Positions 1 to 54,059 of a stretch of DNA of 54,059 nt are shown here, one piece after another. Source of the DNA: Oscillospiraceae bacterium. Its GTDB lineage: Bacteria > Bacillota > Clostridia > Oscillospirales > Ruminococcaceae. The notes under the pieces were generated by a model that saw only the letters and a list, made by a program, of their open reading frames with translations, searched no databases and was not told where the DNA came from. The stretch lies in assembly GCA_017481565.1 (NCBI GenBank), contig JAFUOZ010000035.1, forward strand, positions 1 through 54,059, written 5' to 3'. The position numbers and the translations under genes are program-made. Every line of letters starts with the position of its first letter. Within the stretch, counting starts at the first letter, position 1.

Positions 1-456
1 AAGACAGGCGCAAAGGTAATGTCGCTTCAGGATCCTGCAAAGAAAATGTCCAAATCCGATGATAACCCGAATGCCTGCATCTATATCCTCGATGAGCCTG
101 ACGTTATCATGCGCAAGTTCAAGAGAGCGGTTACCGACAGCGATATGTGCGTAAAGTACGCCGAGGGCAAGGACGGTATCAACAATCTTATGACTATCTA
201 TTCTGTAGTTACGGGCAAGTCAAACGAGGAGATCGAGCGTGAGTTCGACGGAAAGGGCTACGGCGATTTCAAGCTTGCTGTAGGTGAAGCGGTTGCAGAT
301 CATCTCGCTCCCGTAAAGACACGCTTTGACGAGCTTATGAAGAATAAGGATTATCTTAAGCAGTGCTATATGAGAGGCGACGAAATGGCTGCCAAGATCT
401 CAGGAAGAATAGTTTCCAAGGCCTACAGAAAAGCAGGCTTTGTGGATTTTAAATAA
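1..456 (+). CDS. trpS: Tryptophanyl-tRNA synthetase, C-terminal part (cut by window edge)
   Basis: The reading frame is open from the first base, so the 5' part of the gene lies outside the window. The visible 151 codons start with KTGAKVMSLQDPAKKMSKSD. This holds the class I KMSKS signature in the context typical of TrpRS (SLQDP.KKMSKSD), followed by the alpha-helical anticodon-binding C-terminal domain. The enzyme charges tRNA-Trp using ATP in the cytoplasm. The gene ends at TAA 454-456. Family and motif are seen directly, and the TrpRS assignment over TyrRS rests on the SLQDP context. A T-box for Trp lies 13 kb away, so tryptophan supply and charging are both represented here. Confidence 0.95.
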   Translation, partial: KTGAKVMSLQDPAKKMSKSDDNPNACIYILDEPDVIMRKFKRAVTDSDMCVKYAEGKDGINNLMTIYSVVTGKSNEEIEREFDGKGYGDFKLAVGEAVADHLAPVKTRFDELMKNKDYLKQCYMRGDEMAAKISGRIVSKAYRKAGFVDFK

Positions 457-462
457 TACAGT

Positions 463-500
463 TTGTATAACGCTTTGTATAATAATACAATTCGTTATAC
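463..500 (+). promoter_or_regulatory. Promoter of rsmE inside a palindrome
   Basis: TTGTAT at 463-468, a 17-nt spacer and TACAAT at 486-491 form a plausible sigma-A promoter. Bases 465-500 are also a nested inverted repeat (GTATAACG at 465-472 against CGTTATAC at 493-500, with inner TTGTAT/ATACAA). The palindrome could be an operator, or the trpS terminator hairpin, but no U-tract follows it. Confidence 0.45.
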
Positions 501-512
501 CAGAGGTGAAAT

Positions 513-1241
513 ATGCCCAGATTTTTTGCGGAAGAAAATAATATTTCAGAAAATTCCATCCATATAACAGGCTCAGACGCACGGCATATATCCTATTCGC
601 TGCGCATGAAAAAAGGCGAAAGGATAACCTTCTGCCGTGAGGGTACGGAATATCTTTGTACTATAACCGATATTACCGAAACCGATGTATATTGTCATAT
701 AGATGAAACGCTCCCCTCCGATTGTGAGCCTGATGTAAGACTTACTATATATCAGGCACTTCCCAAGTCGGATAAAATGGAGCTTATCATACAAAAGACA
801 GTTGAGCTGGGAGCATTCAGGATAGTACCTTTTATATCAAAAAGATGCGTTTCCCGTCCCGATGACAAATCGGCGGCGAAAAAGCAGCTCAGATGGCAGA
901 GAATAGCCGAGGAAGCCGCAAAGCAGTCAGGCAGAGGTATCATACCCCGGGTATCACCGATACTTTCCTTTGAGGATATGCTAAAAGAGCTGGAGCAGAA
1001 TAAAAAAAAGCTTATCTGCTATGAAAACGGCGGAATTTCTCTTACCGAAGCGGATATATCGGATAAATGCTCAGATATTGCGGTAGTTATCGGCGCTGAG
1101 GGCGGCTTTGAAAGAGCTGAGGTGGACAAAGCCTCTGAAAAGGGTGCTGTTCCCATATGGCTGGGAAAGCGTATTCTCCGCTGTGAGACCTGTCCAATAG
1201 CGGTAACCTCGGTAATTATGAGCATGACAGGCAATTTCTGA
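513..1241 (+). CDS. rsmE: 16S rRNA (uracil-1498-N3)-methyltransferase RsmE
   Basis: The 242-aa product has the usual RsmE length. It has an N-terminal PUA-like domain (MPRFFAEENN start, residues about 1-70) and a C-terminal SPOUT methyltransferase domain with the knotted SAM site: VIGAEGGF near residue 192 and LGKRILRCET near residue 217. It methylates N3 of U1498 in 16S rRNA within the assembled 30S subunit. ATG 513 is chosen because AGAGGTG lies 6-8 nt upstream. It is followed after 23 nt by the GNAT gene with its own strong ribosome binding site, so the three genes rsmE, GNAT and the membrane gene probably share a transcript. Confidence 0.93.
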   Translation: MPRFFAEENNISENSIHITGSDARHISYSLRMKKGERITFCREGTEYLCTITDITETDVYCHIDETLPSDCEPDVRLTIYQALPKSDKMELIIQKTVELGAFRIVPFISKRCVSRPDDKSAAKKQLRWQRIAEEAAKQSGRGIIPRVSPILSFEDMLKELEQNKKKLICYENGGISLTEADISDKCSDIAVVIGAEGGFERAEVDKASEKGAVPIWLGKRILRCETCPIAVTSVIMSMTGNF

Positions 1242-1264
1242 TTTTTCAAAAGGGGGAGGATATA

Positions 1265-2023
1265 ATGCGGCGCAGGAATTTTTTAAACGATGCGGCTGAA
1301 CAGCTGGCTGTTGATTACCGCTGTACTCTCCATGATTTTTTCCGAAGTGAAAACAAGGTCACTGTATCGGAGTATGTACAGGGACAGCGGAGGATAACCG
1401 AAGCACCTGTATATTTCCGTGGGGTGACTATGGGGCGGAATGCGGTGATGACTGTACACCCTTGTCTCTTTGACTTTGCGGACAGCATTGCAGACAGTGA
1501 CGGGCTCCGTCTTTTTGACGGGAAGGGTCTTGCGGCGATAAATAATGAGCTTTATCGGCACGGTCATTATATCGGTATGATAGGACAGTGCTATATTCCT
1601 TCTGCAGATTTTGCCCCTTTGGATATGTGCGGCTGGCATATAGAAATTTTCGATGAGGAACAGATAAAAAGGCAGCTGTATCCCTATTACAGCGGCTATG
1701 AAAATGCCCTTCTGTATCACAGCGGAGTACGAAAGGACGTTCTTGCCGCCTGTGCCATAAGCGGAAGCACCGTTCTGGGAATGGCGGGAGCAAGCAACGA
1801 CAGCGACCGTTTTCATCAGATAGGTGTAGATGTTCTTCCCGAATTCAGAGGAAAAGGGCTGGGTCCCGTACTTGTATCTGTTCTTGCAAACGAGCTGCTT
1901 TCAATGGGAAAGATACCCTATTACGAAACATGGCCCGGGAATATATCCTCACACAGAACGGCTGTAAAAAGCGGCTTTGTATCTGCATGGACAGAAATAT
2001 TTTCAATGGAGCTTCCTAAATGA
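1265..2023 (+). CDS. GNAT-family N-acetyltransferase with extra N-terminal domain
   Basis: 252 aa. The C-terminal third (about residues 160-250) carries the GNAT acetyl-CoA site: VLPEFRGKGLGPVLVSVL is the R/Q-x-x-G-x-G/A motif A, followed by the HRTAVKSGF segment. The first 150 residues form a poorly conserved N-terminal domain with no family I can name. The start ATG 1265 follows an excellent GGGGGAGG ribosome binding site. The stop TGA overlaps the ATG of the next gene (ATGA, 2020-2023), so the two are translationally coupled. The substrate is unknown. The reading as an acetyltransferase is from the motif only. Confidence 0.8.
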   Translation: MRRRNFLNDAAEQLAVDYRCTLHDFFRSENKVTVSEYVQGQRRITEAPVYFRGVTMGRNAVMTVHPCLFDFADSIADSDGLRLFDGKGLAAINNELYRHGHYIGMIGQCYIPSADFAPLDMCGWHIEIFDEEQIKRQLYPYYSGYENALLYHSGVRKDVLAACAISGSTVLGMAGASNDSDRFHQIGVDVLPEFRGKGLGPVLVSVLANELLSMGKIPYYETWPGNISSHRTAVKSGFVSAWTEIFSMELPK

Positions 2024-2409
2024 CGGTTATTATTTTACTTATACCATTGCTGCTTGTTACGGCGGTAACGGCTTTTCATGCACAGGTACTTCTTTTCCGT
2101 GACTATGCATCCATAGTATCGGCTTCTCCCGTTTATGAAGCCTATGTACTCAAATACGAAAACGGCGAAGCGGTCATGCAGTTTCGCATTGAAGAGGAAA
2201 AAAAGACTGTAATACAAAAATGCGCCGTATGCAGAGAATATAAAAGAGGAGATTATATCAGGGTATATTTCTCCGAGGACGGCACAGAGGTAAGGGCTGT
2301 TACCGAATCGGACAGTCCTTATGAGCATTATTTCCGCATTGCAGGTGTTATTTCACTGGCGGCGTTCGTATCGGCAGTGATGATATTTGCTGTTGCCTTG
2401 GCTATGTGA
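2020..2409 (+). CDS. Small membrane protein, function unknown
   Basis: 129 aa with one hydrophobic segment at the N-terminus (about residues 2-22), a charged soluble middle (about 30-100) and a second membrane segment at the C-terminus (about 105-128). The middle part would face one side of the membrane. The start overlaps the stop of the preceding GNAT gene by ATGA, so expression is coupled to it. A strong hairpin terminator lies 16 nt after the stop. I recognise no family. The central part looks like the beta-rich extracytoplasmic region seen in DUF3592-type proteins, but that is only an impression. Confidence 0.65.
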   Translation: MTVIILLIPLLLVTAVTAFHAQVLLFRDYASIVSASPVYEAYVLKYENGEAVMQFRIEEEKKTVIQKCAVCREYKRGDYIRVYFSEDGTEVRAVTESDSPYEHYFRIAGVISLAAFVSAVMIFAVALAM

Positions 2410-2424
2410 TGATAAAACAGAATA

Positions 2425-2470
2425 TCCCCCGTGAAGAATCGTTTGAAATACATTCTTCACGGGGGTTTTT
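2425..2470 (+). terminator. Rho-independent terminator
   Basis: CCCCCGTGAAGAAT at 2426-2439 pairs with ATTCTTCACGGGGG, followed by TTTTT. It closes the rsmE-GNAT-membrane protein unit. Confidence 0.93.
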
Positions 2471-2566
2471 GCATGGAAACACCAAATGATACATTAAGGA
2501 ATAGCTGCTTAAATTGTTCCCTAAAAAAATAGTTTATAGGTGTTGTTCACTTTTTTATTTTTGATA

Positions 2567-2595
2567 TTGTAAATAATATATAAATGTGCTATAAT
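2567..2595 (+). promoter_or_regulatory. Promoter of the Rpn-family gene
   Basis: TTGTAA at 2567-2572, 17-nt spacer, then extended TGCTATAAT with the -10 at 2590-2595. The start codon is 30 nt downstream of the -10. Confidence 0.7.
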
Positions 2596-2624
2596 ACATA
2601 TAAGAAGCAAGGGAGTGATTTTTT

Positions 2625-3458
2625 ATGGGAAGAAATGTTATTTCAGCAAAATTAGATGTTATTTTTAAGACCTTATTTACTCAGAATCAGGATCTGCTTT
2701 ATTCATTTATATCAAGTATGCTTGATATCCCACTGGAATCCATATCCGAGATAACTGTTACAAATCCTGAGCTTACACCCGAAACGATATCGGGAAAATT
2801 CAGCCGTCTGGATTTATCAATGAAGGTAGATGACAGGCTTGTAAATGTTGAGATACAGGTTAAAAGCGAAAATGATTATTGTGACAGAACTTTATTTTAC
2901 TGGGCAAAGCTTTACACATCAGAGCTTAAAAGCGGAGATGATTACAGCGAGCTGAAAAAGACTATAACTATAAACATTATCAATTTCAATATGTTTGACA
3001 GCTGTGATTATCATACTGAAATAGCAGCTGTTATAAAGGGTACAGATAAAATATTTTCCGACAAATTCGGCATACATTTCTTTGAACTGAAAAAAGTGGG
3101 AAAGAAGCCGGATCCGAAAAACAGCCGTGAGCTGTGGTTACAGTTTATCAAAGCAGACAAGGAGGAGGATTTTGAAATGATCAATCAGACGAATGTTCCT
3201 GTTATGCAGAAGGCGGTAAAAGTTATATACGATATGAGCGAGGATACCAGAATAAGAGAGCTTGCAAGAATGCGTGAAAAGGCACTTCATGATGAGGCAA
3301 CAGCCTTAAAATCAGCACGTAACGAAGGAATTGCAGAAGGTATTGAAAAGGGAAAAGCTGAGGGAAGAGCTGAAGAACGTGCCAGAATGATCGAAAGTAT
3401 GAAAATATACGGAATGTCCGAAGAGCAGATCAAAAATATATTGCATAACATGGACTGA
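2625..3458 (+). CDS. Rpn-family PD-(D/E)XK nuclease / putative transposase-like protein
   Basis: 277 aa, the usual length of the Rpn/PDDEXK_2 family. The N-terminal 220 residues hold the nuclease fold: RLDLSMKVDDRLVNVEIQVK contains the acidic and E-x-Q/K residues of the PD-(D/E)XK active site, followed by the conserved RTLFYWAKLYTSELKSGDDY segment. The C-terminus (about 225-277) is a charged helix with repeated EG-A/I-x-E-G-x-x-K/R elements that often varies between paralogues. Family members promote recombination and behave as mobile or defence-associated single genes. It stands alone with its own promoter; GGGAGTG precedes ATG 2625. No terminator is evident downstream. No IS ends are seen around it. 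Confidence 0.85.
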   Translation: MGRNVISAKLDVIFKTLFTQNQDLLYSFISSMLDIPLESISEITVTNPELTPETISGKFSRLDLSMKVDDRLVNVEIQVKSENDYCDRTLFYWAKLYTSELKSGDDYSELKKTITINIINFNMFDSCDYHTEIAAVIKGTDKIFSDKFGIHFFELKKVGKKPDPKNSRELWLQFIKADKEEDFEMINQTNVPVMQKAVKVIYDMSEDTRIRELARMREKALHDEATALKSARNEGIAEGIEKGKAEGRAEERARMIESMKIYGMSEEQIKNILHNMD

Positions 3459-3524
3459 AAAATCATGGAACAGCCGATATTTTCCAATACATCATAATAT
3501 AAACAGAAATTAATACAATGTACA

Positions 3525-3553
3525 TTGACAATAATTTAACGTGATGATATAAT
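3525..3553 (+). promoter_or_regulatory. Consensus promoter of the SGNH hydrolase gene
   Basis: Perfect TTGACA (3525-3530), 17-nt spacer and TATAAT (3548-3553), preceded by TG at 3545-3546 (extended -10). Confidence 0.9.
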
Positions 3554-3596
3554 TTGAAAGAAAACAACATCATCATATAATAACGGAGGTCATCGT

Positions 3597-4751
3597 ATGA
3601 CAGGTTCGGAAAAATGGGTCTGTGCATGGGGAAATGCAATTTCTATTGCGGACAGACGTCCTGAGAATTATTCAAAGAATCTTACTTTAAGATATCCTGT
3701 GAGCATTCCCTTTGCAGGAAGTAAGATACGTATACATTTCGACAACTTCTGCGGTTCGGAGGATATCACCATAAACCGTGTATGCGCTGCTGCAAGTGCA
3801 GGCGGAGATACCGTTCATGCAGATACGGAAGCGGCTGTTACCTTCGGCGGAAAGGAATATGTGACTATCCCTCCCGGAACTGATGTATGCAGCGATGAAA
3901 TAGCTTTCGATGTTTTTGAGGGACAGGATATCACTATCTCCTTCTATCTTAAGGACTTTACCGAAATGCGTTCGGGAGTTGTTATCACAGGTCCTCTTTC
4001 AAGAGGCTTTTACGCTGTGGGCGACTGTACCTCAATGGAGGAGCTTCCCATAGATCTTTCCAGATATACAAACACCTACTATTTCCTTTCGGGAATAGAT
4101 GTTCTTACCGACAGCAGCAACCGCGCACTTATCTGTTTCGGTGACTCTATCACCGCTCAGGCATGGCCCGATTATCTGCAGATACGTACCGTTGCGGAAG
4201 GATATAAAAACACCTCTATCATCAGACGTGCAGCAAGCGGAACACGTATCTTAAGGCAGTATGACAATATCACCTATGATTCCTACGGTCTTAAGGGCTC
4301 GGTTCGTTTTCCCAGAGAGATCAATGTTTCGGGAGCAGACGCTGTGCTTATCCAGCATGGTATAAATGATATTATCCACCCTGTAGGCGTAAGGGAAAAC
4401 CGTTTCCGTCCATGGAGCGATCTTCCTACAGCAGAGGAGCTTATCGAGGGTATGAGAGGATATATAAAGACCGCCCGTGAAAAAGGTCTTAAGGTATATG
4501 CAGGTACTCTTCTGCCTATTTACGGTTGGAGGACCTATGCGGATTTCCGTGATGAAATACGCTGTCAGTTCAATGACTGGATCCGTACTACCGATGAGAT
4601 AGACGGCTGTGTCGATTTCGATCTGGCGCTCCGTGATACCGAAAATCCTGCTGCATTTGCTGCCTGCTATGACAGCGGAGATCATCTGCACCCTGCTTCA
4701 AAGGGCTATGAACGCATGGCTGCCGAAGTGCCTGCAGAGCTTTTGAAATAA
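3597..4751 (+). CDS. SGNH/GDSL-family hydrolase (esterase), cytoplasmic
   Basis: 384 aa. An N-terminal beta-sandwich of about 170 residues precedes the SGNH hydrolase domain. Block I is ICFGDSITAQ (nucleophile Ser near residue 184), block III is GINDI (Asn), and DHLHPASKGY carries the catalytic Asp and His. This two-domain layout is typical of carbohydrate esterases that deacetylate plant polysaccharide fragments. No signal peptide is visible, so it probably acts on imported oligosaccharides. ACGGAGG lies 8 nt before ATG 3597. It is monocistronic, with a consensus promoter before it and a hairpin after it. Substrate is inferred from the hydrolase-rich genome, not from the sequence. Confidence 0.87.
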   Translation: MTGSEKWVCAWGNAISIADRRPENYSKNLTLRYPVSIPFAGSKIRIHFDNFCGSEDITINRVCAAASAGGDTVHADTEAAVTFGGKEYVTIPPGTDVCSDEIAFDVFEGQDITISFYLKDFTEMRSGVVITGPLSRGFYAVGDCTSMEELPIDLSRYTNTYYFLSGIDVLTDSSNRALICFGDSITAQAWPDYLQIRTVAEGYKNTSIIRRAASGTRILRQYDNITYDSYGLKGSVRFPREINVSGADAVLIQHGINDIIHPVGVRENRFRPWSDLPTAEELIEGMRGYIKTAREKGLKVYAGTLLPIYGWRTYADFRDEIRCQFNDWIRTTDEIDGCVDFDLALRDTENPAAFAACYDSGDHLHPASKGYERMAAEVPAELLK

Positions 4752-4766
4752 AAATAAAGCATAAAA

Positions 4767-4817
4767 CCTCGCAAATCGTACAGTAGCGTATTCCTATACG
4801 ATTTTGTGAGGCTTTTT
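4767..4817 (+). terminator. Rho-independent terminator
   Basis: CCTCGCAAATCGTA (4767-4780) pairs with TACGATTTTGTGAGG (4797-4811) with a small asymmetry, followed by a T-run. Confidence 0.85.
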
Positions 4818-4849
4818 GATAGAAAATATACTTTTTCAAGAAAAAACCA

Positions 4850-4878
4850 TTGACATATATTGAACATCGTGATATAAT
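4850..4878 (+). promoter_or_regulatory. Consensus promoter of the 5'-nucleotidase gene
   Basis: TTGACA at 4850-4855, 17-nt spacer, TGATATAAT with the -10 at 4873-4878. Confidence 0.9.
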
Positions 4879-4926
4879 GTATTTACAATTTGATAATAAC
4901 TCACAACGACAAAAAGGAGTTTACTT

Positions 4927-6783
4927 ATGAAGATGAAAAAATTAATTGCCGTTTCAATGTCGGCAATGGTTGCTGTTTCGGCTTGTACTGTTGCTGTTTC
5001 GGCTGAGGACGAAAGCAAGGGCATAGTTATACTGCACACAAATGACGTGCACTGCGGTATCAATGCCGATGATGAGACCTTCGGCTATGCAGAGCTTGCC
5101 GCTTACAGAGCAAAGCTTGAAAGCGAAGGCTACAAGACCCTGCTGGTTGATGCGGGAGATTATTCTCAGGGCGATGTTATCGGTACTGTAAGCAGCGGTG
5201 AATATCTTATCAATATTATGAATGAGCTGGATTATGATATTGCTGTTCCGGGAAATCATGAGTTTGATTACGGCATGGATCGTTTCAATGAACTGGCAGA
5301 GCTTTCCGAATTTGATGTTATATCATCGAATTTTGTATCTCTCGAAACAAATGAGGCTGTTCTTTCAGGTTCGGTCATCAAGGAAATAGACGGCGTAAAG
5401 ATCGCTTTTGTGGGAATTACAACACCTGCAACCGTCACAAGTTCAACTCCTAAGTATTTCCAGAATGACGAGGGAGAATATATCTACGGATTCTGCTCGG
5501 GCGGAAACGGACAGGAGCTTTATGATACCGTTCAGGCTGAAGTAGATGAAGTAAAGGAGCAGGGTGCGGATTATGTTATTGCACTCGGTCACCTTGGAAT
5601 CGGTGAGGGTACGGAATGGACATCCGATCTTGTTATTGCAAATACTACAGGGATCGATATGTTCATTGACGGACATTCTCACAGCATTATCGAGGGTGAA
5701 AGCTACCCCGATAAGAATAATGAAGCTGTGATACTTTCCTCCACAGGAACAAAGCTCAGCACCTTCGGAGCAATCACCGTTGATGCAGACGGTCTTTTCG
5801 CTGAGCTTATATCCAAGGATGAATATACATACACCGAAAGCGAGGGTTCTTCCGAAACAGAAGCCTATACAAAAACCGCTGAAATGATCGCAGGAATTGA
5901 GGCTCAGTATGAGGAATCGGTAAATCAGGTGGTTGGAAGAAGTGATGTAACTCTTATAGCTACAGAACCTCAGAATCCCGATGTAAGACTTGTCCGTACA
6001 CAGGAGACCAATCTGGGAGATTACTGTGCAGACGCATACAGAGCTGTTACGGGAGCTGATATCGGTATCTCCAACGGCGGCGGTATAAGAGCAAATATCA
6101 GCGAGGGCCAGCTTACTTACGGAATGTTCATTTCCGTTCACCCCTACTGCAACGAAATATGCATGACCGAAGCAACAGGACAGGATATCCTTGATGCGCT
6201 TGAGCTCGGCGTAATGGAATATCCCGATGCATCAGGCGGATTTTTACAGGTATCGGGTCTTTCCTATGAGATACACAGCTATATCCCATCTTCTGTAAAG
6301 CTTGACGAAAATGAAGCGTTTGTAGGTGTTGAGGGTGAATATCGTGTAAAGAATGTTCTTGTAAACGGTGAGCCTCTTGAGCTTGACAGAACATACACTC
6401 TTGCAACAAACAATTATATCATCAAGAACGGCGGAGACGGCTATAATATGTTTATGGACAATACTCTCCTTCTTGACAGCATTTGTCTTGACAATGCCGC
6501 TCTTATCACTTACATGAACGATCATCTGGGCGGTGTTATCGGTGAAGAATATGCAGAGCCTCAGGGCAGGATCACGATTGTCACAGAGGCTGTTTCAGCT
6601 GAAAATGCTGAAGAGAGTGCAGAAGAGGAAGTCTCCGAGGAGACCGAAGAAGCTGTTATCTCCGCACCTGTTTCCGATTCGACCGAAAATATCCCTGTAA
6701 CAGGAAATACAGGCGTATCGGTTGTTATCGGTATTATGGCAATTTCGGGAGCAGCACTTATCACATCACGCAGAAGAAAGTAA
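4927..6783 (+). CDS. Secreted, wall-anchored 5'-nucleotidase / UshA-family phosphoesterase
   Basis: 618 aa. A signal peptide (about 1-26) is followed by a calcineurin-like metallophosphatase domain with the metal ligands in HTNDVH, DAGDYSQGD, GNHEFDYG, GHLG and DGHSH. Next comes a 5'-nucleotidase C-terminal domain (about 335-540; NLGDYCADAYR, NGGGIRANI, NGGDGYNMF), which binds the nucleotide base. An acidic Glu-rich linker then leads to IPVTG, a hydrophobic helix and RRRK. That tail is a sortase-type wall anchor, a variant of LPxTG. It likely strips phosphate from extracellular nucleotides for nucleoside and phosphate scavenging. AAGGAG lies about 9 nt before ATG 4927; a second in-frame ATG at 4933 is less well placed. 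The wall-anchor reading needs a class of sortase accepting IPxTG. Confidence 0.92.
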   Translation: MKMKKLIAVSMSAMVAVSACTVAVSAEDESKGIVILHTNDVHCGINADDETFGYAELAAYRAKLESEGYKTLLVDAGDYSQGDVIGTVSSGEYLINIMNELDYDIAVPGNHEFDYGMDRFNELAELSEFDVISSNFVSLETNEAVLSGSVIKEIDGVKIAFVGITTPATVTSSTPKYFQNDEGEYIYGFCSGGNGQELYDTVQAEVDEVKEQGADYVIALGHLGIGEGTEWTSDLVIANTTGIDMFIDGHSHSIIEGESYPDKNNEAVILSSTGTKLSTFGAITVDADGLFAELISKDEYTYTESEGSSETEAYTKTAEMIAGIEAQYEESVNQVVGRSDVTLIATEPQNPDVRLVRTQETNLGDYCADAYRAVTGADIGISNGGGIRANISEGQLTYGMFISVHPYCNEICMTEATGQDILDALELGVMEYPDASGGFLQVSGLSYEIHSYIPSSVKLDENEAFVGVEGEYRVKNVLVNGEPLELDRTYTLATNNYIIKNGGDGYNMFMDNTLLLDSICLDNAALITYMNDHLGGVIGEEYAEPQGRITIVTEAVSAENAEESAEEEVSEETEEAVISAPVSDSTENIPVTGNTGVSVVIGIMAISGAALITSRRRK

Positions 6784-6788
6784 TAAAA

Positions 6789-6832
6789 TACCGTATCATC
6801 AGAGAAAAATCCGATGATACGGCATTTTTTAT
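6789..6832. terminator. Bidirectional terminator between convergent genes
   Basis: CCGTATCATC (6791-6800) pairs with GATGATACGG (6813-6822). T-rich tracts follow on both strands, so it ends the nucleotidase gene (+) and the S41 gene (-), whose stop is at 6829. Confidence 0.88.
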
Positions 6833-8307
6833 TTTATGGTCTCATAGAAAACGTCAATGGCATTTTCGCTGTCACACGGGATATGGGGCTCAACAAGAAA
6901 TTCATCTGTTGACTGATCTATGCGGAAAAATCTCTTGGTGGATATCTGCATATAAAGCTGTGAATCAGGCAGCTTGAACATTGCTATCTCACCATATCCG
7001 TTAGGATCGTTTCCCGGAGCCTCTCCTATAATGCTGCCCAGTCCGTTATCCTTTATATACTGAGGAAAAAGCATTGCGGAGCTGAAGGAATTTGCCGAGG
7101 TCAGTATATACACATCTCCCGTAAAGGTCAGGTCTGTGTATTTATCGTTTTCCATTTCATTGTATGTAAAGGGTATCATAAAGCAGCCCCAGCGCCATTT
7201 CAATGTGCCTGTGTTATATTTATCAACATCAAGATATCTGATAAATTCATCTGCCACAAGAGAGCTTCCACCGCCGTTTGAACGAAGGTCAACGGCAACA
7301 TTTTTTATGCCCTTTTCCTTTACTTCGGTGAACATTTCCTTTAAGCATGATATATATTCATCGTTATAGCTGCATGACTCAAGCGTCAGTATGGCTGCGC
7401 TGTTTTCTTCATCAACGGTATAATACACAAAGGGTGTATCAGCTGTTTCTGTGTCTGAAAGAGAATTATATTTGTAATATTCCTCATAGGTGATGAAATC
7501 ATCGGTATAGCAGGTGATATCCTCGGTCGTACCGTCAGGCAGTTCATAGGTATAGGTAACTCCCTTTTCCGCAAAAAAGCCAAGATAGGTAAGTCCTTCA
7601 AGGGTGGAGATACTGCTCTTTATCCGTGATATCTGCCAGCTTTCAGCTTCATAGCTGTAAAGCTCCGCTGTCTGTTTTACAAGCTCTTCAATGGTAATAC
7701 CGTTTATCGCTTTTATTTTTCCGTTTCTCTGTTCATAGCTGTAAATATGCTTCATATAATGAGGGTCGTTTATATTCATCTGTACGTATGAATGACCGTC
7801 TCGCAAGGCGGCAAAAATATATTCGATATCCTGTGAAAGCTCGCATACGGATATTGTTTCCGCAGCTGATATTTTTTTCGATATTTCATCATATCGGGAC
7901 TGTACCTTTTCGGGTACTTCACTGTAAAAAGCAGGGTGCAGCTTTTTAAGATAATACATTGCATAGTCAAGATCGGATATTGCTTCCTTCTTTGAAAGCA
8001 CTGCATAGGGTGAATGGGAATAATAATCCGGGTCAGTTCTGAAATTAAGGCTGTTATAATAGGGATTGCAGTAGGTCCCGAAAAGAGAGATTGATAATAT
8101 CACAAATGCCATAATAATAAGCCGCACTCTGTCAAAAGTCTTTTCAGCGTATTTTATCATACAGAAAATAAATGACAGGGCATATATCGTCAATATAAGC
8201 GGTGTTACAAATCGGGGCAGTGTTACGAAAAACATACTGAGCGGTATTGTAAGCATAATGATGATACCAAGTATTATATGAAAAATAAAGTATTTTTTTC
8301 TGAGCAT
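6829..8307 (-). CDS. Membrane-anchored S41-family peptidase-like protein
   Basis: 492 aa from the preferred start. Three hydrophobic segments occupy about residues 8-100, followed by an extracytoplasmic domain. The C-terminal half resembles tricorn/C-terminal-processing S41 peptidases: VAVDLRSNGGGSS and LTSANSFSSAM supply the substrate-groove and catalytic serine segments, and GEAPGNDPNGYGE follows. I see no separate PDZ domain. The start is placed at ATG 8307 because AAAGGA lies 8 nt before it and because the upstream terminator hairpin overlaps the alternative start at 8334. The protein probably cleaves secreted peptides at the outer membrane face. A catalytic Lys cannot be assigned with confidence. 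Confidence 0.8.
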   Translation of the reverse strand: MLRKKYFIFHIILGIIIMLTIPLSMFFVTLPRFVTPLILTIYALSFIFCMIKYAEKTFDRVRLIIMAFVILSISLFGTYCNPYYNSLNFRTDPDYYSHSPYAVLSKKEAISDLDYAMYYLKKLHPAFYSEVPEKVQSRYDEISKKISAAETISVCELSQDIEYIFAALRDGHSYVQMNINDPHYMKHIYSYEQRNGKIKAINGITIEELVKQTAELYSYEAESWQISRIKSSISTLEGLTYLGFFAEKGVTYTYELPDGTTEDITCYTDDFITYEEYYKYNSLSDTETADTPFVYYTVDEENSAAILTLESCSYNDEYISCLKEMFTEVKEKGIKNVAVDLRSNGGGSSLVADEFIRYLDVDKYNTGTLKWRWGCFMIPFTYNEMENDKYTDLTFTGDVYILTSANSFSSAMLFPQYIKDNGLGSIIGEAPGNDPNGYGEIAMFKLPDSQLYMQISTKRFFRIDQSTDEFLVEPHIPCDSENAIDVFYETIK

Positions 8308-8334
8308 AAGAATGTCCTTTCTATAGTTGTGCAT

Positions 8335-8371
8335 AAAAACGCCGTATTCCTGTTTTCAAGAAATACGGTGT
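8335..8371 (-). terminator. Terminator of the upstream membrane-protein gene
   Basis: On the minus strand CCGTATTTC pairs with GAATACGGC and is followed by a T-run (A-run at 8335-8339 on the given strand). Confidence 0.7.
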
Positions 8372-8377
8372 ATGCTG

Positions 8378-8941
8378 TTATGCTGCTGTGGGCACAGGCT
8401 GTAAAGCTGTTCTTGTCTTTTTGCATTTTATGAAAAGAATAATTGACAAAATAACATCTAAGCAGGGAACAAAGGAACAGATACCTGTCAGTACAGCATC
8501 GGATTTTGTGATAACACCTTTTTTGCCTGCACTTGCCGCACTGCTTGCGGAATGGATACCCGATATCAGTCCTGTCAGAAGGCATACCATAAAAAGAAGT
8601 CCCGCCCTGATATGTGCATTTTCATCTGTTTCGGAAACAGATATATTATCAGCTATGCTGTTAATATAAAAAATATATGCAGGAATATGCAGCAGCTTTA
8701 TCAGAAGATTATGCTTTGCCGCATTATAGGGCTGAATGCTCCGTACATTGCTTATTGCAAGGCTTATGGTACATACAAGTGCTGTTATTATGCAGACAGG
8801 CACACCAACCGTAAATATATCGGAGAAAATTTCCGACATCTGCTCATTTTGCGCAGAACTTGCTCCATAAACTGCAAATAATACCAATACAAATATTATA
8901 TATGCATGCGGAAAAAGAATAAGTGCAATACTGCGTTTTAT
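8378..8941 (-). CDS. Membrane protein of unknown function with probable AUA start codon
   Basis: There are four hydrophobic segments: one near the N-terminus, two in the middle and one at the C-terminal end (ICSFVPCLDVILSIILF). No family is recognised. No ATG, GTG or well-placed TTG is available. A TTG at 8887 would start inside the first membrane helix and has no ribosome binding site. Reading further upstream in frame, a strong GGGAGGGG (8948-8955, minus) lies 8 nt from an ATA codon at 8939-8941. The protein from there is KRSIALILFPHAYIIFVLVL after the initiator, a normal positive N-terminus plus helix. I therefore place the start at the ATA and give a 187-aa product. The alternative is a gene damaged at its start codon. 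Confidence 0.55.
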   Translation of the reverse strand: MKRSIALILFPHAYIIFVLVLFAVYGASSAQNEQMSEIFSDIFTVGVPVCIITALVCTISLAISNVRSIQPYNAAKHNLLIKLLHIPAYIFYINSIADNISVSETDENAHIRAGLLFMVCLLTGLISGIHSASSAASAGKKGVITKSDAVLTGICSFVPCLDVILSIILFIKCKKTRTALQPVPTAA

Positions 8942-8984
8942 TTTTGACCCCTCCCAAATTACAGTGTTTGATTTATTGTTGTAC

Positions 8985-9215
8985 TGTGATGAAGTTGCGA
9001 TGACAAAAAAATGTCGCTAAGATTATGTCTGATAGAATGTCTCTGAAATTATGTCTGATAAAATGTCGATAAATTACGATGAATAAAATGCTTTGTTCTC
9101 CTTTGTCAGATTATAACGTCAATAATAATGCCGCATAAAATGTCAGATAAAAATACGTCAGATAATTCCGCCGATAATATATGCCGGATAAAATGTCTTT
9201 CCCGTTGTCGTAATC
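8985..9215. repeat. Cluster of degenerate GATAAAATGTC-like repeats (intergenic)
   Basis: This fills most of the 302-bp gap between the membrane gene and the second terD. About ten imperfect copies of a 12-14-bp unit close to TGATAAAATGTC occur in the same orientation, with irregular spacing of about 12-40 bp. I see no gene or clear promoter in the gap. Confidence 0.6.
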
Positions 9216-9243
9216 TTTAGTATAACAGAAGTGAGATAAATTC

Positions 9244-9828
9244 TTATCTTATATATGTGCCTGCAAATGCGGGAGTGATTGACGCTTCGGGAGCACCCTC
9301 GCCTATAGCGGAGAACTTCCATTCACCGTTTCTGCGGTAAACCTCGCCGAATACCATGGTACGCTGACCGTCAAAGCGCTTATCGGCAGAAAGCTCATAG
9401 CGGCACATTTCCTGATTTGTATCGCTGTCAACAAGACGTACAAAGGCATTCTTTACCTTTCCGAAATGCTGATTGCGCTTGTCACCCTGATAGATGCATA
9501 CACCAAGAACGATCTTGGAATAATTTTCGGGAATACGTGTAAGATCAATGGTCATCTGCTCGTCGTCGCCGTCGCCCGCACCTGTAAGGTTATCGCCAAG
9601 ATGCTTGATCGCACCTGTTTTATGAGTAAGATTAGCAAAATAAACTACGTCCTTGAAATCGTCGATTTTTCCGTCTTCTCCGCAGACCAGCGCAAAAGCG
9701 TCAAGGTCAAAGGCCTGCAGCTTTATAAGAGGAAGATCCCAGCCGAGACCGACCATAAGGTGCTTTAAAGCTCCTCCGTCACTTTTTGCAAGGCTGATCT
9801 TCTGTCCTTTTACGAGATTAATAGCCAT
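9244..9828 (-). CDS. TerD-family stress protein (second copy)
   Basis: 194 aa, the standard TerD length. The start MAINLVKGQKISLAK is diagnostic. The calcium-binding centre is [14 protein letters not shown] near residue 80, and the YQGDKRNQHFGKVKNAF segment and the AIGEG C-terminus follow the family pattern. TerD proteins bind Ca2+ and contribute to tellurite, phage and envelope stress resistance; the actual chemistry is not established. It is the third gene of a minus-strand operon (terD, AIM24, terD). It lies 20 nt after the AIM24 gene with an AGGAAAG ribosome binding site. The two TerD copies differ substantially, so this is not a recent duplication. Confidence 0.94.
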   Translation of the reverse strand: MAINLVKGQKISLAKSDGGALKHLMVGLGWDLPLIKLQAFDLDAFALVCGEDGKIDDFKDVVYFANLTHKTGAIKHLGDNLTGAGDGDDEQMTIDLTRIPENYSKIVLGVCIYQGDKRNQHFGKVKNAFVRLVDSDTNQEMCRYELSADKRFDGQRTMVFGEVYRRNGEWKFSAIGEGAPEASITPAFAGTYIR

Positions 9829-9848
9829 TGGTTTTTCTTTCCTTTACA

Positions 9849-10664
9849 TTAAGTTGAAACAGTTGTTGTGGGGTAGCTTGCACCCAGCATATCATATACT
9901 CTGATAGTGGGAGCCAGCCATACCTGACCTGTTCCTCTGTATACATTAACAAGACCCTCTCCGCTGACAGCAGAACCGATAAGCGTCTTTGCGGAACGCT
10001 CAACAGTAAAGTCAATACCGCCTGTTCTGAGTACGGCAAAGCTGCCGTCAACCTTAAGAGTATCATTTTCAAGCTCAATTATGTCTATCTCATTCATAGG
10101 AACAGCACATTCAAGTACACAAAGTCCAGGTCCTCTGAGAGAGATCTGGAAGATACCCTCGCCGCCTGCAACTGCAGATGAGATATTTCTCTGCATAAAG
10201 GGCTCAACGGAAACGCTGCCCTGTGCCGCAAAGAACATACCCTTGTCAACGATGATCTGCTCTCCTGCCTGAAGCTCCATTGTCATAAAATGACGGAAGG
10301 AGGGTTCAAGCACGATCATGCCCGTACCTCTGTATTCGGGACGTGCCGCCGCCTCGCCCGTAACAGCGCCTGAGAAAAGTCTGCCGAGAGCATTGCCGGG
10401 AGTGATTCCCGATACCATTTCAAGATTGCCCTTCATATAGCTGAGTGCGCCCGGCTCTACCTTTACACAGTCATTTGTAAGATATATTGCCACCTGTCTT
10501 GCCTTGATGTTCTTCTTTTCCATGAAATACATTCTCTCGGCGGAATAAATGCTTCTGCAGCCGTCGAGACGGTCATATTCCAGAATTTCTATCTTGCAGT
10601 TCTTGTTTACGCTGGTGTCGATAACACGGACATTTGACCTTGTACCTATTGCACTGTAATTCAT
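9849..10664 (-). CDS. AIM24-family protein
   Basis: 271 aa. It matches the bacterial AIM24 family (double-stranded beta-helix related to mitochondrial AIM24), with long runs of short beta strands. Recognisable pieces are YRGTGMIVLEPSFRHFMTME, the VDKGMFFAAQGSVSV block, and the C-terminal GEGLVNVYRGTGQVWLAPT. The first 60 residues form an extra N-terminal segment. AIM24 genes often sit beside terD genes; the role is unknown but presumed membrane or stress-associated. It lies between two terD genes on the minus strand, 30 nt after the first copy. CGGAGGA lies 9 nt before its ATG. Confidence 0.9.
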   Translation of the reverse strand: MNYSAIGTRSNVRVIDTSVNKNCKIEILEYDRLDGCRSIYSAERMYFMEKKNIKARQVAIYLTNDCVKVEPGALSYMKGNLEMVSGITPGNALGRLFSGAVTGEAAARPEYRGTGMIVLEPSFRHFMTMELQAGEQIIVDKGMFFAAQGSVSVEPFMQRNISSAVAGGEGIFQISLRGPGLCVLECAVPMNEIDIIELENDTLKVDGSFAVLRTGGIDFTVERSAKTLIGSAVSGEGLVNVYRGTGQVWLAPTIRVYDMLGASYPTTTVST

Positions 10665-10694
10665 TCTGATTATCCTCCGATGTTTACGCCGTTA

Positions 10695-11276
10695 TCAGCC
10701 CGCATTAAGACCGAAGTTTGCGCAGAGTGCTGCAAGACCGCCTGTGAAGCCGCTGCCGATAGCATTGAACTTCCACTCGCTGCCGTTACGGTAAAGCTCG
10801 CCTGCGATTACTGCTGTCTCGATAGAGAAATCTTCGGAAAGGTCATAGCGGATAAGCTCTGTGCCTGAGTTCTCATCAACAATGCGGATATATGCATTGG
10901 AAACCTGACCGAAGTTCTGGTTTCTCTTGTCTGCCTCATAGATAGTAACTGTGAAGTCGATCTTTTCAAGGTTTGCGGGAACTGCTGCAAGGTCGATAAG
11001 GATCTGCTCGTCATCGCCGTCGCCTGCGCCTGTCTTGTTATCGCCAAGGCTCTTTACGGAGCCGCTGGGATGAGTCTGATTGCCGTAGAATACGAAATCG
11101 GAATCGCCTGTTGCCTTGCCGCTTCCGTCAAGAAGGAATGCGGATGCGTCTAAGTCAAATTCTGAGCCGCCGTCATATTTATTTACGTCCCAGCCGAGAC
11201 CAACGAGAATTTTTGTGAGACCGGGGTTTGTTTTTGTGAGGTCGATCTTCTGACCCTTCTGTAAGCTGATTGCCAT
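10695..11276 (-). CDS. TerD-family stress protein (first copy)
   Basis: 193 aa, beginning [15 protein letters not shown]. The acidic Ca2+ site is [14 protein letters not shown] near residue 78. The [17 protein letters not shown] segment and the [13 protein letters not shown] strand are typical of TerD/TerE/TerZ. It is the first gene of the terD-AIM24-terD operon, driven by a consensus promoter at 11344-11372. The operon lacks terC, the TerC-like membrane partner, and the phosphoribosyl genes of large ter clusters, so this is a minimal module. GGAAG lies about 9 nt before the ATG. The likely role is envelope or oxidative stress tolerance, by family only. Confidence 0.94.
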
Positions 11277-11343
11277 AATAATTACTTCCTTTCATTTATA
11301 AAAAAATCTATATTTTTTTGTCATTCCTTATTGCTATAATTCG

Positions 11344-11372
11344 AGTATATCACCATTTTCCATTTATGTCAA
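11344..11372 (-). promoter_or_regulatory. Promoter of the terD operon
   Basis: On the minus strand, TTGACA (11372-11367), 17-nt spacer, TGATATACT with the -10 at 11349-11344. The leader is about 65 nt. Confidence 0.9.
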
Positions 11373-11445
11373 GAGTTTTAAGAGAAATTAAATTTAATTA
11401 ATCGTTTTCTTATGTTTTTAATCTGATTTTAAGAATTCTCTGAGA

Positions 11446-11480
11446 TAAAAAACAGCACCGCAGGGGGAAATGCGGTGCTG
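11446..11480 (-). terminator. Terminator of the HicB-type operon
   Basis: CAGCACCGCA (11453-11462) pairs with TGCGGTGCTG (11471-11480), followed on the minus strand by a T-run. Confidence 0.9.
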
Positions 11481-11496
11481 TATATATTATCCGATA

Positions 11497-11706
11497 TTAT
11501 GCAAAGGCAAGCTTTCCCTTGGGAACGGGTATCTCTCTTCCGAGAAGCTTGGCTGTTTCTATCCATTCACCCATAACAGTGTGAATGTTTTCAAGAGCGA
11601 GCAGCATAGATTCACCGTCAGCCATACAGCCTGCAAGCTCGGGAGCCTCGGCAATATAGCTGTTATCCTCTTCACTCCGGTAGATTATTATTTCGTATTT
11701 ATACAT
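11497..11706 (-). CDS. HicB-family antitoxin-like protein
   Basis: 69 aa. The sequence YKYEIIIYRSEEDNSYIAEA, followed by PELAGCMADG and ENI, is the partially degraded RNase H-like HicB fold that normally neutralises HicA mRNA interferases. No C-terminal DNA-binding domain (HTH or RHH) is present, so it is the short, single-domain form. No HicA is visible. The gene overlaps by 8 nt the 3' end of an upstream 94-codon gene, which therefore occupies the partner position. An AGTACTGACC stretch precedes the ATG with only a weak ribosome binding site (GGAGG sits further back at about 11 nt), consistent with coupled translation. Confidence 0.82.
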   Translation of the reverse strand: MYKYEIIIYRSEEDNSYIAEAPELAGCMADGESMLLALENIHTVMGEWIETAKLLGREIPVPKGKLAFA

Positions 11707-11983
11707 GGTCAGTACCTCCCATTCTGTATTTAAGTATAATATTCCGCACCTGTTTAACCTGATAGGGTTTTGCCTTGTTTCCTTTTGGCTGAATATTAAT
11801 AATTTCTTCTACATCATCTTTAGTATATATAAAGTAATCTCCGTTTATTCTTACCATAAATCCCAGCAGTGTCAATAATTTCTTTTCATTGTTGAGAATT
11901 TTATATGTATCGAATAAAAATGCATTGAGCTGCAGCACAGTCATGCGGTCTGTAAGATTATATGCAAGTTCTGTTGTACTCAT
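11699..11983 (-). CDS. Unknown 94-aa protein coupled to HicB-type gene
   Basis: The product starts MSTTELAYNLTDRMTVLQLN and ends ILKYRMGGTDHV. It contains a helical N-terminal part, a central FMVRINGDYFIYTKDDVEEI segment resembling a small wHTH or beta hairpin, and a basic C-terminus. I do not recognise a family. ATG 11983 is chosen because GAAAGG lies 7 nt upstream; the longer reading from 12058 would start inside the promoter. It is transcribed first and its stop overlaps the next start by 8 nt. This arrangement suggests a two-gene toxin-antitoxin-like unit, with this gene as candidate toxin or regulator. Function is inference. Confidence 0.6.
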   Translation of the reverse strand: MSTTELAYNLTDRMTVLQLNAFLFDTYKILNNEKKLLTLLGFMVRINGDYFIYTKDDVEEIINIQPKGNKAKPYQVKQVRNIILKYRMGGTDHV

Positions 11984-12058
11984 GGCAATACCTTTCAAAA
12001 CAAGTTTTTTATCAATAGTGTACTTATACATAAAGATTCGCTGTATTGCCATAATCAA

Positions 12059-12087
12059 AGTATATCATCATTTTTTTATTATGTCAA
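12059..12087 (-). promoter_or_regulatory. Promoter of the HicB-type operon
   Basis: Minus strand: TTGACA (12087-12082), 17-nt spacer, TGATATACT with the -10 at 12064-12059. It points away from the SDR gene terminator. Confidence 0.88.
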
Positions 12088-12179
12088 CAATTTTGAGATA
12101 AATCTCAATAATCACATGAAATAATCAAACGTCAAATCCAGCCTTGACAATAATTGAAAATAAGAATTATATGCTGTCA

Positions 12180-12215
12180 CAAATAAAGCACCGTACCGAT
12201 CGGGTATGGTGCTTT
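12180..12215 (-). terminator. Terminator of the SDR gene
   Basis: AAAGCACCGTACC (12185-12197) pairs with GGTATGGTGCTTT (12203-12215). The minus-strand tail is TTTATTTG. Confidence 0.75.
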
Positions 12216-12243
12216 ATACTATATAATAAATTATTTACACAGA

Positions 12244-13002
12244 TCAGAACGATGTCCAGCCGCCGTCAACAGCAACTATCTGACCGCTTACATAGGACGA
12301 ATCGTCGCTTGCAAGATAAAGTGCGCAGTTGGCAATATCGGAGCCTGTGCCCGGTGCGGGAGACAAGCCCAGAACATTCTGTACTCTTGAATATCCGTCA
12401 CCCTCGGGAACGCCCATAGATGAAGCGATCTCTGTTGCGATGCCGCCGGGTGCGATACCGTTGGAGCGGATATTATCCTTTCTGTAGGTGTGGGCAACGT
12501 GTCTTATCATAGAGTCAACAGCTGCCTTTGATGCACAGTATACGATTCCTGCGCATGGGTGCTTTGCGCCTACCGAGGTAACGGTGATGATATTTCCGCC
12601 GTTACCCTGTGCAAGAAATACATTACACGCCTTTCTCATAGCGGCAAGCACACCATATACATTTATATCGAATACAGATTCAAATTTATCATCGCTGAAA
12701 TTAGCAGCGGAAGCCATGTTATCCATTACGCCTGCATTATTTACAAGCACGTCAAGCTTACCGAATTCGGCAACTGCCTTGTCGATCATGCCCTCGCATA
12801 CTTCATTTTTTGAAATGTCTCCTGTATAGGCAACGATCCTGCCGGGAGCGTCCTTCAATTCCGCTTCAAGCTCGGCAAGTCTGTCGGCACGTCTTGCAAC
12901 TGCCACAACATCAGCGCCCTCCTGTACAAAAAGACGGACGATATCTCTTCCCATACCGGATGATGCACCTGTTACAACGATTGATTTGTTTTTGAGTTTC
13001 AT
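12244..13002 (-). CDS. Short-chain dehydrogenase/reductase (FabG-like)
   Basis: 252 aa, the classical SDR length. The Rossmann motif TGASSGMG is at residues 12-19, NNAG near 88, the catalytic Ser in TVTSVG near 142, and Tyr/Lys in YCASK near 154-158. The C-terminus SGQIVAVDGGWTSF is the standard SDR end. It should reduce a carbonyl or oxidise an alcohol with NAD(P)H. The substrate is not predictable from sequence; FabG, sugar or steroid dehydrogenases all fit. It is monocistronic, with GGAGGA 8 nt before ATG. The promoter overlaps a perfect palindrome (13069-13082), suggesting a dedicated repressor. Confidence 0.9.
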   Translation of the reverse strand: MKLKNKSIVVTGASSGMGRDIVRLFVQEGADVVAVARRADRLAELEAELKDAPGRIVAYTGDISKNEVCEGMIDKAVAEFGKLDVLVNNAGVMDNMASAANFSDDKFESVFDINVYGVLAAMRKACNVFLAQGNGGNIITVTSVGAKHPCAGIVYCASKAAVDSMIRHVAHTYRKDNIRSNGIAPGGIATEIASSMGVPEGDGYSRVQNVLGLSPAPGTGSDIANCALYLASDDSSYVSGQIVAVDGGWTSF

Positions 13003-13068
13003 TGGTTTATTCCTCCTGTGATATTATCCGACCCTGCGGAATTTTTTATACGGATATATTTGTTTTAT

Positions 13069-13109
13069 ATCCATATATGGATTATAGCACAATCAATCAA
13101 CGTTGTCAA
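13069..13109 (-). promoter_or_regulatory. SDR promoter with overlapping palindromic operator
   Basis: Minus strand: TTGACA (13109-13104), 17-nt spacer, TGCTATAAT (-10 at 13086-13081). The perfect palindrome ATCCATATATGGAT at 13069-13082 overlaps the -10 and start site, a typical repressor position. A related half (CGGATATA) lies at 13051-13058. Confidence 0.75.
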
Positions 13110-13268
13110 CATTTTAACAATCGAATTGTGTAATATGACATATATCGAAAATATTTTAATCACAAAGAATATAATTCAAAGAAAATATTATTATACGTCC
13201 GATTGTTTAAGAAATGTTAAAATTGCTTTTTGTGGATTATTTACAAATCGGATCTTATGACTATATGC

Positions 13269-13415
13269 TTAATCATCGTCCCAAAAGTCATCATCAGTGT
13301 CAGATTCATTTTCATCATCTTCAAAGAAAAGGTCATACGCAAAAAGCTTTTCGGACAGATCGGTCTCTCCGTTACCGTCAAGGTCAAAAATTTCATCATC
13401 AAATAAATCAAACAT
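13269..13415 (-). CDS. 48-aa acidic EF-hand microprotein
   Basis: 48 codons, starting MFDLFDDEIFDLDGNG. Residues 11-22 (DLDGNGETDLSE) are a textbook EF-hand calcium loop with ligands D1, D3, N5, the E7 backbone, D9 and E12, and Gly at position 6. It is flanked by short helices LFDDEIF and LFAYDLFFE. The tail after residue 32 is almost entirely Asp/Glu and ends with WDDD. The ribosome binding site ACGGAGGTG lies 6-8 nt before ATG 13415, and an extended -10 (TGCTATAAT at 13455-13447) lies upstream. The gene stands alone. No partner is known; Ca2+ buffering or sensing is inferred from the loop. The coding call rests on the ribosome binding site, the promoter-like -10 and the perfect motif. Confidence 0.75.
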   Translation of the reverse strand: MFDLFDDEIFDLDGNGETDLSEKLFAYDLFFEDDENESDTDDDFWDDD

Positions 13416-13584
13416 AAGATACACCTCCGTTTTTTATTGTATATCCATTATAGCATACAAGGTGTGTAAAAATACGGACAGCATTGAAAATAATGCAGTT
13501 TGTTGACAGCATTTGTATATAACCATGTACTTTCTGTGTTTTATTATATTTTTCCGACAAAACAAAAAAATCTGAAAAAACCTC

Positions 13585-13613
13585 TTGACAAGTGACGATA
13601 AATGTGTTATATT
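13585..13613 (+). promoter_or_regulatory. Promoter of the trpBA T-box transcript
   Basis: TTGACA at 13585-13590, 17-nt spacer, TGTTATATT with the -10 at 13608-13613. Confidence 0.88.
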
Positions 13614-13620
13614 GTTATAA

Positions 13621-13970
13621 ATTAAATATTTTTATTAAATCCTGTGAGCAAAAGCAAGTAGCTGATATGTCGGCGGTACAGAGAGTCCTGCATGGTGGAA
13701 ATGGACACGTACGGTTTCGGTGAATGGGTTTGTGAGGAGCCGGATGAATTGCATTTATATGCATAGTATTCCGAGCCGTGTTTCCTGCGTTAGTGTGAAA
13801 GGGTATTGATGCGTGAGCTGCGTACTTTCTATTTACGTAACCGCTGTCAGTATCTGATAAGGCGGATTTTTTATATCCTGTGAAAAAAGGATATATCCGT
13901 AAATTTCGGGTGGCACCGTGAGTAATTTCGCCCCGAATGATTTTCAAATGAAGATCATTCGGGTTTTTTA
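13621..13970 (+). ncRNA. Tryptophan T-box riboswitch
   Basis: A leader of about 350 nt precedes trpB. The stem I landmarks are an AGAGAG motif at about 13680-13685 and a GGTGGAA distal loop near 13694-13700. The specifier region GAATGGGTTTG has the codon TGG (Trp) at 13725-13727. The T-box proper, GGGTGGCACCGTG, is at 13908-13920. Its UGGC pairs with the GCCA 3' end of tRNA-Trp, whose discriminator is G. The terminator stem CCCGAATGAT / ATCATTCGGG plus T-run is at 13932-13969. Uncharged tRNA-Trp should favour the antiterminator and turn on trpBA. Confidence 0.93.
13931..13969 (+). terminator. T-box controlled terminator
   Basis: Intrinsic terminator of the trp leader: a 10-bp GC-containing stem followed by TTTTTT. 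Its 5' arm overlaps the 3' side of the antiterminator (GCCCCGAA). Confidence 0.92.
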
Positions 13971-13999
13971 GTTTATAAACAAAGAAATGAGGTATTATT

Positions 14000-15187
14000 A
14001 TGTCAAAGATCGGAAGATTCGGAGAATTCGGCGGACAGTATGTTCCCGAAACGGTTATGAATGCAGTACATGAATTAGAGGAAGCATATAATAAATATAA
14101 GGACGATCCTCAGTTCAAGGCTGAGCTTACTCAGCTTTACAAGGACTATGCAGGCAGACCCTCTATGCTCTATTATGCAGAAAAAATGACAGAGGACTTA
14201 GGCGGCTGCAAGGTTTATCTTAAGAGAGAGGACCTTAATCATACAGGCTCGCATAAGATAAATAATGTTCTCGGTCAGCTTCTTCTTGCAAAGAAAATGG
14301 GCAAGAAAAGGATCATCGCTGAGACAGGTGCAGGTCAGCACGGCGTTGCTACCGCTACAGTATGCGCTCTTATGGGACTTGAATGCTGCGTATATATGGG
14401 CAGTACAGATGTTGAAAGACAGTCCCTCAATGTATACAGAATGAGACTTTTAGGCTCGGACGTTGTTTCCGTTGACAGCGGCACAGGTACTCTTAAGGAC
14501 GCTATCAATGAAGCTTTTCACGATTGGGCAGCAAATATCGAAAATACATACTACTGCATAGGCTCTGTTATGGGACCCTATCCTTATCCTCAGATGGTAC
14601 GTGATTTCCAGAAGATAATCAGTGAGGAGATGCGCGCTCAGATGATGGAAAAGGAAGGAAAGCTCCCTGACTGTGTTGTTGCCTGTGTAGGCGGCGGTTC
14701 AAATGCTATGGGCGCCTTCTATGACTTTATCGGCGATGAGCAGGTTCGTCTCGTAGGTGCGGAAGCAGGCGGCTTAGGTGCTGATACAGATGAAACAGCC
14801 GCTACTATTACAAAGGGCTCAACAGGAATTTTCCACGGAATGAAGTCTATCTTCCTTCAGGACGAATTCGGTCAGATAGCTCCCGTTTATTCTATCTCGG
14901 CAGGACTTGACTACCCCGGTGTAGGTCCTGAGCATGCAGATCTCCACACAAGAGGCCGTGCGGATTATGTAAGCATCACCGATGAAGAGGCAGTATGTGC
15001 CTTTGAATATCTTTCAAAGACAGAGGGTATTATCCCTGCCATTGAATCCGCTCATGCTGTTGCTGCTGCTCTTAAGATAATACCCACTATGAGCAAGGAT
15101 CAGATCATGGTAATAAACATTTCGGGCAGAGGCGACAAGGACGTTTATCAGGTTGCCCGTTACAGAGGCGTTGAGGTACAGAACTGA
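14000..15187 (+). CDS. trpB: Tryptophan synthase beta chain
   Basis: 395 aa, standard TrpB1. It has the start [14 protein letters not shown], the PLP-binding lysine in HTGSHKINN (Lys86), ETGAGQHG, the phosphate-cup GGGSNAMG near 228, and the catalytic Glu in GAEAGG. It condenses indole with L-serine to L-tryptophan. It is the first gene after a Trp T-box, with GAGGT before ATG 14000, and is followed after 21 nt by trpA. No trpE, G, D, C or F genes are near, so the operon is only the last step. This would also allow salvage of external indole. Confidence 0.97.
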
Positions 15188-15208
15188 TACAGAAAGGAAG
15201 ATAATACA

Positions 15209-15979
15209 ATGAACAGAATAGATAAATGCTTTGAAGAGCTTAAGGCACAGGGCAGAAAGGCTCTTATCACCTTTGTTACAGCAGGAGATCCAGATCTTGA
15301 GACCACAGAAAAGGCTGTTCTTGAAATGTTTGACAAGGGCGCTGATATAGTTGAGCTGGGCGTTCCCTTTTCCGACCCTGTAGCAGAGGGCGAATCTATC
15401 CAGAGAGCGTCTATCCGCTCACTTTCGGGCGGTACAAATCTTGTAAAGATACTTGATATGATTAAGAATATCCGTACAAAGACCGACAAGCCCTTAGTGC
15501 TTATGATGTATATCAACACTATTTTCGTATACGGCACAGAGAAGTTCTTTACACAGTGTGCAGAATACGGAATTGACGGAGTTATCATGCCTGACCTTCC
15601 CTATGAGGAGCGTGACGAGGTTCTTGAATATGCGGACAGACACGGGGTATATACTATTAATATACTTGCGCCTGCATCTCACGGCAGAATAAAGAAGATT
15701 GCTTCCGACAGCAAGGGCTTTATCTACAGCGTACTTCCTGCAGGAAACGATGCTGACAGCTGCGGCTATGAGGATTTTTTAAATACGATAAAGGAAAATG
15801 CTTCCTGTCCCTTTGCGGCTGATTTTGCCGTATCCGATCCCGAACAGGCAGGAAAGATCGCCGCTCTCTGCGACGGTATGATAATCAGTCCCGCTGTGGT
15901 AGATATCATGGAAAAGCACGGCAGGGATTCTGTTCCCTTTATTGCCGAATATACAGCAGCTTTAAGAAAGGCACTGTAA
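15209..15979 (+). CDS. trpA: Tryptophan synthase alpha chain, divergent active site
   Basis: 256 aa, full-length TIM barrel. Glu49 is conserved (IVELGVPFSDP), but Asp60 is Glu (PVAEGESIQ). The loop 6 GVTG motif (Thr183/Gly184 of the enteric enzyme) is replaced by SVLPAGNDADSCGYEDF. The FGIS phosphate-loop strand reads DFAVS. The GSAIV phosphate loop reads SPAVV. So the residues that grip indole-glycerol phosphate are largely substituted. The canonical role is to release indole and pass it to TrpB. Here cleavage may be weak, altered, or replaced by a structural or allosteric role. The frame is intact and there is no sign of a frameshift. AAAGGAAG precedes ATG 15209. Numbering follows the enteric protein by eye alignment. 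Confidence 0.88.
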   Translation: MNRIDKCFEELKAQGRKALITFVTAGDPDLETTEKAVLEMFDKGADIVELGVPFSDPVAEGESIQRASIRSLSGGTNLVKILDMIKNIRTKTDKPLVLMMYINTIFVYGTEKFFTQCAEYGIDGVIMPDLPYEERDEVLEYADRHGVYTINILAPASHGRIKKIASDSKGFIYSVLPAGNDADSCGYEDFLNTIKENASCPFAADFAVSDPEQAGKIAALCDGMIISPAVVDIMEKHGRDSVPFIAEYTAALRKAL

Positions 15980-15992
15980 CAGGTGTTATGTT

Positions 15993-16868
15993 ATGAATGA
16001 ATATCTGATCGGCTTTTTTACTGAATTTGAATATGATAACAGCGACAGACAGCATTTATTCAGCGCTTATGAAACAATAATTGCAAACGAACAGGCAAAC
16101 AGGCTTGTTAAGGAGATCCTTGCAGCTTATGAAAAGAGTATCTCAATGGACTATCAAAAAGAATTGTTTCACAGAACAAGACAAATTTCGCAGCTCTCAG
16201 GTGTGCATGAATACACCGTCGAACTGCTGGCGTTCATATTAATGTCAAAGCATCTTAAAGAGGTTTATTCCGAAAAAGGACTTGATATGCAGATATATAA
16301 AGACAGCGTCTTTGACCTGAAATGGAAGCTTGCGGAATGTAAAGCTGTCAAGGGAATATGCGGTTCATTTGTTTCACCATGGTTCTGCGGATTTTTTGAT
16401 CTGACCAGATTTGCATTGGGCAGACTTCAGTTTGAGGTTATCACAACATGGCAGGATTATGAAAAAGAAGGTATAAAACTGGAAGCTGATAAAAGCAAGG
16501 TTATCAATGTGCATATTCCGAGAACAGGTACACCGCTTGATAAGGAAAGCTGTGATAAGTCATATGCACTGGCAAGAGATTTTTTTAAAGATCAGGTAGG
16601 AGAAAATTGTCCGTTTGTATGTTATTCATGGCTTTTATATCCCGAAAACAAGAACATCCTGCCGTCTGATACCAACACATACCGATTTATGTCAGAATAT
16701 GATATCATCGGATGGGAGGTAAATGACGGAGAGGATTTATGGAGACTTTTTGACACAGAGGAAAAAGATCCTCACAGGCTTCCTTCCGACAGCTCTATGA
16801 GACGGTGTTATATCGAGCATCTGAAAAAGGGCGGTAAGGTTGGCTGCGGCTTTGGTGTCAAGCTTTGA
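15993..16868 (+). CDS. Acyltransferase-domain protein (NAT_N/GNAT_C type), function unknown
   Basis: 291 aa. An N-terminal helical domain (about 1-130) precedes a C-terminal domain with VINVHIPRTGTPLDKESCDKS, then CPFVCYSWLLYPENK and YRFMSEYDIIGWE. This matches the GNAT-like C-terminal domain that Clostridia genomes annotate as acyltransferase domain-containing protein. The usual acetyl-CoA motif A is not evident, so catalysis is unproven. It starts 13 nt after trpA and could ride on the same T-box transcript. The ribosome binding site (ACAGGTG) is modest. A strong hairpin follows. Confidence 0.7.
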   Translation: MNEYLIGFFTEFEYDNSDRQHLFSAYETIIANEQANRLVKEILAAYEKSISMDYQKELFHRTRQISQLSGVHEYTVELLAFILMSKHLKEVYSEKGLDMQIYKDSVFDLKWKLAECKAVKGICGSFVSPWFCGFFDLTRFALGRLQFEVITTWQDYEKEGIKLEADKSKVINVHIPRTGTPLDKESCDKSYALARDFFKDQVGENCPFVCYSWLLYPENKNILPSDTNTYRFMSEYDIIGWEVNDGEDLWRLFDTEEKDPHRLPSDSSMRRCYIEHLKKGGKVGCGFGVKL

Positions 16869-16884
16869 TTTGTAAAAAAATGAA

Positions 16885-16928
16885 AAAGCGTTCATACCGT
16901 ATCGAAAAACGGTATGAACGCTTTTTTT
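16885..16928 (+). terminator. Terminator of the trpBA unit
   Basis: AGCGTTCATACCGT (16887-16900) pairs with ACGGTATGAACGCT (16909-16922), followed by seven T. The T-run abuts the TTAA of the repeat element. Confidence 0.95.
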
Positions 16929-17034
16929 AAGGAATGCTGATTAATGCCATAGGCATCGTTTCAGACCCACGAAAATCCTTTGCCGCAGCGGCAAAATTGA
17001 CTGAGTGGGTCTTGAAACGATTTGATCAGCTTAA
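16927..17034. repeat. TTAA-bounded palindromic mini-element, copy A
   Basis: 108 bp between TTAA at 16927-16930 and TTAA at 17031-17034. The ends read GGAATGCTGATTAA and, inverted, GCTGATCAAA. Inside, ATCGTTTCAGACCCAC faces GTGGGTCTTGAAACGAT around a TTGCCGC/GCGGCAA core. Copy B at 37557-37681 is clearly homologous in the opposite orientation. The right end encodes the last two codons and stop of the HtrA gene. Confidence 0.8.
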
Positions 17035-18768
17035 GTTTGTATCCTGCATAAGCTCAAATTCGATATCGAATTCTGTAGTTTCGTTTTCGGTAATGCCCTG
17101 TCTGTATACGTGAGCGGTAATACGGTCACCCGGCTGTGTACCTTCAAGAGCCTGCTTTATTGTAGATGCACTGTATATCTCCACGCCGTTAAGCTCAGTG
17201 ATGATATCTCCTGCCTTAAGCTCGGTATTTGAAATATCACATTCCTCGGCAATAGTCTGAACATATATACCTCTGCGCACACCGTACGCCTCTGCAGTCG
17301 TATCATCAAGGGGAGTATAGGTTATACCTACTCTTACTCGTCCGCTGATATAGCCCTGTGAGATAATATCCTCAATGATAGGCTTTGCAAACTGTGTTGT
17401 AATAGCAAAGCCGATACCCTCATCAAGAGCTGTGGACTGATACTTTGATGATGTTATACCAACTACCTGACCATACATATTTATAAGCGCACCGCCCGAA
17501 ACCCCGGGACTCATTGCAGCATCGGTCTGTATACAGGTCATTGTATCTCCGCCTGTGCCTGCGCTTACCTCACGGTCAATTCCCGAAACATAGCCTACTG
17601 TTATAGTTCCCGAATAGCCGCCTGCATTTCCGATAGCCACTACCATTTCGCCAAGCTCCAGCTGAGATGAATCACCCAGATCTGCGGCAGTAAGGTTTTC
17701 GGCTTCTATCTTAAGAACTGCAATATCTGTCTTGCTGTCCTGACCGATTATTTTAGCCTCGTATTCGCTGTCATCGTCAAGAACTACCTTTACGCCTGCG
17801 TTTGCTTCATTTACAACATGAGCGTTTGTTACGATATATCCGTCGGGGGATATGATTATTCCGCTTCCCTGTGAATGAGGATAAAGAGTTGTATCCTTGA
17901 ATATCACCACATCAACTACAGAGGGGGATACTCTCTTTGCAACGCCTGTTGTTGTAAGCAGACCTGTTTCCTCGTCCTGATAATACTGTGATTCAAGTGC
18001 AGGCTTTGGCTGAATAGGTATCTCCACTACTGTACCTGAGCCGCCTGAGGCGTTATCCTGTCCGCCTACAGCCTCTGAGCCGATATCGGACGTTCCGCTG
18101 TCGGTAAATGCTAAAATAGCAAGCACACCAATGAAAATAGCGGCGATAACTATTATTATAGCGGCGATCCAGCCGTTTGAAAGTCTCTTCGGCTTTATTT
18201 CGGGTGAGCCTGTGTTGTATTCATAGGCAGGGGAGGAAGCTGTATATCCTCCCGAGGTATATCCCATATTCATATTCTGCTGATTATATGCAGGCGGAGG
18301 ATTATATCCTGCCTGTTGGTTGTTATAGCCGTTCTGTCGGGGATATGGCTGCTGCTGATTATACCCTTGCTGCGAATAAAAATTATTCTGTGGGTTAAAG
18401 CCGTTCTGTTGATTAAAGCTGTTCTGAGGATATCCCGCCGCATAGGGATTGTTCTGCATATTGGGATTATAGCCGTTATTATACCCCATGTTATAAGGCT
18501 TCTGAGCCTGTCGGGGCGGCATATGATAAGGCGAAGAAAAATCCTGCTCCGCAAAGGGATCGTACCCCTTTGATGTATCGATATTATCTATAACATCAAT
18601 AACATCTCTCTGAGGAGGTATATTACTGTTTGTATTATTCTGAGGAATATCACTTACAGTATTATCTGTTTGACTATTACTAATTGTATTATCAATAGTA
18701 TTATTACTTGTTGTATTATCGGCATTCTCTGTCTCAGGGAGATTGCCTGAATTATTCATCTCGTCCAT
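17026..18768 (-). CDS. HtrA/DegP-like membrane serine protease
   Basis: 580 aa. An N-terminal cytoplasmic tail of about 190 residues is extremely rich in Asn, Gln, Tyr, Pro and Gly. One membrane helix follows (about 198-220; WIAAIIIVIAAIFIGVLAIL). Next come an extracellular trypsin-like domain with the triad in TNAHVV (His), SKTDIAVLK (Asp) and PGVSGGAL (Ser), and a C-terminal PDZ domain (about 470-565). The usual GNSGG motif reads GVSGG. It degrades or refolds damaged proteins at the outer membrane face. It lies 101 nt downstream of a two-component system that may control it, though a terminator separates them. The C-terminal Leu-Ser-stop comes from a repeat element. Confidence 0.92.
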   Translation of the reverse strand: MDEMNNSGNLPETENADNTTSNNTIDNTISNSQTDNTVSDIPQNNTNSNIPPQRDVIDVIDNIDTSKGYDPFAEQDFSSPYHMPPRQAQKPYNMGYNNGYNPNMQNNPYAAGYPQNSFNQQNGFNPQNNFYSQQGYNQQQPYPRQNGYNNQQAGYNPPPAYNQQNMNMGYTSGGYTASSPAYEYNTGSPEIKPKRLSNGWIAAIIIVIAAIFIGVLAILAFTDSGTSDIGSEAVGGQDNASGGSGTVVEIPIQPKPALESQYYQDEETGLLTTTGVAKRVSPSVVDVVIFKDTTLYPHSQGSGIIISPDGYIVTNAHVVNEANAGVKVVLDDDSEYEAKIIGQDSKTDIAVLKIEAENLTAADLGDSSQLELGEMVVAIGNAGGYSGTITVGYVSGIDREVSAGTGGDTMTCIQTDAAMSPGVSGGALINMYGQVVGITSSKYQSTALDEGIGFAITTQFAKPIIEDIISQGYISGRVRVGITYTPLDDTTAEAYGVRRGIYVQTIAEECDISNTELKAGDIITELNGVEIYSASTIKQALEGTQPGDRITAHVYRQGITENETTEFDIEFELMQDTNLS

Positions 18769-18780
18769 AATGATCCTTTC

Positions 18781-18814
18781 AAAAAATCACGGGGCAGAGA
18801 ATATCACTGCCCCG
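18781..18814 (-). terminator. Terminator between histidine kinase and htrA
   Basis: CGGGGCAG (18790-18797) pairs with CTGCCCCG (18807-18814). The minus-strand tail is TGATTTTTT. Confidence 0.85.
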
Positions 18815-18817
18815 TTT

Positions 18818-18862
18818 TTAATGAACCACTGATAAAATCGTTTCAGGAATCAGTGTCCTTAA
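18818..18862. repeat. Short TTAA-bounded element, copy C (internally deleted)
   Basis: 45 bp between TTAA at 18818-18821 and 18859-18862. CACTGAT pairs with ATCAGTG, and AATCGTTTCA is shared with copies A and B. It lies just past the stop of the histidine kinase gene. Confidence 0.55.
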
Positions 18863-18869
18863 TATGTTT

Positions 18870-20342
18870 TCAGGGAGACGATGTTTCCGTACCGCCCTGC
18901 TGCTCCTCGTCCTTCCGTTTCGGAGGGGGAGAGCCTGTGGGGAAAGTAAATTCAAATTCGGTATATTCATCAGGCTTGCTTCGTACAAGTATCGTACCGT
19001 TATGAAGCTTGATAATGGAACGGACTATCGAAAGACCAAGTCCCACGCCTGTTTTATCCTTACCCCTGGATTCATCTGTTTTATAGAATCTCTCAAAAAC
19101 CTTTGAGATCTCATGCTGTTTAAGACCCTCACCCGTATTTCTTATACGGACAGCGGTAAACTCGCCCTTGTCCTCAATATCAAAGCTTATAGTTCCGCCT
19201 GTGTTTACAAATTTTACGGCATTTTCCGTAAGATTATAGATAACCTGCTGAGCAAGATCTATATCGGCATTGATATAGAATCTTCCGGAACCCAAGCCCT
19301 CTATCTCCACGTTTTTATCGTTGATCCTCTTTTCAAAGAGCAGCGCAGTCTTGAAAATAAGTGCCGACAATTCAAAGCTTTCCGTCTGCAGCTCGATCTC
19401 GCCCGATTCATATTTGGAAATATTCAGCATAGAGCGGACAAGTCGTGCAAGTCGGTCAACCTCTTCGGAAACTATACGGAGATAATATTTATGCTCCGAT
19501 TTTGGAATAGTACCGTCAAGTATGCCGTCAACAAAACCGCCGATCGTAGTCATAGGCGTTTTCAGCTCATGCGATACATTGGAAACAAAGCTTTTCCTGT
19601 CCTCCTCGATAGCCTCCAGGGAGCCTGCCATTTCATTGAGGGAGTTACCCAGATAGCCAAGCTCGTTATGCTCGGTAACGGATATCTTGCTTGAAAAATC
19701 TCCCTCACCGAAACGCTGAGCCGCCATAGTCATTTCCCTCAGCGGCTTTACAAAGCGCATTATGGAATGATACAGCAGAGGATAAGCCGCCGATATGATA
19801 AGCACCGATGCCACAAGGAATGAAATAGTCAGATCCAGCAGATACTTACGCATACTGTCCGTAGCCAGCCTGCCGAAAAGATAGTAGACATTTCCGTTAT
19901 AGCTTATCTTATAGGACATTGAAAGAAACGTTTCGCTGTAATATCCGCTTAATGTACCGAATTCATAAGTACCGTCACTTGTGGTACGCATAAGGATATT
20001 TGCGGGAACAGGTTCGTTTTTGTCTATTCCTATAATACCCTCAGAGGAAGCACAGAGCATGCCGTTTTCGTCAGTGATAAACAAATCGGCACCTGTATTT
20101 GCGTGAAGAATGGAATAATAATCGCTGCAAAGCTGAAAAATCTCATCATTGCTGTCACAGGTGATCATTTTGATCTCTGTATACTGAACAGCCTCTTCGG
20201 TATATCTTACAAGCTCATTTTTTCTGTCACGCCGATATGTCTCAACGGACATGAAAACGTGTATGCAGCTTATTATTATTACCGCACTTAATAATATTGA
20301 AAAGCAAAGGTAGAAAAACTGGGTGAAAATGCTTTTATGCAT
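18870..20342 (-). CDS. Two-component sensor histidine kinase
   Basis: 490 aa. Membrane helix 1 is at about residues 7-30, an extracytoplasmic sensor at about 31-165 and helix 2 at about 168-192. These are followed by HAMP (to about 245) and HisKA with the phospho-accepting His258 in SNVSHELKTPM. The HATPase domain has the N box NLTENAVKF and the G box GVGLGLSIV. It autophosphorylates in response to an unknown envelope signal and phosphorylates the regulator encoded just upstream, whose stop overlaps this ATG by 8 nt. The general layout (PhoR/ResE-like) and an adjacent htrA make an envelope stress role plausible but unproven. Confidence 0.95.
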   Translation of the reverse strand: MHKSIFTQFFYLCFSILLSAVIIISCIHVFMSVETYRRDRKNELVRYTEEAVQYTEIKMITCDSNDEIFQLCSDYYSILHANTGADLFITDENGMLCASSEGIIGIDKNEPVPANILMRTTSDGTYEFGTLSGYYSETFLSMSYKISYNGNVYYLFGRLATDSMRKYLLDLTISFLVASVLIISAAYPLLYHSIMRFVKPLREMTMAAQRFGEGDFSSKISVTEHNELGYLGNSLNEMAGSLEAIEEDRKSFVSNVSHELKTPMTTIGGFVDGILDGTIPKSEHKYYLRIVSEEVDRLARLVRSMLNISKYESGEIELQTESFELSALIFKTALLFEKRINDKNVEIEGLGSGRFYINADIDLAQQVIYNLTENAVKFVNTGGTISFDIEDKGEFTAVRIRNTGEGLKQHEISKVFERFYKTDESRGKDKTGVGLGLSIVRSIIKLHNGTILVRSKPDEYTEFEFTFPTGSPPPKRKDEEQQGGTETSSP

Positions 20343-21036
20343 CTTCTTCCTCAGCCTCGAACTTGTATCCTACACCCCATACTGTCTTAAGAGCCCACTT
20401 GTCGGATACATTTTCAAGCTTTTCACGGAGACGCTTGATGTGAACGTCGATAGTACGTGAATCGCCGTAATATTCAAAGCCCCATACCTCGTCAAGAAGC
20501 TGATCTCTTGTATAAACTCTGTTGGGGTTGGATGCAAGGTAGAAGAGAAGCTCAAGCTCCTTAGGAGGTGTATCCATAACCTTGCCGTTTACTCTCAGCT
20601 CATATCTTGTCATATTGACAACGAGCTTGTCATATTTTACTTCCTTGATCTCGTTATCGGGTGCAGACTGGCTTATTCTTCTTGAAACAGCCTTGATTCT
20701 TGCAATAACTTCCTTAGTATCGAAGGGCTTTACAACATAGTCGTCAGCGCCAAGCTCAAGACCGAGCACCTTATCAAAGGTCTCTGACTTAGCTGTGATC
20801 ATGATGATCGGAACATTTGACTTCTTTCTGATCTCACGGCATACCTGCCAGCCGTCAAGACCGGGAAGCATGATATCCAGAAGAACCACATCAGGCTTAA
20901 GGGCATTGAATTTAACCACTGCCTCCTCGCCGTCATGAGAGATCATAACGCTGTAGCCATCCTTTTCCAGATAAAGCTTTAAAAGTTCGCAGATATTGTT
21001 ATCGTCATCAACTACAAGTACCTTACCAAGTGACAT
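20335..21036 (-). CDS. OmpR/PhoB-family response regulator
   Basis: 233 aa. The receiver domain (about 4-118) has the acidic pocket VVDDD at residues 8-12, phospho-acceptor Asp54 in VLLDIMLPG, Thr in MITAKS and Lys in VVKPFD. The C-terminal winged helix (about 135-230; YTRDQLLDEVWGFEYYGDSRTIDVHIKRLREKL) binds DNA. GGGAGGA lies 7 nt before its ATG. It overlaps the kinase gene by 8 nt. I could not find target sites by eye. Confidence 0.97.
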   Translation of the reverse strand: MSLGKVLVVDDDNNICELLKLYLEKDGYSVMISHDGEEAVVKFNALKPDVVLLDIMLPGLDGWQVCREIRKKSNVPIIMITAKSETFDKVLGLELGADDYVVKPFDTKEVIARIKAVSRRISQSAPDNEIKEVKYDKLVVNMTRYELRVNGKVMDTPPKELELLFYLASNPNRVYTRDQLLDEVWGFEYYGDSRTIDVHIKRLREKLENVSDKWALKTVWGVGYKFEAEEEDA

Positions 21037-21302
21037 AATTAAATCCTCCCAAATAATATTTTACGTCTTATATGCACGTTTCCGGACTATGCATCAAGCC
21101 GGTAATTCAGCATAAAACTATACTATATAATTATACTGCATATTACTGCACTTTTTATTGAATTTTCGTTAACGATATCTGTATTGTTTGTAAATTTAAT
21201 AAAATATAGGTCTTAAATTTATAAAAACTAAAAAGAAAATTCATTTTCGGGAGTCGGTGGTAGTCATTACATTGACAGTTTCTGACATAATATACCATAA
21301 GT
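21037..21302. other. Intergenic region without a recognised gene
   Basis: This is the gap upstream of the response regulator. On the minus strand a TATAAT at about 21140-21135 (within GCAGTATAATTATA) is a possible -10, but no convincing -35 sits at the right distance. Nothing else is seen. Confidence 0.4.
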
Positions 21303-21340
21303 ACAAAAATGCACGGAGCTTTTAAAATGCTTCCGTGCAT
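21303..21340 (-). terminator. Terminator of the GLUG-type gene
   Basis: ATGCACGGA/TCCGTGCAT stem (21309-21340) with a minus-strand TTTTTG tail. Confidence 0.85.
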
Positions 21341-21353
21341 CATAAATCACAGA

Positions 21354-22559
21354 TCAATAATTGCGCATTGAGACAAGTCTTGCACCTCGTATTTCCCAGA
21401 GATGCTCACTGCCTGCAAAGCTGCTCATAGAGGGCATACCGTTTACACTGCTCCAGCTGCCCTTAAGCCTGCGGAAATATTTTAAATTACCGAAATTCTT
21501 TTCCGATACCGCATAGGTGACGGTCTTTTTCTTGCCCTTGCCTATGTCAACGGTCACTGAATTTTTGTCGGGCGTCAGAGTATAGCAGCCCTCAACCGCC
21601 GCCTTCGGATTTGCATAGCCTGCAATTAGTCCGCCTGTGCCGTAATCATCAAAGGGTATCTGTGACCCGTTCACACAGCTTATAATGCTGCTGTCCTTCT
21701 TGTTCTGTACATAGCCTGCAATACCGCCGTAATATTCCGCAAGATCATATAAAACGCCTGCATTTGTACAGTATTCCACAGTACCGCTGTTCACGGCGCA
21801 TATTCCTCCCGCATATTTCAGATAGAGATAATCATCTGTAAATTCTCCTCCGTCCTTTACGGCAAGCTCATAAACATTATACGAGCTTGCGATATATCCC
21901 TCGAAAACACAGCGGCTGATTTTTCCGCTGTTTGAGCCGACGATACCGCCTGCCCTTGCATCTGCGGCAACTACCGCATTACTGTAGCAATCGGATATGA
22001 CTGCCCCTGTCATTGACGCATTCTGTCCCACAACAGCGCCTGCAGTACCGCCCGTTTTCATACCGTGCATTCTGCGGCAGGAAGCCACAACTCCGCTTAC
22101 AAAGCAGTCTGTCACCTGTACATCTGATACATAGGAGGGTATCTGTGAAACGATTCCTCCCACGCAGGAATATTTTGATGTTATATATGCATCGGTAAGC
22201 TTTATATTGCGTATCCTCGCACCTGTACCCACTGTTGAGAAAAGTCCGTAGGTATCGGAGGTTAGACCCTTTATTTCATAGCCGTTTCCGTCCAGTACGC
22301 CCTTAAAGCCGCTTACAGACTTCCACCTTACGCCGCTTAAATCTATATCATTTTCAAGATGATATACTCCGTCCTTTTTCATGCTCATAAGTTCCTTTGC
22401 GGTACTTATTCCGATACTTTCCTTTTCATTGTCATCTGCTTCACATACCGCACAGCTGTCCTCGGTGATATATTCCCCTGCGGAAATACCTGTCATACAC
22501 ATTGATGATGCTATTGCAGCCGCCGACAGTACTGCGATAATTTTTCCGGATTTTTTCAT
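21354..22559 (-). CDS. Secreted beta-helix (GLUG-repeat-like) protein
   Basis: 401 aa with a signal peptide (about 1-27: MKKSGKIIAVLSAAAIASSM followed by CMTGISAGE). The mature part begins with the opening typical of GLUG proteins: ISTAKELMSM, HLENDIDLSG, then FKGVLDGNGYEIKGLT. Repeated blades of about 30-45 residues follow, with GGI-V/C-x-x-N/Q-x-G motifs (SCVGGIVSQ, AGGIVGSNSG, AGGICAVNSG, YGGIAGYV, TGGLIAGY). Such right-handed beta-helices occur in surface adhesins and peptidases. No catalytic domain or wall anchor is seen. A GGGG-containing ribosome binding site precedes ATG 22559. Function is probably surface binding, by fold only. Confidence 0.8.
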   Translation of the reverse strand: MKKSGKIIAVLSAAAIASSMCMTGISAGEYITEDSCAVCEADDNEKESIGISTAKELMSMKKDGVYHLENDIDLSGVRWKSVSGFKGVLDGNGYEIKGLTSDTYGLFSTVGTGARIRNIKLTDAYITSKYSCVGGIVSQIPSYVSDVQVTDCFVSGVVASCRRMHGMKTGGTAGAVVGQNASMTGAVISDCYSNAVVAADARAGGIVGSNSGKISRCVFEGYIASSYNVYELAVKDGGEFTDDYLYLKYAGGICAVNSGTVEYCTNAGVLYDLAEYYGGIAGYVQNKKDSSIISCVNGSQIPFDDYGTGGLIAGYANPKAAVEGCYTLTPDKNSVTVDIGKGKKKTVTYAVSEKNFGNLKYFRRLKGSWSSVNGMPSMSSFAGSEHLWEIRGARLVSMRNY

Positions 22560-22648
22560 TTTTTGATATTTCCCCTTTCGGATATTTTTCGGTTTCTGTT
22601 ATATAAACAATTCAGCAGGGTGATTTTTTTCATTTTTTCCCGAATATT

Positions 22649-23584
22649 TTACTTTCCGCAGCATTTTTTGTATTTTTTTCCGCTTCCGCAGGGACAGGGA
22701 TCGTTTCTGCCGGTTTTTTTCGTTTTTTCAACAGAGGTGGTATTCCTTTTCATCTGCGTTATTATCTGCGGCATAAGCTGACTGCCGGCAATAGCCGAAA
22801 AAAATTCTTGATTGGTTATTTCACCGTTTTTCAGTGCAGAGCATAATTCTTTTGGGTCAACCGTTTTTCTGAAATATTCCGAAAGCATCTTGGGAGAAAA
22901 TCCGCGATTATACGGAGTAGGCAGATTGTTATTCAGCTCAACGATCAGAGCAACAAATTCTTCAAGCTGAGATGGGTTCATTATTATCTTTAATTGAGTC
23001 ATTCTTGAAACCAGATTTTCAACAAAGTCTGTATCTTGTGTCATGTGAAGCTCCAGAACGCACTCAAAGGTCATATCATCGGCAGTCTCATGGTCTAATC
23101 TGAGCCTGTTGCGGAAAAATTTTCTCAGCTTGTCCGCAAGAGGGATTTTAAGGAAAACATCTTCATTTTTGTATAACAATAATTTTGATTTTTCGGGAAT
23201 ATATAAGGGTTTTCCTTGTTGTACTTCCACAGTCTGATAATAACTGTCAAATCCCGTAACAACAAGGCACTCATGAACAAGCTCACGGTCAATAGGCTTA
23301 GATGGGGGTTCGTTTTTATATAATTCCTCATAACCTAAAATAAAATAATAATGTGATTCATGCCGTGCAATTTCAGAAAAAGCAAGAAATTGTTCTTCGG
23401 TAAGCATATTTTCATTCTGTTTATTGATTATATCGTATGTGTCCTTTAAAGATATCCTATGATAATAATTAGATAAAGCATTAAAATAATCATGAAGCAG
23501 ATGAATAGCTTCTTCGGAAAGATCAAGCTTTCTGTACATTCTGTTAATTGTGCTTTCTGCATATATTCTCGGAAATCTGCTCAT
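22649..23584 (-). CDS. SEC-C motif protein
   Basis: 311 aa. The last 20 residues, [20 protein letters not shown], are a perfect SEC-C zinc motif (C-x-C...C-C), like the tail of SecA. The preceding 290 residues are helical with no family I recognise; [20 protein letters not shown] and [20 protein letters not shown] are typical stretches. SEC-C tails bind Zn and often contact ribosomes or SecB. The role here is unknown. A CGGGGGAA ribosome binding site precedes ATG 23584. It is followed after 89 nt by the secreted GLUG gene on the same strand, possibly co-transcribed. Confidence 0.8.
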
Positions 23585-23816
23585 TTCTAAATTCCCCCGA
23601 TCTGATTTTATGCTTTATTATAACAGAATAACACATTATAGTCAAGTGTGAAAAAATTTTCGGTATCTATTGACAAAACAAAAAACATGTGCTATTATAA
23701 TGATATCAAAATGATATCACATAGTCAGAGTATATTATATTATTACAATGTATACATAAAATGATTAACAAAGCAGATTTTCTATTGTATTATTTATACA
23801 AATCTGAAAAAAGCTC

Positions 23817-23845
23817 TTGACAAAACTGTTGCACCGTGATATACT
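23817..23845 (+). promoter_or_regulatory. Promoter of the ABC exporter operon
   Basis: TTGACA at 23817-23822, 17-nt spacer, TGATATACT with the -10 at 23840-23845. Confidence 0.9.
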
Positions 23846-23910
23846 CACATTATGATATATATCGGAATGTGACACACATAAATCATACAAAACATGAAAG
23901 GATTGATCTT

Positions 23911-24645
23911 ATGGCAAACGTACTTGAAGTAAACGGTCTTACCAAGGAATATAAAAAGGGAGTCCGTGCCGCAAATGAGGTTTCCTTCTCCGTAAAGGAG
24001 GGCGAGATATTCGCTCTTATCGGACCTAACGGCGCAGGAAAAACAACCACTATCAGAATGATATCCACTCTTATCACCCCCACCTCGGGAGACGCTTTGG
24101 TCGGCGGATATTCCGTTGTAAAGCAGCCCGACAAGGTAAGGGAATGTATTACATATCTGCCCGATGAAGCAGGCGCATACAAGACCATGACAGGTAACGG
24201 CTATCTTAAATTCATGGCGGGTCTTTTCGCAAAGGATAAGGCAGAACAGGAAATGTTCGTAAACCGTGCACAGCAGATGTGCGGTCTTGGAGATCGTCTC
24301 AATGAAAAGATCGGCGGCTATTCAAGAGGTATGATAAGAAAGCTGCTTCTTTCAAGAGCGGTAATGACCGCTCCCAAGCTTGCTATCATGGACGAGGCAA
24401 CATCCGGTCTTGACGTTATAAATGCCCTTGATATCAGAAGAACTATCAAGAACCTTGCAAGAGAACAGGGAATGAGCTTCCTGCTTTCCTCTCACAATAT
24501 GCTTGAAATTGAGTATGTTTCCGACAGAGTAGGTATCATCACAGGCGGAAACCTGCTGGTAACAGGTACTATTGATGAGCTTAAACAGAAGTATAACGCC
24601 GAAAACCTTGAAGAAGTTTTTGAGCTTGTTGTCAATACAAAGTAA
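23911..24645 (+). CDS. ABC transporter ATP-binding protein (NatA-like)
   Basis: 244 aa from ATG 23911, which follows GAAAGGATTGATCTT. The upstream in-frame ATG at 23836 lies on the promoter -10, so it cannot be used. It has Walker A GPNGAGKTTT (about 38-47), the signature GGYSRGMIRK, Walker B LAIMDEATSGLD and the H-loop in LSSHNM. It energises the permease encoded 22 nt downstream; together they form an ABC-2 exporter resembling the NatAB sodium extruder. Substrate is uncertain: Na+, an antimicrobial or a lipid are all possible. Confidence 0.94.
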   Translation: MANVLEVNGLTKEYKKGVRAANEVSFSVKEGEIFALIGPNGAGKTTTIRMISTLITPTSGDALVGGYSVVKQPDKVRECITYLPDEAGAYKTMTGNGYLKFMAGLFAKDKAEQEMFVNRAQQMCGLGDRLNEKIGGYSRGMIRKLLLSRAVMTAPKLAIMDEATSGLDVINALDIRRTIKNLAREQGMSFLLSSHNMLEIEYVSDRVGIITGGNLLVTGTIDELKQKYNAENLEEVFELVVNTK

Positions 24646-24667
24646 GTCATGAAAGGACTGATCATAT

Positions 24668-26014
24668 ATGAAATTCAGAAATCTGCTTAAAAAGGAATTA
24701 AGCGAGCTTATCACTCCACAGGCTATTTTCAGCATGATATTTACAATGGTGCTGCTTATATTCATGGGTCAGATAATGGGCTCCGCTATGGAGGAGGGCT
24801 TTGATACCTCCGAGATAAATATCTGCAATATGGACAACACGGAATTTACGGAAAAGGTGCTTTCACAGCTGGAGGAAAAGGGTTCAAAGCCTAATATGGT
24901 CACAATCAGCGGCGAGGACTATGCAGCCGAGCTTGAAAGACTTGACCTTAACAGTGTTATAGTTATCCCCGAAGGCTTTGCAGACAGTATCCTTGTTGAT
25001 AAAAAGCCTGCCGAGCTCAGATATGTAAGTGAGCTGGGTATCGGATTTTCGGGAACTATGAGCAGTGTATCCGCTTCCGATTCGGTAAGTGCGATTCTCG
25101 ATACCGCTACAGATGAGATCCTTCTTCAGACCTACGGCATGAATGAAGATGAGATCGCAAGAATAAAGGAGCCTGTTCAGACAGTTGAATTTACCACATT
25201 CTCAGGCAAAACCGCAAACATCTCCGCTATGAGCCTTTCTTCTGTGCTTATGATGCAGTCAATGATAGCACCCTTTGTTATCTTCTTCCTGCTTATGATG
25301 GCTTCACAGATGATAATGACAGCGATCTCTACCGAGAAGATCGACAAAACTCTTGAAACACTTCTTTCCGCACCCGTACCCCGTATCACAGTACTTATGG
25401 CAAAGCTTGTGGCAGCTGTTATCGTTGCACTTCTCAATGCGCTTTCCATGATGATCGGCTTCTTCTTCTACATGACAGGCATGATGGGCAATGTTACAGA
25501 TATGGTACAGACAGAGACAACAGCAGTTGCGGAAGCAACAGGCGCACTCAATATTGCAGAGGCTATGAATGCTCTCGGTCTTTCTCTCGGAGTAGGCGAA
25601 TATCTGCTTTTCGGACTTCAGCTTTTTGTTACCGTTGCTATCGGTCTGGCGATATCCCTTATTCTCGGCGCACTTGCAGAGGACGCAAAATCCGTTCAGA
25701 ACCTTACAATGCCTATCATGATAATGGTAATGATCCCCTTCTTTATCACAATGTTCATGAACGTAAACGAAATGAGCATGGGCATCAAGGCAGTTATGTA
25801 CATCATTCCCTTTACACACAGCTATCTTGCAATAAATAATCTTATGGCAGGAAATATGCTGCTTTTCTGGGGCGGCTTCGTTTATCAGATAATATTCTTT
25901 GCTGTATGTATGTTCTTCGCTGTAAGAATTTTCACTACAGACAAGATCTTTACAATGACAGGCGCTCTTTCCGAAATGTTCAAGAAACAGCAGCAGCCCA
26001 AGGCTAAGAAGTGA
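24668..26014 (+). CDS. ABC-2 type transporter permease (NatB-like)
   Basis: 448 aa. There is one N-terminal membrane helix (about 18-37; PQAIFSMIFTMVLLIFMGQI). A large extracytoplasmic domain follows (about 40-190), then five more helices from about residue 195, with the conserved TEKIDKTLETLLSAPVPR loop that contacts the ATPase. The Met-rich membrane segments match the NatB/YhaP class. It follows the ATPase gene with an identical style of ribosome binding site (GAAAGGACTGATC). Two tandem hairpins close the operon. Confidence 0.92.
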   Translation: MKFRNLLKKELSELITPQAIFSMIFTMVLLIFMGQIMGSAMEEGFDTSEINICNMDNTEFTEKVLSQLEEKGSKPNMVTISGEDYAAELERLDLNSVIVIPEGFADSILVDKKPAELRYVSELGIGFSGTMSSVSASDSVSAILDTATDEILLQTYGMNEDEIARIKEPVQTVEFTTFSGKTANISAMSLSSVLMMQSMIAPFVIFFLLMMASQMIMTAISTEKIDKTLETLLSAPVPRITVLMAKLVAAVIVALLNALSMMIGFFFYMTGMMGNVTDMVQTETTAVAEATGALNIAEAMNALGLSLGVGEYLLFGLQLFVTVAIGLAISLILGALAEDAKSVQNLTMPIMIMVMIPFFITMFMNVNEMSMGIKAVMYIIPFTHSYLAINNLMAGNMLLFWGGFVYQIIFFAVCMFFAVRIFTTDKIFTMTGALSEMFKKQQQPKAKK

Positions 26015-26062
26015 TTTTCCAATCCGCATTTTTTGATCGGAAATATTTAATTTATAAAAATA

Positions 26063-26106
26063 AAAGCTGCCGCATGGATTATTTAGTCCGTGCGGCAGCT
26101 TTATTT
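26063..26106 (+). terminator. Terminator of the ABC exporter operon
   Basis: AAAGCTGCCGCATGGA pairs with TCCGTGCGGCAGCTTT, a very stable stem with a T-rich tail. Confidence 0.93.
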
Positions 26107-26116
26107 GACATAGGGT

Positions 26117-26154
26117 AAAAAGCAGTCACGTTTGGCAGTGACTGCTTTTTTATT
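26117..26154 (+). terminator. Second tandem terminator hairpin
   Basis: AAGCAGTCAC pairs with GTGACTGCTT, followed by TTTTTT. No gene lies between the two hairpins. Confidence 0.85.
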
Positions 26155-26264
26155 TACCAATATTGTGTTACATGTAAGTCAATAGCTTTACTTTGAGTAC
26201 AGACTATTTTTATTTATAACGGTATAATATTATTATATTCAAGTATTTGTGAGGTGAAATAATA

Positions 26265-26546
26265 ATGCGTAAAAATGTGGCTTTTAAAAACCATGACAGA
26301 TTTGTGCAATTAGGTATAGCTATTTCATCTTTACGCAAGGTTCGTGGATTATCACAGGAAGCACTTGCCGAAAAGGCAGGAATTAGCCGTTCATTAATAA
26401 GTGTAATAGAATCTCCGAATACAGCAAACAGCTTTTCCCTGGAAACTTTATTTGATATTGCAGATGCGCTTGGTGTATCTCCGGCTGACCTTTTTACTGC
26501 TTCTCTTTTTCCTGATGATATCATTCACAGTACAGCAAATACATAA
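26265..26546 (+). CDS. XRE-family helix-turn-helix regulator
   Basis: 93 aa, essentially a single lambda-repressor-like HTH. GIAISSLRKVRGLSQEALAEKAG, then ISRSLISVIESPN and the FSLETLFDIADALGVSPADLF segment cover all five helices (about residues 17-80). No effector domain is present. GTGAGGTG lies about 8 nt before ATG 26265. It is flanked by terminators on both sides, so it is a lone regulator. A target cannot be named; the downstream nuclease gene or itself are candidates. Confidence 0.9.
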   Translation: MRKNVAFKNHDRFVQLGIAISSLRKVRGLSQEALAEKAGISRSLISVIESPNTANSFSLETLFDIADALGVSPADLFTASLFPDDIIHSTANT

Positions 26547-26578
26547 AAACTTATTTATATAGTATAGTGTAATTTTTT

Positions 26579-26617
26579 GGACAGTAAAACATCGTTGTTA
26601 CACCTGTCCGTTTTTTT
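26579..26617 (+). terminator. Terminator after the XRE gene
   Basis: GGACAG (26579-26584) pairs with CTGTCC (26604-26609) around a 19-nt loop, then a long T-run. Confidence 0.65.
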
Positions 26618-26683
26618 ACACATGCTATATGATACAATTATCTCAGAGGCAAATCGCATACAATTAAAAGGAGGAAAAACATT

Positions 26684-27811
26684 ATGCGAAAAATCAAAAA
26701 TTCTGTTCTGTGTCTGATAACGGCGGTAGGTCTTATATTTAACCTTACCGTAATGCCCGTATCGGCTGCGGACAAAAAGACTGTCACACTGAAAAATCTC
26801 CCTGCCTATTCGGGAGAAGCCTATGTGGAGCTTAATGATAATATCCCCGGCTTCTCAAAATCACAGCTTACCCAAAAAAGCTATGAAAAATACAGCAAGC
26901 AGGATAAGCTGGGACGATGCGGCACAGCGTCAGCAAATCTCAGCACCGATACAATGCCCACAGAGGAACGTGGTTCAATAGGCGCGGTAAAGCCTACAGG
27001 CTGGCATACTGTCAAATATGATATCGTGGACGGAAAATATCTTTATAACCGCTGTCATCTTATCGGCTATCAGCTTTCGGGAGAAAATGCAAACGAGGAA
27101 AATCTTATAACAGGCACACGCTATATGAACACCGAAGGTATGCTTCCATTTGAAAATATGGTTGCAGATTATATCGAGGATACGGGAAATCATGTGCTTT
27201 ACAGAGTGACCCCTGTATTCAAGGGAAACAACCTGCTTGCAAGCGGCGTACAGATGGAAGCATATTCCGTTGAGGATAATGGCAAGGGTATCTGCTTCAA
27301 TGTATACTGCTATAATGTTCAGCCGGGTATAGAGATTGATTATTCTGACGGAGACAGTGAGCTTATCGATAAAACTGTCAGCTCAATAAAGCTCAGCTAC
27401 AGCAAATATACTCTTAAAGCAGGCAATTCAAAGACATTTACCGTTTCGGTTTCTCCAAGCTCCGCAAAAAGCACAAAAATCACATGGTATTCAAGCAATA
27501 CCAAGGTCGCTACAGTAAACAGTAAGGGCAAGGTCACTGCGAAAAAAGCAGGAACAGCAACTATCACTGCAAAGACAGAAAACGGTCTTAAAGCGACTTG
27601 TAAAATAACCGTTACAGAAAACACTTCTTCAAAAGTATCCACATCATCTTCAAAGACTACATATATACTGAACACCAATACAAAGAAATTCCATTATCCT
27701 TCCTGTTCATCAGTTGATGATATGAAGGAAAGCAACAAAAAGCCTGTCAGCTGTTCCCGTGAAGAAGTAATATCTGACGGATATGTTCCCTGCAAGAGAT
27801 GCAATCCATAA
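26684..27811 (+). CDS. Secreted DNA/RNA non-specific endonuclease with Ig-like domain
   Basis: 375 aa. A signal peptide (about 1-29) is followed by a nuclease domain of the streptococcal DNase/Endonuclea_NS_2 type (about 35-225). It has GWHTVKYDIVDGKYLYNRCH, then LIGYQLSGENANEENLITGT, with the general-base His in YNRCHLIGYQL and metal-binding Asn in ANEENLITGT. A bacterial Ig-like Big_2 domain follows (about 228-308; SIKLSYSKYTLKAGNSKTF and GTATITAKTENGLKATCKI). The C-terminal module (about 325-375), YILNTNTKKFHYPSC with C-x-x-C in PCKRCNP, is common on such nucleases and probably binds metal. It likely degrades extracellular DNA. AGGAGG precedes ATG 26684. Confidence 0.92.
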   Translation: MRKIKNSVLCLITAVGLIFNLTVMPVSAADKKTVTLKNLPAYSGEAYVELNDNIPGFSKSQLTQKSYEKYSKQDKLGRCGTASANLSTDTMPTEERGSIGAVKPTGWHTVKYDIVDGKYLYNRCHLIGYQLSGENANEENLITGTRYMNTEGMLPFENMVADYIEDTGNHVLYRVTPVFKGNNLLASGVQMEAYSVEDNGKGICFNVYCYNVQPGIEIDYSDGDSELIDKTVSSIKLSYSKYTLKAGNSKTFTVSVSPSSAKSTKITWYSSNTKVATVNSKGKVTAKKAGTATITAKTENGLKATCKITVTENTSSKVSTSSSKTTYILNTNTKKFHYPSCSSVDDMKESNKKPVSCSREEVISDGYVPCKRCNP

Positions 27812-27840
27812 ATACAACCAACTGCTGATCAAATATTTTT

Positions 27841-27878
27841 CAGACAGTGCCGCATGAAAAAATGCGGCGCTGTTTTTT
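27841..27878 (+). terminator. Terminator of the nuclease gene
   Basis: CAGTGCCGCAT pairs with ATGCGGCGCTG, followed by seven T. Confidence 0.93.
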
Positions 27879-27917
27879 TGCGGCTCATCACAAACTGTCT
27901 TATTGTGCATTGATAAG

Positions 27918-27948
27918 GTGATATTTCAGAAATAAGCCGCATATATAT
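27918..27948 (+). promoter_or_regulatory. Possible sporulation sigma-E-type promoter
   Basis: GTGATATT (ATATT at 27921-27925), 14-nt spacer, then CATATATA at 27940. This is close to the sigma-E consensus (kmATATT, 13-15 nt, CATAcanT). No sigma-A promoter is seen here. Weak on its own; it fits the SpoIID-like gene downstream. Confidence 0.35.
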
Positions 27949-28070
27949 TCAGTGACGGTATTTTCCGACGGTATATCGGAAGATGAACGTATCAGCCTGT
28001 CGCTTGCGGGCGGCAGGTCATGAAATCGCTGAAAGGCGGTCAATTATAAGATCGGAGGTAACATCTTATT

Positions 28071-29036
28071 ATGCAGAACAAGGAAAATCTCAACAACATG
28101 GCAAGACGCTACAAGGATGAGATGATGAAGCTCTACAGAAGCACCTCGCCGGGACAGAATACGGTAAGACAGGGTGCAGGCGCATCGGTGGGAATGACAC
28201 CTGTATGCAATGGGGATAAGTGCAAATTCATGCCCCCCGAGGATATCATTGCGGATATTCCCACAACGCTCCCCAGCTTCGGCGGTACTCCCGTATTATC
28301 ACCCGAAGAGGCGGCAGCCGTTCAGACACCCAGTCTTGCTTCAAGCGGTGCAGTAAATTTTGATTATAATACAGAGGGGCAGAATATGGAAAACGGTCAG
28401 AATATGAACTCGGCAGGTCAGAGGATCTATGTTCCCTATGCGGATAACAATCTCAGCTCGGACAGCTTCGGAGGAATTTATATCAATCCTCTTCCCGACA
28501 GCTCACAGACCTCAGATAATACGGGACAGTCCTCAATGACTACCGAAATTCTCCCCGATTTCGAGCTTCCTCCCGATCTTGATGAGGATACCGACCTTTC
28601 CAATTCCTCACGAATGGGAGGCTTTTTAGGGGGATATATCATTTCGCCTATCTGGCAGAATCTTACGGGAGACAACGGCTGGGGCTATCTGCAGTTTGAG
28701 GTCACCACAGGCTCTCTTGGCAATCCCGTACAGAATGCGACAGTTGTAGTATCAAGATATGTAAGAGGCCGTCTTGTGCTTTCGAGAATACTCAAAACAG
28801 GTCTTAACGGTCTTACCAGAATTGCTGTTCTTCCTGCTCCAAGATATTATTACAATCCCTTCAGACCCAATCAGGGCAGACCCTTTGCCGAATACAGAGC
28901 GTCGGTCTATGCAAATAATTATTATCCTGTCTATAATATTTCTCTTATGATATACTGCGGTGTAAAGAGCGTTCAGCCTGTTGATATGGTGCCTGTTCCT
29001 CAGTATCCCAATCCCGGTATCCAGCCCAGAAGCTAA
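28071..29036 (+). CDS. Hypothetical Pro/Ser-rich protein with C-terminal beta domain
   Basis: 321 aa, no signal peptide. Residues 1-190 are low-complexity (Asn, Ser, Gln, Pro, Gly) with a short Cys pair in MTPVCNGDKCKFMPPE. Residues about 195-315 form a compact domain: GWGYLQFEVTTGSLGNPVQN, then ATVVVSRYVRGRLVLSRIL and a Tyr/Pro-rich end. It resembles a carboxypeptidase-regulatory-like or CnaB-type sandwich and ends in PVPQYPNPGIQPRS. The following gene begins 10 nt downstream. CGGAGGT lies 9 nt before ATG. The first gene of a three-gene unit, it may be a spore- or wall-surface protein, but this is inference. Confidence 0.65.
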   Translation: MQNKENLNNMARRYKDEMMKLYRSTSPGQNTVRQGAGASVGMTPVCNGDKCKFMPPEDIIADIPTTLPSFGGTPVLSPEEAAAVQTPSLASSGAVNFDYNTEGQNMENGQNMNSAGQRIYVPYADNNLSSDSFGGIYINPLPDSSQTSDNTGQSSMTTEILPDFELPPDLDEDTDLSNSSRMGGFLGGYIISPIWQNLTGDNGWGYLQFEVTTGSLGNPVQNATVVVSRYVRGRLVLSRILKTGLNGLTRIAVLPAPRYYYNPFRPNQGRPFAEYRASVYANNYYPVYNISLMIYCGVKSVQPVDMVPVPQYPNPGIQPRS

Positions 29037-29045
29037 GGAGGATAA

Positions 29046-30443
29046 GTGACAGGAACACCCTACATTCCCGAAAAGATCACGGTACATCTGGGAGCGCCTT
29101 CCGATAAGTCCGCTCCCAATGTGACCCTTGATTTCCCCGATTATATTGCAAATGTAGCGTCAAGCGAGCTGTTTCCCACATGGCCCGAAACGGCTTTAAG
29201 GGCGAATATTTACGCTATCGTAAGCTTTGCCCTTAACCGTATCTATACTGAATGGTATCGTTCAAGAGGTTATGATTTTGACATAACCTCAACCACTCAG
29301 TACGATCAGGCGTTTGTGAACGACCGTACTATCTATCAGTCGGTGGAACAGCTTGCAGATGAGCTTTTCAATGATTATGTGGTAAAGCAGGGACAGATAA
29401 ATCCCTACTTTACCGCCTATTGCGACGGCAGACAGGTACAGTGCGACGGTCTGACCCAGTGGGGAACGGTGGAGCTTGCCGAAAAAGGCTATCTGCCCTA
29501 TGAAATGCTGCAATATTTCTACGGAAATGATATTGACATCGTGAAAAATGCTCCCGTAAGAGAAAATATCCCATCCTATGGGGGAACACCTCTTGAATAC
29601 GGCTCGGCAGGTCCCGATGTTGCGCTTATGCAGACAAAGCTCAACAGGATATCAAAAAATTATCCGGCGATAAACAAAATAAATCCCGTTTCGGGAATAA
29701 TGTATGCGGATACGGAAAATGCAGTCAGGACCTTTCAGTCTACCTTCGGCTTAAAGCCAACAGGGATCATCGACAAAGCCACATGGTATAAGATAAGCTA
29801 TATCTATGCGGCTGTAAAAAAGCTTGCGGAGCTTGATTCGGAGGGGGTACTGCTTGAAGAGATACCCCTGAATTTTTCCGATGTTATACAAAAGGGCGAT
29901 ACAGGCTTCCGTGTACGTCATCTGCAATATTATCTTGCGGTGATCGGTCAGTATTATAAGTATGTTGACCCTGTTGACATTACAGGCAATTTCGGAGAAA
30001 TGACGGAAAATTCGGTAAAAAGCTTTCAGAGGGTATACGGTCTGCCCGAAACGGGCGTAGTTGACCGTGACACATGGCAGGATATTTACCGTGCCTATGC
30101 GGGAATAGTGGAAAATGCTCCCGTAAGCACAGGAGGAGAAAGCCTGCCCCTTTATCCCAATGTAGTTCTCCGTGAGGGTATGACAAGCGAATATGTAAAG
30201 GTGATGCAGGAATATCTTACATATATCCACAGGTCATATCCCGAAATTCCCGAGGTAAGCGCAACGGGATATTACGGTCCCATAACGAAAAATGCTGTGA
30301 CCCTTTTCCAGCAGCGCTTCGGACTTGAACCTACGGGCACTGTAAATGCAAATACATGGAATGAGATATCCTCGGTATATTCAGATCTGTATTACGGCTA
30401 TGTGAAAAAGCCGGGGCAGAATCCGGGATATACCATAACATAA
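29046..30443 (+). CDS. SpoIID-like protein with three peptidoglycan-binding domains
   Basis: 465 aa, GTG start preceded by AAGGAGG. The N-terminal 150 residues resemble the SpoIID/LytB domain: IANVASSELFPTWPETALRA then NIYAIVSFALNRIYTEWYR, and CDGLTQWGTVELAEKGYLPYE; SpoIID is a lytic transglycosylase. Three PG_binding_1 domains follow at about 185-255, 280-355 and 370-450, each with the AVRTFQSTFGLKPTGIIDKATW pattern. No signal peptide is present, so it may act inside a developing spore or be exported by another route. The gene pair seems to form a cortex or wall remodelling unit. The stop is 10 nt before the next GTG. Confidence 0.8.
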   Translation: MTGTPYIPEKITVHLGAPSDKSAPNVTLDFPDYIANVASSELFPTWPETALRANIYAIVSFALNRIYTEWYRSRGYDFDITSTTQYDQAFVNDRTIYQSVEQLADELFNDYVVKQGQINPYFTAYCDGRQVQCDGLTQWGTVELAEKGYLPYEMLQYFYGNDIDIVKNAPVRENIPSYGGTPLEYGSAGPDVALMQTKLNRISKNYPAINKINPVSGIMYADTENAVRTFQSTFGLKPTGIIDKATWYKISYIYAAVKKLAELDSEGVLLEEIPLNFSDVIQKGDTGFRVRHLQYYLAVIGQYYKYVDPVDITGNFGEMTENSVKSFQRVYGLPETGVVDRDTWQDIYRAYAGIVENAPVSTGGESLPLYPNVVLREGMTSEYVKVMQEYLTYIHRSYPEIPEVSATGYYGPITKNAVTLFQQRFGLEPTGTVNANTWNEISSVYSDLYYGYVKKPGQNPGYTIT

Positions 30444-30453
30444 GGAGCTGAGT

Positions 30454-31002
30454 GTGAATTATTCCGACAATGAAAAAAAGCTCCACATAAGAGAGCTTCA
30501 GAGCTATTTAAGAACAATTTCATTTTATAACCCTGCGATACCCCGACTTATCCCCGACGGCTTCTATAACGAGGAGACACGGGCGGCGGTAAGGCTTTTT
30601 CAGAATGAATACGGTCTGCCTGTAACGGGGGAGACCGACTCTGTAACATGGGACGAAATATATAAAATATATCTGAAAGCGGAGGAATATCTGGGAGCGG
30701 CTATCGGTATAATGCCCTTTTCGGGCGGCATACTGAAAACGGGAGAAAGCGGAGCGGCTGTATATATGCTGCAGATAATGCTGTGGGAGATAGCACAGCT
30801 GTTTCACGGTTTTCCCTCACCGAAGATCACGGGAATATATGACGAGCCTACCGTAAAAGCGGTCCGGAAGATACAGTCCGCTTATGGTGAAAAGCCTACG
30901 GGCGAAACGGATATTTTTCTCTGGAACAAGATAACGGAAATGTTTAATCAATTCGCAGTTGATCAATTCGCAGTTGATCAATTCGCAATGCGCAATGCGT
31001 AA
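30454..31002 (+). CDS. Peptidoglycan-binding-domain protein; C-terminus built from a repeat
   Basis: 182 aa, GTG start after AAGGAGCTGA. It has two PG_binding_1 domains (about 5-72 and 90-165; AVRLFQNEYGLPVTGETDSVTW and AVRKIQSAYGEKPTGETDIFLW). The last 20 residues, starting NQFAVDQFAVDQF and ending MRNA, are not protein-family sequence. They are encoded by the 7-bp repeat array that begins at 30949, and the stop codon TAA lies inside the array. The original C-terminus was thus probably replaced. No catalytic domain is present, so it is probably an accessory wall-binding partner of the SpoIID-like protein. Confidence 0.75.
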   Translation: MNYSDNEKKLHIRELQSYLRTISFYNPAIPRLIPDGFYNEETRAAVRLFQNEYGLPVTGETDSVTWDEIYKIYLKAEEYLGAAIGIMPFSGGILKTGESGAAVYMLQIMLWEIAQLFHGFPSPKITGIYDEPTVKAVRKIQSAYGEKPTGETDIFLWNKITEMFNQFAVDQFAVDQFAMRNA

Positions 31003-31015
31003 TGCGCAATTAATT
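30949..31015. repeat. 7-bp (A/C)ATT(G/A)CG repeat array, left arm
   Basis: Read on the minus strand: AATTGCG, CATTACG, CATTGCG, CATTGCG, then AATTGATCAACTGCG twice. It mirrors the right arm and encodes the stop of the peptidoglycan-binding gene. Confidence 0.85.
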
Positions 31016-31020
31016 ATGGA

Positions 31021-31070
31021 AAAAGGACTTTTGTCGGATATTCTCATATCTGACAGAAGTCCTTTTTGTG
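31021..31070. terminator. Bidirectional terminator between the repeat arms
   Basis: AAAAGGACTTTTGTCGGATAT pairs with ATATCTGACAGAAGTCCTTTT, with T-runs on both strands. It serves the + peptidoglycan-binding gene and possibly the - FAD gene. Confidence 0.85.
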
Positions 31071-31090
31071 AAATCATGTATTTATAGTTA

Positions 31091-31168
31091 CGAATTAATA
31101 ATTGCGAATTGCGAATTACGCATTGCGAATTGCGAATTGCGCATTGCGAATTACGCATTACGCATTGT
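31091..31168. repeat. 7-bp (A/C)ATT(G/A)CG tandem array, right arm
   Basis: About ten consecutive 7-mers (AATTGCG, AATTGCG, AATTACG, CATTGCG, and so on) with strict 7-bp period. It is inverted relative to the left arm and encodes the stop codon of the FAD oxidoreductase gene. Confidence 0.9.
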
Positions 31169-32741
31169 CAAACCTTGCCATAACAGCGGCGGCGCATTTT
31201 ATACCGTCAACGGCGGCGGACATTATTCCCCCTGCATAGCCTGCGCCCTCTCCGCAGGGATAAAAGCCTGTTTTTCCGATAGCCTGACAATCCTCACGGC
31301 GTGTTATCCTTACGGGAGATGATGTACGTGTTTCGGGAGCTGTAAGCACTGCTCCCCTGTCTCCCCAGCACTGCATTTTCCGTGAAAATACTCCGATACC
31401 CTCTTTCATCATGTCGGTAATGTATGGGGTCAGGAATTTATTGAAATCGCATGGACGCACTCCGCATGCGTATGTAGGAGCAACAGAAGGAGAAGCTATA
31501 GAGACATTTCCGTCAAGAAATGCTCCCACAGTAAGTGCAGGCGCTTCATATCCTCCCGAAGCGGAATATGCCCTCTGCTCGATCTGACGGGCAAAGGCTA
31601 CCCCGTCAAGAGGATCATTTCCGAAATCCTCGGGAGAAACCGACACCACCAGCGCCGCATTTGCATTTTTTCCGTCACGGGCAAACTCGCTCATTCCGTT
31701 GGTGACGATAGTTTTTTCTTCGCTCTGTGCAGGCACAACCGTTCCGCCGGGGCACATACAGAAGGTATATACCGCTCTTCCGTTCTTTCGGTAGGAAAGC
31801 TGATACTCACCCTGCGGAAGTGACGGATCATCGGCATATTTTCCGTACAGACTGTAATTTACCGATTCCTGTGTATGCTCTATCCTTGCACCGCAGGAAA
31901 AAGGCTTTGCTTCCAGTACAAGTCCTTTTCTGCAGAAAAGCTCAAAGGTATCCCTTGCGCTGTGTCCGACAGCGGCGATCACTGCCGATGCGGGATATTC
32001 CGTACCGTTTGCCGTTACCGAAGCTATTTTGTCTCCCGAAAAGGAAATATCGGTTATTTTGCTGTTAAAGTGTACCTCGCCCCCAAGCCCGATAATACGC
32101 ATACGTATACGCTTTACGATATCACGGAGCTTATCCGTTCCGATGTGGGGCTTTGCCTTTGTGAGTATTTCATCGGGAGCGCCCATTTCATGAAGCTTTT
32201 CAAGTACGTGTCTGCATAGGGGATCGCTTATCCTCGTTGTAAGCTTTCCGTCCGAGAAGGTGCCTGCGCCGCCCTCTCCGAACTGTACATTCGTTTCCTC
32301 GTCAAAGGCTTTGTTATGCCAGAAATTATTTACTGCCGCTGTTCTGCTGTCAACATCTGCGCCCCTTTCAAAAACTATGGGACGATATCCGTATTCCGCA
32401 AGTGTAAGTGCGGCGAACATTCCCGCAGGACCGAAGCCTGCAACAACTATTCTGCCCGAAGGCTTTTCGCTGCCGATAACAGGGGAAAAGGGAGTATACA
32501 GAACAGGCGAACATTCCTTTATCCGTGCGCAGAGACGTTTTTCCATACCCTCGGGAAGCTCCAGCCAAACTGATGCTACAAGGTGGATATTTTCTCTTTT
32601 CCGTGCGTCAAGGGATATCTTATGCACTCCCGACCGTATAACGCTTTCAGGCTTTACCGAAAGCTTTTTCAGGGCGGCAGCGGTTATAGCGCCCTCGTCG
32701 GAGCCTACAGGGGATTTTATCCCCGATATTATTATTGCCAT
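31158..32741 (-). CDS. FAD-dependent oxidoreductase (COG2509-like)
   Basis: 527 aa. After about 90 residues with a BFD-like N-terminal domain comes a Rossmann dinucleotide motif, VVAGFGPAGMFAALTLAEYG, and the HI0933/GidA-like FAD frame: FGEGGAGTFSDGKLTTRIS, then PHIGTDKLRDIVK, and the C-terminal GKTGFYPCGEGAGYAGGIM. This is the uncharacterised FAD-dependent dehydrogenase family found next to cell-wall and c-di-AMP genes in Clostridia. The substrate is unknown. AAAGGAG precedes ATG 32741, 38 nt after cdaR, so it probably shares the cdaA operon. The last codons, Asn-Ala-stop, come from the 7-bp repeat. Confidence 0.88.
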   Translation of the reverse strand: MAIIISGIKSPVGSDEGAITAAALKKLSVKPESVIRSGVHKISLDARKRENIHLVASVWLELPEGMEKRLCARIKECSPVLYTPFSPVIGSEKPSGRIVVAGFGPAGMFAALTLAEYGYRPIVFERGADVDSRTAAVNNFWHNKAFDEETNVQFGEGGAGTFSDGKLTTRISDPLCRHVLEKLHEMGAPDEILTKAKPHIGTDKLRDIVKRIRMRIIGLGGEVHFNSKITDISFSGDKIASVTANGTEYPASAVIAAVGHSARDTFELFCRKGLVLEAKPFSCGARIEHTQESVNYSLYGKYADDPSLPQGEYQLSYRKNGRAVYTFCMCPGGTVVPAQSEEKTIVTNGMSEFARDGKNANAALVVSVSPEDFGNDPLDGVAFARQIEQRAYSASGGYEAPALTVGAFLDGNVSIASPSVAPTYACGVRPCDFNKFLTPYITDMMKEGIGVFSRKMQCWGDRGAVLTAPETRTSSPVRITRREDCQAIGKTGFYPCGEGAGYAGGIMSAAVDGIKCAAAVMARFDNA

Positions 32742-32779
32742 TGAAAATTCTCCTTTGCAAGCTGCTTTGGAATGTCCGG

Positions 32780-34117
32780 TTACTCCGTCTTGACCTTGGC
32801 CTGAACATAAACATTAAGAGTAGCAGAGCCTGCATTGATCCATATATCATCGTGATTTGAAATAGTAAAGCTGACAGGCACGATATACGAACCCTCCTGA
32901 TTGCTGAAATCGGAGTTGAGCATATCTATCTGACAGGTAACATCGGTGGAGGTAAGATCGTCTATCACATCATCGGGACCTATAAAATAGGGCATCAGCG
33001 TAGATGTTATAAGCTCAAAGTCATACTGTGAGGGCTTGTTAATTATCTGGATAGTATTTCCTCTGATAGCCACCAGCTTTTTGGAAAGTCCCTCAGAAGG
33101 ACAGGTCACCGTAACGGAGCTTAATCCCGAAAGATTTTCATAGCCGTCGGGCAGGATATTTTCCATACTGAAATTGAAGGTAGTTCCCAGATCCACCTCA
33201 CGCATATTGATAGTACCGATATTTATGCTTGTGATATCCTTTATCTTATCGGAGGGAGCGGCAATTTCAAGAGAATCAGCCGAAAGCTGAAGCTTTTCCC
33301 TGAAGCCGTTCACATCAAAGCCCTCGGGAGCATTTACTATGCTTACCTCCAGAGGCAGACTCTGACGTACATAAACAGGTATCTGCACAGTAAAATCAGT
33401 CTTGTCGTAGGTGATATTTCCGTCTGCTGTTGAGATTATCACGTTGTTATTGTAAAGTACGATATCCTCCGTGGTAAATTCATAGGAGGAGGAAAGGGTC
33501 ACAGGATTTGGTGATGATACTCTTACCTTAACATCGGTAATTGAATCAAGCTGATTTTCGGGACCTGTTATAGATATGGTTTTATCGGATATGATAACAG
33601 GCTCACGGCTCATATATCCGTCAGCGATATTGATGCTGGAATCAAGCTCGGCGGATACTTCAAACTGTCTTGTGATTATCTTTTCAAAGGATACAGTAAT
33701 AAGCTGAGGCTCAATTTTATTGATATCAAAGGTTTTTCCCGTATTGTTCACAAGCTCCAATGGGAGAGTATATTTTCCTGCGGAGGTGATATTCTTAACA
33801 TCAACGGTAAGTGAAAAATCCTCCGAGCTTAAATTACCTATCTGACCTCTGTCTCCCGTGATGAATACGGTAGCGGTCTCCTCTGAAACAGATTCCGCTT
33901 TAAGAGAGTTTGCTTCCGCATAGGTATCTGTCAGGGTTATTTCAACGGGAACATTATATAATGTTCTGCTGATAGTGGGATAAACGCTTATTGAAATAGC
34001 GAACCATATAATAATGGCAAGCACTATTGAAAGGATCTTTGTGGAGGTATTGGTCTTTACCATTGCCGAAAGCTTTTCCTTCATAGCCGCTGTGCCGATA
34101 GAGTCAAAATTCAGCAT
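32780..34117 (-). CDS. cdaR: YbbR-domain c-di-AMP regulator CdaR
   Basis: 445 aa. One N-terminal membrane helix (about 28-50; ILSIVLAIIIWFAISISVYP) precedes four tandem YbbR repeats of about 85-90 residues on the outer face. In each repeat the first strand pattern V-x-x-T-L/V-x-x-x-x-Y/F recurs. CdaR binds and tunes the diadenylate cyclase encoded 17 nt upstream. It starts at ATG 34117 with AAGGAAGG; a second Met at residue 12 is possible. The order cdaA-cdaR is classical, but glmM is absent from the next position. Confidence 0.92.
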   Translation of the reverse strand: MLNFDSIGTAAMKEKLSAMVKTNTSTKILSIVLAIIIWFAISISVYPTISRTLYNVPVEITLTDTYAEANSLKAESVSEETATVFITGDRGQIGNLSSEDFSLTVDVKNITSAGKYTLPLELVNNTGKTFDINKIEPQLITVSFEKIITRQFEVSAELDSSINIADGYMSREPVIISDKTISITGPENQLDSITDVKVRVSSPNPVTLSSSYEFTTEDIVLYNNNVIISTADGNITYDKTDFTVQIPVYVRQSLPLEVSIVNAPEGFDVNGFREKLQLSADSLEIAAPSDKIKDITSINIGTINMREVDLGTTFNFSMENILPDGYENLSGLSSVTVTCPSEGLSKKLVAIRGNTIQIINKPSQYDFELITSTLMPYFIGPDDVIDDLTSTDVTCQIDMLNSDFSNQEGSYIVPVSFTISNHDDIWINAGSATLNVYVQAKVKTE

Positions 34118-34134
34118 ATATGCTCTGCCCTTCC

Positions 34135-35037
34135 TTAATTCTTATTCTTGCCGAAAAGACGCTTTTTTTCCGCTTTCGGCTTGGGGGGATTGGTCTTTTT
34201 CTGTGCGGCGGGTCTTGATGTCTTTTCGGAGATTATACGGTCACGGAGATATTTTTTCAGCTCATCGCGGCTTAAGCCTCTTGTAAGCTTTCCGTTTTCC
34301 GCAACGGATATTGCGCCCGTTTCCTCCGATACGACAACTACTATGGAGTCGGAGTTTTCGCTCATACCGATAGCAGCACGGTGACGGGAGCCAAGCTCCT
34401 TGTTGATACGCTCCTCGTTCTGCGGCTTGGGCAGAAAGCAGGCTGCCGCAAGAATTATACCGTCACGGATAATAACAGCGCCGTCATGCAGAGGTGTTTT
34501 AGGATAGAATATATTACCGAAAAGCTCCTTGCTGGGAACTGCCTGCATTACTGTACCCGTTTCGATCTGTTCACCCAGCTTTGTTTCCATTTCCACAACG
34601 ATAAGCGCACCTGTTGCCGTAGATGAAAGATCCTGACAGGAATCGCATATAGCGTCAATAGCCACATTCCATTTTGCAGATAACTCACTCTGGGATTCGG
34701 GGGCGAATACCCTGTCTATCTTTGATACCTTTGATTGACCCAGCTTTTCTACGGTACGTCTCAGCTCAGGCTGGAAAAGCACGATAATGGCAAAAAGCCC
34801 TACCTCCATGGCTGTATCCATAAGATAGGAAAGTGCTTTCATCTTAAACAGGTTTGCAAGCAGATATACTGCCGCAAGAATAAGTATTCCCTTGAAAAGA
34901 CCGCCTGCACGTGTCTCTCTCATAAGACGTATCAGTGTATATATAAGGAAGGCAAGCGCCGCAATATCCAGCATATCCCATAAGGTTATGGGAAGTATAC
35001 TGGCTATGGTATTGCCTATTTCATAAAGTAGATCCAT
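34135..35037 (-). CDS. cdaA: Diadenylate cyclase CdaA
   Basis: 300 aa. Three membrane helices occupy about residues 14-95. A cytoplasmic DAC domain follows, with the catalytic DGA motif at 185-187 (LHDGAVIIRDG) and the RHR motif at 218-220 (GSRHRAAIGMSE). The C-terminus is a Lys/Pro-rich tail. It makes c-di-AMP from two ATP; c-di-AMP controls potassium and osmolyte balance and wall integrity. GAGAGGAAAC precedes ATG. It heads the minus-strand operon cdaA-cdaR-FAD enzyme. Confidence 0.96.
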   Translation of the reverse strand: MDLLYEIGNTIASILPITLWDMLDIAALAFLIYTLIRLMRETRAGGLFKGILILAAVYLLANLFKMKALSYLMDTAMEVGLFAIIVLFQPELRRTVEKLGQSKVSKIDRVFAPESQSELSAKWNVAIDAICDSCQDLSSTATGALIVVEMETKLGEQIETGTVMQAVPSKELFGNIFYPKTPLHDGAVIIRDGIILAAACFLPKPQNEERINKELGSRHRAAIGMSENSDSIVVVVSEETGAISVAENGKLTRGLSRDELKKYLRDRIISEKTSRPAAQKKTNPPKPKAEKKRLFGKNKN

Positions 35038-35152
35038 ATTATCAGTTTCCTCTCAGTTCTGCCCTTGGGGCAATATATGCTTTTATACCATACATTATAA
35101 TTATACCATATAAGATAAGCTTTTTCAAGGGGATATATAAAAACTCATACGA

Positions 35153-35192
35153 CAAAAAATGACCGCATCATATATATGATACAGTCATTTTT
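35153..35192 (-). terminator. Terminator of the esterase gene
   Basis: AAAATGACCGCATCAT pairs with ATGATACAGTCATTTTT with a small bulge. The minus-strand tail is TTTTTTG. Confidence 0.8.
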
Positions 35193-35212
35193 ATATAAAT
35201 TTTACCTGCAGC

Positions 35213-36124
35213 TTATTTTACGGAATTATTAAATATAAAATCCGAAACCATATCAAGCACCTGTGTTGACCAGAATTCCCGTCCGCCGTGATGTGAGCCC
35301 TTCATCGCATAGAAAACAGCGGATTTTCCCTGTTCCTTAAGCTTATCGTAAAGCATACAGCTTTGTCCGAAGGGAACAAGCTCATCATTTGTGCCGTGGA
35401 ATATAAGTATCGGCGGTATTTCTCTTTCGGAGGATATATAGTTCATGATTATTGTAGGCTCTGCAAGCTGAGGATTTTCATGAACATTTTTCTGTCCGAT
35501 AAGATATCCCTCGGGACTGTCAGGCAGGATATGATCCTGTGACGAAAGCTCATCGTTCATGCGTGTTATATCGGTAGGACCGTAAAAGTCGATAATTCCC
35601 CTTACTTGTGAGGAATATTCACTTAAATAATCCTCTTCAAACTCGGGTATACCTGCCGTAAGACCTGCCATAAGGGCGGTATGTCCTCCCGATGAATCGC
35701 CCATAAGGAATAAATTATCAGGGTCAATACCGTATTTGTCGGTCTGTGAGCGCATAAATCTGACTGCCGCCTTTACATCGAGAGCCTGTGCGGGAAAAGG
35801 GGCAGCGTCCGAGCCTCTGTACTGTACCGATGCAACTGCGATACCTTTATTTACAAGATGACAAAGACGGGGGATAGTCTGAGGTATATTCTGCCAATGA
35901 AATGCCGAGCCTGTTACATATATAAGAAGCGGCGTGCGTTTTGTTATGTCATCGGGAAGAAGCAGCTGTATATAAAGCTCAGCTTCGGCACGTTCAATAT
36001 ATTTTATGTCTCTGATATAATTCATTTCATGGTTGTCACATCGTGGAGAAATTGTTATCATACCCTCAGAAAATGAAGGACTTTCGGGGAATTTTTCTCT
36101 GGGGATATTCTGCGGCTGTACCAT
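35213..36124 (-). CDS. Alpha/beta-hydrolase fold esterase
   Basis: 303 aa from ATG 36124, chosen for GAAAGGACG upstream. A longer reading would begin in the promoter. Nucleophile elbow GDSSGG (about residue 166), a VTGSAFHW oxyanion segment (HGGG-like) near residue 75, Asp in GTNDELVPFG and His in GSHHGG complete the triad. This matches the BD-FAE/HSL-like small esterase group that often removes acetyl or feruloyl groups from plant polysaccharides. No signal peptide. It is transcribed divergently from the transglutaminase gene with facing promoters. Substrate is inferred only. Confidence 0.9.
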   Translation of the reverse strand: MVQPQNIPREKFPESPSFSEGMITISPRCDNHEMNYIRDIKYIERAEAELYIQLLLPDDITKRTPLLIYVTGSAFHWQNIPQTIPRLCHLVNKGIAVASVQYRGSDAAPFPAQALDVKAAVRFMRSQTDKYGIDPDNLFLMGDSSGGHTALMAGLTAGIPEFEEDYLSEYSSQVRGIIDFYGPTDITRMNDELSSQDHILPDSPEGYLIGQKNVHENPQLAEPTIIMNYISSEREIPPILIFHGTNDELVPFGQSCMLYDKLKEQGKSAVFYAMKGSHHGGREFWSTQVLDMVSDFIFNNSVK

Positions 36125-36161
36125 GTTTATGCACGTCCTTTCGTTGTTTATATACATATAT

Positions 36162-36190
36162 AGTATATCACTGAAAAGCCCGAAAGTCAA
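36162..36190 (-). promoter_or_regulatory. Promoter of the esterase gene
   Basis: Minus strand: TTGACT (36190-36185), 17-nt spacer, TGATATACT with the -10 at 36167-36162. Confidence 0.87.
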
Positions 36191-36258
36191 CAAAAAGCAC
36201 TGCAGATCGTTTTATGCTATACAGTGTACCTTTTGGCAATATACCGAAAATGTGCCAC

Positions 36259-36287
36259 TTGACCAAATCCTCAATACATGATATAAT
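36259..36287 (+). promoter_or_regulatory. Promoter of the transglutaminase gene
   Basis: TTGACC (36259-36264), 17-nt spacer, TGATATAAT with the -10 at 36282-36287. About 70 bp from the divergent esterase promoter. Confidence 0.85.
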
Positions 36288-36318
36288 AGAAAGGATAAAA
36301 AACGAAAGGAGCGGACGG

Positions 36319-37560
36319 TTGAAGATATCCGATAGAACTGTTATAAATAAAATATGCTGTGCCGCACTTTCGATGCTTATTCTTTCGGGCTGTGCCGAAA
36401 AAAATGATGATAACGGCACCTATGAAACAGAAGCTGTGACCTATAAGGTCATATACGAAAACAATGGTTATGTAAGACCCGATGATTATTATAATTCTGA
36501 GATAGGGACGGAATATATAACCGTACCGCCTGAAATGCGTATAAGCTATGGCTATGAGCAGCTTGAAAAAAATGAACGTCAGGTGTATGATATAATCCTG
36601 GAGGCTGTTATAAACTGTGAAGAAACAGTGGAAATACCCAATATTGACCGTTCGGGAAAGGTATATAATAAGCTTCTGGAGCTGTTAAGGTGCGAAAATT
36701 CAGCACTTTTCCATATAAAACGGCGTGAAACGGGTCAGACAGGACTTGCCGCGCAAAGCTTTACCCTTGAAATAACCTACAGCTATACTCCCGAACAGGT
36801 AAATCGTATGATACGTGAGACGGAAAAGCAGGCGGATAATATTCTTGGTCTGATAACCGATGATATGGACGATTATGATAAGCTTAAGCTGTTTCATGAC
36901 AGTCTTATCATAAACTGCAGCAGCGATATCGACGGTGAATACGCAGATACCGTTTACGGTGCGCTTGTGGATAAAAAAGCTCTCTGTGAGGGCTATGCAA
37001 GAGCGTTTTCCTATCTGTGCAGCAGAAGCGGAATTGAAAATATCATAGTTACGGGTACAGCGGGAGAAGCTCATATGTGGAATATGGTCAAGCTTGACGG
37101 AAACTGGTATCATGTTGACGTTACATGGGATCACCCCGACAGACTGCTTTCCGAGCATTATCCCGATATGGTGCTGTATAATTATTTCCTTGTCAGTGAT
37201 GCCGATCTTACCGGCAGCCGCACTATTGATGACCGTATGTTCACCCCTCCCAGAGCCACAAGCAGTATCATGAATTATTTTTATCATGAGGGAATGTATG
37301 CGGACAGCTATGAAGCTGCGCTGAATGTTATAGAAACAGGCTGTGCGGAAGCAATATCGGAAAATCGTCACAGCTTTATGGTGAAGCTTGCCTCCGATCA
37401 GCTTTACAGCGATGTTATTGGCCGTCTTTCCGCAAGAGCGGACAGCTCGGCGGATACAGATATTTCCGCCGCCATGCAGAGAGCAGGCTTTAACGGCAGA
37501 ATAAGCTATACCGATATGTATTCCTCCGGAAGAGTGATAGTCTTTCTTCTGGATTATTAA
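36319..37560 (+). CDS. Lipoprotein with transglutaminase-like domain
   Basis: 413 aa with a TTG start. AAAGGAG lies 7 nt before TTG 36319, while the upstream in-frame ATG at 36214 is before the promoter -10. The N-terminus is MKISDRTVINKICCAALSML followed by ILSGC, a lipobox with Cys about residue 25. The transglutaminase-like core (about 200-300) has Cys in KALCEGYARAFSYLC, His in GEAHMWNMVKL and Asp in WYHVDVTWDHP, the full triad. These domains act as surface proteases or cross-linkers. The final TAA coincides with the TTAA boundary of repeat copy B, so the element sits exactly at the gene end. Confidence 0.88.
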   Translation: MKISDRTVINKICCAALSMLILSGCAEKNDDNGTYETEAVTYKVIYENNGYVRPDDYYNSEIGTEYITVPPEMRISYGYEQLEKNERQVYDIILEAVINCEETVEIPNIDRSGKVYNKLLELLRCENSALFHIKRRETGQTGLAAQSFTLEITYSYTPEQVNRMIRETEKQADNILGLITDDMDDYDKLKLFHDSLIINCSSDIDGEYADTVYGALVDKKALCEGYARAFSYLCSRSGIENIIVTGTAGEAHMWNMVKLDGNWYHVDVTWDHPDRLLSEHYPDMVLYNYFLVSDADLTGSRTIDDRMFTPPRATSSIMNYFYHEGMYADSYEAALNVIETGCAEAISENRHSFMVKLASDQLYSDVIGRLSARADSSADTDISAAMQRAGFNGRISYTDMYSSGRVIVFLLDY

Positions 37561-37681
37561 GGAATCGCTGATTAAAGGAGTAGCCATCGTTTCATGACCC
37601 GCTCAGTCAATTCTGCCGCTGCGCAAAGATATTTTCGTGGGTATGAAACGATGACTGCGGCTTTGAACCGTGATTTCTTAA
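37557..37681. repeat. TTAA-bounded palindromic mini-element, copy B
   Basis: 125 bp between TTAA 37557-37560 and 37678-37681. Ends are GGAATCGCTGATTAAA and (inverted) GAAATCACGGTTCAAA. The core, ATCGTTTCATGACCC through ATTTTCGTGGGTATGAAACGAT, matches the inverse of copy A along about 70 bp. No ORF inside; MITE-like. Confidence 0.8.
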
Positions 37682-37682
37682 T

Positions 37683-37729
37683 AAAATATCCCTGTAAGGT
37701 TTCCTTAAGGAAGCTTACAGGGATATTTT
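37683..37729 (-). terminator. Terminator of recA
   Basis: AAAATATCCCTGTAAG pairs with CTTACAGGGATATTTT. It lies between recA and element B, and can act on both strands. Confidence 0.9.
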
Positions 37730-37755
37730 TGTTCAGGGAAATGCTGACTAAAGCA

Positions 37756-38997
37756 TCAGGTGTCGATAGGTGTGAATTCCTCAAAATCATCATCTGCGTC
37801 GATATCTACCGCAGGGACAGAAGATTTCTTGTCATCGTCGGTATCATCTGCAGGAGATGCCGCATATATCGGGATATTGTCCGCAGCTTCTGCAGCAGCC
37901 TCTGCAGCCGCTTCAATGGCAGCGGATTTTTTGTTTTTCTTGGAGGTCATAACAAGCTTGTCGATATTGGCAAGTACCTGTTCCTCGATCTCCTTCATTA
38001 CCTCAGGATTATTCTTGATATAATCCTTTGCGGCTTCACGTCCCTGACCGATTTTCTGATCCTTATAGGAATACCATGCGCCGCTTTTCTTTACAACATC
38101 AAGCTCAGCCGCCATGTCAATAACCTCGCCTGTTCTTGAAACGCCCTGACCATAGAGCATATCAAACTCGCACTCCTTGAACGGAGGCGCTACCTTGTTC
38201 TTTACGATCTTGCACTTTGTTCTGTTGCCTACGATCTCGGAGCCGTTCTTTATTACCTCACTCTTTCGTACCTCTATTCTTACAGAGGCATAGAATTTAA
38301 GGGCACGGCCGCCGGGAGTGGTTTCGGGGTTGCCGTACATAACGCCGATCTTTTCACGTACCTGATTGATAAATATCGCAACACAGTTTGTCTTTGAGAT
38401 AACGGAGGTAAGCTTTCTCATAGCCTGAGACATAAGTCTTGCAAGCTGTCCTACGTGAGTATCGCCCATTTCTCCGTCGATCTCCGCCTTTGTTACCATA
38501 GCCGCAACCGAGTCAAGTACGATACAGTCGATAGCTCCCGAGCGGACAAGGGATTCCATGATCTCAAGAGCCTGCTCACCGCTGTCAGGCTGTGAAACAA
38601 GCAGATTATCAACATCAACGCCAAGTGCCTTTGCATATACAGGATCCAGAGCATGCTCAACGTCGATAAATGCCGCAGTTCCGCCCAGCTTCTGTGCTTC
38701 CGCAACGACCTGGAGCGCAACAGTGGTTTTACCTGAGCTTTCAGGACCGTATACCTCAACGATACGTCCTCTGGGAACACCGCCGATACCGAGGGCAAGG
38801 TCAAGGGTCATTGAGCCTGTGGGAATATGGTCAACATTATAGCTGTATGCTTCGCCAAGTCTCATTACCGCACCCTTGCCGTATTGCTTTTCAAGCTGAG
38901 CTATTGCCATGCTGAGAGCCTTGCGCTTTTCCTCATCTGTAAGCTTCTGACCCTGAACTACATTCATTTTTTTATCATTTTTCTTCTTTTCAGCCAT
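37756..38997 (-). CDS. recA: Recombinase RecA
   Basis: 413 aa, longer than usual (about 350) because of a C-terminal Ala-rich and Asp-rich extension ([16 protein letters not shown] and DDDKKSSV). The core is canonical: the MAW motif, Walker [10 protein letters not shown] near 79, [11 protein letters not shown] (Walker B), loop L1 [20 protein letters not shown] and L2. It forms the strand-exchange filament and activates LexA cleavage. CGGAGA precedes ATG 38997. No LexA box of the Clostridial type was found; a long palindrome of different sequence lies upstream at 39082-39117. Confidence 0.98.
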
Positions 38998-39074
38998 AAC
39001 TTATCTCCGTTCTCCGTAAGTGCAGATCACCTACAGCAGTATTTTTTTCGGGAATATTTCCCTTTCCGTATACT

Positions 39075-39117
39075 ATTATATCATATAAGCTGTCCAAAAG
39101 TACGGACAGCTTATATG
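39075..39117 (-). promoter_or_regulatory. recA -10 with adjacent 36-bp palindrome
   Basis: On the minus strand TGATATAAT (-10 at 39080-39075) follows a palindrome whose arms CATATAAGCTGTCC (39082-39095) and GGACAGCTTATATG (39104-39117) match perfectly. No good -35 exists at 17 nt. It may be an operator or a terminator without a T-run for GH26. Confidence 0.5.
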
Positions 39118-39154
39118 GAACCGCTGAATAAATCACTTCCGTATTTTTTATGTA

Positions 39155-40813
39155 TCAATCAAGCGGATAATTCTGCAGGTCGGGAAGTTCATCTAAAGTG
39201 AGAACTCTTTCGTGATTATATGCCTTGTTTAAAATAGTCTTTTCGGTGTATTCTTCGTTGATAACAACACCCAGCTTAAGAGTGAAGGGATCGCTCCATG
39301 TACCCCAGAAAAGCCATCTTGAATTACCCTCAAATACCTTGTCGGGATCCATAACACAGCCGTTTTCGGTAAGTGCAACAAGCTTTGTTTCCTCGCCGTA
39401 ATTGTTGGCAAGGTCGGCAAAGCGGCCGCTTTGAGCGGAATATACACGGTTTCCCGCATAAATATCCCAGCCGCATATATCAACGGTCTCGTCACCCGGA
39501 TACCAGTCCTGAGACTGACCGTTCCATACCCAGATAAGATTTGTTAGACCATGCTCATTGGTCATCTTGTCATACATAACGTTCCAGAGCTTTTTGTAGC
39601 TTTCCGCTTCGCAGTTGCCCCACCAGAACCAGCCGCCCGAAGCCTCGTGAAGAGGTCTCCAGAGAACAGGAACGCCTGCATCGCAAAGCCTTTTCAGCTG
39701 CTCCGCCATGTTGTCGATATCGTCCATAAGGAGCTGATATGCCTTTTCGTCCTCGCCGTTCATTATCTTGTCAAGGTCAAGGTTTGAGCCTTCCTTGTAG
39801 AAGGAGCTGTACCAGGGATTTTCCGAATCATTCTTTGCATATTCCTCGGGAGTTGTCCAGTGCCAGCAAAGCTGTACTATTCCGCCGCCGTTCTTGTACC
39901 AGTCGTATGCATATTCAACAGTTCTTGATTCAGTGCCGTGAGCCTTGCTGCCTAAGCTGTAATTACCCACATCAAGACCCAGCACGGCAAAATCCTTGCC
40001 TGTTTCGGCACGGAGCTTCTGTATCTCCGAGGATTCTCTGCCCTTTTCCGCATACTGTCCCGAAAGAGAATATTTTCCGTAAATATCACAGAGGAACTTA
40101 TAAAGCCTCTGTGTATTTTCATCTGCATCGGGATTTGAAAGTGCCTTTGTTACCTTGTAGGTATCCTCGGTAACAGCTGTGGATTTTGTCATTTTAAGAC
40201 AGTCTACATATACATATCCCCAGTAGGGAAGCAGCTTTATTTCATGGTCGCCCTTTTCAAGATATACATTCATGACCATGCTGTCGCCGAAGCTTTCCTT
40301 TGTGGTGGTGGTTATCTCGCCGATACGCTCGCCGTCCGCTTCAACATAGTTTACTCTGCCCGGATCTCCCATAGTGGGGAAATTAAGGTCGTAAAAGCCC
40401 GAATATTCGCAGGATACGGAGAATGTAATGCTGTCTCCTTCCTGATTGAGACCGTCAACATATCCGCCGCCCGATGTCATGTCTCCGCCGTCCTTTGCAG
40501 CACATGAGCCTGTGAGCGCGGCTGTTTCCGCTTCACAGACAGCCTCATAGCCGTCGGGAACATCATTGGGTGTAAGGGGATAATCGGAAAGATCGAGATT
40601 TTCATTGAATTCCGTTCTTATTTCGCCGAATACCGCATTGATACCGTCATCGGCGGATTTTTCCCCTGCTGCTGTTTCCTCTGCCGCAGCAGTGTTTGCA
40701 TCTGCATTGTTATCGTCAGACGGAGCATTATCCTCTCCGCCGCTGCAGCCCGAAAATACCGAAAGGCTCAATGCCAGAGCTGAAATTATCGCTATACTTT
40801 TCTTAAATCTCAT
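39155..40813 (-). CDS. GH26 beta-mannanase lipoprotein with CBM35-like module
   Basis: 552 aa from ATG 40813, chosen for AGGAG 8 nt upstream. A signal peptide with lipobox SVFSGC (about residue 23) is followed by an acidic Asn/Ala linker. A CBM35-like beta-sandwich (about 90-210; AETAALTGSC, YVYVDCLKM) and then a GH26 barrel (about 220-545) follow. The acid/base Glu is in WRPLHEASGGWFWWG and the nucleophile Glu in LVALTENG; CWHWTTPEE is also typical. It should hydrolyse mannan at the cell surface. It is the last gene of the rnhA-led operon, just 16 nt after the fumarase alpha gene, an odd pairing. Confidence 0.93.
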   Translation of the reverse strand: MRFKKSIAIISALALSLSVFSGCSGGEDNAPSDDNNADANTAAAEETAAGEKSADDGINAVFGEIRTEFNENLDLSDYPLTPNDVPDGYEAVCEAETAALTGSCAAKDGGDMTSGGGYVDGLNQEGDSITFSVSCEYSGFYDLNFPTMGDPGRVNYVEADGERIGEITTTTKESFGDSMVMNVYLEKGDHEIKLLPYWGYVYVDCLKMTKSTAVTEDTYKVTKALSNPDADENTQRLYKFLCDIYGKYSLSGQYAEKGRESSEIQKLRAETGKDFAVLGLDVGNYSLGSKAHGTESRTVEYAYDWYKNGGGIVQLCWHWTTPEEYAKNDSENPWYSSFYKEGSNLDLDKIMNGEDEKAYQLLMDDIDNMAEQLKRLCDAGVPVLWRPLHEASGGWFWWGNCEAESYKKLWNVMYDKMTNEHGLTNLIWVWNGQSQDWYPGDETVDICGWDIYAGNRVYSAQSGRFADLANNYGEETKLVALTENGCVMDPDKVFEGNSRWLFWGTWSDPFTLKLGVVINEEYTEKTILNKAYNHERVLTLDELPDLQNYPLD

Positions 40814-40829
40814 AGTAACTCCTATTATA

Positions 40830-41672
40830 TTATAATTCGCCGTGAGCGTGTCTTGTAACATGACAGCCGATATTTACCGCAACAGGCAGACCCGCAATAT
40901 GAGTAGGAGCCTGTTCTATACCTACGCTGAGACAGGTAGTAGTTCCGCCGAAGCCCTGAGGACCTATTCCCAGCTTGTTTATCTTTTCAAGGATATTTTT
41001 TTCCATATCCGCATAAAGAGCCTTGGGATTCTTTTCGGAAATATCCCTGCAGAGTGCTTTCTTTGCAAGGAAAGCGGAATATTCAAAATCTCCGCCGATA
41101 CCTACTCCGATGACCATAGGAGGACAGGGATTGCTGCCTGCCTCTGCCGCAACGGATACTACATAATCCTCGATCTCGCTGACAGATACAGAGGGATTGA
41201 ACATTTTCAGCTTTGACATATTTTCGCTGCCGAAGCCCTTGGGACAAACATCTATTCTGACGGTGTCGCCTTCTGTTATTACCGTATGTATAACGGCAGG
41301 AGTATTATCCCCTGTGTTTACTCTTTCGATAGGATCGCCTACTATTGAGCAGCGGAGATATCCTTCGGTATATCCTCTTGAAACGCCCTTGTTTATAGCT
41401 CCGTAAAGTGAGCCTCCCGTAAAATGTACGTCCTGACCTATTTCAAGAAAAATAACCGCCATGCCCGTATCCTGACAAACAGCGATCTTTTCATCTCTTG
41501 CAGCGTCGATATTCCGTGCAAGGTCGTTTAAAACCTCCTTGCCAACAGGGGATTCTTCCTTTTCCGCCGAGCATCTGATACAGTTTTCAAGAGAACTTGG
41601 AAGATATAAATTTGCGTCGATACAAAGCCTGCGGACAAGCTCTTCTATTTCGGAAACATTGATTTCCTTCAT
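40830..41672 (-). CDS. Class I fumarate hydratase, alpha subunit (orphan)
   Basis: 280 aa, the length of the TtdA/FumA alpha subunit. Cysteines for the [4Fe-4S] cluster lie in AVCQDTGMAV, SNPCPPMVIG and GTTTCLSVG. The RYTEGYLRCSIV and ERVNTGDNTPAVIH blocks (the latter substrate-binding) are present. The pair normally hydrates fumarate to malate, or dehydrates tartrate. The beta subunit, normally adjacent, is missing: the next gene downstream is GH26 and upstream an amidohydrolase. It may be encoded elsewhere. A weak ribosome binding site (GAAAGGAATG) precedes ATG. Confidence 0.92.
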   Translation of the reverse strand: MKEINVSEIEELVRRLCIDANLYLPSSLENCIRCSAEKEESPVGKEVLNDLARNIDAARDEKIAVCQDTGMAVIFLEIGQDVHFTGGSLYGAINKGVSRGYTEGYLRCSIVGDPIERVNTGDNTPAVIHTVITEGDTVRIDVCPKGFGSENMSKLKMFNPSVSVSEIEDYVVSVAAEAGSNPCPPMVIGVGIGGDFEYSAFLAKKALCRDISEKNPKALYADMEKNILEKINKLGIGPQGFGGTTTCLSVGIEQAPTHIAGLPVAVNIGCHVTRHAHGEL

Positions 41673-41703
41673 ATTATTACATTCCTTTCAAAATCTGAGC
41701 AGA

Positions 41704-42867
41704 TCATAAAATATGCTCTTTTTTATAAACGCACTTACCCTCAATAAACGTCATAACAACATTTGTCATAATATCAAGAGGATCGCCGTCAAGAAGAACA
41801 AGGTCAGCGTCGAGACCGACGGAAATACTGCCTGTCCTGTCGGATATTCCCGTTATTTCAGCGGCATTTACGGTTATAGCCTTTATCGCTTCCTTACGGG
41901 GCAGACCTGCTTTTACGCAGAAAGCCGCACTTGCCGTAAGATAATCCAGCGGCACCTCGGGGTGATCGGTGCAGACAGATATTTTTACGCCATGTTCATG
42001 AAGTACAGCGGCATTTTTTACGGTAAGCCTTGCAAGCTCGGGCTTTCCTCTGTCACATATGACAGGACCGATATTTGCGCTTACGCCCTTTTCACCAAGG
42101 ATATCCGCTATAAGATGTCCCTCGGTGCAGTGTACAAGCACATAATCAAGACCGAATTCCTCGGCAATGCGCACAGCGGTCATGATATCGTCCGCACGGT
42201 GACAGTGAAAATGCGCCTTTATCTCTCTTTTCAAAAGCGGTATAAGCGCCTCCGATTTCATATCAAAATCGGGAGCGTCTCCGTCCTCCTCAGCGGCGGA
42301 CTGTTTCTGTTCCATATATCTCTGAGCGGTAAAAAGAGCCTCCCTTATCAGAGCGGCGGTAGCCATTCTTGTCATGGGAGCCTCGTCCCTGTCGCTGTAG
42401 CAGGACTTGGGATTTTCACCTAATGCAAGCTTAATGCCTGCCTGTCTGATAAGCATCTCATCGGCACAGCGTCCCCATGTTTTCACAGCAATAAAATCGC
42501 CGCCTATGGGATTTGCCGAGCCGCAGCCCGTTACGGCACAGGTAACGCCGAAGCGGACAGCGTCCTTAAAATAACCATCGGTAAAATTAAGACCGTCGAT
42601 CGCCCTCAGATGAGGAGTCACAGGGTCGCTTGATTCATTTACGTCCTCACCCTCCATGCCTGCACCGTCACCGATAAAGCCTATGTGGGAATGACTGTCA
42701 ATAAAGCCGGGCATCAGCAGCATTCCGCCGCAGTCAATATCGCCTTCTGATATTTTCGGGGGTATACCCTCACAGACAGCGGCAATTCTGCCGTTTTCCA
42801 CTGAAATATATCCGTTTTCGATAACAGGGGAGACAACAGGGTCGATTTTTGCATTGTATATAAGCAT
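41704..42867 (-). CDS. Amidohydrolase-family protein
   Basis: 387 aa. Metal ligands are the HSH pair in PGFIDSHSHIG (about residue 57), HFHCHR, VHCTEGH and the Asp in VCTDHPEVP. It has the imidazolonepropionase/dihydroorotase-like beta-barrel and a final DADLVLLDGDPLDIM motif. Related Clostridia genes are annotated as hydrolases of cyclic amides or secondary metabolites; the substrate is not known. It lies second from the middle of the operon, 15 nt after the small membrane gene and 31 nt before fumarase alpha. The GG-containing ribosome binding site is weak. Confidence 0.88.
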   Translation of the reverse strand: MLIYNAKIDPVVSPVIENGYISVENGRIAAVCEGIPPKISEGDIDCGGMLLMPGFIDSHSHIGFIGDGAGMEGEDVNESSDPVTPHLRAIDGLNFTDGYFKDAVRFGVTCAVTGCGSANPIGGDFIAVKTWGRCADEMLIRQAGIKLALGENPKSCYSDRDEAPMTRMATAALIREALFTAQRYMEQKQSAAEEDGDAPDFDMKSEALIPLLKREIKAHFHCHRADDIMTAVRIAEEFGLDYVLVHCTEGHLIADILGEKGVSANIGPVICDRGKPELARLTVKNAAVLHEHGVKISVCTDHPEVPLDYLTASAAFCVKAGLPRKEAIKAITVNAAEITGISDRTGSISVGLDADLVLLDGDPLDIMTNVVMTFIEGKCVYKKEHIL

Positions 42868-42882
42868 ATATTATTCTCCGTA

Positions 42883-43071
42883 TCAGCCGAGACCGCACTC
42901 GTCGTAGTCCTTCCAGCGCTCATTATAGTTATAATTGCTTACCAGTCTGTAAACAATATAGCCTGCAGAGGCGAGGAACAGAAACAGCGCCGCAATAATG
43001 GGAGCGGAAACATGAAAAAGCTTAAGAGCACCCATAGGCTCAGGTCTGCTTACAGCTTCAGATTTTTTCAT
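42883..43071 (-). CDS. Small single-pass membrane protein
   Basis: 62 aa: MKKSEAVSRPEPMGALKLFH, one membrane helix (about 20-45; VSAPIIAALFLFLASAGYIVYRL) and an acidic/aromatic tail ending in DECGLG. No family is recognised. ATG 43071 follows AGAAAGGACG with good spacing; a longer reading upstream lacks support. It lies between rnhA (32 nt gap) and the amidohydrolase (15 nt gap), so it belongs to the operon. Confidence 0.65.
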   Translation of the reverse strand: MKKSEAVSRPEPMGALKLFHVSAPIIAALFLFLASAGYIVYRLVSNYNYNERWKDYDECGLG

Positions 43072-43103
43072 AGCATATCGTCCTTTCTTATTCTGAAAAT
43101 ATA

Positions 43104-43544
43104 TTATTTTTGTGCATAATAATCTCTCTGTGCAACAGCCAGCCTGTCGCACCGTTCATTTTCGGGGTGACCTGCATGACCCTTTACCCATTTGAGCGTA
43201 ACGTTGTGGGTATCTAAAAGAGCAAGGCATTTTTCCCAGAGGTCTGCATTCAGTGCAGGCTTTTTATCCGACTTTATCCAGCCGTTTTTCTGCCATGACC
43301 TTGCCCAGCCCTTTTGTATGCTGTCGCATACATATTTGCTGTCGGTAGTGAGAATCACATCGCAGGGGCGTTTCAGTGCAGACAGCGCTTCGATAACAGC
43401 TGTCAGCTCCATGCGGTTATTGGTAGTTTCTGCTTCGCCGCCCGATATTTCCTTTTCGTGTTCACCGTATCTGAGTACTGCGCCGTATCCTCCCGGACCG
43501 GGATTTCCTGAGCAGGCTCCGTCGGTAAAAATTTCAACTGTCAT
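43104..43544 (-). CDS. rnhA: Ribonuclease HI
   Basis: 146 aa from ATG 43544 (GAGAGGTG 9 nt upstream), the E. coli-like length. The catalytic carboxylates are Asp8 in [11 protein letters not shown], Glu46 in NNRMELTAV, Asp68 in TTDSKYV and the Asp in ENERCDRLA. The basic handle [12 protein letters not shown] and [16 protein letters not shown] are also standard. It degrades RNA in RNA-DNA hybrids during replication. First gene of the rnhA-to-GH26 operon. Confidence 0.97.
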
Positions 43545-43576
43545 TTTATTATGCACCTCTCAATCCATACATATTT

Positions 43577-43605
43577 ATTATATAATCATATGTAAAATAT
43601 GTCAA
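43577..43605 (-). promoter_or_regulatory. Promoter of the rnhA operon
   Basis: Minus strand: TTGACA (43605-43600), 17-nt spacer, TATAAT (43582-43577), no TGn. The start codon is about 33 nt downstream. Confidence 0.88.
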
Positions 43606-43607
43606 GT

Positions 43608-43646
43608 AAAAAAATCCGAAAAGCATATTTTTACTGCTTTCCGGAT
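43608..43646 (-). terminator. Terminator of the pseudopilin unit
   Basis: Minus strand ATCCGGAAAGCA pairs with TGCTTTTCGGAT, followed by a T-run. It directly precedes the rnhA promoter. Confidence 0.9.
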
Positions 43647-43650
43647 CTGT

Positions 43651-43848
43651 TTATACCTTATCCTTTACCTTTTTTACAGTGGAAAAAGCAAGCACGGGAA
43701 GTGAAACAAGCTCACATATACCAAGTATCACACGCAGAATATCGGGAAGTACGATACCGATAATACCCGACCCTGCAAGGATCAGTGTGCTTATTCCTAT
43801 GATCATAAGACTTGTACTCCACATGATATTTATCAGTTTTCCGCTCAT
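43651..43848 (-). CDS. Small two-helix membrane protein
   Basis: 65 aa: MSGKLINIMWSTSLMIIGIS, then a hydrophobic hairpin with two likely membrane segments (about 8-31 and 33-56) and a basic end VKKVKDKV. No family is recognised. It follows the pseudopilin gene by only 4 nt and is closed by a terminator, so it may assist or anchor that pilin. It could also be an immunity- or holin-like peptide; nothing in the sequence decides. Confidence 0.6.
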   Translation of the reverse strand: MSGKLINIMWSTSLMIIGISTLILAGSGIIGIVLPDILRVILGICELVSLPVLAFSTVKKVKDKV

Positions 43849-43852
43849 AGAC

Positions 43853-44311
43853 TTATTCCTCCGCCGCTTCGGGATAACAGCCTGTCAGCGGCTGACTGTC
43901 CCTTATCTGTTTAGGACTCATTTTTCCGTTATTTACAGGAGGTGCTTCATTGCACCATAGAGTATATTCAATATCCTGACCGTCCTCAGATACAACAAAA
44001 AGATAATATCCCGAAAAATTGCTTCCCACATAAGACAGCAGATCAAGCTCTGTACCGTCGCTGCCCTTTGCAAGACCGTCATTTCCGCCTGTGAATATCG
44101 TTCCGCCCTTGGGAGATTCCTTCTCATTGGCGATCCTGTTGATTATCTCGGTTTTTGCGGATATGTATATACACTTGGCGTTTCTGTTTGCGGCAGCGAT
44201 ATTTGCGTCCCTTACATACCCGAATATAGACGGCACGATTATAGCGGCAAGCGCACCGATTATAGCAATTACCACTATCATTTCAATAAGCGTAAAGCCT
44301 TTTAATTTCAT
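43853..44311 (-). CDS. Type IV pilin-like (pseudopilin) protein
   Basis: 152 aa. N-terminal MKLKGFTLIEMIVVIAIIGA is a class III signal with prepilin peptidase cleavage after Gly5 and Glu at +5, followed by the hydrophobic spine helix. The globular part (about 35-152) has two cysteines that could pair (near residues 47 and 118), with another near 146. No assembly ATPase or peptidase is nearby, so it would depend on a machine encoded elsewhere, a type II secretion or competence-like pilus. AAAGGGGGAT precedes ATG 44311. Confidence 0.88.
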   Translation of the reverse strand: MKLKGFTLIEMIVVIAIIGALAAIIVPSIFGYVRDANIAAANRNAKCIYISAKTEIINRIANEKESPKGGTIFTGGNDGLAKGSDGTELDLLSYVGSNFSGYYLFVVSEDGQDIEYTLWCNEAPPVNNGKMSPKQIRDSQPLTGCYPEAAEE

Positions 44312-44354
44312 GATAATATCCCCCTTTTATTGTCCCATTATGCTTTATGTGAAA

Positions 44355-44383
44355 ATTATAACATATGCAAATCTTGTTGTCAA
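44355..44383 (-). promoter_or_regulatory. Promoter of the pseudopilin gene
   Basis: Minus strand: TTGACA (44383-44378), 17-nt spacer, TGTTATAAT with the -10 at 44360-44355. Confidence 0.9.
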
Positions 44384-44426
44384 TTACAATTCTGATACAA
44401 GATTTGAAAATATATTGTAATAACAG

Positions 44427-44462
44427 AAAAAACCGTCCTGTTTCCGTAAAAACAAGACGGTA
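44427..44462 (-). terminator. Terminator of the GH43 unit
   Basis: ACCGTCTTGTTTT pairs with AAACAGGACGGT on the minus strand, followed by six T. Confidence 0.9.
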
Positions 44463-44465
44463 ATA

Positions 44466-45122
44466 TTATTTTCCGATTATGAATACCGCTGTGCCGAAAG
44501 CCGACACAAGCCTTTTCCGTGATTTTGCGCGGAGCATGTCAATATCCATAAGGTATTTCTTTCCCCAGCTTGATATGACAAGCTTATCGTTTTCTATCGC
44601 CGTAACGACCATATAATGTGCCTTTGCACGGGATATCCGCTCTTCATCGCCGTACAGCCTCATTTCAAAGCCCTCGTCCTTTTCGGGACAATATACTGCT
44701 ATCGGAACAGGCATGTCCGAACTTAAAGAATCCGATATTTTCCTGATAAGCGTCTCACGGCGTGTTATTCCGACAGGATAATAATATATTCTCCGTGACA
44801 GAAATCTTCCGCAGCCGCGCATAAAACGTACTCCGTCTGCATCGGGAGTGATATGTTCGGCTGCCGAAAGCACTGTCTCATAGAATTTTTCCGAGGATAT
44901 GGTAAGCTTTCCTGTTTTCGCTCCGTCAAGATATGCAAGAATATCCGAAGCGGCGACCGCACCGCAGCCGAAGCCTGAAAGCCGTTTGTTATAATCCGAT
45001 GAAAGCAGGGGAGAGCTTTCGTCATATAATAGCTGCTGTCTGCCGCCGTAAAGCCTTTCGCCATTCGGCGCAACAACACTGATAAATCCGCCCTTATCCG
45101 AGGGCATGGAAACATTCACCAT
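44466..45122 (-). CDS. Possible cysteine peptidase-like (C39-fold) protein
   Basis: 218 aa. GFGCGAVAASDILAYL near residue 50 holds a Cys at the start of a helix, as in papain-like and C39 proteases. AKAHYMVVTAIENDKLVISS near residue 165 could give the His, followed by SWGKKYLMDID with Trp and Gly. The N-terminus lacks a signal peptide. It may instead be an inactive member; the Asp/Asn third residue is not clear. It follows the GH43 gene by one base, so the two are co-transcribed. No link between the two activities is evident. Confidence 0.5.
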   Translation of the reverse strand: MVNVSMPSDKGGFISVVAPNGERLYGGRQQLLYDESSPLLSSDYNKRLSGFGCGAVAASDILAYLDGAKTGKLTISSEKFYETVLSAAEHITPDADGVRFMRGCGRFLSRRIYYYPVGITRRETLIRKISDSLSSDMPVPIAVYCPEKDEGFEMRLYGDEERISRAKAHYMVVTAIENDKLVISSWGKKYLMDIDMLRAKSRKRLVSAFGTAVFIIGK

Positions 45123-45123
45123 A

Positions 45124-46482
45124 TTATTTCATAAATACGAAGGATATAAGCTCAAACAGCGGACGATCCTTGAAGAATGTGCCTGTCCAGCCCTCCTTGC
45201 TGTAATCTGTGGATATCTTAAAGAAAAGGGAGTGTCTGCCCGTAACATTTTTTACAACGGTATTTATAACTCCGCCGTCACGGGTAACATCAAAGCTTCC
45301 GATCTCTTCTCCGTCCTCACCGTCAATAAGTATATGCACGGTGCAGTCGGTGCCCAGTCCGTATGTTTCTGCGGAAAATTCCATGGTACTGCTTGAAAAG
45401 TCATCGCCGAAATCAAAATATTTATAGCCTATTACCGCACCGTCGGTAATACCTGTGATCACACGTCTGAACTGATTCTTTTCGGTGACCATGATCCTTT
45501 CGCCCTTTAATACACAGGCGATCTCGGCAGGAGTTATCTTATAAGGGGAGAGAGAATCCTCAAAGCCGAGAGAGGTCATTTCAACAGTGGGGATAGTGCC
45601 GTCGGGGAGAATTTCGATCTTTTCGACGCATGCCCTTCTTGACATGATAGTACCGTTTGTCATACGGTGGTAGAAGATATACCACTGACCGTTTATGCAT
45701 GCTATTGATCCGTGATCGTTTCCGCCGGGATAGTCAACGCCGTTATCCACGATATATCCTCTGTAGGTGAATGGTCCTGTAGGCTTGTCCGATGTAGCAT
45801 AGGCAAGTCTGCTTCCCCGCTTTGGAGAATAGATCATATAGTATGTGCCGTTTACCTTGCGCATGGAAGCCGCCTCAAAGAAAAGCTTATCGCTGCTGTC
45901 AAAACCTCCTTCGTCTGTTATTTCAACAGGGATAAAATGTTCGATGCAGCTGTTGTCCTTTATGCGATACATTGTACCGGGATCCACCTCTGCCATAAAG
46001 GAACGCTCAAAGCCGCAGTAGATATATACTCTGCCGTCATCGTCCACAAGCACGCCCGGGTCTATGAACCAGCCGTTGCAGCAGATCTCATCGGGTATAG
46101 TATATTCATAATGAGATAAAAATCTGAATGGTCCTTCGGGTCTGTCGCTTACGGCAACACAGCCCTTTGAATTGATTATGTATGCGTAAAGATAATATTT
46201 TCCGTCCTTTTCCACCACATCGGGAGCATAGAGAAAATGCTCCTCGCCTGTGTTTTCGGTATCGGAAGGATGGTCTCTGTCGGGAAGTGTATGAAAGATA
46301 TCTCCGTGACATACCCAGTTGTTCAGATCGTTGACAGATGCGCTCCAGCATTTCAGCACATGATCGCAGAAGCTGTCCGAGCCTGCACGGTCATGAGAGC
46401 CGTAAACATATACTCTGTCGCCGAATACACGGGGTTCGCCGTCAGGGATATATTCCCAGAGAGGAAGATAAGGATTAGCCAT
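45124..46482 (-). CDS. GH43-family glycoside hydrolase with C-terminal CBM6-like domain
   Basis: 452 aa, no signal peptide, so intracellular. The five-bladed propeller (about 1-310) has catalytic Asp early in PRVFGDRVYVYGSHDRAG, GWFIDPGVLVDDDGRVY (the pKa-modulating Asp) and the general acid Glu in FFEAASMRKVNGTYYMIYSP. The C-terminal 130 residues form a CBM6-like beta-sandwich ending in ISFVFMK. Members cut arabinose or xylose side chains from xylo-oligosaccharides. It is downstream of a good promoter at 46520 with GGAGC before ATG. Confidence 0.93.
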   Translation of the reverse strand: MANPYLPLWEYIPDGEPRVFGDRVYVYGSHDRAGSDSFCDHVLKCWSASVNDLNNWVCHGDIFHTLPDRDHPSDTENTGEEHFLYAPDVVEKDGKYYLYAYIINSKGCVAVSDRPEGPFRFLSHYEYTIPDEICCNGWFIDPGVLVDDDGRVYIYCGFERSFMAEVDPGTMYRIKDNSCIEHFIPVEITDEGGFDSSDKLFFEAASMRKVNGTYYMIYSPKRGSRLAYATSDKPTGPFTYRGYIVDNGVDYPGGNDHGSIACINGQWYIFYHRMTNGTIMSRRACVEKIEILPDGTIPTVEMTSLGFEDSLSPYKITPAEIACVLKGERIMVTEKNQFRRVITGITDGAVIGYKYFDFGDDFSSSTMEFSAETYGLGTDCTVHILIDGEDGEEIGSFDVTRDGGVINTVVKNVTGRHSLFFKISTDYSKEGWTGTFFKDRPLFELISFVFMK

Positions 46483-46519
46483 AGCAGAAGCTCCTTTGCA
46501 TAAAAAATAATATGATTAT

Positions 46520-46548
46520 ATTATAGCGCATATTCTGCTATGATGCAA
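46520..46548 (-). promoter_or_regulatory. Promoter of the GH43 unit
   Basis: Minus strand: TTGCAT (46548-46543), 17-nt spacer, TATAAT (46525-46520). Confidence 0.75.
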
Positions 46549-46588
46549 TACTTTTTTTATCCCGACAGACTGACCTTTTGTGCAAGCC

Positions 46589-47431
46589 TTATATAATAGT
46601 TACTGTAAAGTTCACCTTGTAAACAGGTCCGCTTACAGAGTCATAGCTATCAAACTCATACAAATCGGAAAGAGCAAGATATTTTGTTGTAAATGTATGA
46701 ACACCTACCTGCTTTCCGTTCTCGTCCATGAAGGTCATTTTTACCCTTGCTTTTACAGTACCGCTGTTTGTAGCTGTATTTTTTATTGAACCCTTGAAGT
46801 AAACGGTATCTCCGTCAGGATTATTTTCGATAGTAAAATCGATAAGCTTGACCGTACTGTTTACAAAGGGACCTTCCTTGATCTTGATGCTTTCGGGTTT
46901 TACCTTAAGCTTTGTTTTTTCAACAAGTCCCTCCTCTGCGTCAAGAACATAAAGATAGCCGTTATATTCATATTCCTTGTCGATAGCATAGCCCTTTGTG
47001 CCGAAATAATAGTAATTGCTGCCGACCTTCTTGAAGCCCTTTGTGATCTTTCCGCTTTTATTTACCATGTAGATCTTTCCGTCTACCTTTACAAGAGTAT
47101 TCTTGTACTGCTTGGACATTTTTCCGCTTGATGTGAAGCCGTAAATATAATCGCCGATAACAGCGTTGCCTGTCGTCATAACGCCTTCGGAATCGAAATA
47201 ATACTTTTCGCCCTTGATCTTTACCCAGCCTGTAGCCATAGATCCGTCCTTGCGGAAATAATATTTTTCACCGTCGATCTTTTTAAGGCCCGTTGCCTTT
47301 TTTCCTGAAGAAGTGGTATAATATGTTTTGCCGTCCTTTTCGACCCAATCAGCCGAAACCGATGTGGCTGCCAGATTCATGGATAATAATGCTGCCGCTG
47401 CGATCGCTGTGAACTTTTTTAAGTTTTTCAT
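46589..47431 (-). CDS. Secreted cell-wall-binding-repeat protein
   Basis: 280 aa with signal peptide (about 1-28; MKNLKKFTAIAAAALLSMNL plus AATSVSA). Five or six cell-wall-binding (choline/glucan type) repeats follow (about 30-165), each with G-(W/Y)-x-x-x-x-G-x-x-Y-Y-F-x-x-x-G: KIDGEKYYFRKDG, KIKGEKYYFDSEG, KVGSNYYYFGTKG. The C-terminal domain (about 180-280) resembles a beta-sandwich FxLYD-like domain. It likely attaches to the cell surface polysaccharide; no enzyme domain. AAGGAG precedes ATG 47431. Confidence 0.88.
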   Translation of the reverse strand: MKNLKKFTAIAAAALLSMNLAATSVSADWVEKDGKTYYTTSSGKKATGLKKIDGEKYYFRKDGSMATGWVKIKGEKYYFDSEGVMTTGNAVIGDYIYGFTSSGKMSKQYKNTLVKVDGKIYMVNKSGKITKGFKKVGSNYYYFGTKGYAIDKEYEYNGYLYVLDAEEGLVEKTKLKVKPESIKIKEGPFVNSTVKLIDFTIENNPDGDTVYFKGSIKNTATNSGTVKARVKMTFMDENGKQVGVHTFTTKYLALSDLYEFDSYDSVSGPVYKVNFTVTII

Positions 47432-47466
47432 ATATGAACAACTCCTTGTTAAAATATTGTAAATTC

Positions 47467-47495
47467 ATTGTATCACATATAAAAACAGTTGTCAA
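47467..47495 (-). promoter_or_regulatory. Promoter of the cell-wall-binding gene
   Basis: Minus strand: TTGACA (47495-47490), 17-nt spacer, TGATACAAT with the -10 at 47472-47467. Confidence 0.9.
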
Positions 47496-47573
47496 TAGTC
47501 CTTTTTGTGATTTTTGTCAAAAAATCACATGCAAACTGCATGCGGAATTGTGGGTATGTAATGATTGTCATCT

Positions 47574-48089
47574 TTATCCGCTGAGCATTTTTATTGAAAC
47601 TATATTTCCGCTGTATTTTTCATATTCACCTATGCTTCCCATAAGCCGCACATATTCGTCAAGCTTTTTCACATCAACTATAAATTCGGTAACATCTGCA
47701 AGAGTATCGTTTATGGGATAATACATGTGCTTTTCGTCGGTAAAGCAGTCCGCCTTGAAATCGCCTACAACAGCAGTAAAGATGTTTCCGCTGTCAAGGG
47801 TTATTTCAAGCCTCTGACCTATTTTGTCGGCATAATATGTGCCTACAGCGATGCATACATCTCCGTCTACACGGCGTATGCCGTCGCTGTCGGTATATGC
47901 TTTCTGCTGCAGCTTGTACTGATCTGAGCTTTTGTCGGTTATTTTGCGGTAATCCATATAGGTTTTGAAGCAGGTGTCCATATTTTCGGGCAAAGACAAT
48001 AAAATCTCCCCGGCATATACCTTCGGCGCTGCTCCCGTAAGAAGCATAGCCGCCGTCAGCGCAGCCGCAATTATTTTTTTCAGATACAT
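47574..48089 (-). CDS. Secreted protein of unknown function
   Basis: 171 aa from ATG 48089 with a strong AGGAGG upstream. An upstream in-frame start at 48164 has no ribosome binding site. A signal peptide (MYLKKIIAAALTAAMLLTGA plus APKVYA, cut near residue 26) precedes the mature part with two cysteines (TCFKTYMDY and VCIAVGTYY) and the segment LEITLDSGNIFTAVVGDFKAD. This resembles the 3D/double-psi-like cores of wall hydrolases such as YabG/RlpA but lacks the DDD set. I cannot assign it. The leader is long (about 150 nt) from an extended -10 at 48258-48253 (TGCTATAAT). Confidence 0.7.
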   Translation of the reverse strand: MYLKKIIAAALTAAMLLTGAAPKVYAGEILLSLPENMDTCFKTYMDYRKITDKSSDQYKLQQKAYTDSDGIRRVDGDVCIAVGTYYADKIGQRLEITLDSGNIFTAVVGDFKADCFTDEKHMYYPINDTLADVTEFIVDVKKLDEYVRLMGSIGEYEKYSGNIVSIKMLSG

Positions 48090-48242
48090 TTTTTCCTCCT
48101 GTGCTTTTGTTCTTTCTTTTTGTGTGTTACAGTATGCCTTGCCGTCTCCCCTGCGGCAGAACATACCGTAAAATATCGGGCGGTTCTTTTTCGTATGTAC
48201 GACATCTCCGTAGCATATGACGGAGCATTTTCATGACCGGCC

Positions 48243-48427
48243 TTTACATCGGATTATAGCACCGTATAATTAAAAAATATGTCATGTTATGCATAATGAA
48301 AAGGTGAAATTATCGCAATTTTTTTCATATTCCGATATTTGCTTTTTTGTATGTTTTTCATGTCTTATGTATCGTTTTCATAACATGACCCGACTTGAGA
48401 AAAACTGCGTAAATACGGAGTTTTTTT
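48243..48427 (+). ncRNA. Candidate orphan structured RNA
   Basis: A promoter-like pair (TTTACA 48243-48248, 16-nt spacer, TATAAT 48265-48270) is followed by a transcript of about 150 nt. GTCATGTTATG (48281-48291) and CATAACATGAC (48379-48389) form a perfect 11-bp closing stem. A hairpin (AAAACT-GCGTA / TACGG-AGTTTT at 48401-48423) with a T-run to 48427 ends it. No convincing protein is inside. It sits in a 568-bp gap. Confidence 0.45.
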
Positions 48428-48525
48428 CAAAGAACTCCTCTTTCGCTGTATTACATCAAATTTATGTAATTGTGAACATGCATTTTTTGTAGGTTTTTAT
48501 TTCTACATTTGTGATAAAAACAGAC

Positions 48526-48554
48526 TTGACATAATGAGGAATTTGTGGTATATT
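48526..48554 (+). promoter_or_regulatory. Promoter of the coiled-coil gene
   Basis: TTGACA at 48526-48531, 17-nt spacer, TGGTATATT with the -10 at 48549-48554. The leader (48561-48657) can fold GAGGA (48591) against TCCTC (48617). Confidence 0.85.
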
Positions 48555-48657
48555 AACTATATGCAATGATGGCGGCAGTGTCGCCTCAGAGGAAGAAAGC
48601 TTTAAGGAAACAAGCCTCCTCCCGAAAATATTTTCTTAATGAAACGGTGGTTGAAAA

Positions 48658-50538
48658 ATGGAATTTTCAGAGTTTACCAAAATGCTGATGGACAGTCTTG
48701 CTGATGAGTCGGTCAAGGCAGCCCTCAGAAAAATGCTCAGTGATGACAGCATTGCTGAGGATATCGCAAAGTATGAAGAAAAGATCAAGGCTCTCGAAGA
48801 AACTATCAGTACTAAGGACGACGAAATTTCTGAAATGAACCTTAAGCTCAACAAGTATAAGCTTGACCTTTCCGAGCGTGAAAGACGCATCAGCGATCTT
48901 ACACAGGCTCAGGCACAGGGCGATACAAGCGCCAAGGCAGCTGCTGATAAGATCGAATCCCTGGATTCCAAAATCGCAGAGCTTACTGCGTCTCTTGATA
49001 AGGCAAAGGCTGATATTGAAGAGCGCGACTCCCGTATCAGTGCCATGACAGCTGCACAGGCAGCAGGCGACAGCACAGCCAAGGCGTCTGCCGATAAGAT
49101 CGGCGAGCTTACAGCCAAGATCGAAGAGCTTACTGCATCTCTCGATAAGGCAAAGGCTGATATTGCCGACAGAGATGACAGAATAAGCAGCATGACAGCC
49201 GCTCAGGCAGCAGGTGACAGCAATGCACAGGCAGCAGCCGAGCAGATCGAAGCGCTCCGTGCCAAGATATCAGATGCGGAAGCAGAAGCGGCAAAGGCTA
49301 AGGAAGAGGCAGCAGCCAAGGAAAATGCAGTTTCCGAGCTTAACGCAAAGATCGCAGAGATCACAGCATCAAATGCAGAGTCCAATGAAAAAATGGCTCA
49401 GCAGAAAACCGAGCTTGACAGCAGGGCTGCTCAGATCGAAGCACTCAATGAAAAGACAGCTGCTCTTGAAAACGATAAACTTACTCTTAAGGCTGCCGCA
49501 GATGAAGCGTCATCGAAGGCTGCACTTGCAGGCTCACGTCTCAGCGAGATCGCAGATCAGCTTGAAAAGACAAGAAACGCAGTTGCCGAAAGAGATGCTG
49601 CTATCAGCGAGCTGAACGCACAGCAGGCTGAAACAGCTTCAACAATGGAAAGTCTCCGTGCGATGAATGATAACCTGAGCGCAAGCATGAAGGAGATCAG
49701 CGATTCCGTTGCGGAAAAGGACGAAAAGATCGAGGTTATGAGAAAGCAGCTCCAGGCTATGCTGGTGCTCAAGCAGAAGATCAACGAATATGCCGAAACA
49801 GCAAATGCTTATGCGGCTGAGGTTGAAAACGCAAGAGCAGTGGTTGCAGAGCGTGACGGTGCAATCCTCGAGCTTAATCACAGTGTAAATCAGCTTAACG
49901 AAGCTCTTCAGGAGAAGGAACAGCAGCTTGCCGATTCAGGCAATTATGCTACCTCACTTGAAGCACAGATCAATGAATATAAGAATGTTGCCGCAGAGCT
50001 TACTGCTAAGGTGAATGCTCTTAACGAGGAAATGGAAGAGAATAACCGCAGCATGGAAGCATACAAGCAGACCTTCGGCAATCTTACCGAAATGTACGAC
50101 AGATACAATAAGCTGTCACCCAAGACAAAGCAGGGTCTTGATGAAAATCAGATCATTCCCGAGGGACTTACTGTCCGCAGCTTCCTTGCATGCGGTGCTC
50201 AGTGGGGTCATATCCAGGGTCTCTGGGAGTATACTCACAACAGGATCAATGCAGAGGATTTCACCGATGTAAAGACTCTCAACAGACTGTTTGAATACTT
50301 CCTTGATTTCTATAACAGCAGCCAGAAGCTTGCTTCCTATGAGCTTATAATTGCAAAGCCCGGCGATGCATATAATGAAGAGGAATACGATCTTATCCTT
50401 ACAAGAGAGGAAAGAAAGGAAGCCTTCTTCAGCGGAAAGAAGAAGGATCCTTCAACTGTCGGTTCTGTTCAGGAATGTGTGCTTTACGGCTATAAGAAGA
50501 ACGGCAAGGTTATGCAGAAGGCTATGATAAAGGCTTAA
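48658..50538 (+). CDS. Long Ala-rich coiled-coil protein with C-terminal GrpE-like domain
   Basis: 626 aa, no signal peptide or membrane segment. Residues 1-80 are helical. Residues about 81-470 form a continuous coiled coil, very rich in Ala, Glu, Lys and Asp, including two near-identical 49-50-residue repeats (81-130 and 131-179; LTASLDKAKADI and RDxRIS...MTAAQAAGDS). The C-terminal domain (about 480-626; FGNLTEMYDRYNKLS, TVRSFLACGAQWGH) ends in GSVQECVLYGYKKNGKVMQK and AMIKA. The spacing V-x-x-V-x-x-x-G-Y-x-x-x-x-x-V-x-x-x-A-M-x-x resembles the beta-wing end of GrpE, preceded by PGDAYNEEEYD (like GDxFDxxxHE). This suggests Hsp70 contact or scaffolding. The ribosome binding site is weak (GGTGG). 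A terminator follows. Confidence 0.72.
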   Translation: MEFSEFTKMLMDSLADESVKAALRKMLSDDSIAEDIAKYEEKIKALEETISTKDDEISEMNLKLNKYKLDLSERERRISDLTQAQAQGDTSAKAAADKIESLDSKIAELTASLDKAKADIEERDSRISAMTAAQAAGDSTAKASADKIGELTAKIEELTASLDKAKADIADRDDRISSMTAAQAAGDSNAQAAAEQIEALRAKISDAEAEAAKAKEEAAAKENAVSELNAKIAEITASNAESNEKMAQQKTELDSRAAQIEALNEKTAALENDKLTLKAAADEASSKAALAGSRLSEIADQLEKTRNAVAERDAAISELNAQQAETASTMESLRAMNDNLSASMKEISDSVAEKDEKIEVMRKQLQAMLVLKQKINEYAETANAYAAEVENARAVVAERDGAILELNHSVNQLNEALQEKEQQLADSGNYATSLEAQINEYKNVAAELTAKVNALNEEMEENNRSMEAYKQTFGNLTEMYDRYNKLSPKTKQGLDENQIIPEGLTVRSFLACGAQWGHIQGLWEYTHNRINAEDFTDVKTLNRLFEYFLDFYNSSQKLASYELIIAKPGDAYNEEEYDLILTREERKEAFFSGKKKDPSTVGSVQECVLYGYKKNGKVMQKAMIKA

Positions 50539-50547
50539 ACATGCTAT

Positions 50548-50790
50548 TTATATGAATACATAATAAAAGCTGTCTGAGGAATTACCCTCGGACAGCTTTT
50601 TTATTAATGAACAAAGGTCTGCAACTGCAAGACCGTAGCCTACAAGAAACGGCGCAAACATATTTCGGTTGTCGATAAAACCCTTGCGTATGGCAAGCCA
50701 TGCATTTTTAAGAAGAAAACCGAGAAAAGAAATAATTGCGATCATTATCATCAGAGGACCGACGGGTACATTAAGTTCAGCGGCAAGCAT
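50548..50790 (-). CDS. Small membrane protein whose 3' end includes a terminator
   Basis: 80 aa. MLAAELNVPVGPLMIMIAII then SFLGFLLKNAWLAIRK shows a first helix; a second is MFAPFLVGYGLAVADL. No family is recognised. GAAAGGA lies 8 nt before ATG 50790. The last 18 residues (SLIKKLSEGNSSDSFYYV and FI) are encoded by the hairpin that terminates both this gene and the convergent coiled-coil gene. Either the terminator doubles as coding sequence or the true C-terminus was altered. Probably real, based on the start signals and membrane topology. Confidence 0.6.
   Translation of the reverse strand: MLAAELNVPVGPLMIMIAIISFLGFLLKNAWLAIRKGFIDNRNMFAPFLVGYGLAVADLCSLIKKLSEGNSSDSFYYVFI
50563..50606. terminator. 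Bidirectional terminator overlapping a gene 3' end
   Basis: AAAAGCTGTCTGAGG (50566-50580) pairs with CCTCGGACAGCTTTT (50586-50600), with T-runs on both strands. Confidence 0.93.
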
Positions 50791-50927
50791 AATAAAATCC
50801 TTTCTGTTATTAATATTTACCCCATGTTTTTTCTATAATAAGTGATTATAAGCATATATATTATAATATTAATCAAATGATTATATCCAAATTGTAAATA
50901 TCGAAATACGCAGATTCTGCCTTAAAA

Positions 50928-50956
50928 GTGACAACAAATAAAAATATGCATAGTAT
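50928..50956 (+). promoter_or_regulatory. Possible promoter of murA
   Basis: GTGACA (50928-50933), 17-nt spacer and TAGTAT (50951-50956). Weaker than the consensus sites in the window. Confidence 0.5.
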
Positions 50957-50991
50957 AAATAAAAAATGCTTTTTGAAAAGGGGCTTATGCT

Positions 50992-52254
50992 ATGCAGAAA
51001 CTTATCATACAAGGCTCACGGCGCATCGGCGGAGAGATGAATATACAAGGTGCAAAAAATTCTGTTCTGCCCCTTATGGCAGCGTCGGTGCTGTGCGGCG
51101 GAATAGTCAATATCGGAAACTGTCCCGCAATAAGCGACCGTTATGCCGCTATGCGTATACTCAATCATCTGGGCTGTACCGCCTGTGAACGTGACGGATA
51201 TGTACAGATAGATTCAGGAGCTATCCGCCGTACCGATATCCCCGATGAGCTGATGCGTGAAATGCGCTGCTCGGTGATTTTCATGGGGGCGCTTCTGGGA
51301 CGGTGCGAAAAATGCAGGATATGCTTTCCGGGCGGCTGCGATCTGGGTCCCCGTCCGATAGATATGCACCTGAGCGCTCTTGAAAAAATGGGTGCGGAAA
51401 TAAATATCGGCCACGGAGAAATATTATGCAGCGCTCCCGACGGTCTTTGCGGTGCGAAAATAACACTGCCTTTTCCATCGGTGGGCGCTACGGAAAATAT
51501 AATCCTTGCCGCCGTTCTTGCAGAGGGTGAAACAATAATTCAGAATGCCGCAAGAGAGCCTGAGATACATGATCTGATAAAATTTTTAAATACAAACGGC
51601 GCAGAAATAAAAAGCGCAGGGGGACGGATAATCATAAACGGTGTAAAACGGCTCACTCCTTCGGCTGAGCTTTATGAGGTCATACCCGACAGAATAGCCG
51701 CCGCTACATATCTGTCCTTTGCGGCGGCATGCGGCGGAGAGCTTCTTATCAAAAAATGCTGTCCATCACATATGGACGCTGTTATCCCTCTTTATGAGCA
51801 GATGGGCTGCTATATAAAATGCTTCGGAAGCAATATCTATATCAGGAGCAGAGGAAAACTGAAAACTTCGGGTACTGTCCGTACTATGGTATATCCCGGA
51901 TTCCCTACCGATGCACAGGCTGTATTGATGGCTCCGCTTTGCATCGGCGAGGGCACGGCTGTTTTTGTGGAGAATATCTTTGAAAACAGATATCGTCATA
52001 CGGGAGAAATGCAGCGAATGGGTGCGGATATCCGTGCGGAAGGCAAGGTGGCTGTTGTCACGGGAGTTGAGGGGCTTTACGGCGCAAAGGTGGAGGCCCC
52101 CGACTTAAGAGGCGGTGCGGCGCTGGTTTGTGCCGCATTATCTGCTGAGGGAAAAAGTATCATCAGCCGTGCGGAGCTTATCGACAGGGGCTATGAGCGC
52201 ATTGAGGATAATCTGAACAGGCTCGGTGCGGCGGTAAGACGTGAAGCGGAATAA
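50992..52254 (+). CDS. murA: UDP-N-acetylglucosamine 1-carboxyvinyltransferase
   Basis: 420 aa. GAKNS holds Lys22-Asn23, and FPGGCDLGPRPIDMH places the catalytic Cys116 (fosfomycin target) in the flexible loop. GFPTDAQA contains the general-base Asp. The remaining EPSP-synthase-type two-domain fold is intact (IPDRIAAATYLSFAAACGGE, ENIFENRYRHTGEMQRMGA). It transfers enolpyruvate to UDP-GlcNAc, the first committed step of peptidoglycan synthesis. Several Cys-rich segments (RCEKCRICF, KKCCPS) are unusual, so it may be the diverged second MurA copy common in Firmicutes. A weak ribosome binding site, AAAAGGGGCT, precedes ATG 50992. Confidence 0.95.
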   Translation: MQKLIIQGSRRIGGEMNIQGAKNSVLPLMAASVLCGGIVNIGNCPAISDRYAAMRILNHLGCTACERDGYVQIDSGAIRRTDIPDELMREMRCSVIFMGALLGRCEKCRICFPGGCDLGPRPIDMHLSALEKMGAEINIGHGEILCSAPDGLCGAKITLPFPSVGATENIILAAVLAEGETIIQNAAREPEIHDLIKFLNTNGAEIKSAGGRIIINGVKRLTPSAELYEVIPDRIAAATYLSFAAACGGELLIKKCCPSHMDAVIPLYEQMGCYIKCFGSNIYIRSRGKLKTSGTVRTMVYPGFPTDAQAVLMAPLCIGEGTAVFVENIFENRYRHTGEMQRMGADIRAEGKVAVVTGVEGLYGAKVEAPDLRGGAALVCAALSAEGKSIISRAELIDRGYERIEDNLNRLGAAVRREAE

Positions 52255-52266
52255 AAAACAAAGTGC

Positions 52267-52295
52267 TTGACAAACCTCTTCTTATGGTGTATAAT
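52267..52295 (+). promoter_or_regulatory. Promoter of the Mn-riboswitch transcript
   Basis: TTGACA (52267-52272), 17-nt spacer, TATAAT (52290-52295). Confidence 0.9.
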
Positions 52296-52302
52296 AAAGA
52301 AA

Positions 52303-52480
52303 AACTTATGAGGGAGTAGCAAGCGCTTTCGGCGTAACAAGTCAACATACTGACCATTTCGGTCTGGCTTGTTTTAAATTGCGAGACTCATGTATATCTG
52401 AAAAGCTATGCATGGAGTCTGTATATATGTTTATCAACCCCAAGGATAGCTCAACTGTTATCCTTGGGGTTTAATATTTT
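52303..52480 (+). ncRNA. yybP-ykoY (manganese) riboswitch with terminator
   Basis: The conserved signatures are GGGAGTAGC at 52312-52320, GTCAACATAC at 52341-52350, and GCGAGACT at 52381-52388. P1 forms between TTATGAG (52307-52313) and CTCATG (52387-52392). The 3' part AGACTCATG can pair instead with CATGGAGTCT (52411-52420), and the terminator stem AACCCCAAGGATA/TATCCTTGGGGTT lies at 52436-52471 with a T-rich tail. The class senses Mn2+ and usually turns on exporters. Here the next gene is an ATC-hydrolase-like protein. The SD GGGAGGTG sits after the terminator. Confidence 0.85.
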
Positions 52481-52494
52481 GGGAGGTGCTCATA

Positions 52495-53136
52495 ATGGGC
52501 AGAATTACTGTTGAATACGCAAAAAAGATAATAAGAAAAAAGCCGATGACACAAAGTCTTAAAAAAAGATTTATTGAAAACGGTCTTTCCGATCTGCTTG
52601 ATGAAGTATATATCCGTACCGCAGAGCTGTTTGAAGAAAACCGTTCGGCAAACAAGGCGTTTAAGCGGCATCTTGAACAGATATTGCCATGTATTGCCTT
52701 TTATGAAGCATTGATAAAAAAGACAGGCTGCAAAAGGAAAGCTTTAGAGCTTTATAATAAATGGGCATTTGATCGTCTGAAAAAAATGGCAGTAATACTT
52801 CGTATTATCATGAAAACGGGTCTGTACAGAAAAACTCCCGAAATATTCGACAAAATGATAGACAGGCTCTTCGGTCAGCAGGCGGGATTTGTAAGCAGAA
52901 AAATAAAGGTGAGCAGACCCTTTGCAAGAGATATGCTGCGATGCCCTTATTATGAAACCTGCAAAAAATACGGCTGTCCCGAAATAACGCAGTTTTTCTG
53001 TAAATCTGACGATATCACCTATGGAAATATGCACCCAAAGCTTGTCTGGGGAAGAACTCAGACCCTGGGTACAGGCGGCAGCTGCTGTGATTTCAGACTT
53101 TATCTTATTACTTCGGCAATTAAACAGTTTGATTAA
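52495..53136 (+). CDS. L-2-amino-thiazoline-4-carboxylate hydrolase-like protein
   Basis: 213 aa from ATG 52495, after GGGAGG. The longer GTG reading at 52486 overlaps this ribosome binding site. Residues about 1-110 are helical (basic, soluble). The C-terminal part is Cys-rich: RCPYYETCKKYGCPEITQFF, CKSDDITYGNMHPKL, RTQTLGTGGSCCDFRL. The C-x-x-x-x-C-x-x-x-G-C-P-E pattern and final CDFR fit the ATC_hydrolase family, which opens a thiazoline ring towards S-carbamoyl-cysteine; cysteines could bind metal. It is under a Mn2+ riboswitch. The last codons (ITSAIKQFD) lie in an inverted-repeat arm. Enzyme identity is by family pattern only. Confidence 0.75.
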   Translation: MGRITVEYAKKIIRKKPMTQSLKKRFIENGLSDLLDEVYIRTAELFEENRSANKAFKRHLEQILPCIAFYEALIKKTGCKRKALELYNKWAFDRLKKMAVILRIIMKTGLYRKTPEIFDKMIDRLFGQQAGFVSRKIKVSRPFARDMLRCPYYETCKKYGCPEITQFFCKSDDITYGNMHPKLVWGRTQTLGTGGSCCDFRLYLITSAIKQFD

Positions 53137-53228
53137 CTATTTCTAAATTACAATAATTGTCGTATCTGCAACTTTTTGGAAAAATCAAGCACCGAGCAAT
53201 CAAATTATATTATTGCCGAAGTAATAAG
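53104..53228. repeat. Inverted repeat around the ATC gene end and methyltransferase leader
   Basis: Left arm 53104-53134 and right arm 53199-53228 are about 80% complementary (CTTATTACTTCGGCAAT against ATTGCCGAAGTAATAAG perfect over 17 nt). The loop is 64 nt. The left arm encodes the ATC protein's last residues; the right arm ends 13 nt before the methyltransferase start. Confidence 0.75.
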
Positions 53229-53241
53229 GAGAAATGAGAAT

Positions 53242-53868
53242 ATGAGCCAACAGCTTTTATATTCTGTTATTGCAAAATTCTATGATTTAGTAGATATAAT
53301 TTACTTTTCCAAGTGGGAAACAAGTCCACGAAAGGCAGTTTCCGACAGGATAAATAAAAATGAACGTATACTTGATCTGTGTACGGGAACAGGAACAAAT
53401 GCTGTAAATATAGCAAAGCAGTTTCCTATGACAAAAATCGTCGGAGTTGATCTTTCAAAGGCTATGCTTAGTATTGCTAAAAATAAAGCTGATAAAGAAA
53501 ATGCAGACAATACAAGATTTTATCGTATGGACGCAACACAGCTCAGATTCAGAAATGAGACCTTTGATAAAATACTGCTTTCCCTTGTACTTCACGAAAC
53601 AGAGGACGAGCTTTCGGCAGCAATACTCTCAGAGGCAAAGCGTGTACTTAAAAACGACGGCGAGCTTATTGTGACCGAATGGGAGAAAAGCAGCTCGCCT
53701 TTGAAAAGATTGCTTTTTTTGCCGGTTGAATTACTTGAGCCGAAATCCTATAAAAAATTCATCAAAGCGGATATGCACAGTTATTTTGCAGCTTACGGCT
53801 TTGAAATAAAGGAATATATCCATTGTGATTACTCTAAAGTTATTATTTTAAAAAATCAGACCTCTTGA
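53242..53868 (+). CDS. Class I SAM-dependent methyltransferase
   Basis: 208 aa from ATG 53242, preceded by AAGGAG. The longer reading from 53176 has no ribosome binding site. Motif I is ERILDLCTGTGTNAVNIA (about 41-58) with acidic GVDLSKAML and the MDATQLRF adenine-binding segment. DKILLSLVLHE is motif IV, and the RVLKNDGELIVTEWE segment motif V/VI, like the UbiE/phospholipid N-methyltransferase group. The substrate is unknown: quinone, arsenic, lipid or small thiols are possible. It is separated from the ATC gene by 105 bp with an inverted repeat but no evident promoter, so it may be under the same riboswitch. Confidence 0.85.
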   Translation: MSQQLLYSVIAKFYDLVDIIYFSKWETSPRKAVSDRINKNERILDLCTGTGTNAVNIAKQFPMTKIVGVDLSKAMLSIAKNKADKENADNTRFYRMDATQLRFRNETFDKILLSLVLHETEDELSAAILSEAKRVLKNDGELIVTEWEKSSSPLKRLLFLPVELLEPKSYKKFIKADMHSYFAAYGFEIKEYIHCDYSKVIILKNQTS

Positions 53869-53893
53869 CAATCAATAAAAAATAGGATATAAT
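53865..53893 (+). promoter_or_regulatory. Promoter of rnpB
   Basis: TTGACA (53865-53870), 17-nt spacer, TATAAT (53888-53893). It overlaps the stop of the methyltransferase gene. Confidence 0.92.
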
Positions 53894-53899
53894 TGATAA

Positions 53900-54059
53900 T
53901 GCGAGTAAGCTATGCGGTTGAACGCTTCGGCGTTAGGAAAGTCCGGGCATCACAGAGCAGGATAGCTGCTAACGGCAGCCGAGGGCGACCTTAGAGCAAG
54001 TGCAACAGAGATATACCGCCTGATTTATTCAGGTAAGGGTGGAAAGGCGGGGTAAGAGC
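53900..54059 (+). ncRNA. rnpB: RNase P RNA (class A), 5' part
   Basis: Catalytic RNA that matures tRNA 5' ends. The conserved CR-I sequence GGAAAGTCCGGGC is at about 53936-53948, CACAGAGCAGG follows at 53951-53961, and GTGCAACAGAGA appears near 54001. AGGTAAGGGTGGAAAGGCGG and GGTAAGAGC close the visible part. The 3' half, including the CR-V strand of P4, lies beyond the window. The 5' end is set about 7 nt after the -10. Confidence 0.95.

Follow-up and report, generated by a model that had tools for sequence, protein, structure and literature searches.

A likely yybP-ykoY-type riboswitch ahead of ATC_hydrolase-family and SAM methyltransferase genes in an Oscillospiraceae bacterium

Most known manganese riboswitches belong to cation-transporter genes (PMC7266159), the third base of the X. 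oryzae L3 loop contacts Mn2+ (PMC6754395), and ON-type antitermination has been published for the yybP-ykoY class, in which Mn2+ steadies the P1 helix and antitermination results (PMC6754395, PMC11087558). No report of such a riboswitch paired with an ATC hydrolase or a methyltransferase was present in the literature searched, which covered few subscription journals and was partly available. Here, we analyzed a stretch of 54,059 nucleotides from an Oscillospiraceae bacterium (contig JAFUOZ010000035.1, referred to as the window), in which a yybP-ykoY-type leader immediately precedes an ATC_hydrolase-family gene (ATCH) and, farther downstream, a gene for a SAM methyltransferase (Table 1). High Mn2+ is predicted to turn transcription on at this locus, and we consider this overall reading probable. 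It is based on the parts of the leader and on two recurrent associations, that of the riboswitch with a downstream ATCH and that of methyltransferases with a neighboring ATCH, all obtained by sequence and comparison, and it would further entail Mn2+ as the ligand, the ON direction, cotranscription of the methyltransferase and a role for ATCH.

With the ON type of RF00080, represented by Lactococcus lactis yoaB, the window shares the L1 and L3 loops, the discriminator A, the P1 switch helix and a terminator after the aptamer. However, the terminator of the yoaB type shares a strand with P1, whereas a separate competing hairpin and an antiterminator are predicted in the window. The window also differs from the RF00080 class in that it scores under the Rfam cut-off and in that its first gene does not encode a transporter. 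The riboswitch-mntP units of Clostridia have a related leader, and two of the loci (L066 and L072) include ATCH in second place, behind mntP; in contrast, ATCH comes first in the window, with no adjoining mntP.

Table 1. Positions of the features of the locus in the window
Feature	Position	Strand	Evidence
Promoter TTGACA-17-TATAAT, sigma-70-type	52267..52295	+	12/12 consensus matches
yybP-ykoY-type aptamer (likely): P1 ATGAG/CTCAT, L1 GGAGTAGC, P2, P3 with L3 ACATACT (52345-52351)	52303..52392	+	motif, clade model, partial RF00080 match
Competing hairpin, takes the P1 3' strand (predicted Mn-free form)	52380..52423	+	minimum free energy fold
Antiterminator (predicted), 52404-52418 paired with 52437-52451	52404..52451	+	fold of partial leader, aptamer held
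Intrinsic terminator hairpin, then T-rich tail	52436..52471	+	scan and covariation (7/15 pairs)
ATC_hydrolase-family gene (ATCH), 213 aa	52495..53136	+	PF14196, E 1.2e-23
MITE, 31-nt inverted end repeats (87% complementary), 22 genome copies	about 53105..53228	unassigned (.)	copy comparison
UbiE-like class I SAM-dependent methyltransferase, 208 aa from ATG	53242..53868	+	PF13649, E 1.2e-22; PF01209, E 8.8e-20

The leader follows a MurA/EPSP-synthase-type gene (PF00275) that ends at 52254. Both yybP-ykoY signatures named in an earlier note on this DNA, made from the sequence alone, were found, namely, GGGAGTAGC at 52312-52320 and GTCAACATAC at 52341-52350, with GCGAGAC closing. The L1 (GGGAGUAG) and L3 (CAACAUAC) loops of the class are intact, and the invariant A is kept. 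The L3 sequence of the window, ACAUACU, is identical to the Mn2+ loop of X. oryzae, and comparison with the latter (ACA48UACU52; PMC6754395) identifies A52347 as the predicted Mn2+-contacting discriminator A. The P1/P2/P3 junction is present, and its 27 pairs are paired in 96.9% of cells in six leaders, as compared to 24 to 44% when the pairing is slid. The fold of the leader (52300-52485) is 5.7 standard deviations under that of dinucleotide shuffles, with none of 200 as low. Covariation of the aptamer in the six leaders is weak (2 compensatory pairs, with 175 of 500 shuffles as high) because the aptamer is near-invariant and most of its pairs never vary. The loops, the junction and the presence of related leaders before transporter genes support the Mn2+-type assignment made in the earlier note, and the leader is likely to be a yybP-ykoY-type riboswitch, for which we infer Mn2+ as the ligand. 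A chance occurrence of the motif was also considered and was ruled out by the fold relative to shuffles, the matches of the clade model and the covariation of the terminator, which are described below.

No RF00080 match was obtained in the window at the curated cut-off, and a search of 52240-52500 with E-value reporting returned a partial match (52336-52373, 18.7 bits, E 0.002) that did not reach the cut-off of 45. The mntP leader of the same genome also remained under the cut-off (32.8 bits). Among 61 genomes, including that of the window, none contained RF00080 above the cut-off, and a site at an E value of 0.01 or below was found in five. A covariance model, termed R1, was derived from six leaders (the window, L025 and four of the seven riboswitch-ATCH loci described below) with hand-written P1/P2/P3 pairing, so that L073, L075 and L076 are independent of it. 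Positions 52303-52392 scored 106.9 bits with R1, a score that follows by construction, since the window is among the six model leaders.

R1 was positive in 172 of 394 genomes of the order (E 0.001). As compared to 0 of 61 for RF00080, in samples and at thresholds that differ, this indicates that the Rfam model under-calls yybP-ykoY in Clostridia. Among the R1 matches listed, 130 leaders (30 returned loci and 100 fetched) were surveyed, all of which were used, with strands taken from tables. For these 130 among the matches listed, the first recognized gene downstream encoded MntP (74 leaders, two types pooled), a P-type ATPase (40), a CaCA exchanger (8) or ATCH (1), and none was recognized in 7. 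Transporter genes of three known kinds were thus the first recognized genes after 122 of the 130 leaders, and the sole ATCH among them was that of the window itself. All 123 recognized genes start at most 430 nt from the leader, and inspection by eye assigned the remaining seven to UPF0016 (two), phosphate-transporter-type (two) and OadB-like (one) genes and to TetR-type regulators (two). Since most of the surveyed leaders precede transporter genes, R1 mainly marks cation-transport leaders, as expected of the yybP-ykoY class. The genome of the window contains a second leader of this type, located before mntP. Individual R1 matches were seen before CaCA exchangers in L127 (Pfam), L105 (phmmer) and L156 (by eye) and before an ABC transporter (L170) and OadB-like genes (L171 and L271; by eye).

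Relatives of ATCH were retrieved from 84,980 species genomes with two conserved peptide patterns. This resulted in 37 loci, of which 15 share 51 to 76% identity over most of the protein, 18 share 33 to 45% and 4 are partial; the nearest by identity is L066, from a Ruminococcus MAG. With the same two patterns, a search of viral contigs for a phage origin gave no match. Of the 15 close loci, seven (L066, L069, L072, L073, L075, L076, and L079) have an R1 riboswitch ahead of ATCH. It was not found in the other eight, including L067 with only 708 nt upstream, nor in any of the other 22 loci, among which six offer fewer than 400 nt of upstream sequence. RF00080 itself, searched with E-value reporting in twelve of the 15 close loci, was detected in L066 only.

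In the seven loci and the window, ATCH directly follows the riboswitch in six of eight cases, and the order riboswitch-mntP-ATCH is present in L066 and L072. A rough estimate of the probability that riboswitches occur upstream of ATCH by chance is 6e-21, a value that ignores relatedness. In L075, a single riboswitch precedes a row of genes for ATCH, a small protein, an LCM-type methyltransferase, an alpha/beta hydrolase and MntP, with gaps of 53, 1, 54, and 19 nt. In a tree built from 25 ATCH proteins, 8 rows of which carry the riboswitch label, this label needs 6 changes (shuffled mean of 7.0, with 141 of 500 shuffles as low). The label is hence no more clustered than expected by chance, which indicates that the riboswitch was gained or lost repeatedly. 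Inspection by eye distinguished two aptamer subtypes before ATCH, namely, that of L075 and L076 and that of the rest. In G436, a riboswitch is followed by a small protein and then by a distant PF14196 protein (L157, G436:C5). In the family of L072, a close ATCH (E 1e-55) was found in only one of 397 genomes, that of L072 itself; together with the eight close loci in which no leader was found, this shows that the riboswitch-ATCH arrangement is rare. The earlier note had named the ATC_hydrolase-like gene as the first target, and both its Pfam match and its recurrence after a riboswitch, in the window and in 7 of 15 close loci, bear this out. By sequence comparison, the combination of a riboswitch-type leader with an ATCH target is real, recurrent and rare. 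The circumstance that the earlier note regarded as fatal, that exporter genes are the true targets in relatives, is found in part, because a transporter came first in 122 of 130 cases among the matches listed, yet ATCH follows directly in six loci; an ordinary exporter riboswitch as the only explanation is ruled out by these six.

Several minor observations concern these loci. The divergent aptamer subtype has the L3 sequence UCAGUAC and precedes ATCH in L075 (4701-4804) and L076 (4785-4885), and a related form precedes mntP in L163 (by eye). No PF02659 (MntP) gene was detected at E 1e-5 in the genomes of L076 and L079 (G434 and G437), the assemblies of which may be incomplete, and the genome of L069 has an MntP gene, located away from its only R1 match. 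Relatives of the small protein of L157 adjoin ATCH in L066, L067, and L073 (by eye for L157).

The switching elements named in the earlier note were recovered as well: the competing hairpin is part of the minimum free energy fold, and the terminator is supported by the scan and by covariation. In the six leaders, 7 of the 15 terminator pairs changed on both sides, with 0 of 500 shuffles as high. The competing hairpin is paired in 91.2% of cells without any compensatory change, and covariation of the antiterminator is weak (one compensatory pair, with 182 of 500 shuffles as high). When the aptamer pairs were held in computed folds of the partial leader (156 to 162 nt), 52404-52409 paired with 52446-52451, the end of the 5' arm of the terminator. 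In the complete leader with the aptamer held, the terminator still forms (-56.1 kcal/mol); the unconstrained fold, which contains the competing hairpin, reaches -64.4 kcal/mol. Given this terminator and the advantage of 8 kcal/mol for the unconstrained fold, control would have to be decided during transcription. An antiterminator test was conducted on 48 leaders, 32 of which have a terminator by rule; six of them (the window, L066, L069, L072, L073, and L079) duplicate loci that also served in other analyses, and six further loci, the leader of which was missed by the pattern, were left out. In 24 of the 32 leaders, the stretch before the terminator pairs with the 5' arm of the terminator better than 95% of shuffled arms, and the pairing of the window ranks 6 of 300. 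The region from 52404 to 52451 is likely to be an antiterminator.

In the mechanism that we propose, the 3' strand of P1 would be taken up by the competing hairpin when Mn2+ is lacking, the terminator would form, and transcription would stop before ATCH. Mn2+ bound between L1 and L3 would hold P1, and the strand around AAGCTATGCATGG would be freed to pair cotranscriptionally with the 5' arm of the terminator, allowing the polymerase to transcribe ATCH and likely to read through the MITE into the methyltransferase gene. The predicted ON direction agrees with the published mechanism.

ATCH matches PF14196 (ATC_hydrolase) with 84.9 bits, as compared to a cut-off of 28.1, and Cys150, Cys156, Cys169, and Cys198 are invariant in 35 aligned proteins. 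No NCBIfam family was matched at 0.01, and a search of solved structures with the ATCH profile gave no match at 0.001, with 0.18 for the best. The Pfam name ATC_hydrolase derives from thiazoline hydrolase. ATCH shares with ATC hydrolase the Pfam match over the cut-off and the conserved cysteines but differs from it by the manganese-related context, and a thiazoline-ring activity of the ATCH clade is putative. The AlphaFold2 model of ATCH is confident (mean pLDDT of 88.6), and its comparison with the PDB using Foldseek gave no match at an E value of 0.001 or better. The first rank was occupied by the V4R protein MJ_1460 (2oso, E 0.16), the highest probability (0.75) was obtained for an H-NOX protein (4u99), and the lower rows included Bet3 and the V4R phenol sensors PoxR, MopR, and DmpR, with designed proteins mixed in. 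Since no match was significant and designed proteins were among them, the likeness of the predicted fold to the V4R/H-NOX/Bet3 superfamily, seen at nonsignificant scores, is a lead only. According to a published sequence analysis, PF14196 is related to V4R and HNOB and has the cysteine cluster in common with V4R (PMC5847659). ATCH probably acts with the methyltransferase on a small molecule, which it would bind or convert in a pocket that resembles those of V4R/H-NOX proteins and contains a cysteine site. The metal- or thiol-detoxifying role proposed in the earlier note is hypothetical.

The downstream gene was correctly described in the earlier note as a SAM methyltransferase. Its score with the Pfam domain Methyltransf_25 is 80.8 bits (cut-off of 27). 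Among the 25 NCBIfam families listed, none passed its cut-off, and the best score for UbiE/MenG, with TIGR01934, was 90.1 bits as compared to the 158.35 required. We searched the 34 loci with a whole ATCH (window included) with phmmer, using the UbiE-like protein of the window and the LCM-type protein of L075, and found nine methyltransferase genes from two families, UbiE-like (window, L084, L086, and L089) and LCM-type (L075, L076, L085, L090, and L094). Pfam confirmed eight of the nine, and that of L085 was detected by phmmer only. All nine are on the strand of ATCH and within 1 kb, a zone that covers 11% of the strand-length on the flanks (P about 3e-9; the 1-kb limit was set afterwards, and relatedness was ignored). 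Other recurring neighbors of ATCH are alpha/beta hydrolases, DUF6796 proteins and small proteins, including one in L075, L076, and L079 that is a membrane protein by eye. A small protein in the analyzed loci, provisionally labeled SRPBCC, had no match in Pfam.

Both genes are present as described in the earlier note, which had overlooked the mobile element between them. The element has the properties of a MITE, since it is short (about 124 bp), has terminal inverted repeats and occurs in 22 copies with 85 to 100% identity. It supplies the last codons of ATCH, resulting in the tail ITSAIKQFD, which is common only to the 98% identical protein P0001 and absent from the other 33 aligned proteins. 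The MITE ends 13 nt before the ATG of the methyltransferase gene, and an earlier TTG of this frame is inside it. Because the MITE sits between the genes, the link of ATCH to the methyltransferase is weaker in the window. As no terminator was found between the two genes in a simple scan, read-through is plausible, and we infer cotranscription of ATCH with the methyltransferase of the window. The pairing claimed in the earlier note has comparative support from the strand and distance of all nine matches and is qualified by the two methyltransferase families and the MITE. Across the wider family, ATCH likely has a methyltransferase partner; in the window, this partnership is uncertain. On contig C47, another copy of the MITE lies at approximately 0.2 kb from the riboswitch of mntP.

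Several alternatives bear on this interpretation. The prevalence of transporter genes after the surveyed riboswitches (122 of 130 among the matches listed), the position of mntP between leader and ATCH in L066 and L072, and the mntP gene that the genome of the window retains elsewhere under its own leader would fit a riboswitch left over from a lost riboswitch-mntP unit, in which deletion of mntP put a bystander ATCH under a functionless Mn2+ response. We regard this as unlikely, considering the direct succession of riboswitch and ATCH in six loci, the 6 changes of the riboswitch label without clustering above chance and the two aptamer subtypes. Moreover, promoter, aptamer and terminator are all intact in the window, ATCH is first and mntP last in L075, and the distant PF14196 gene of G436 likewise follows a riboswitch. 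An aptamer for another divalent ion, such as Ca2+ or Fe2+, would explain the unusual target, but is very unlikely, given that the L3 loop of the window equals the X. oryzae Mn2+ loop with the discriminator A kept and that related leaders in the order precede mntP. In its favor, the L3 loop varies in L025 and L073, a review deems yybP variants with altered metal specificity likely and of help in explaining odd gene associations (PMC7266159), and a streptococcal member is described with a response to Mn2+/Ca2+ (PMC9495176).

It is possible, although somewhat doubtful, that ATCH is the sole functional target and that the methyltransferase is an unrelated neighbor past the mobile element. Apart from the MITE itself, this is suggested by the fact that no homologue of the methyltransferase was found at E 1e-20 in 60 other related genomes and that no UbiE-type gene was found beside the seven other riboswitch-ATCH genes, where the only methyltransferases are of LCM type, in L075 and L076. 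On the other hand, UbiE-type genes follow ATCH in L084 and L089, LCM-type genes are neighbors in five further loci, the intergenic region lacks a terminator in the simple scan, and the nine matches agree in strand and proximity.

The best reading is a manganese-inducible non-transport module, with ATCH and the methyltransferase likely forming a non-transport arm of the manganese response. High manganese probably induces a small chemistry module in these cells, and not only metal export. More tentatively, and with more doubt than confidence, this may be an undescribed module in which an ATC_hydrolase-family protein and a SAM methyltransferase make or alter a small molecule that protects clostridial cells from Mn excess. 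In relatives, this module may also include an alpha/beta hydrolase and small membrane proteins, and it would sometimes share an operon with the exporter gene mntP. If the target family carries out small-molecule chemistry, bacteria would answer manganese excess with metabolism too. Orphan PF14196 proteins would also gain a genetic handle, as their expression would be testable with one metal.

The simple scan of 52200-54059 detected a single terminator-like site, that of the leader. Since shuffled sequences yielded 4.1 promoters and 1.3 terminators by chance, the count of promoters and terminators alone is little proof. Another promoter with 12/12 matches (53865-53893) overlaps the stop codon of the methyltransferase gene and precedes an RNase P RNA (RF00010) at 53902-54059, which is cut off by the end of the window.
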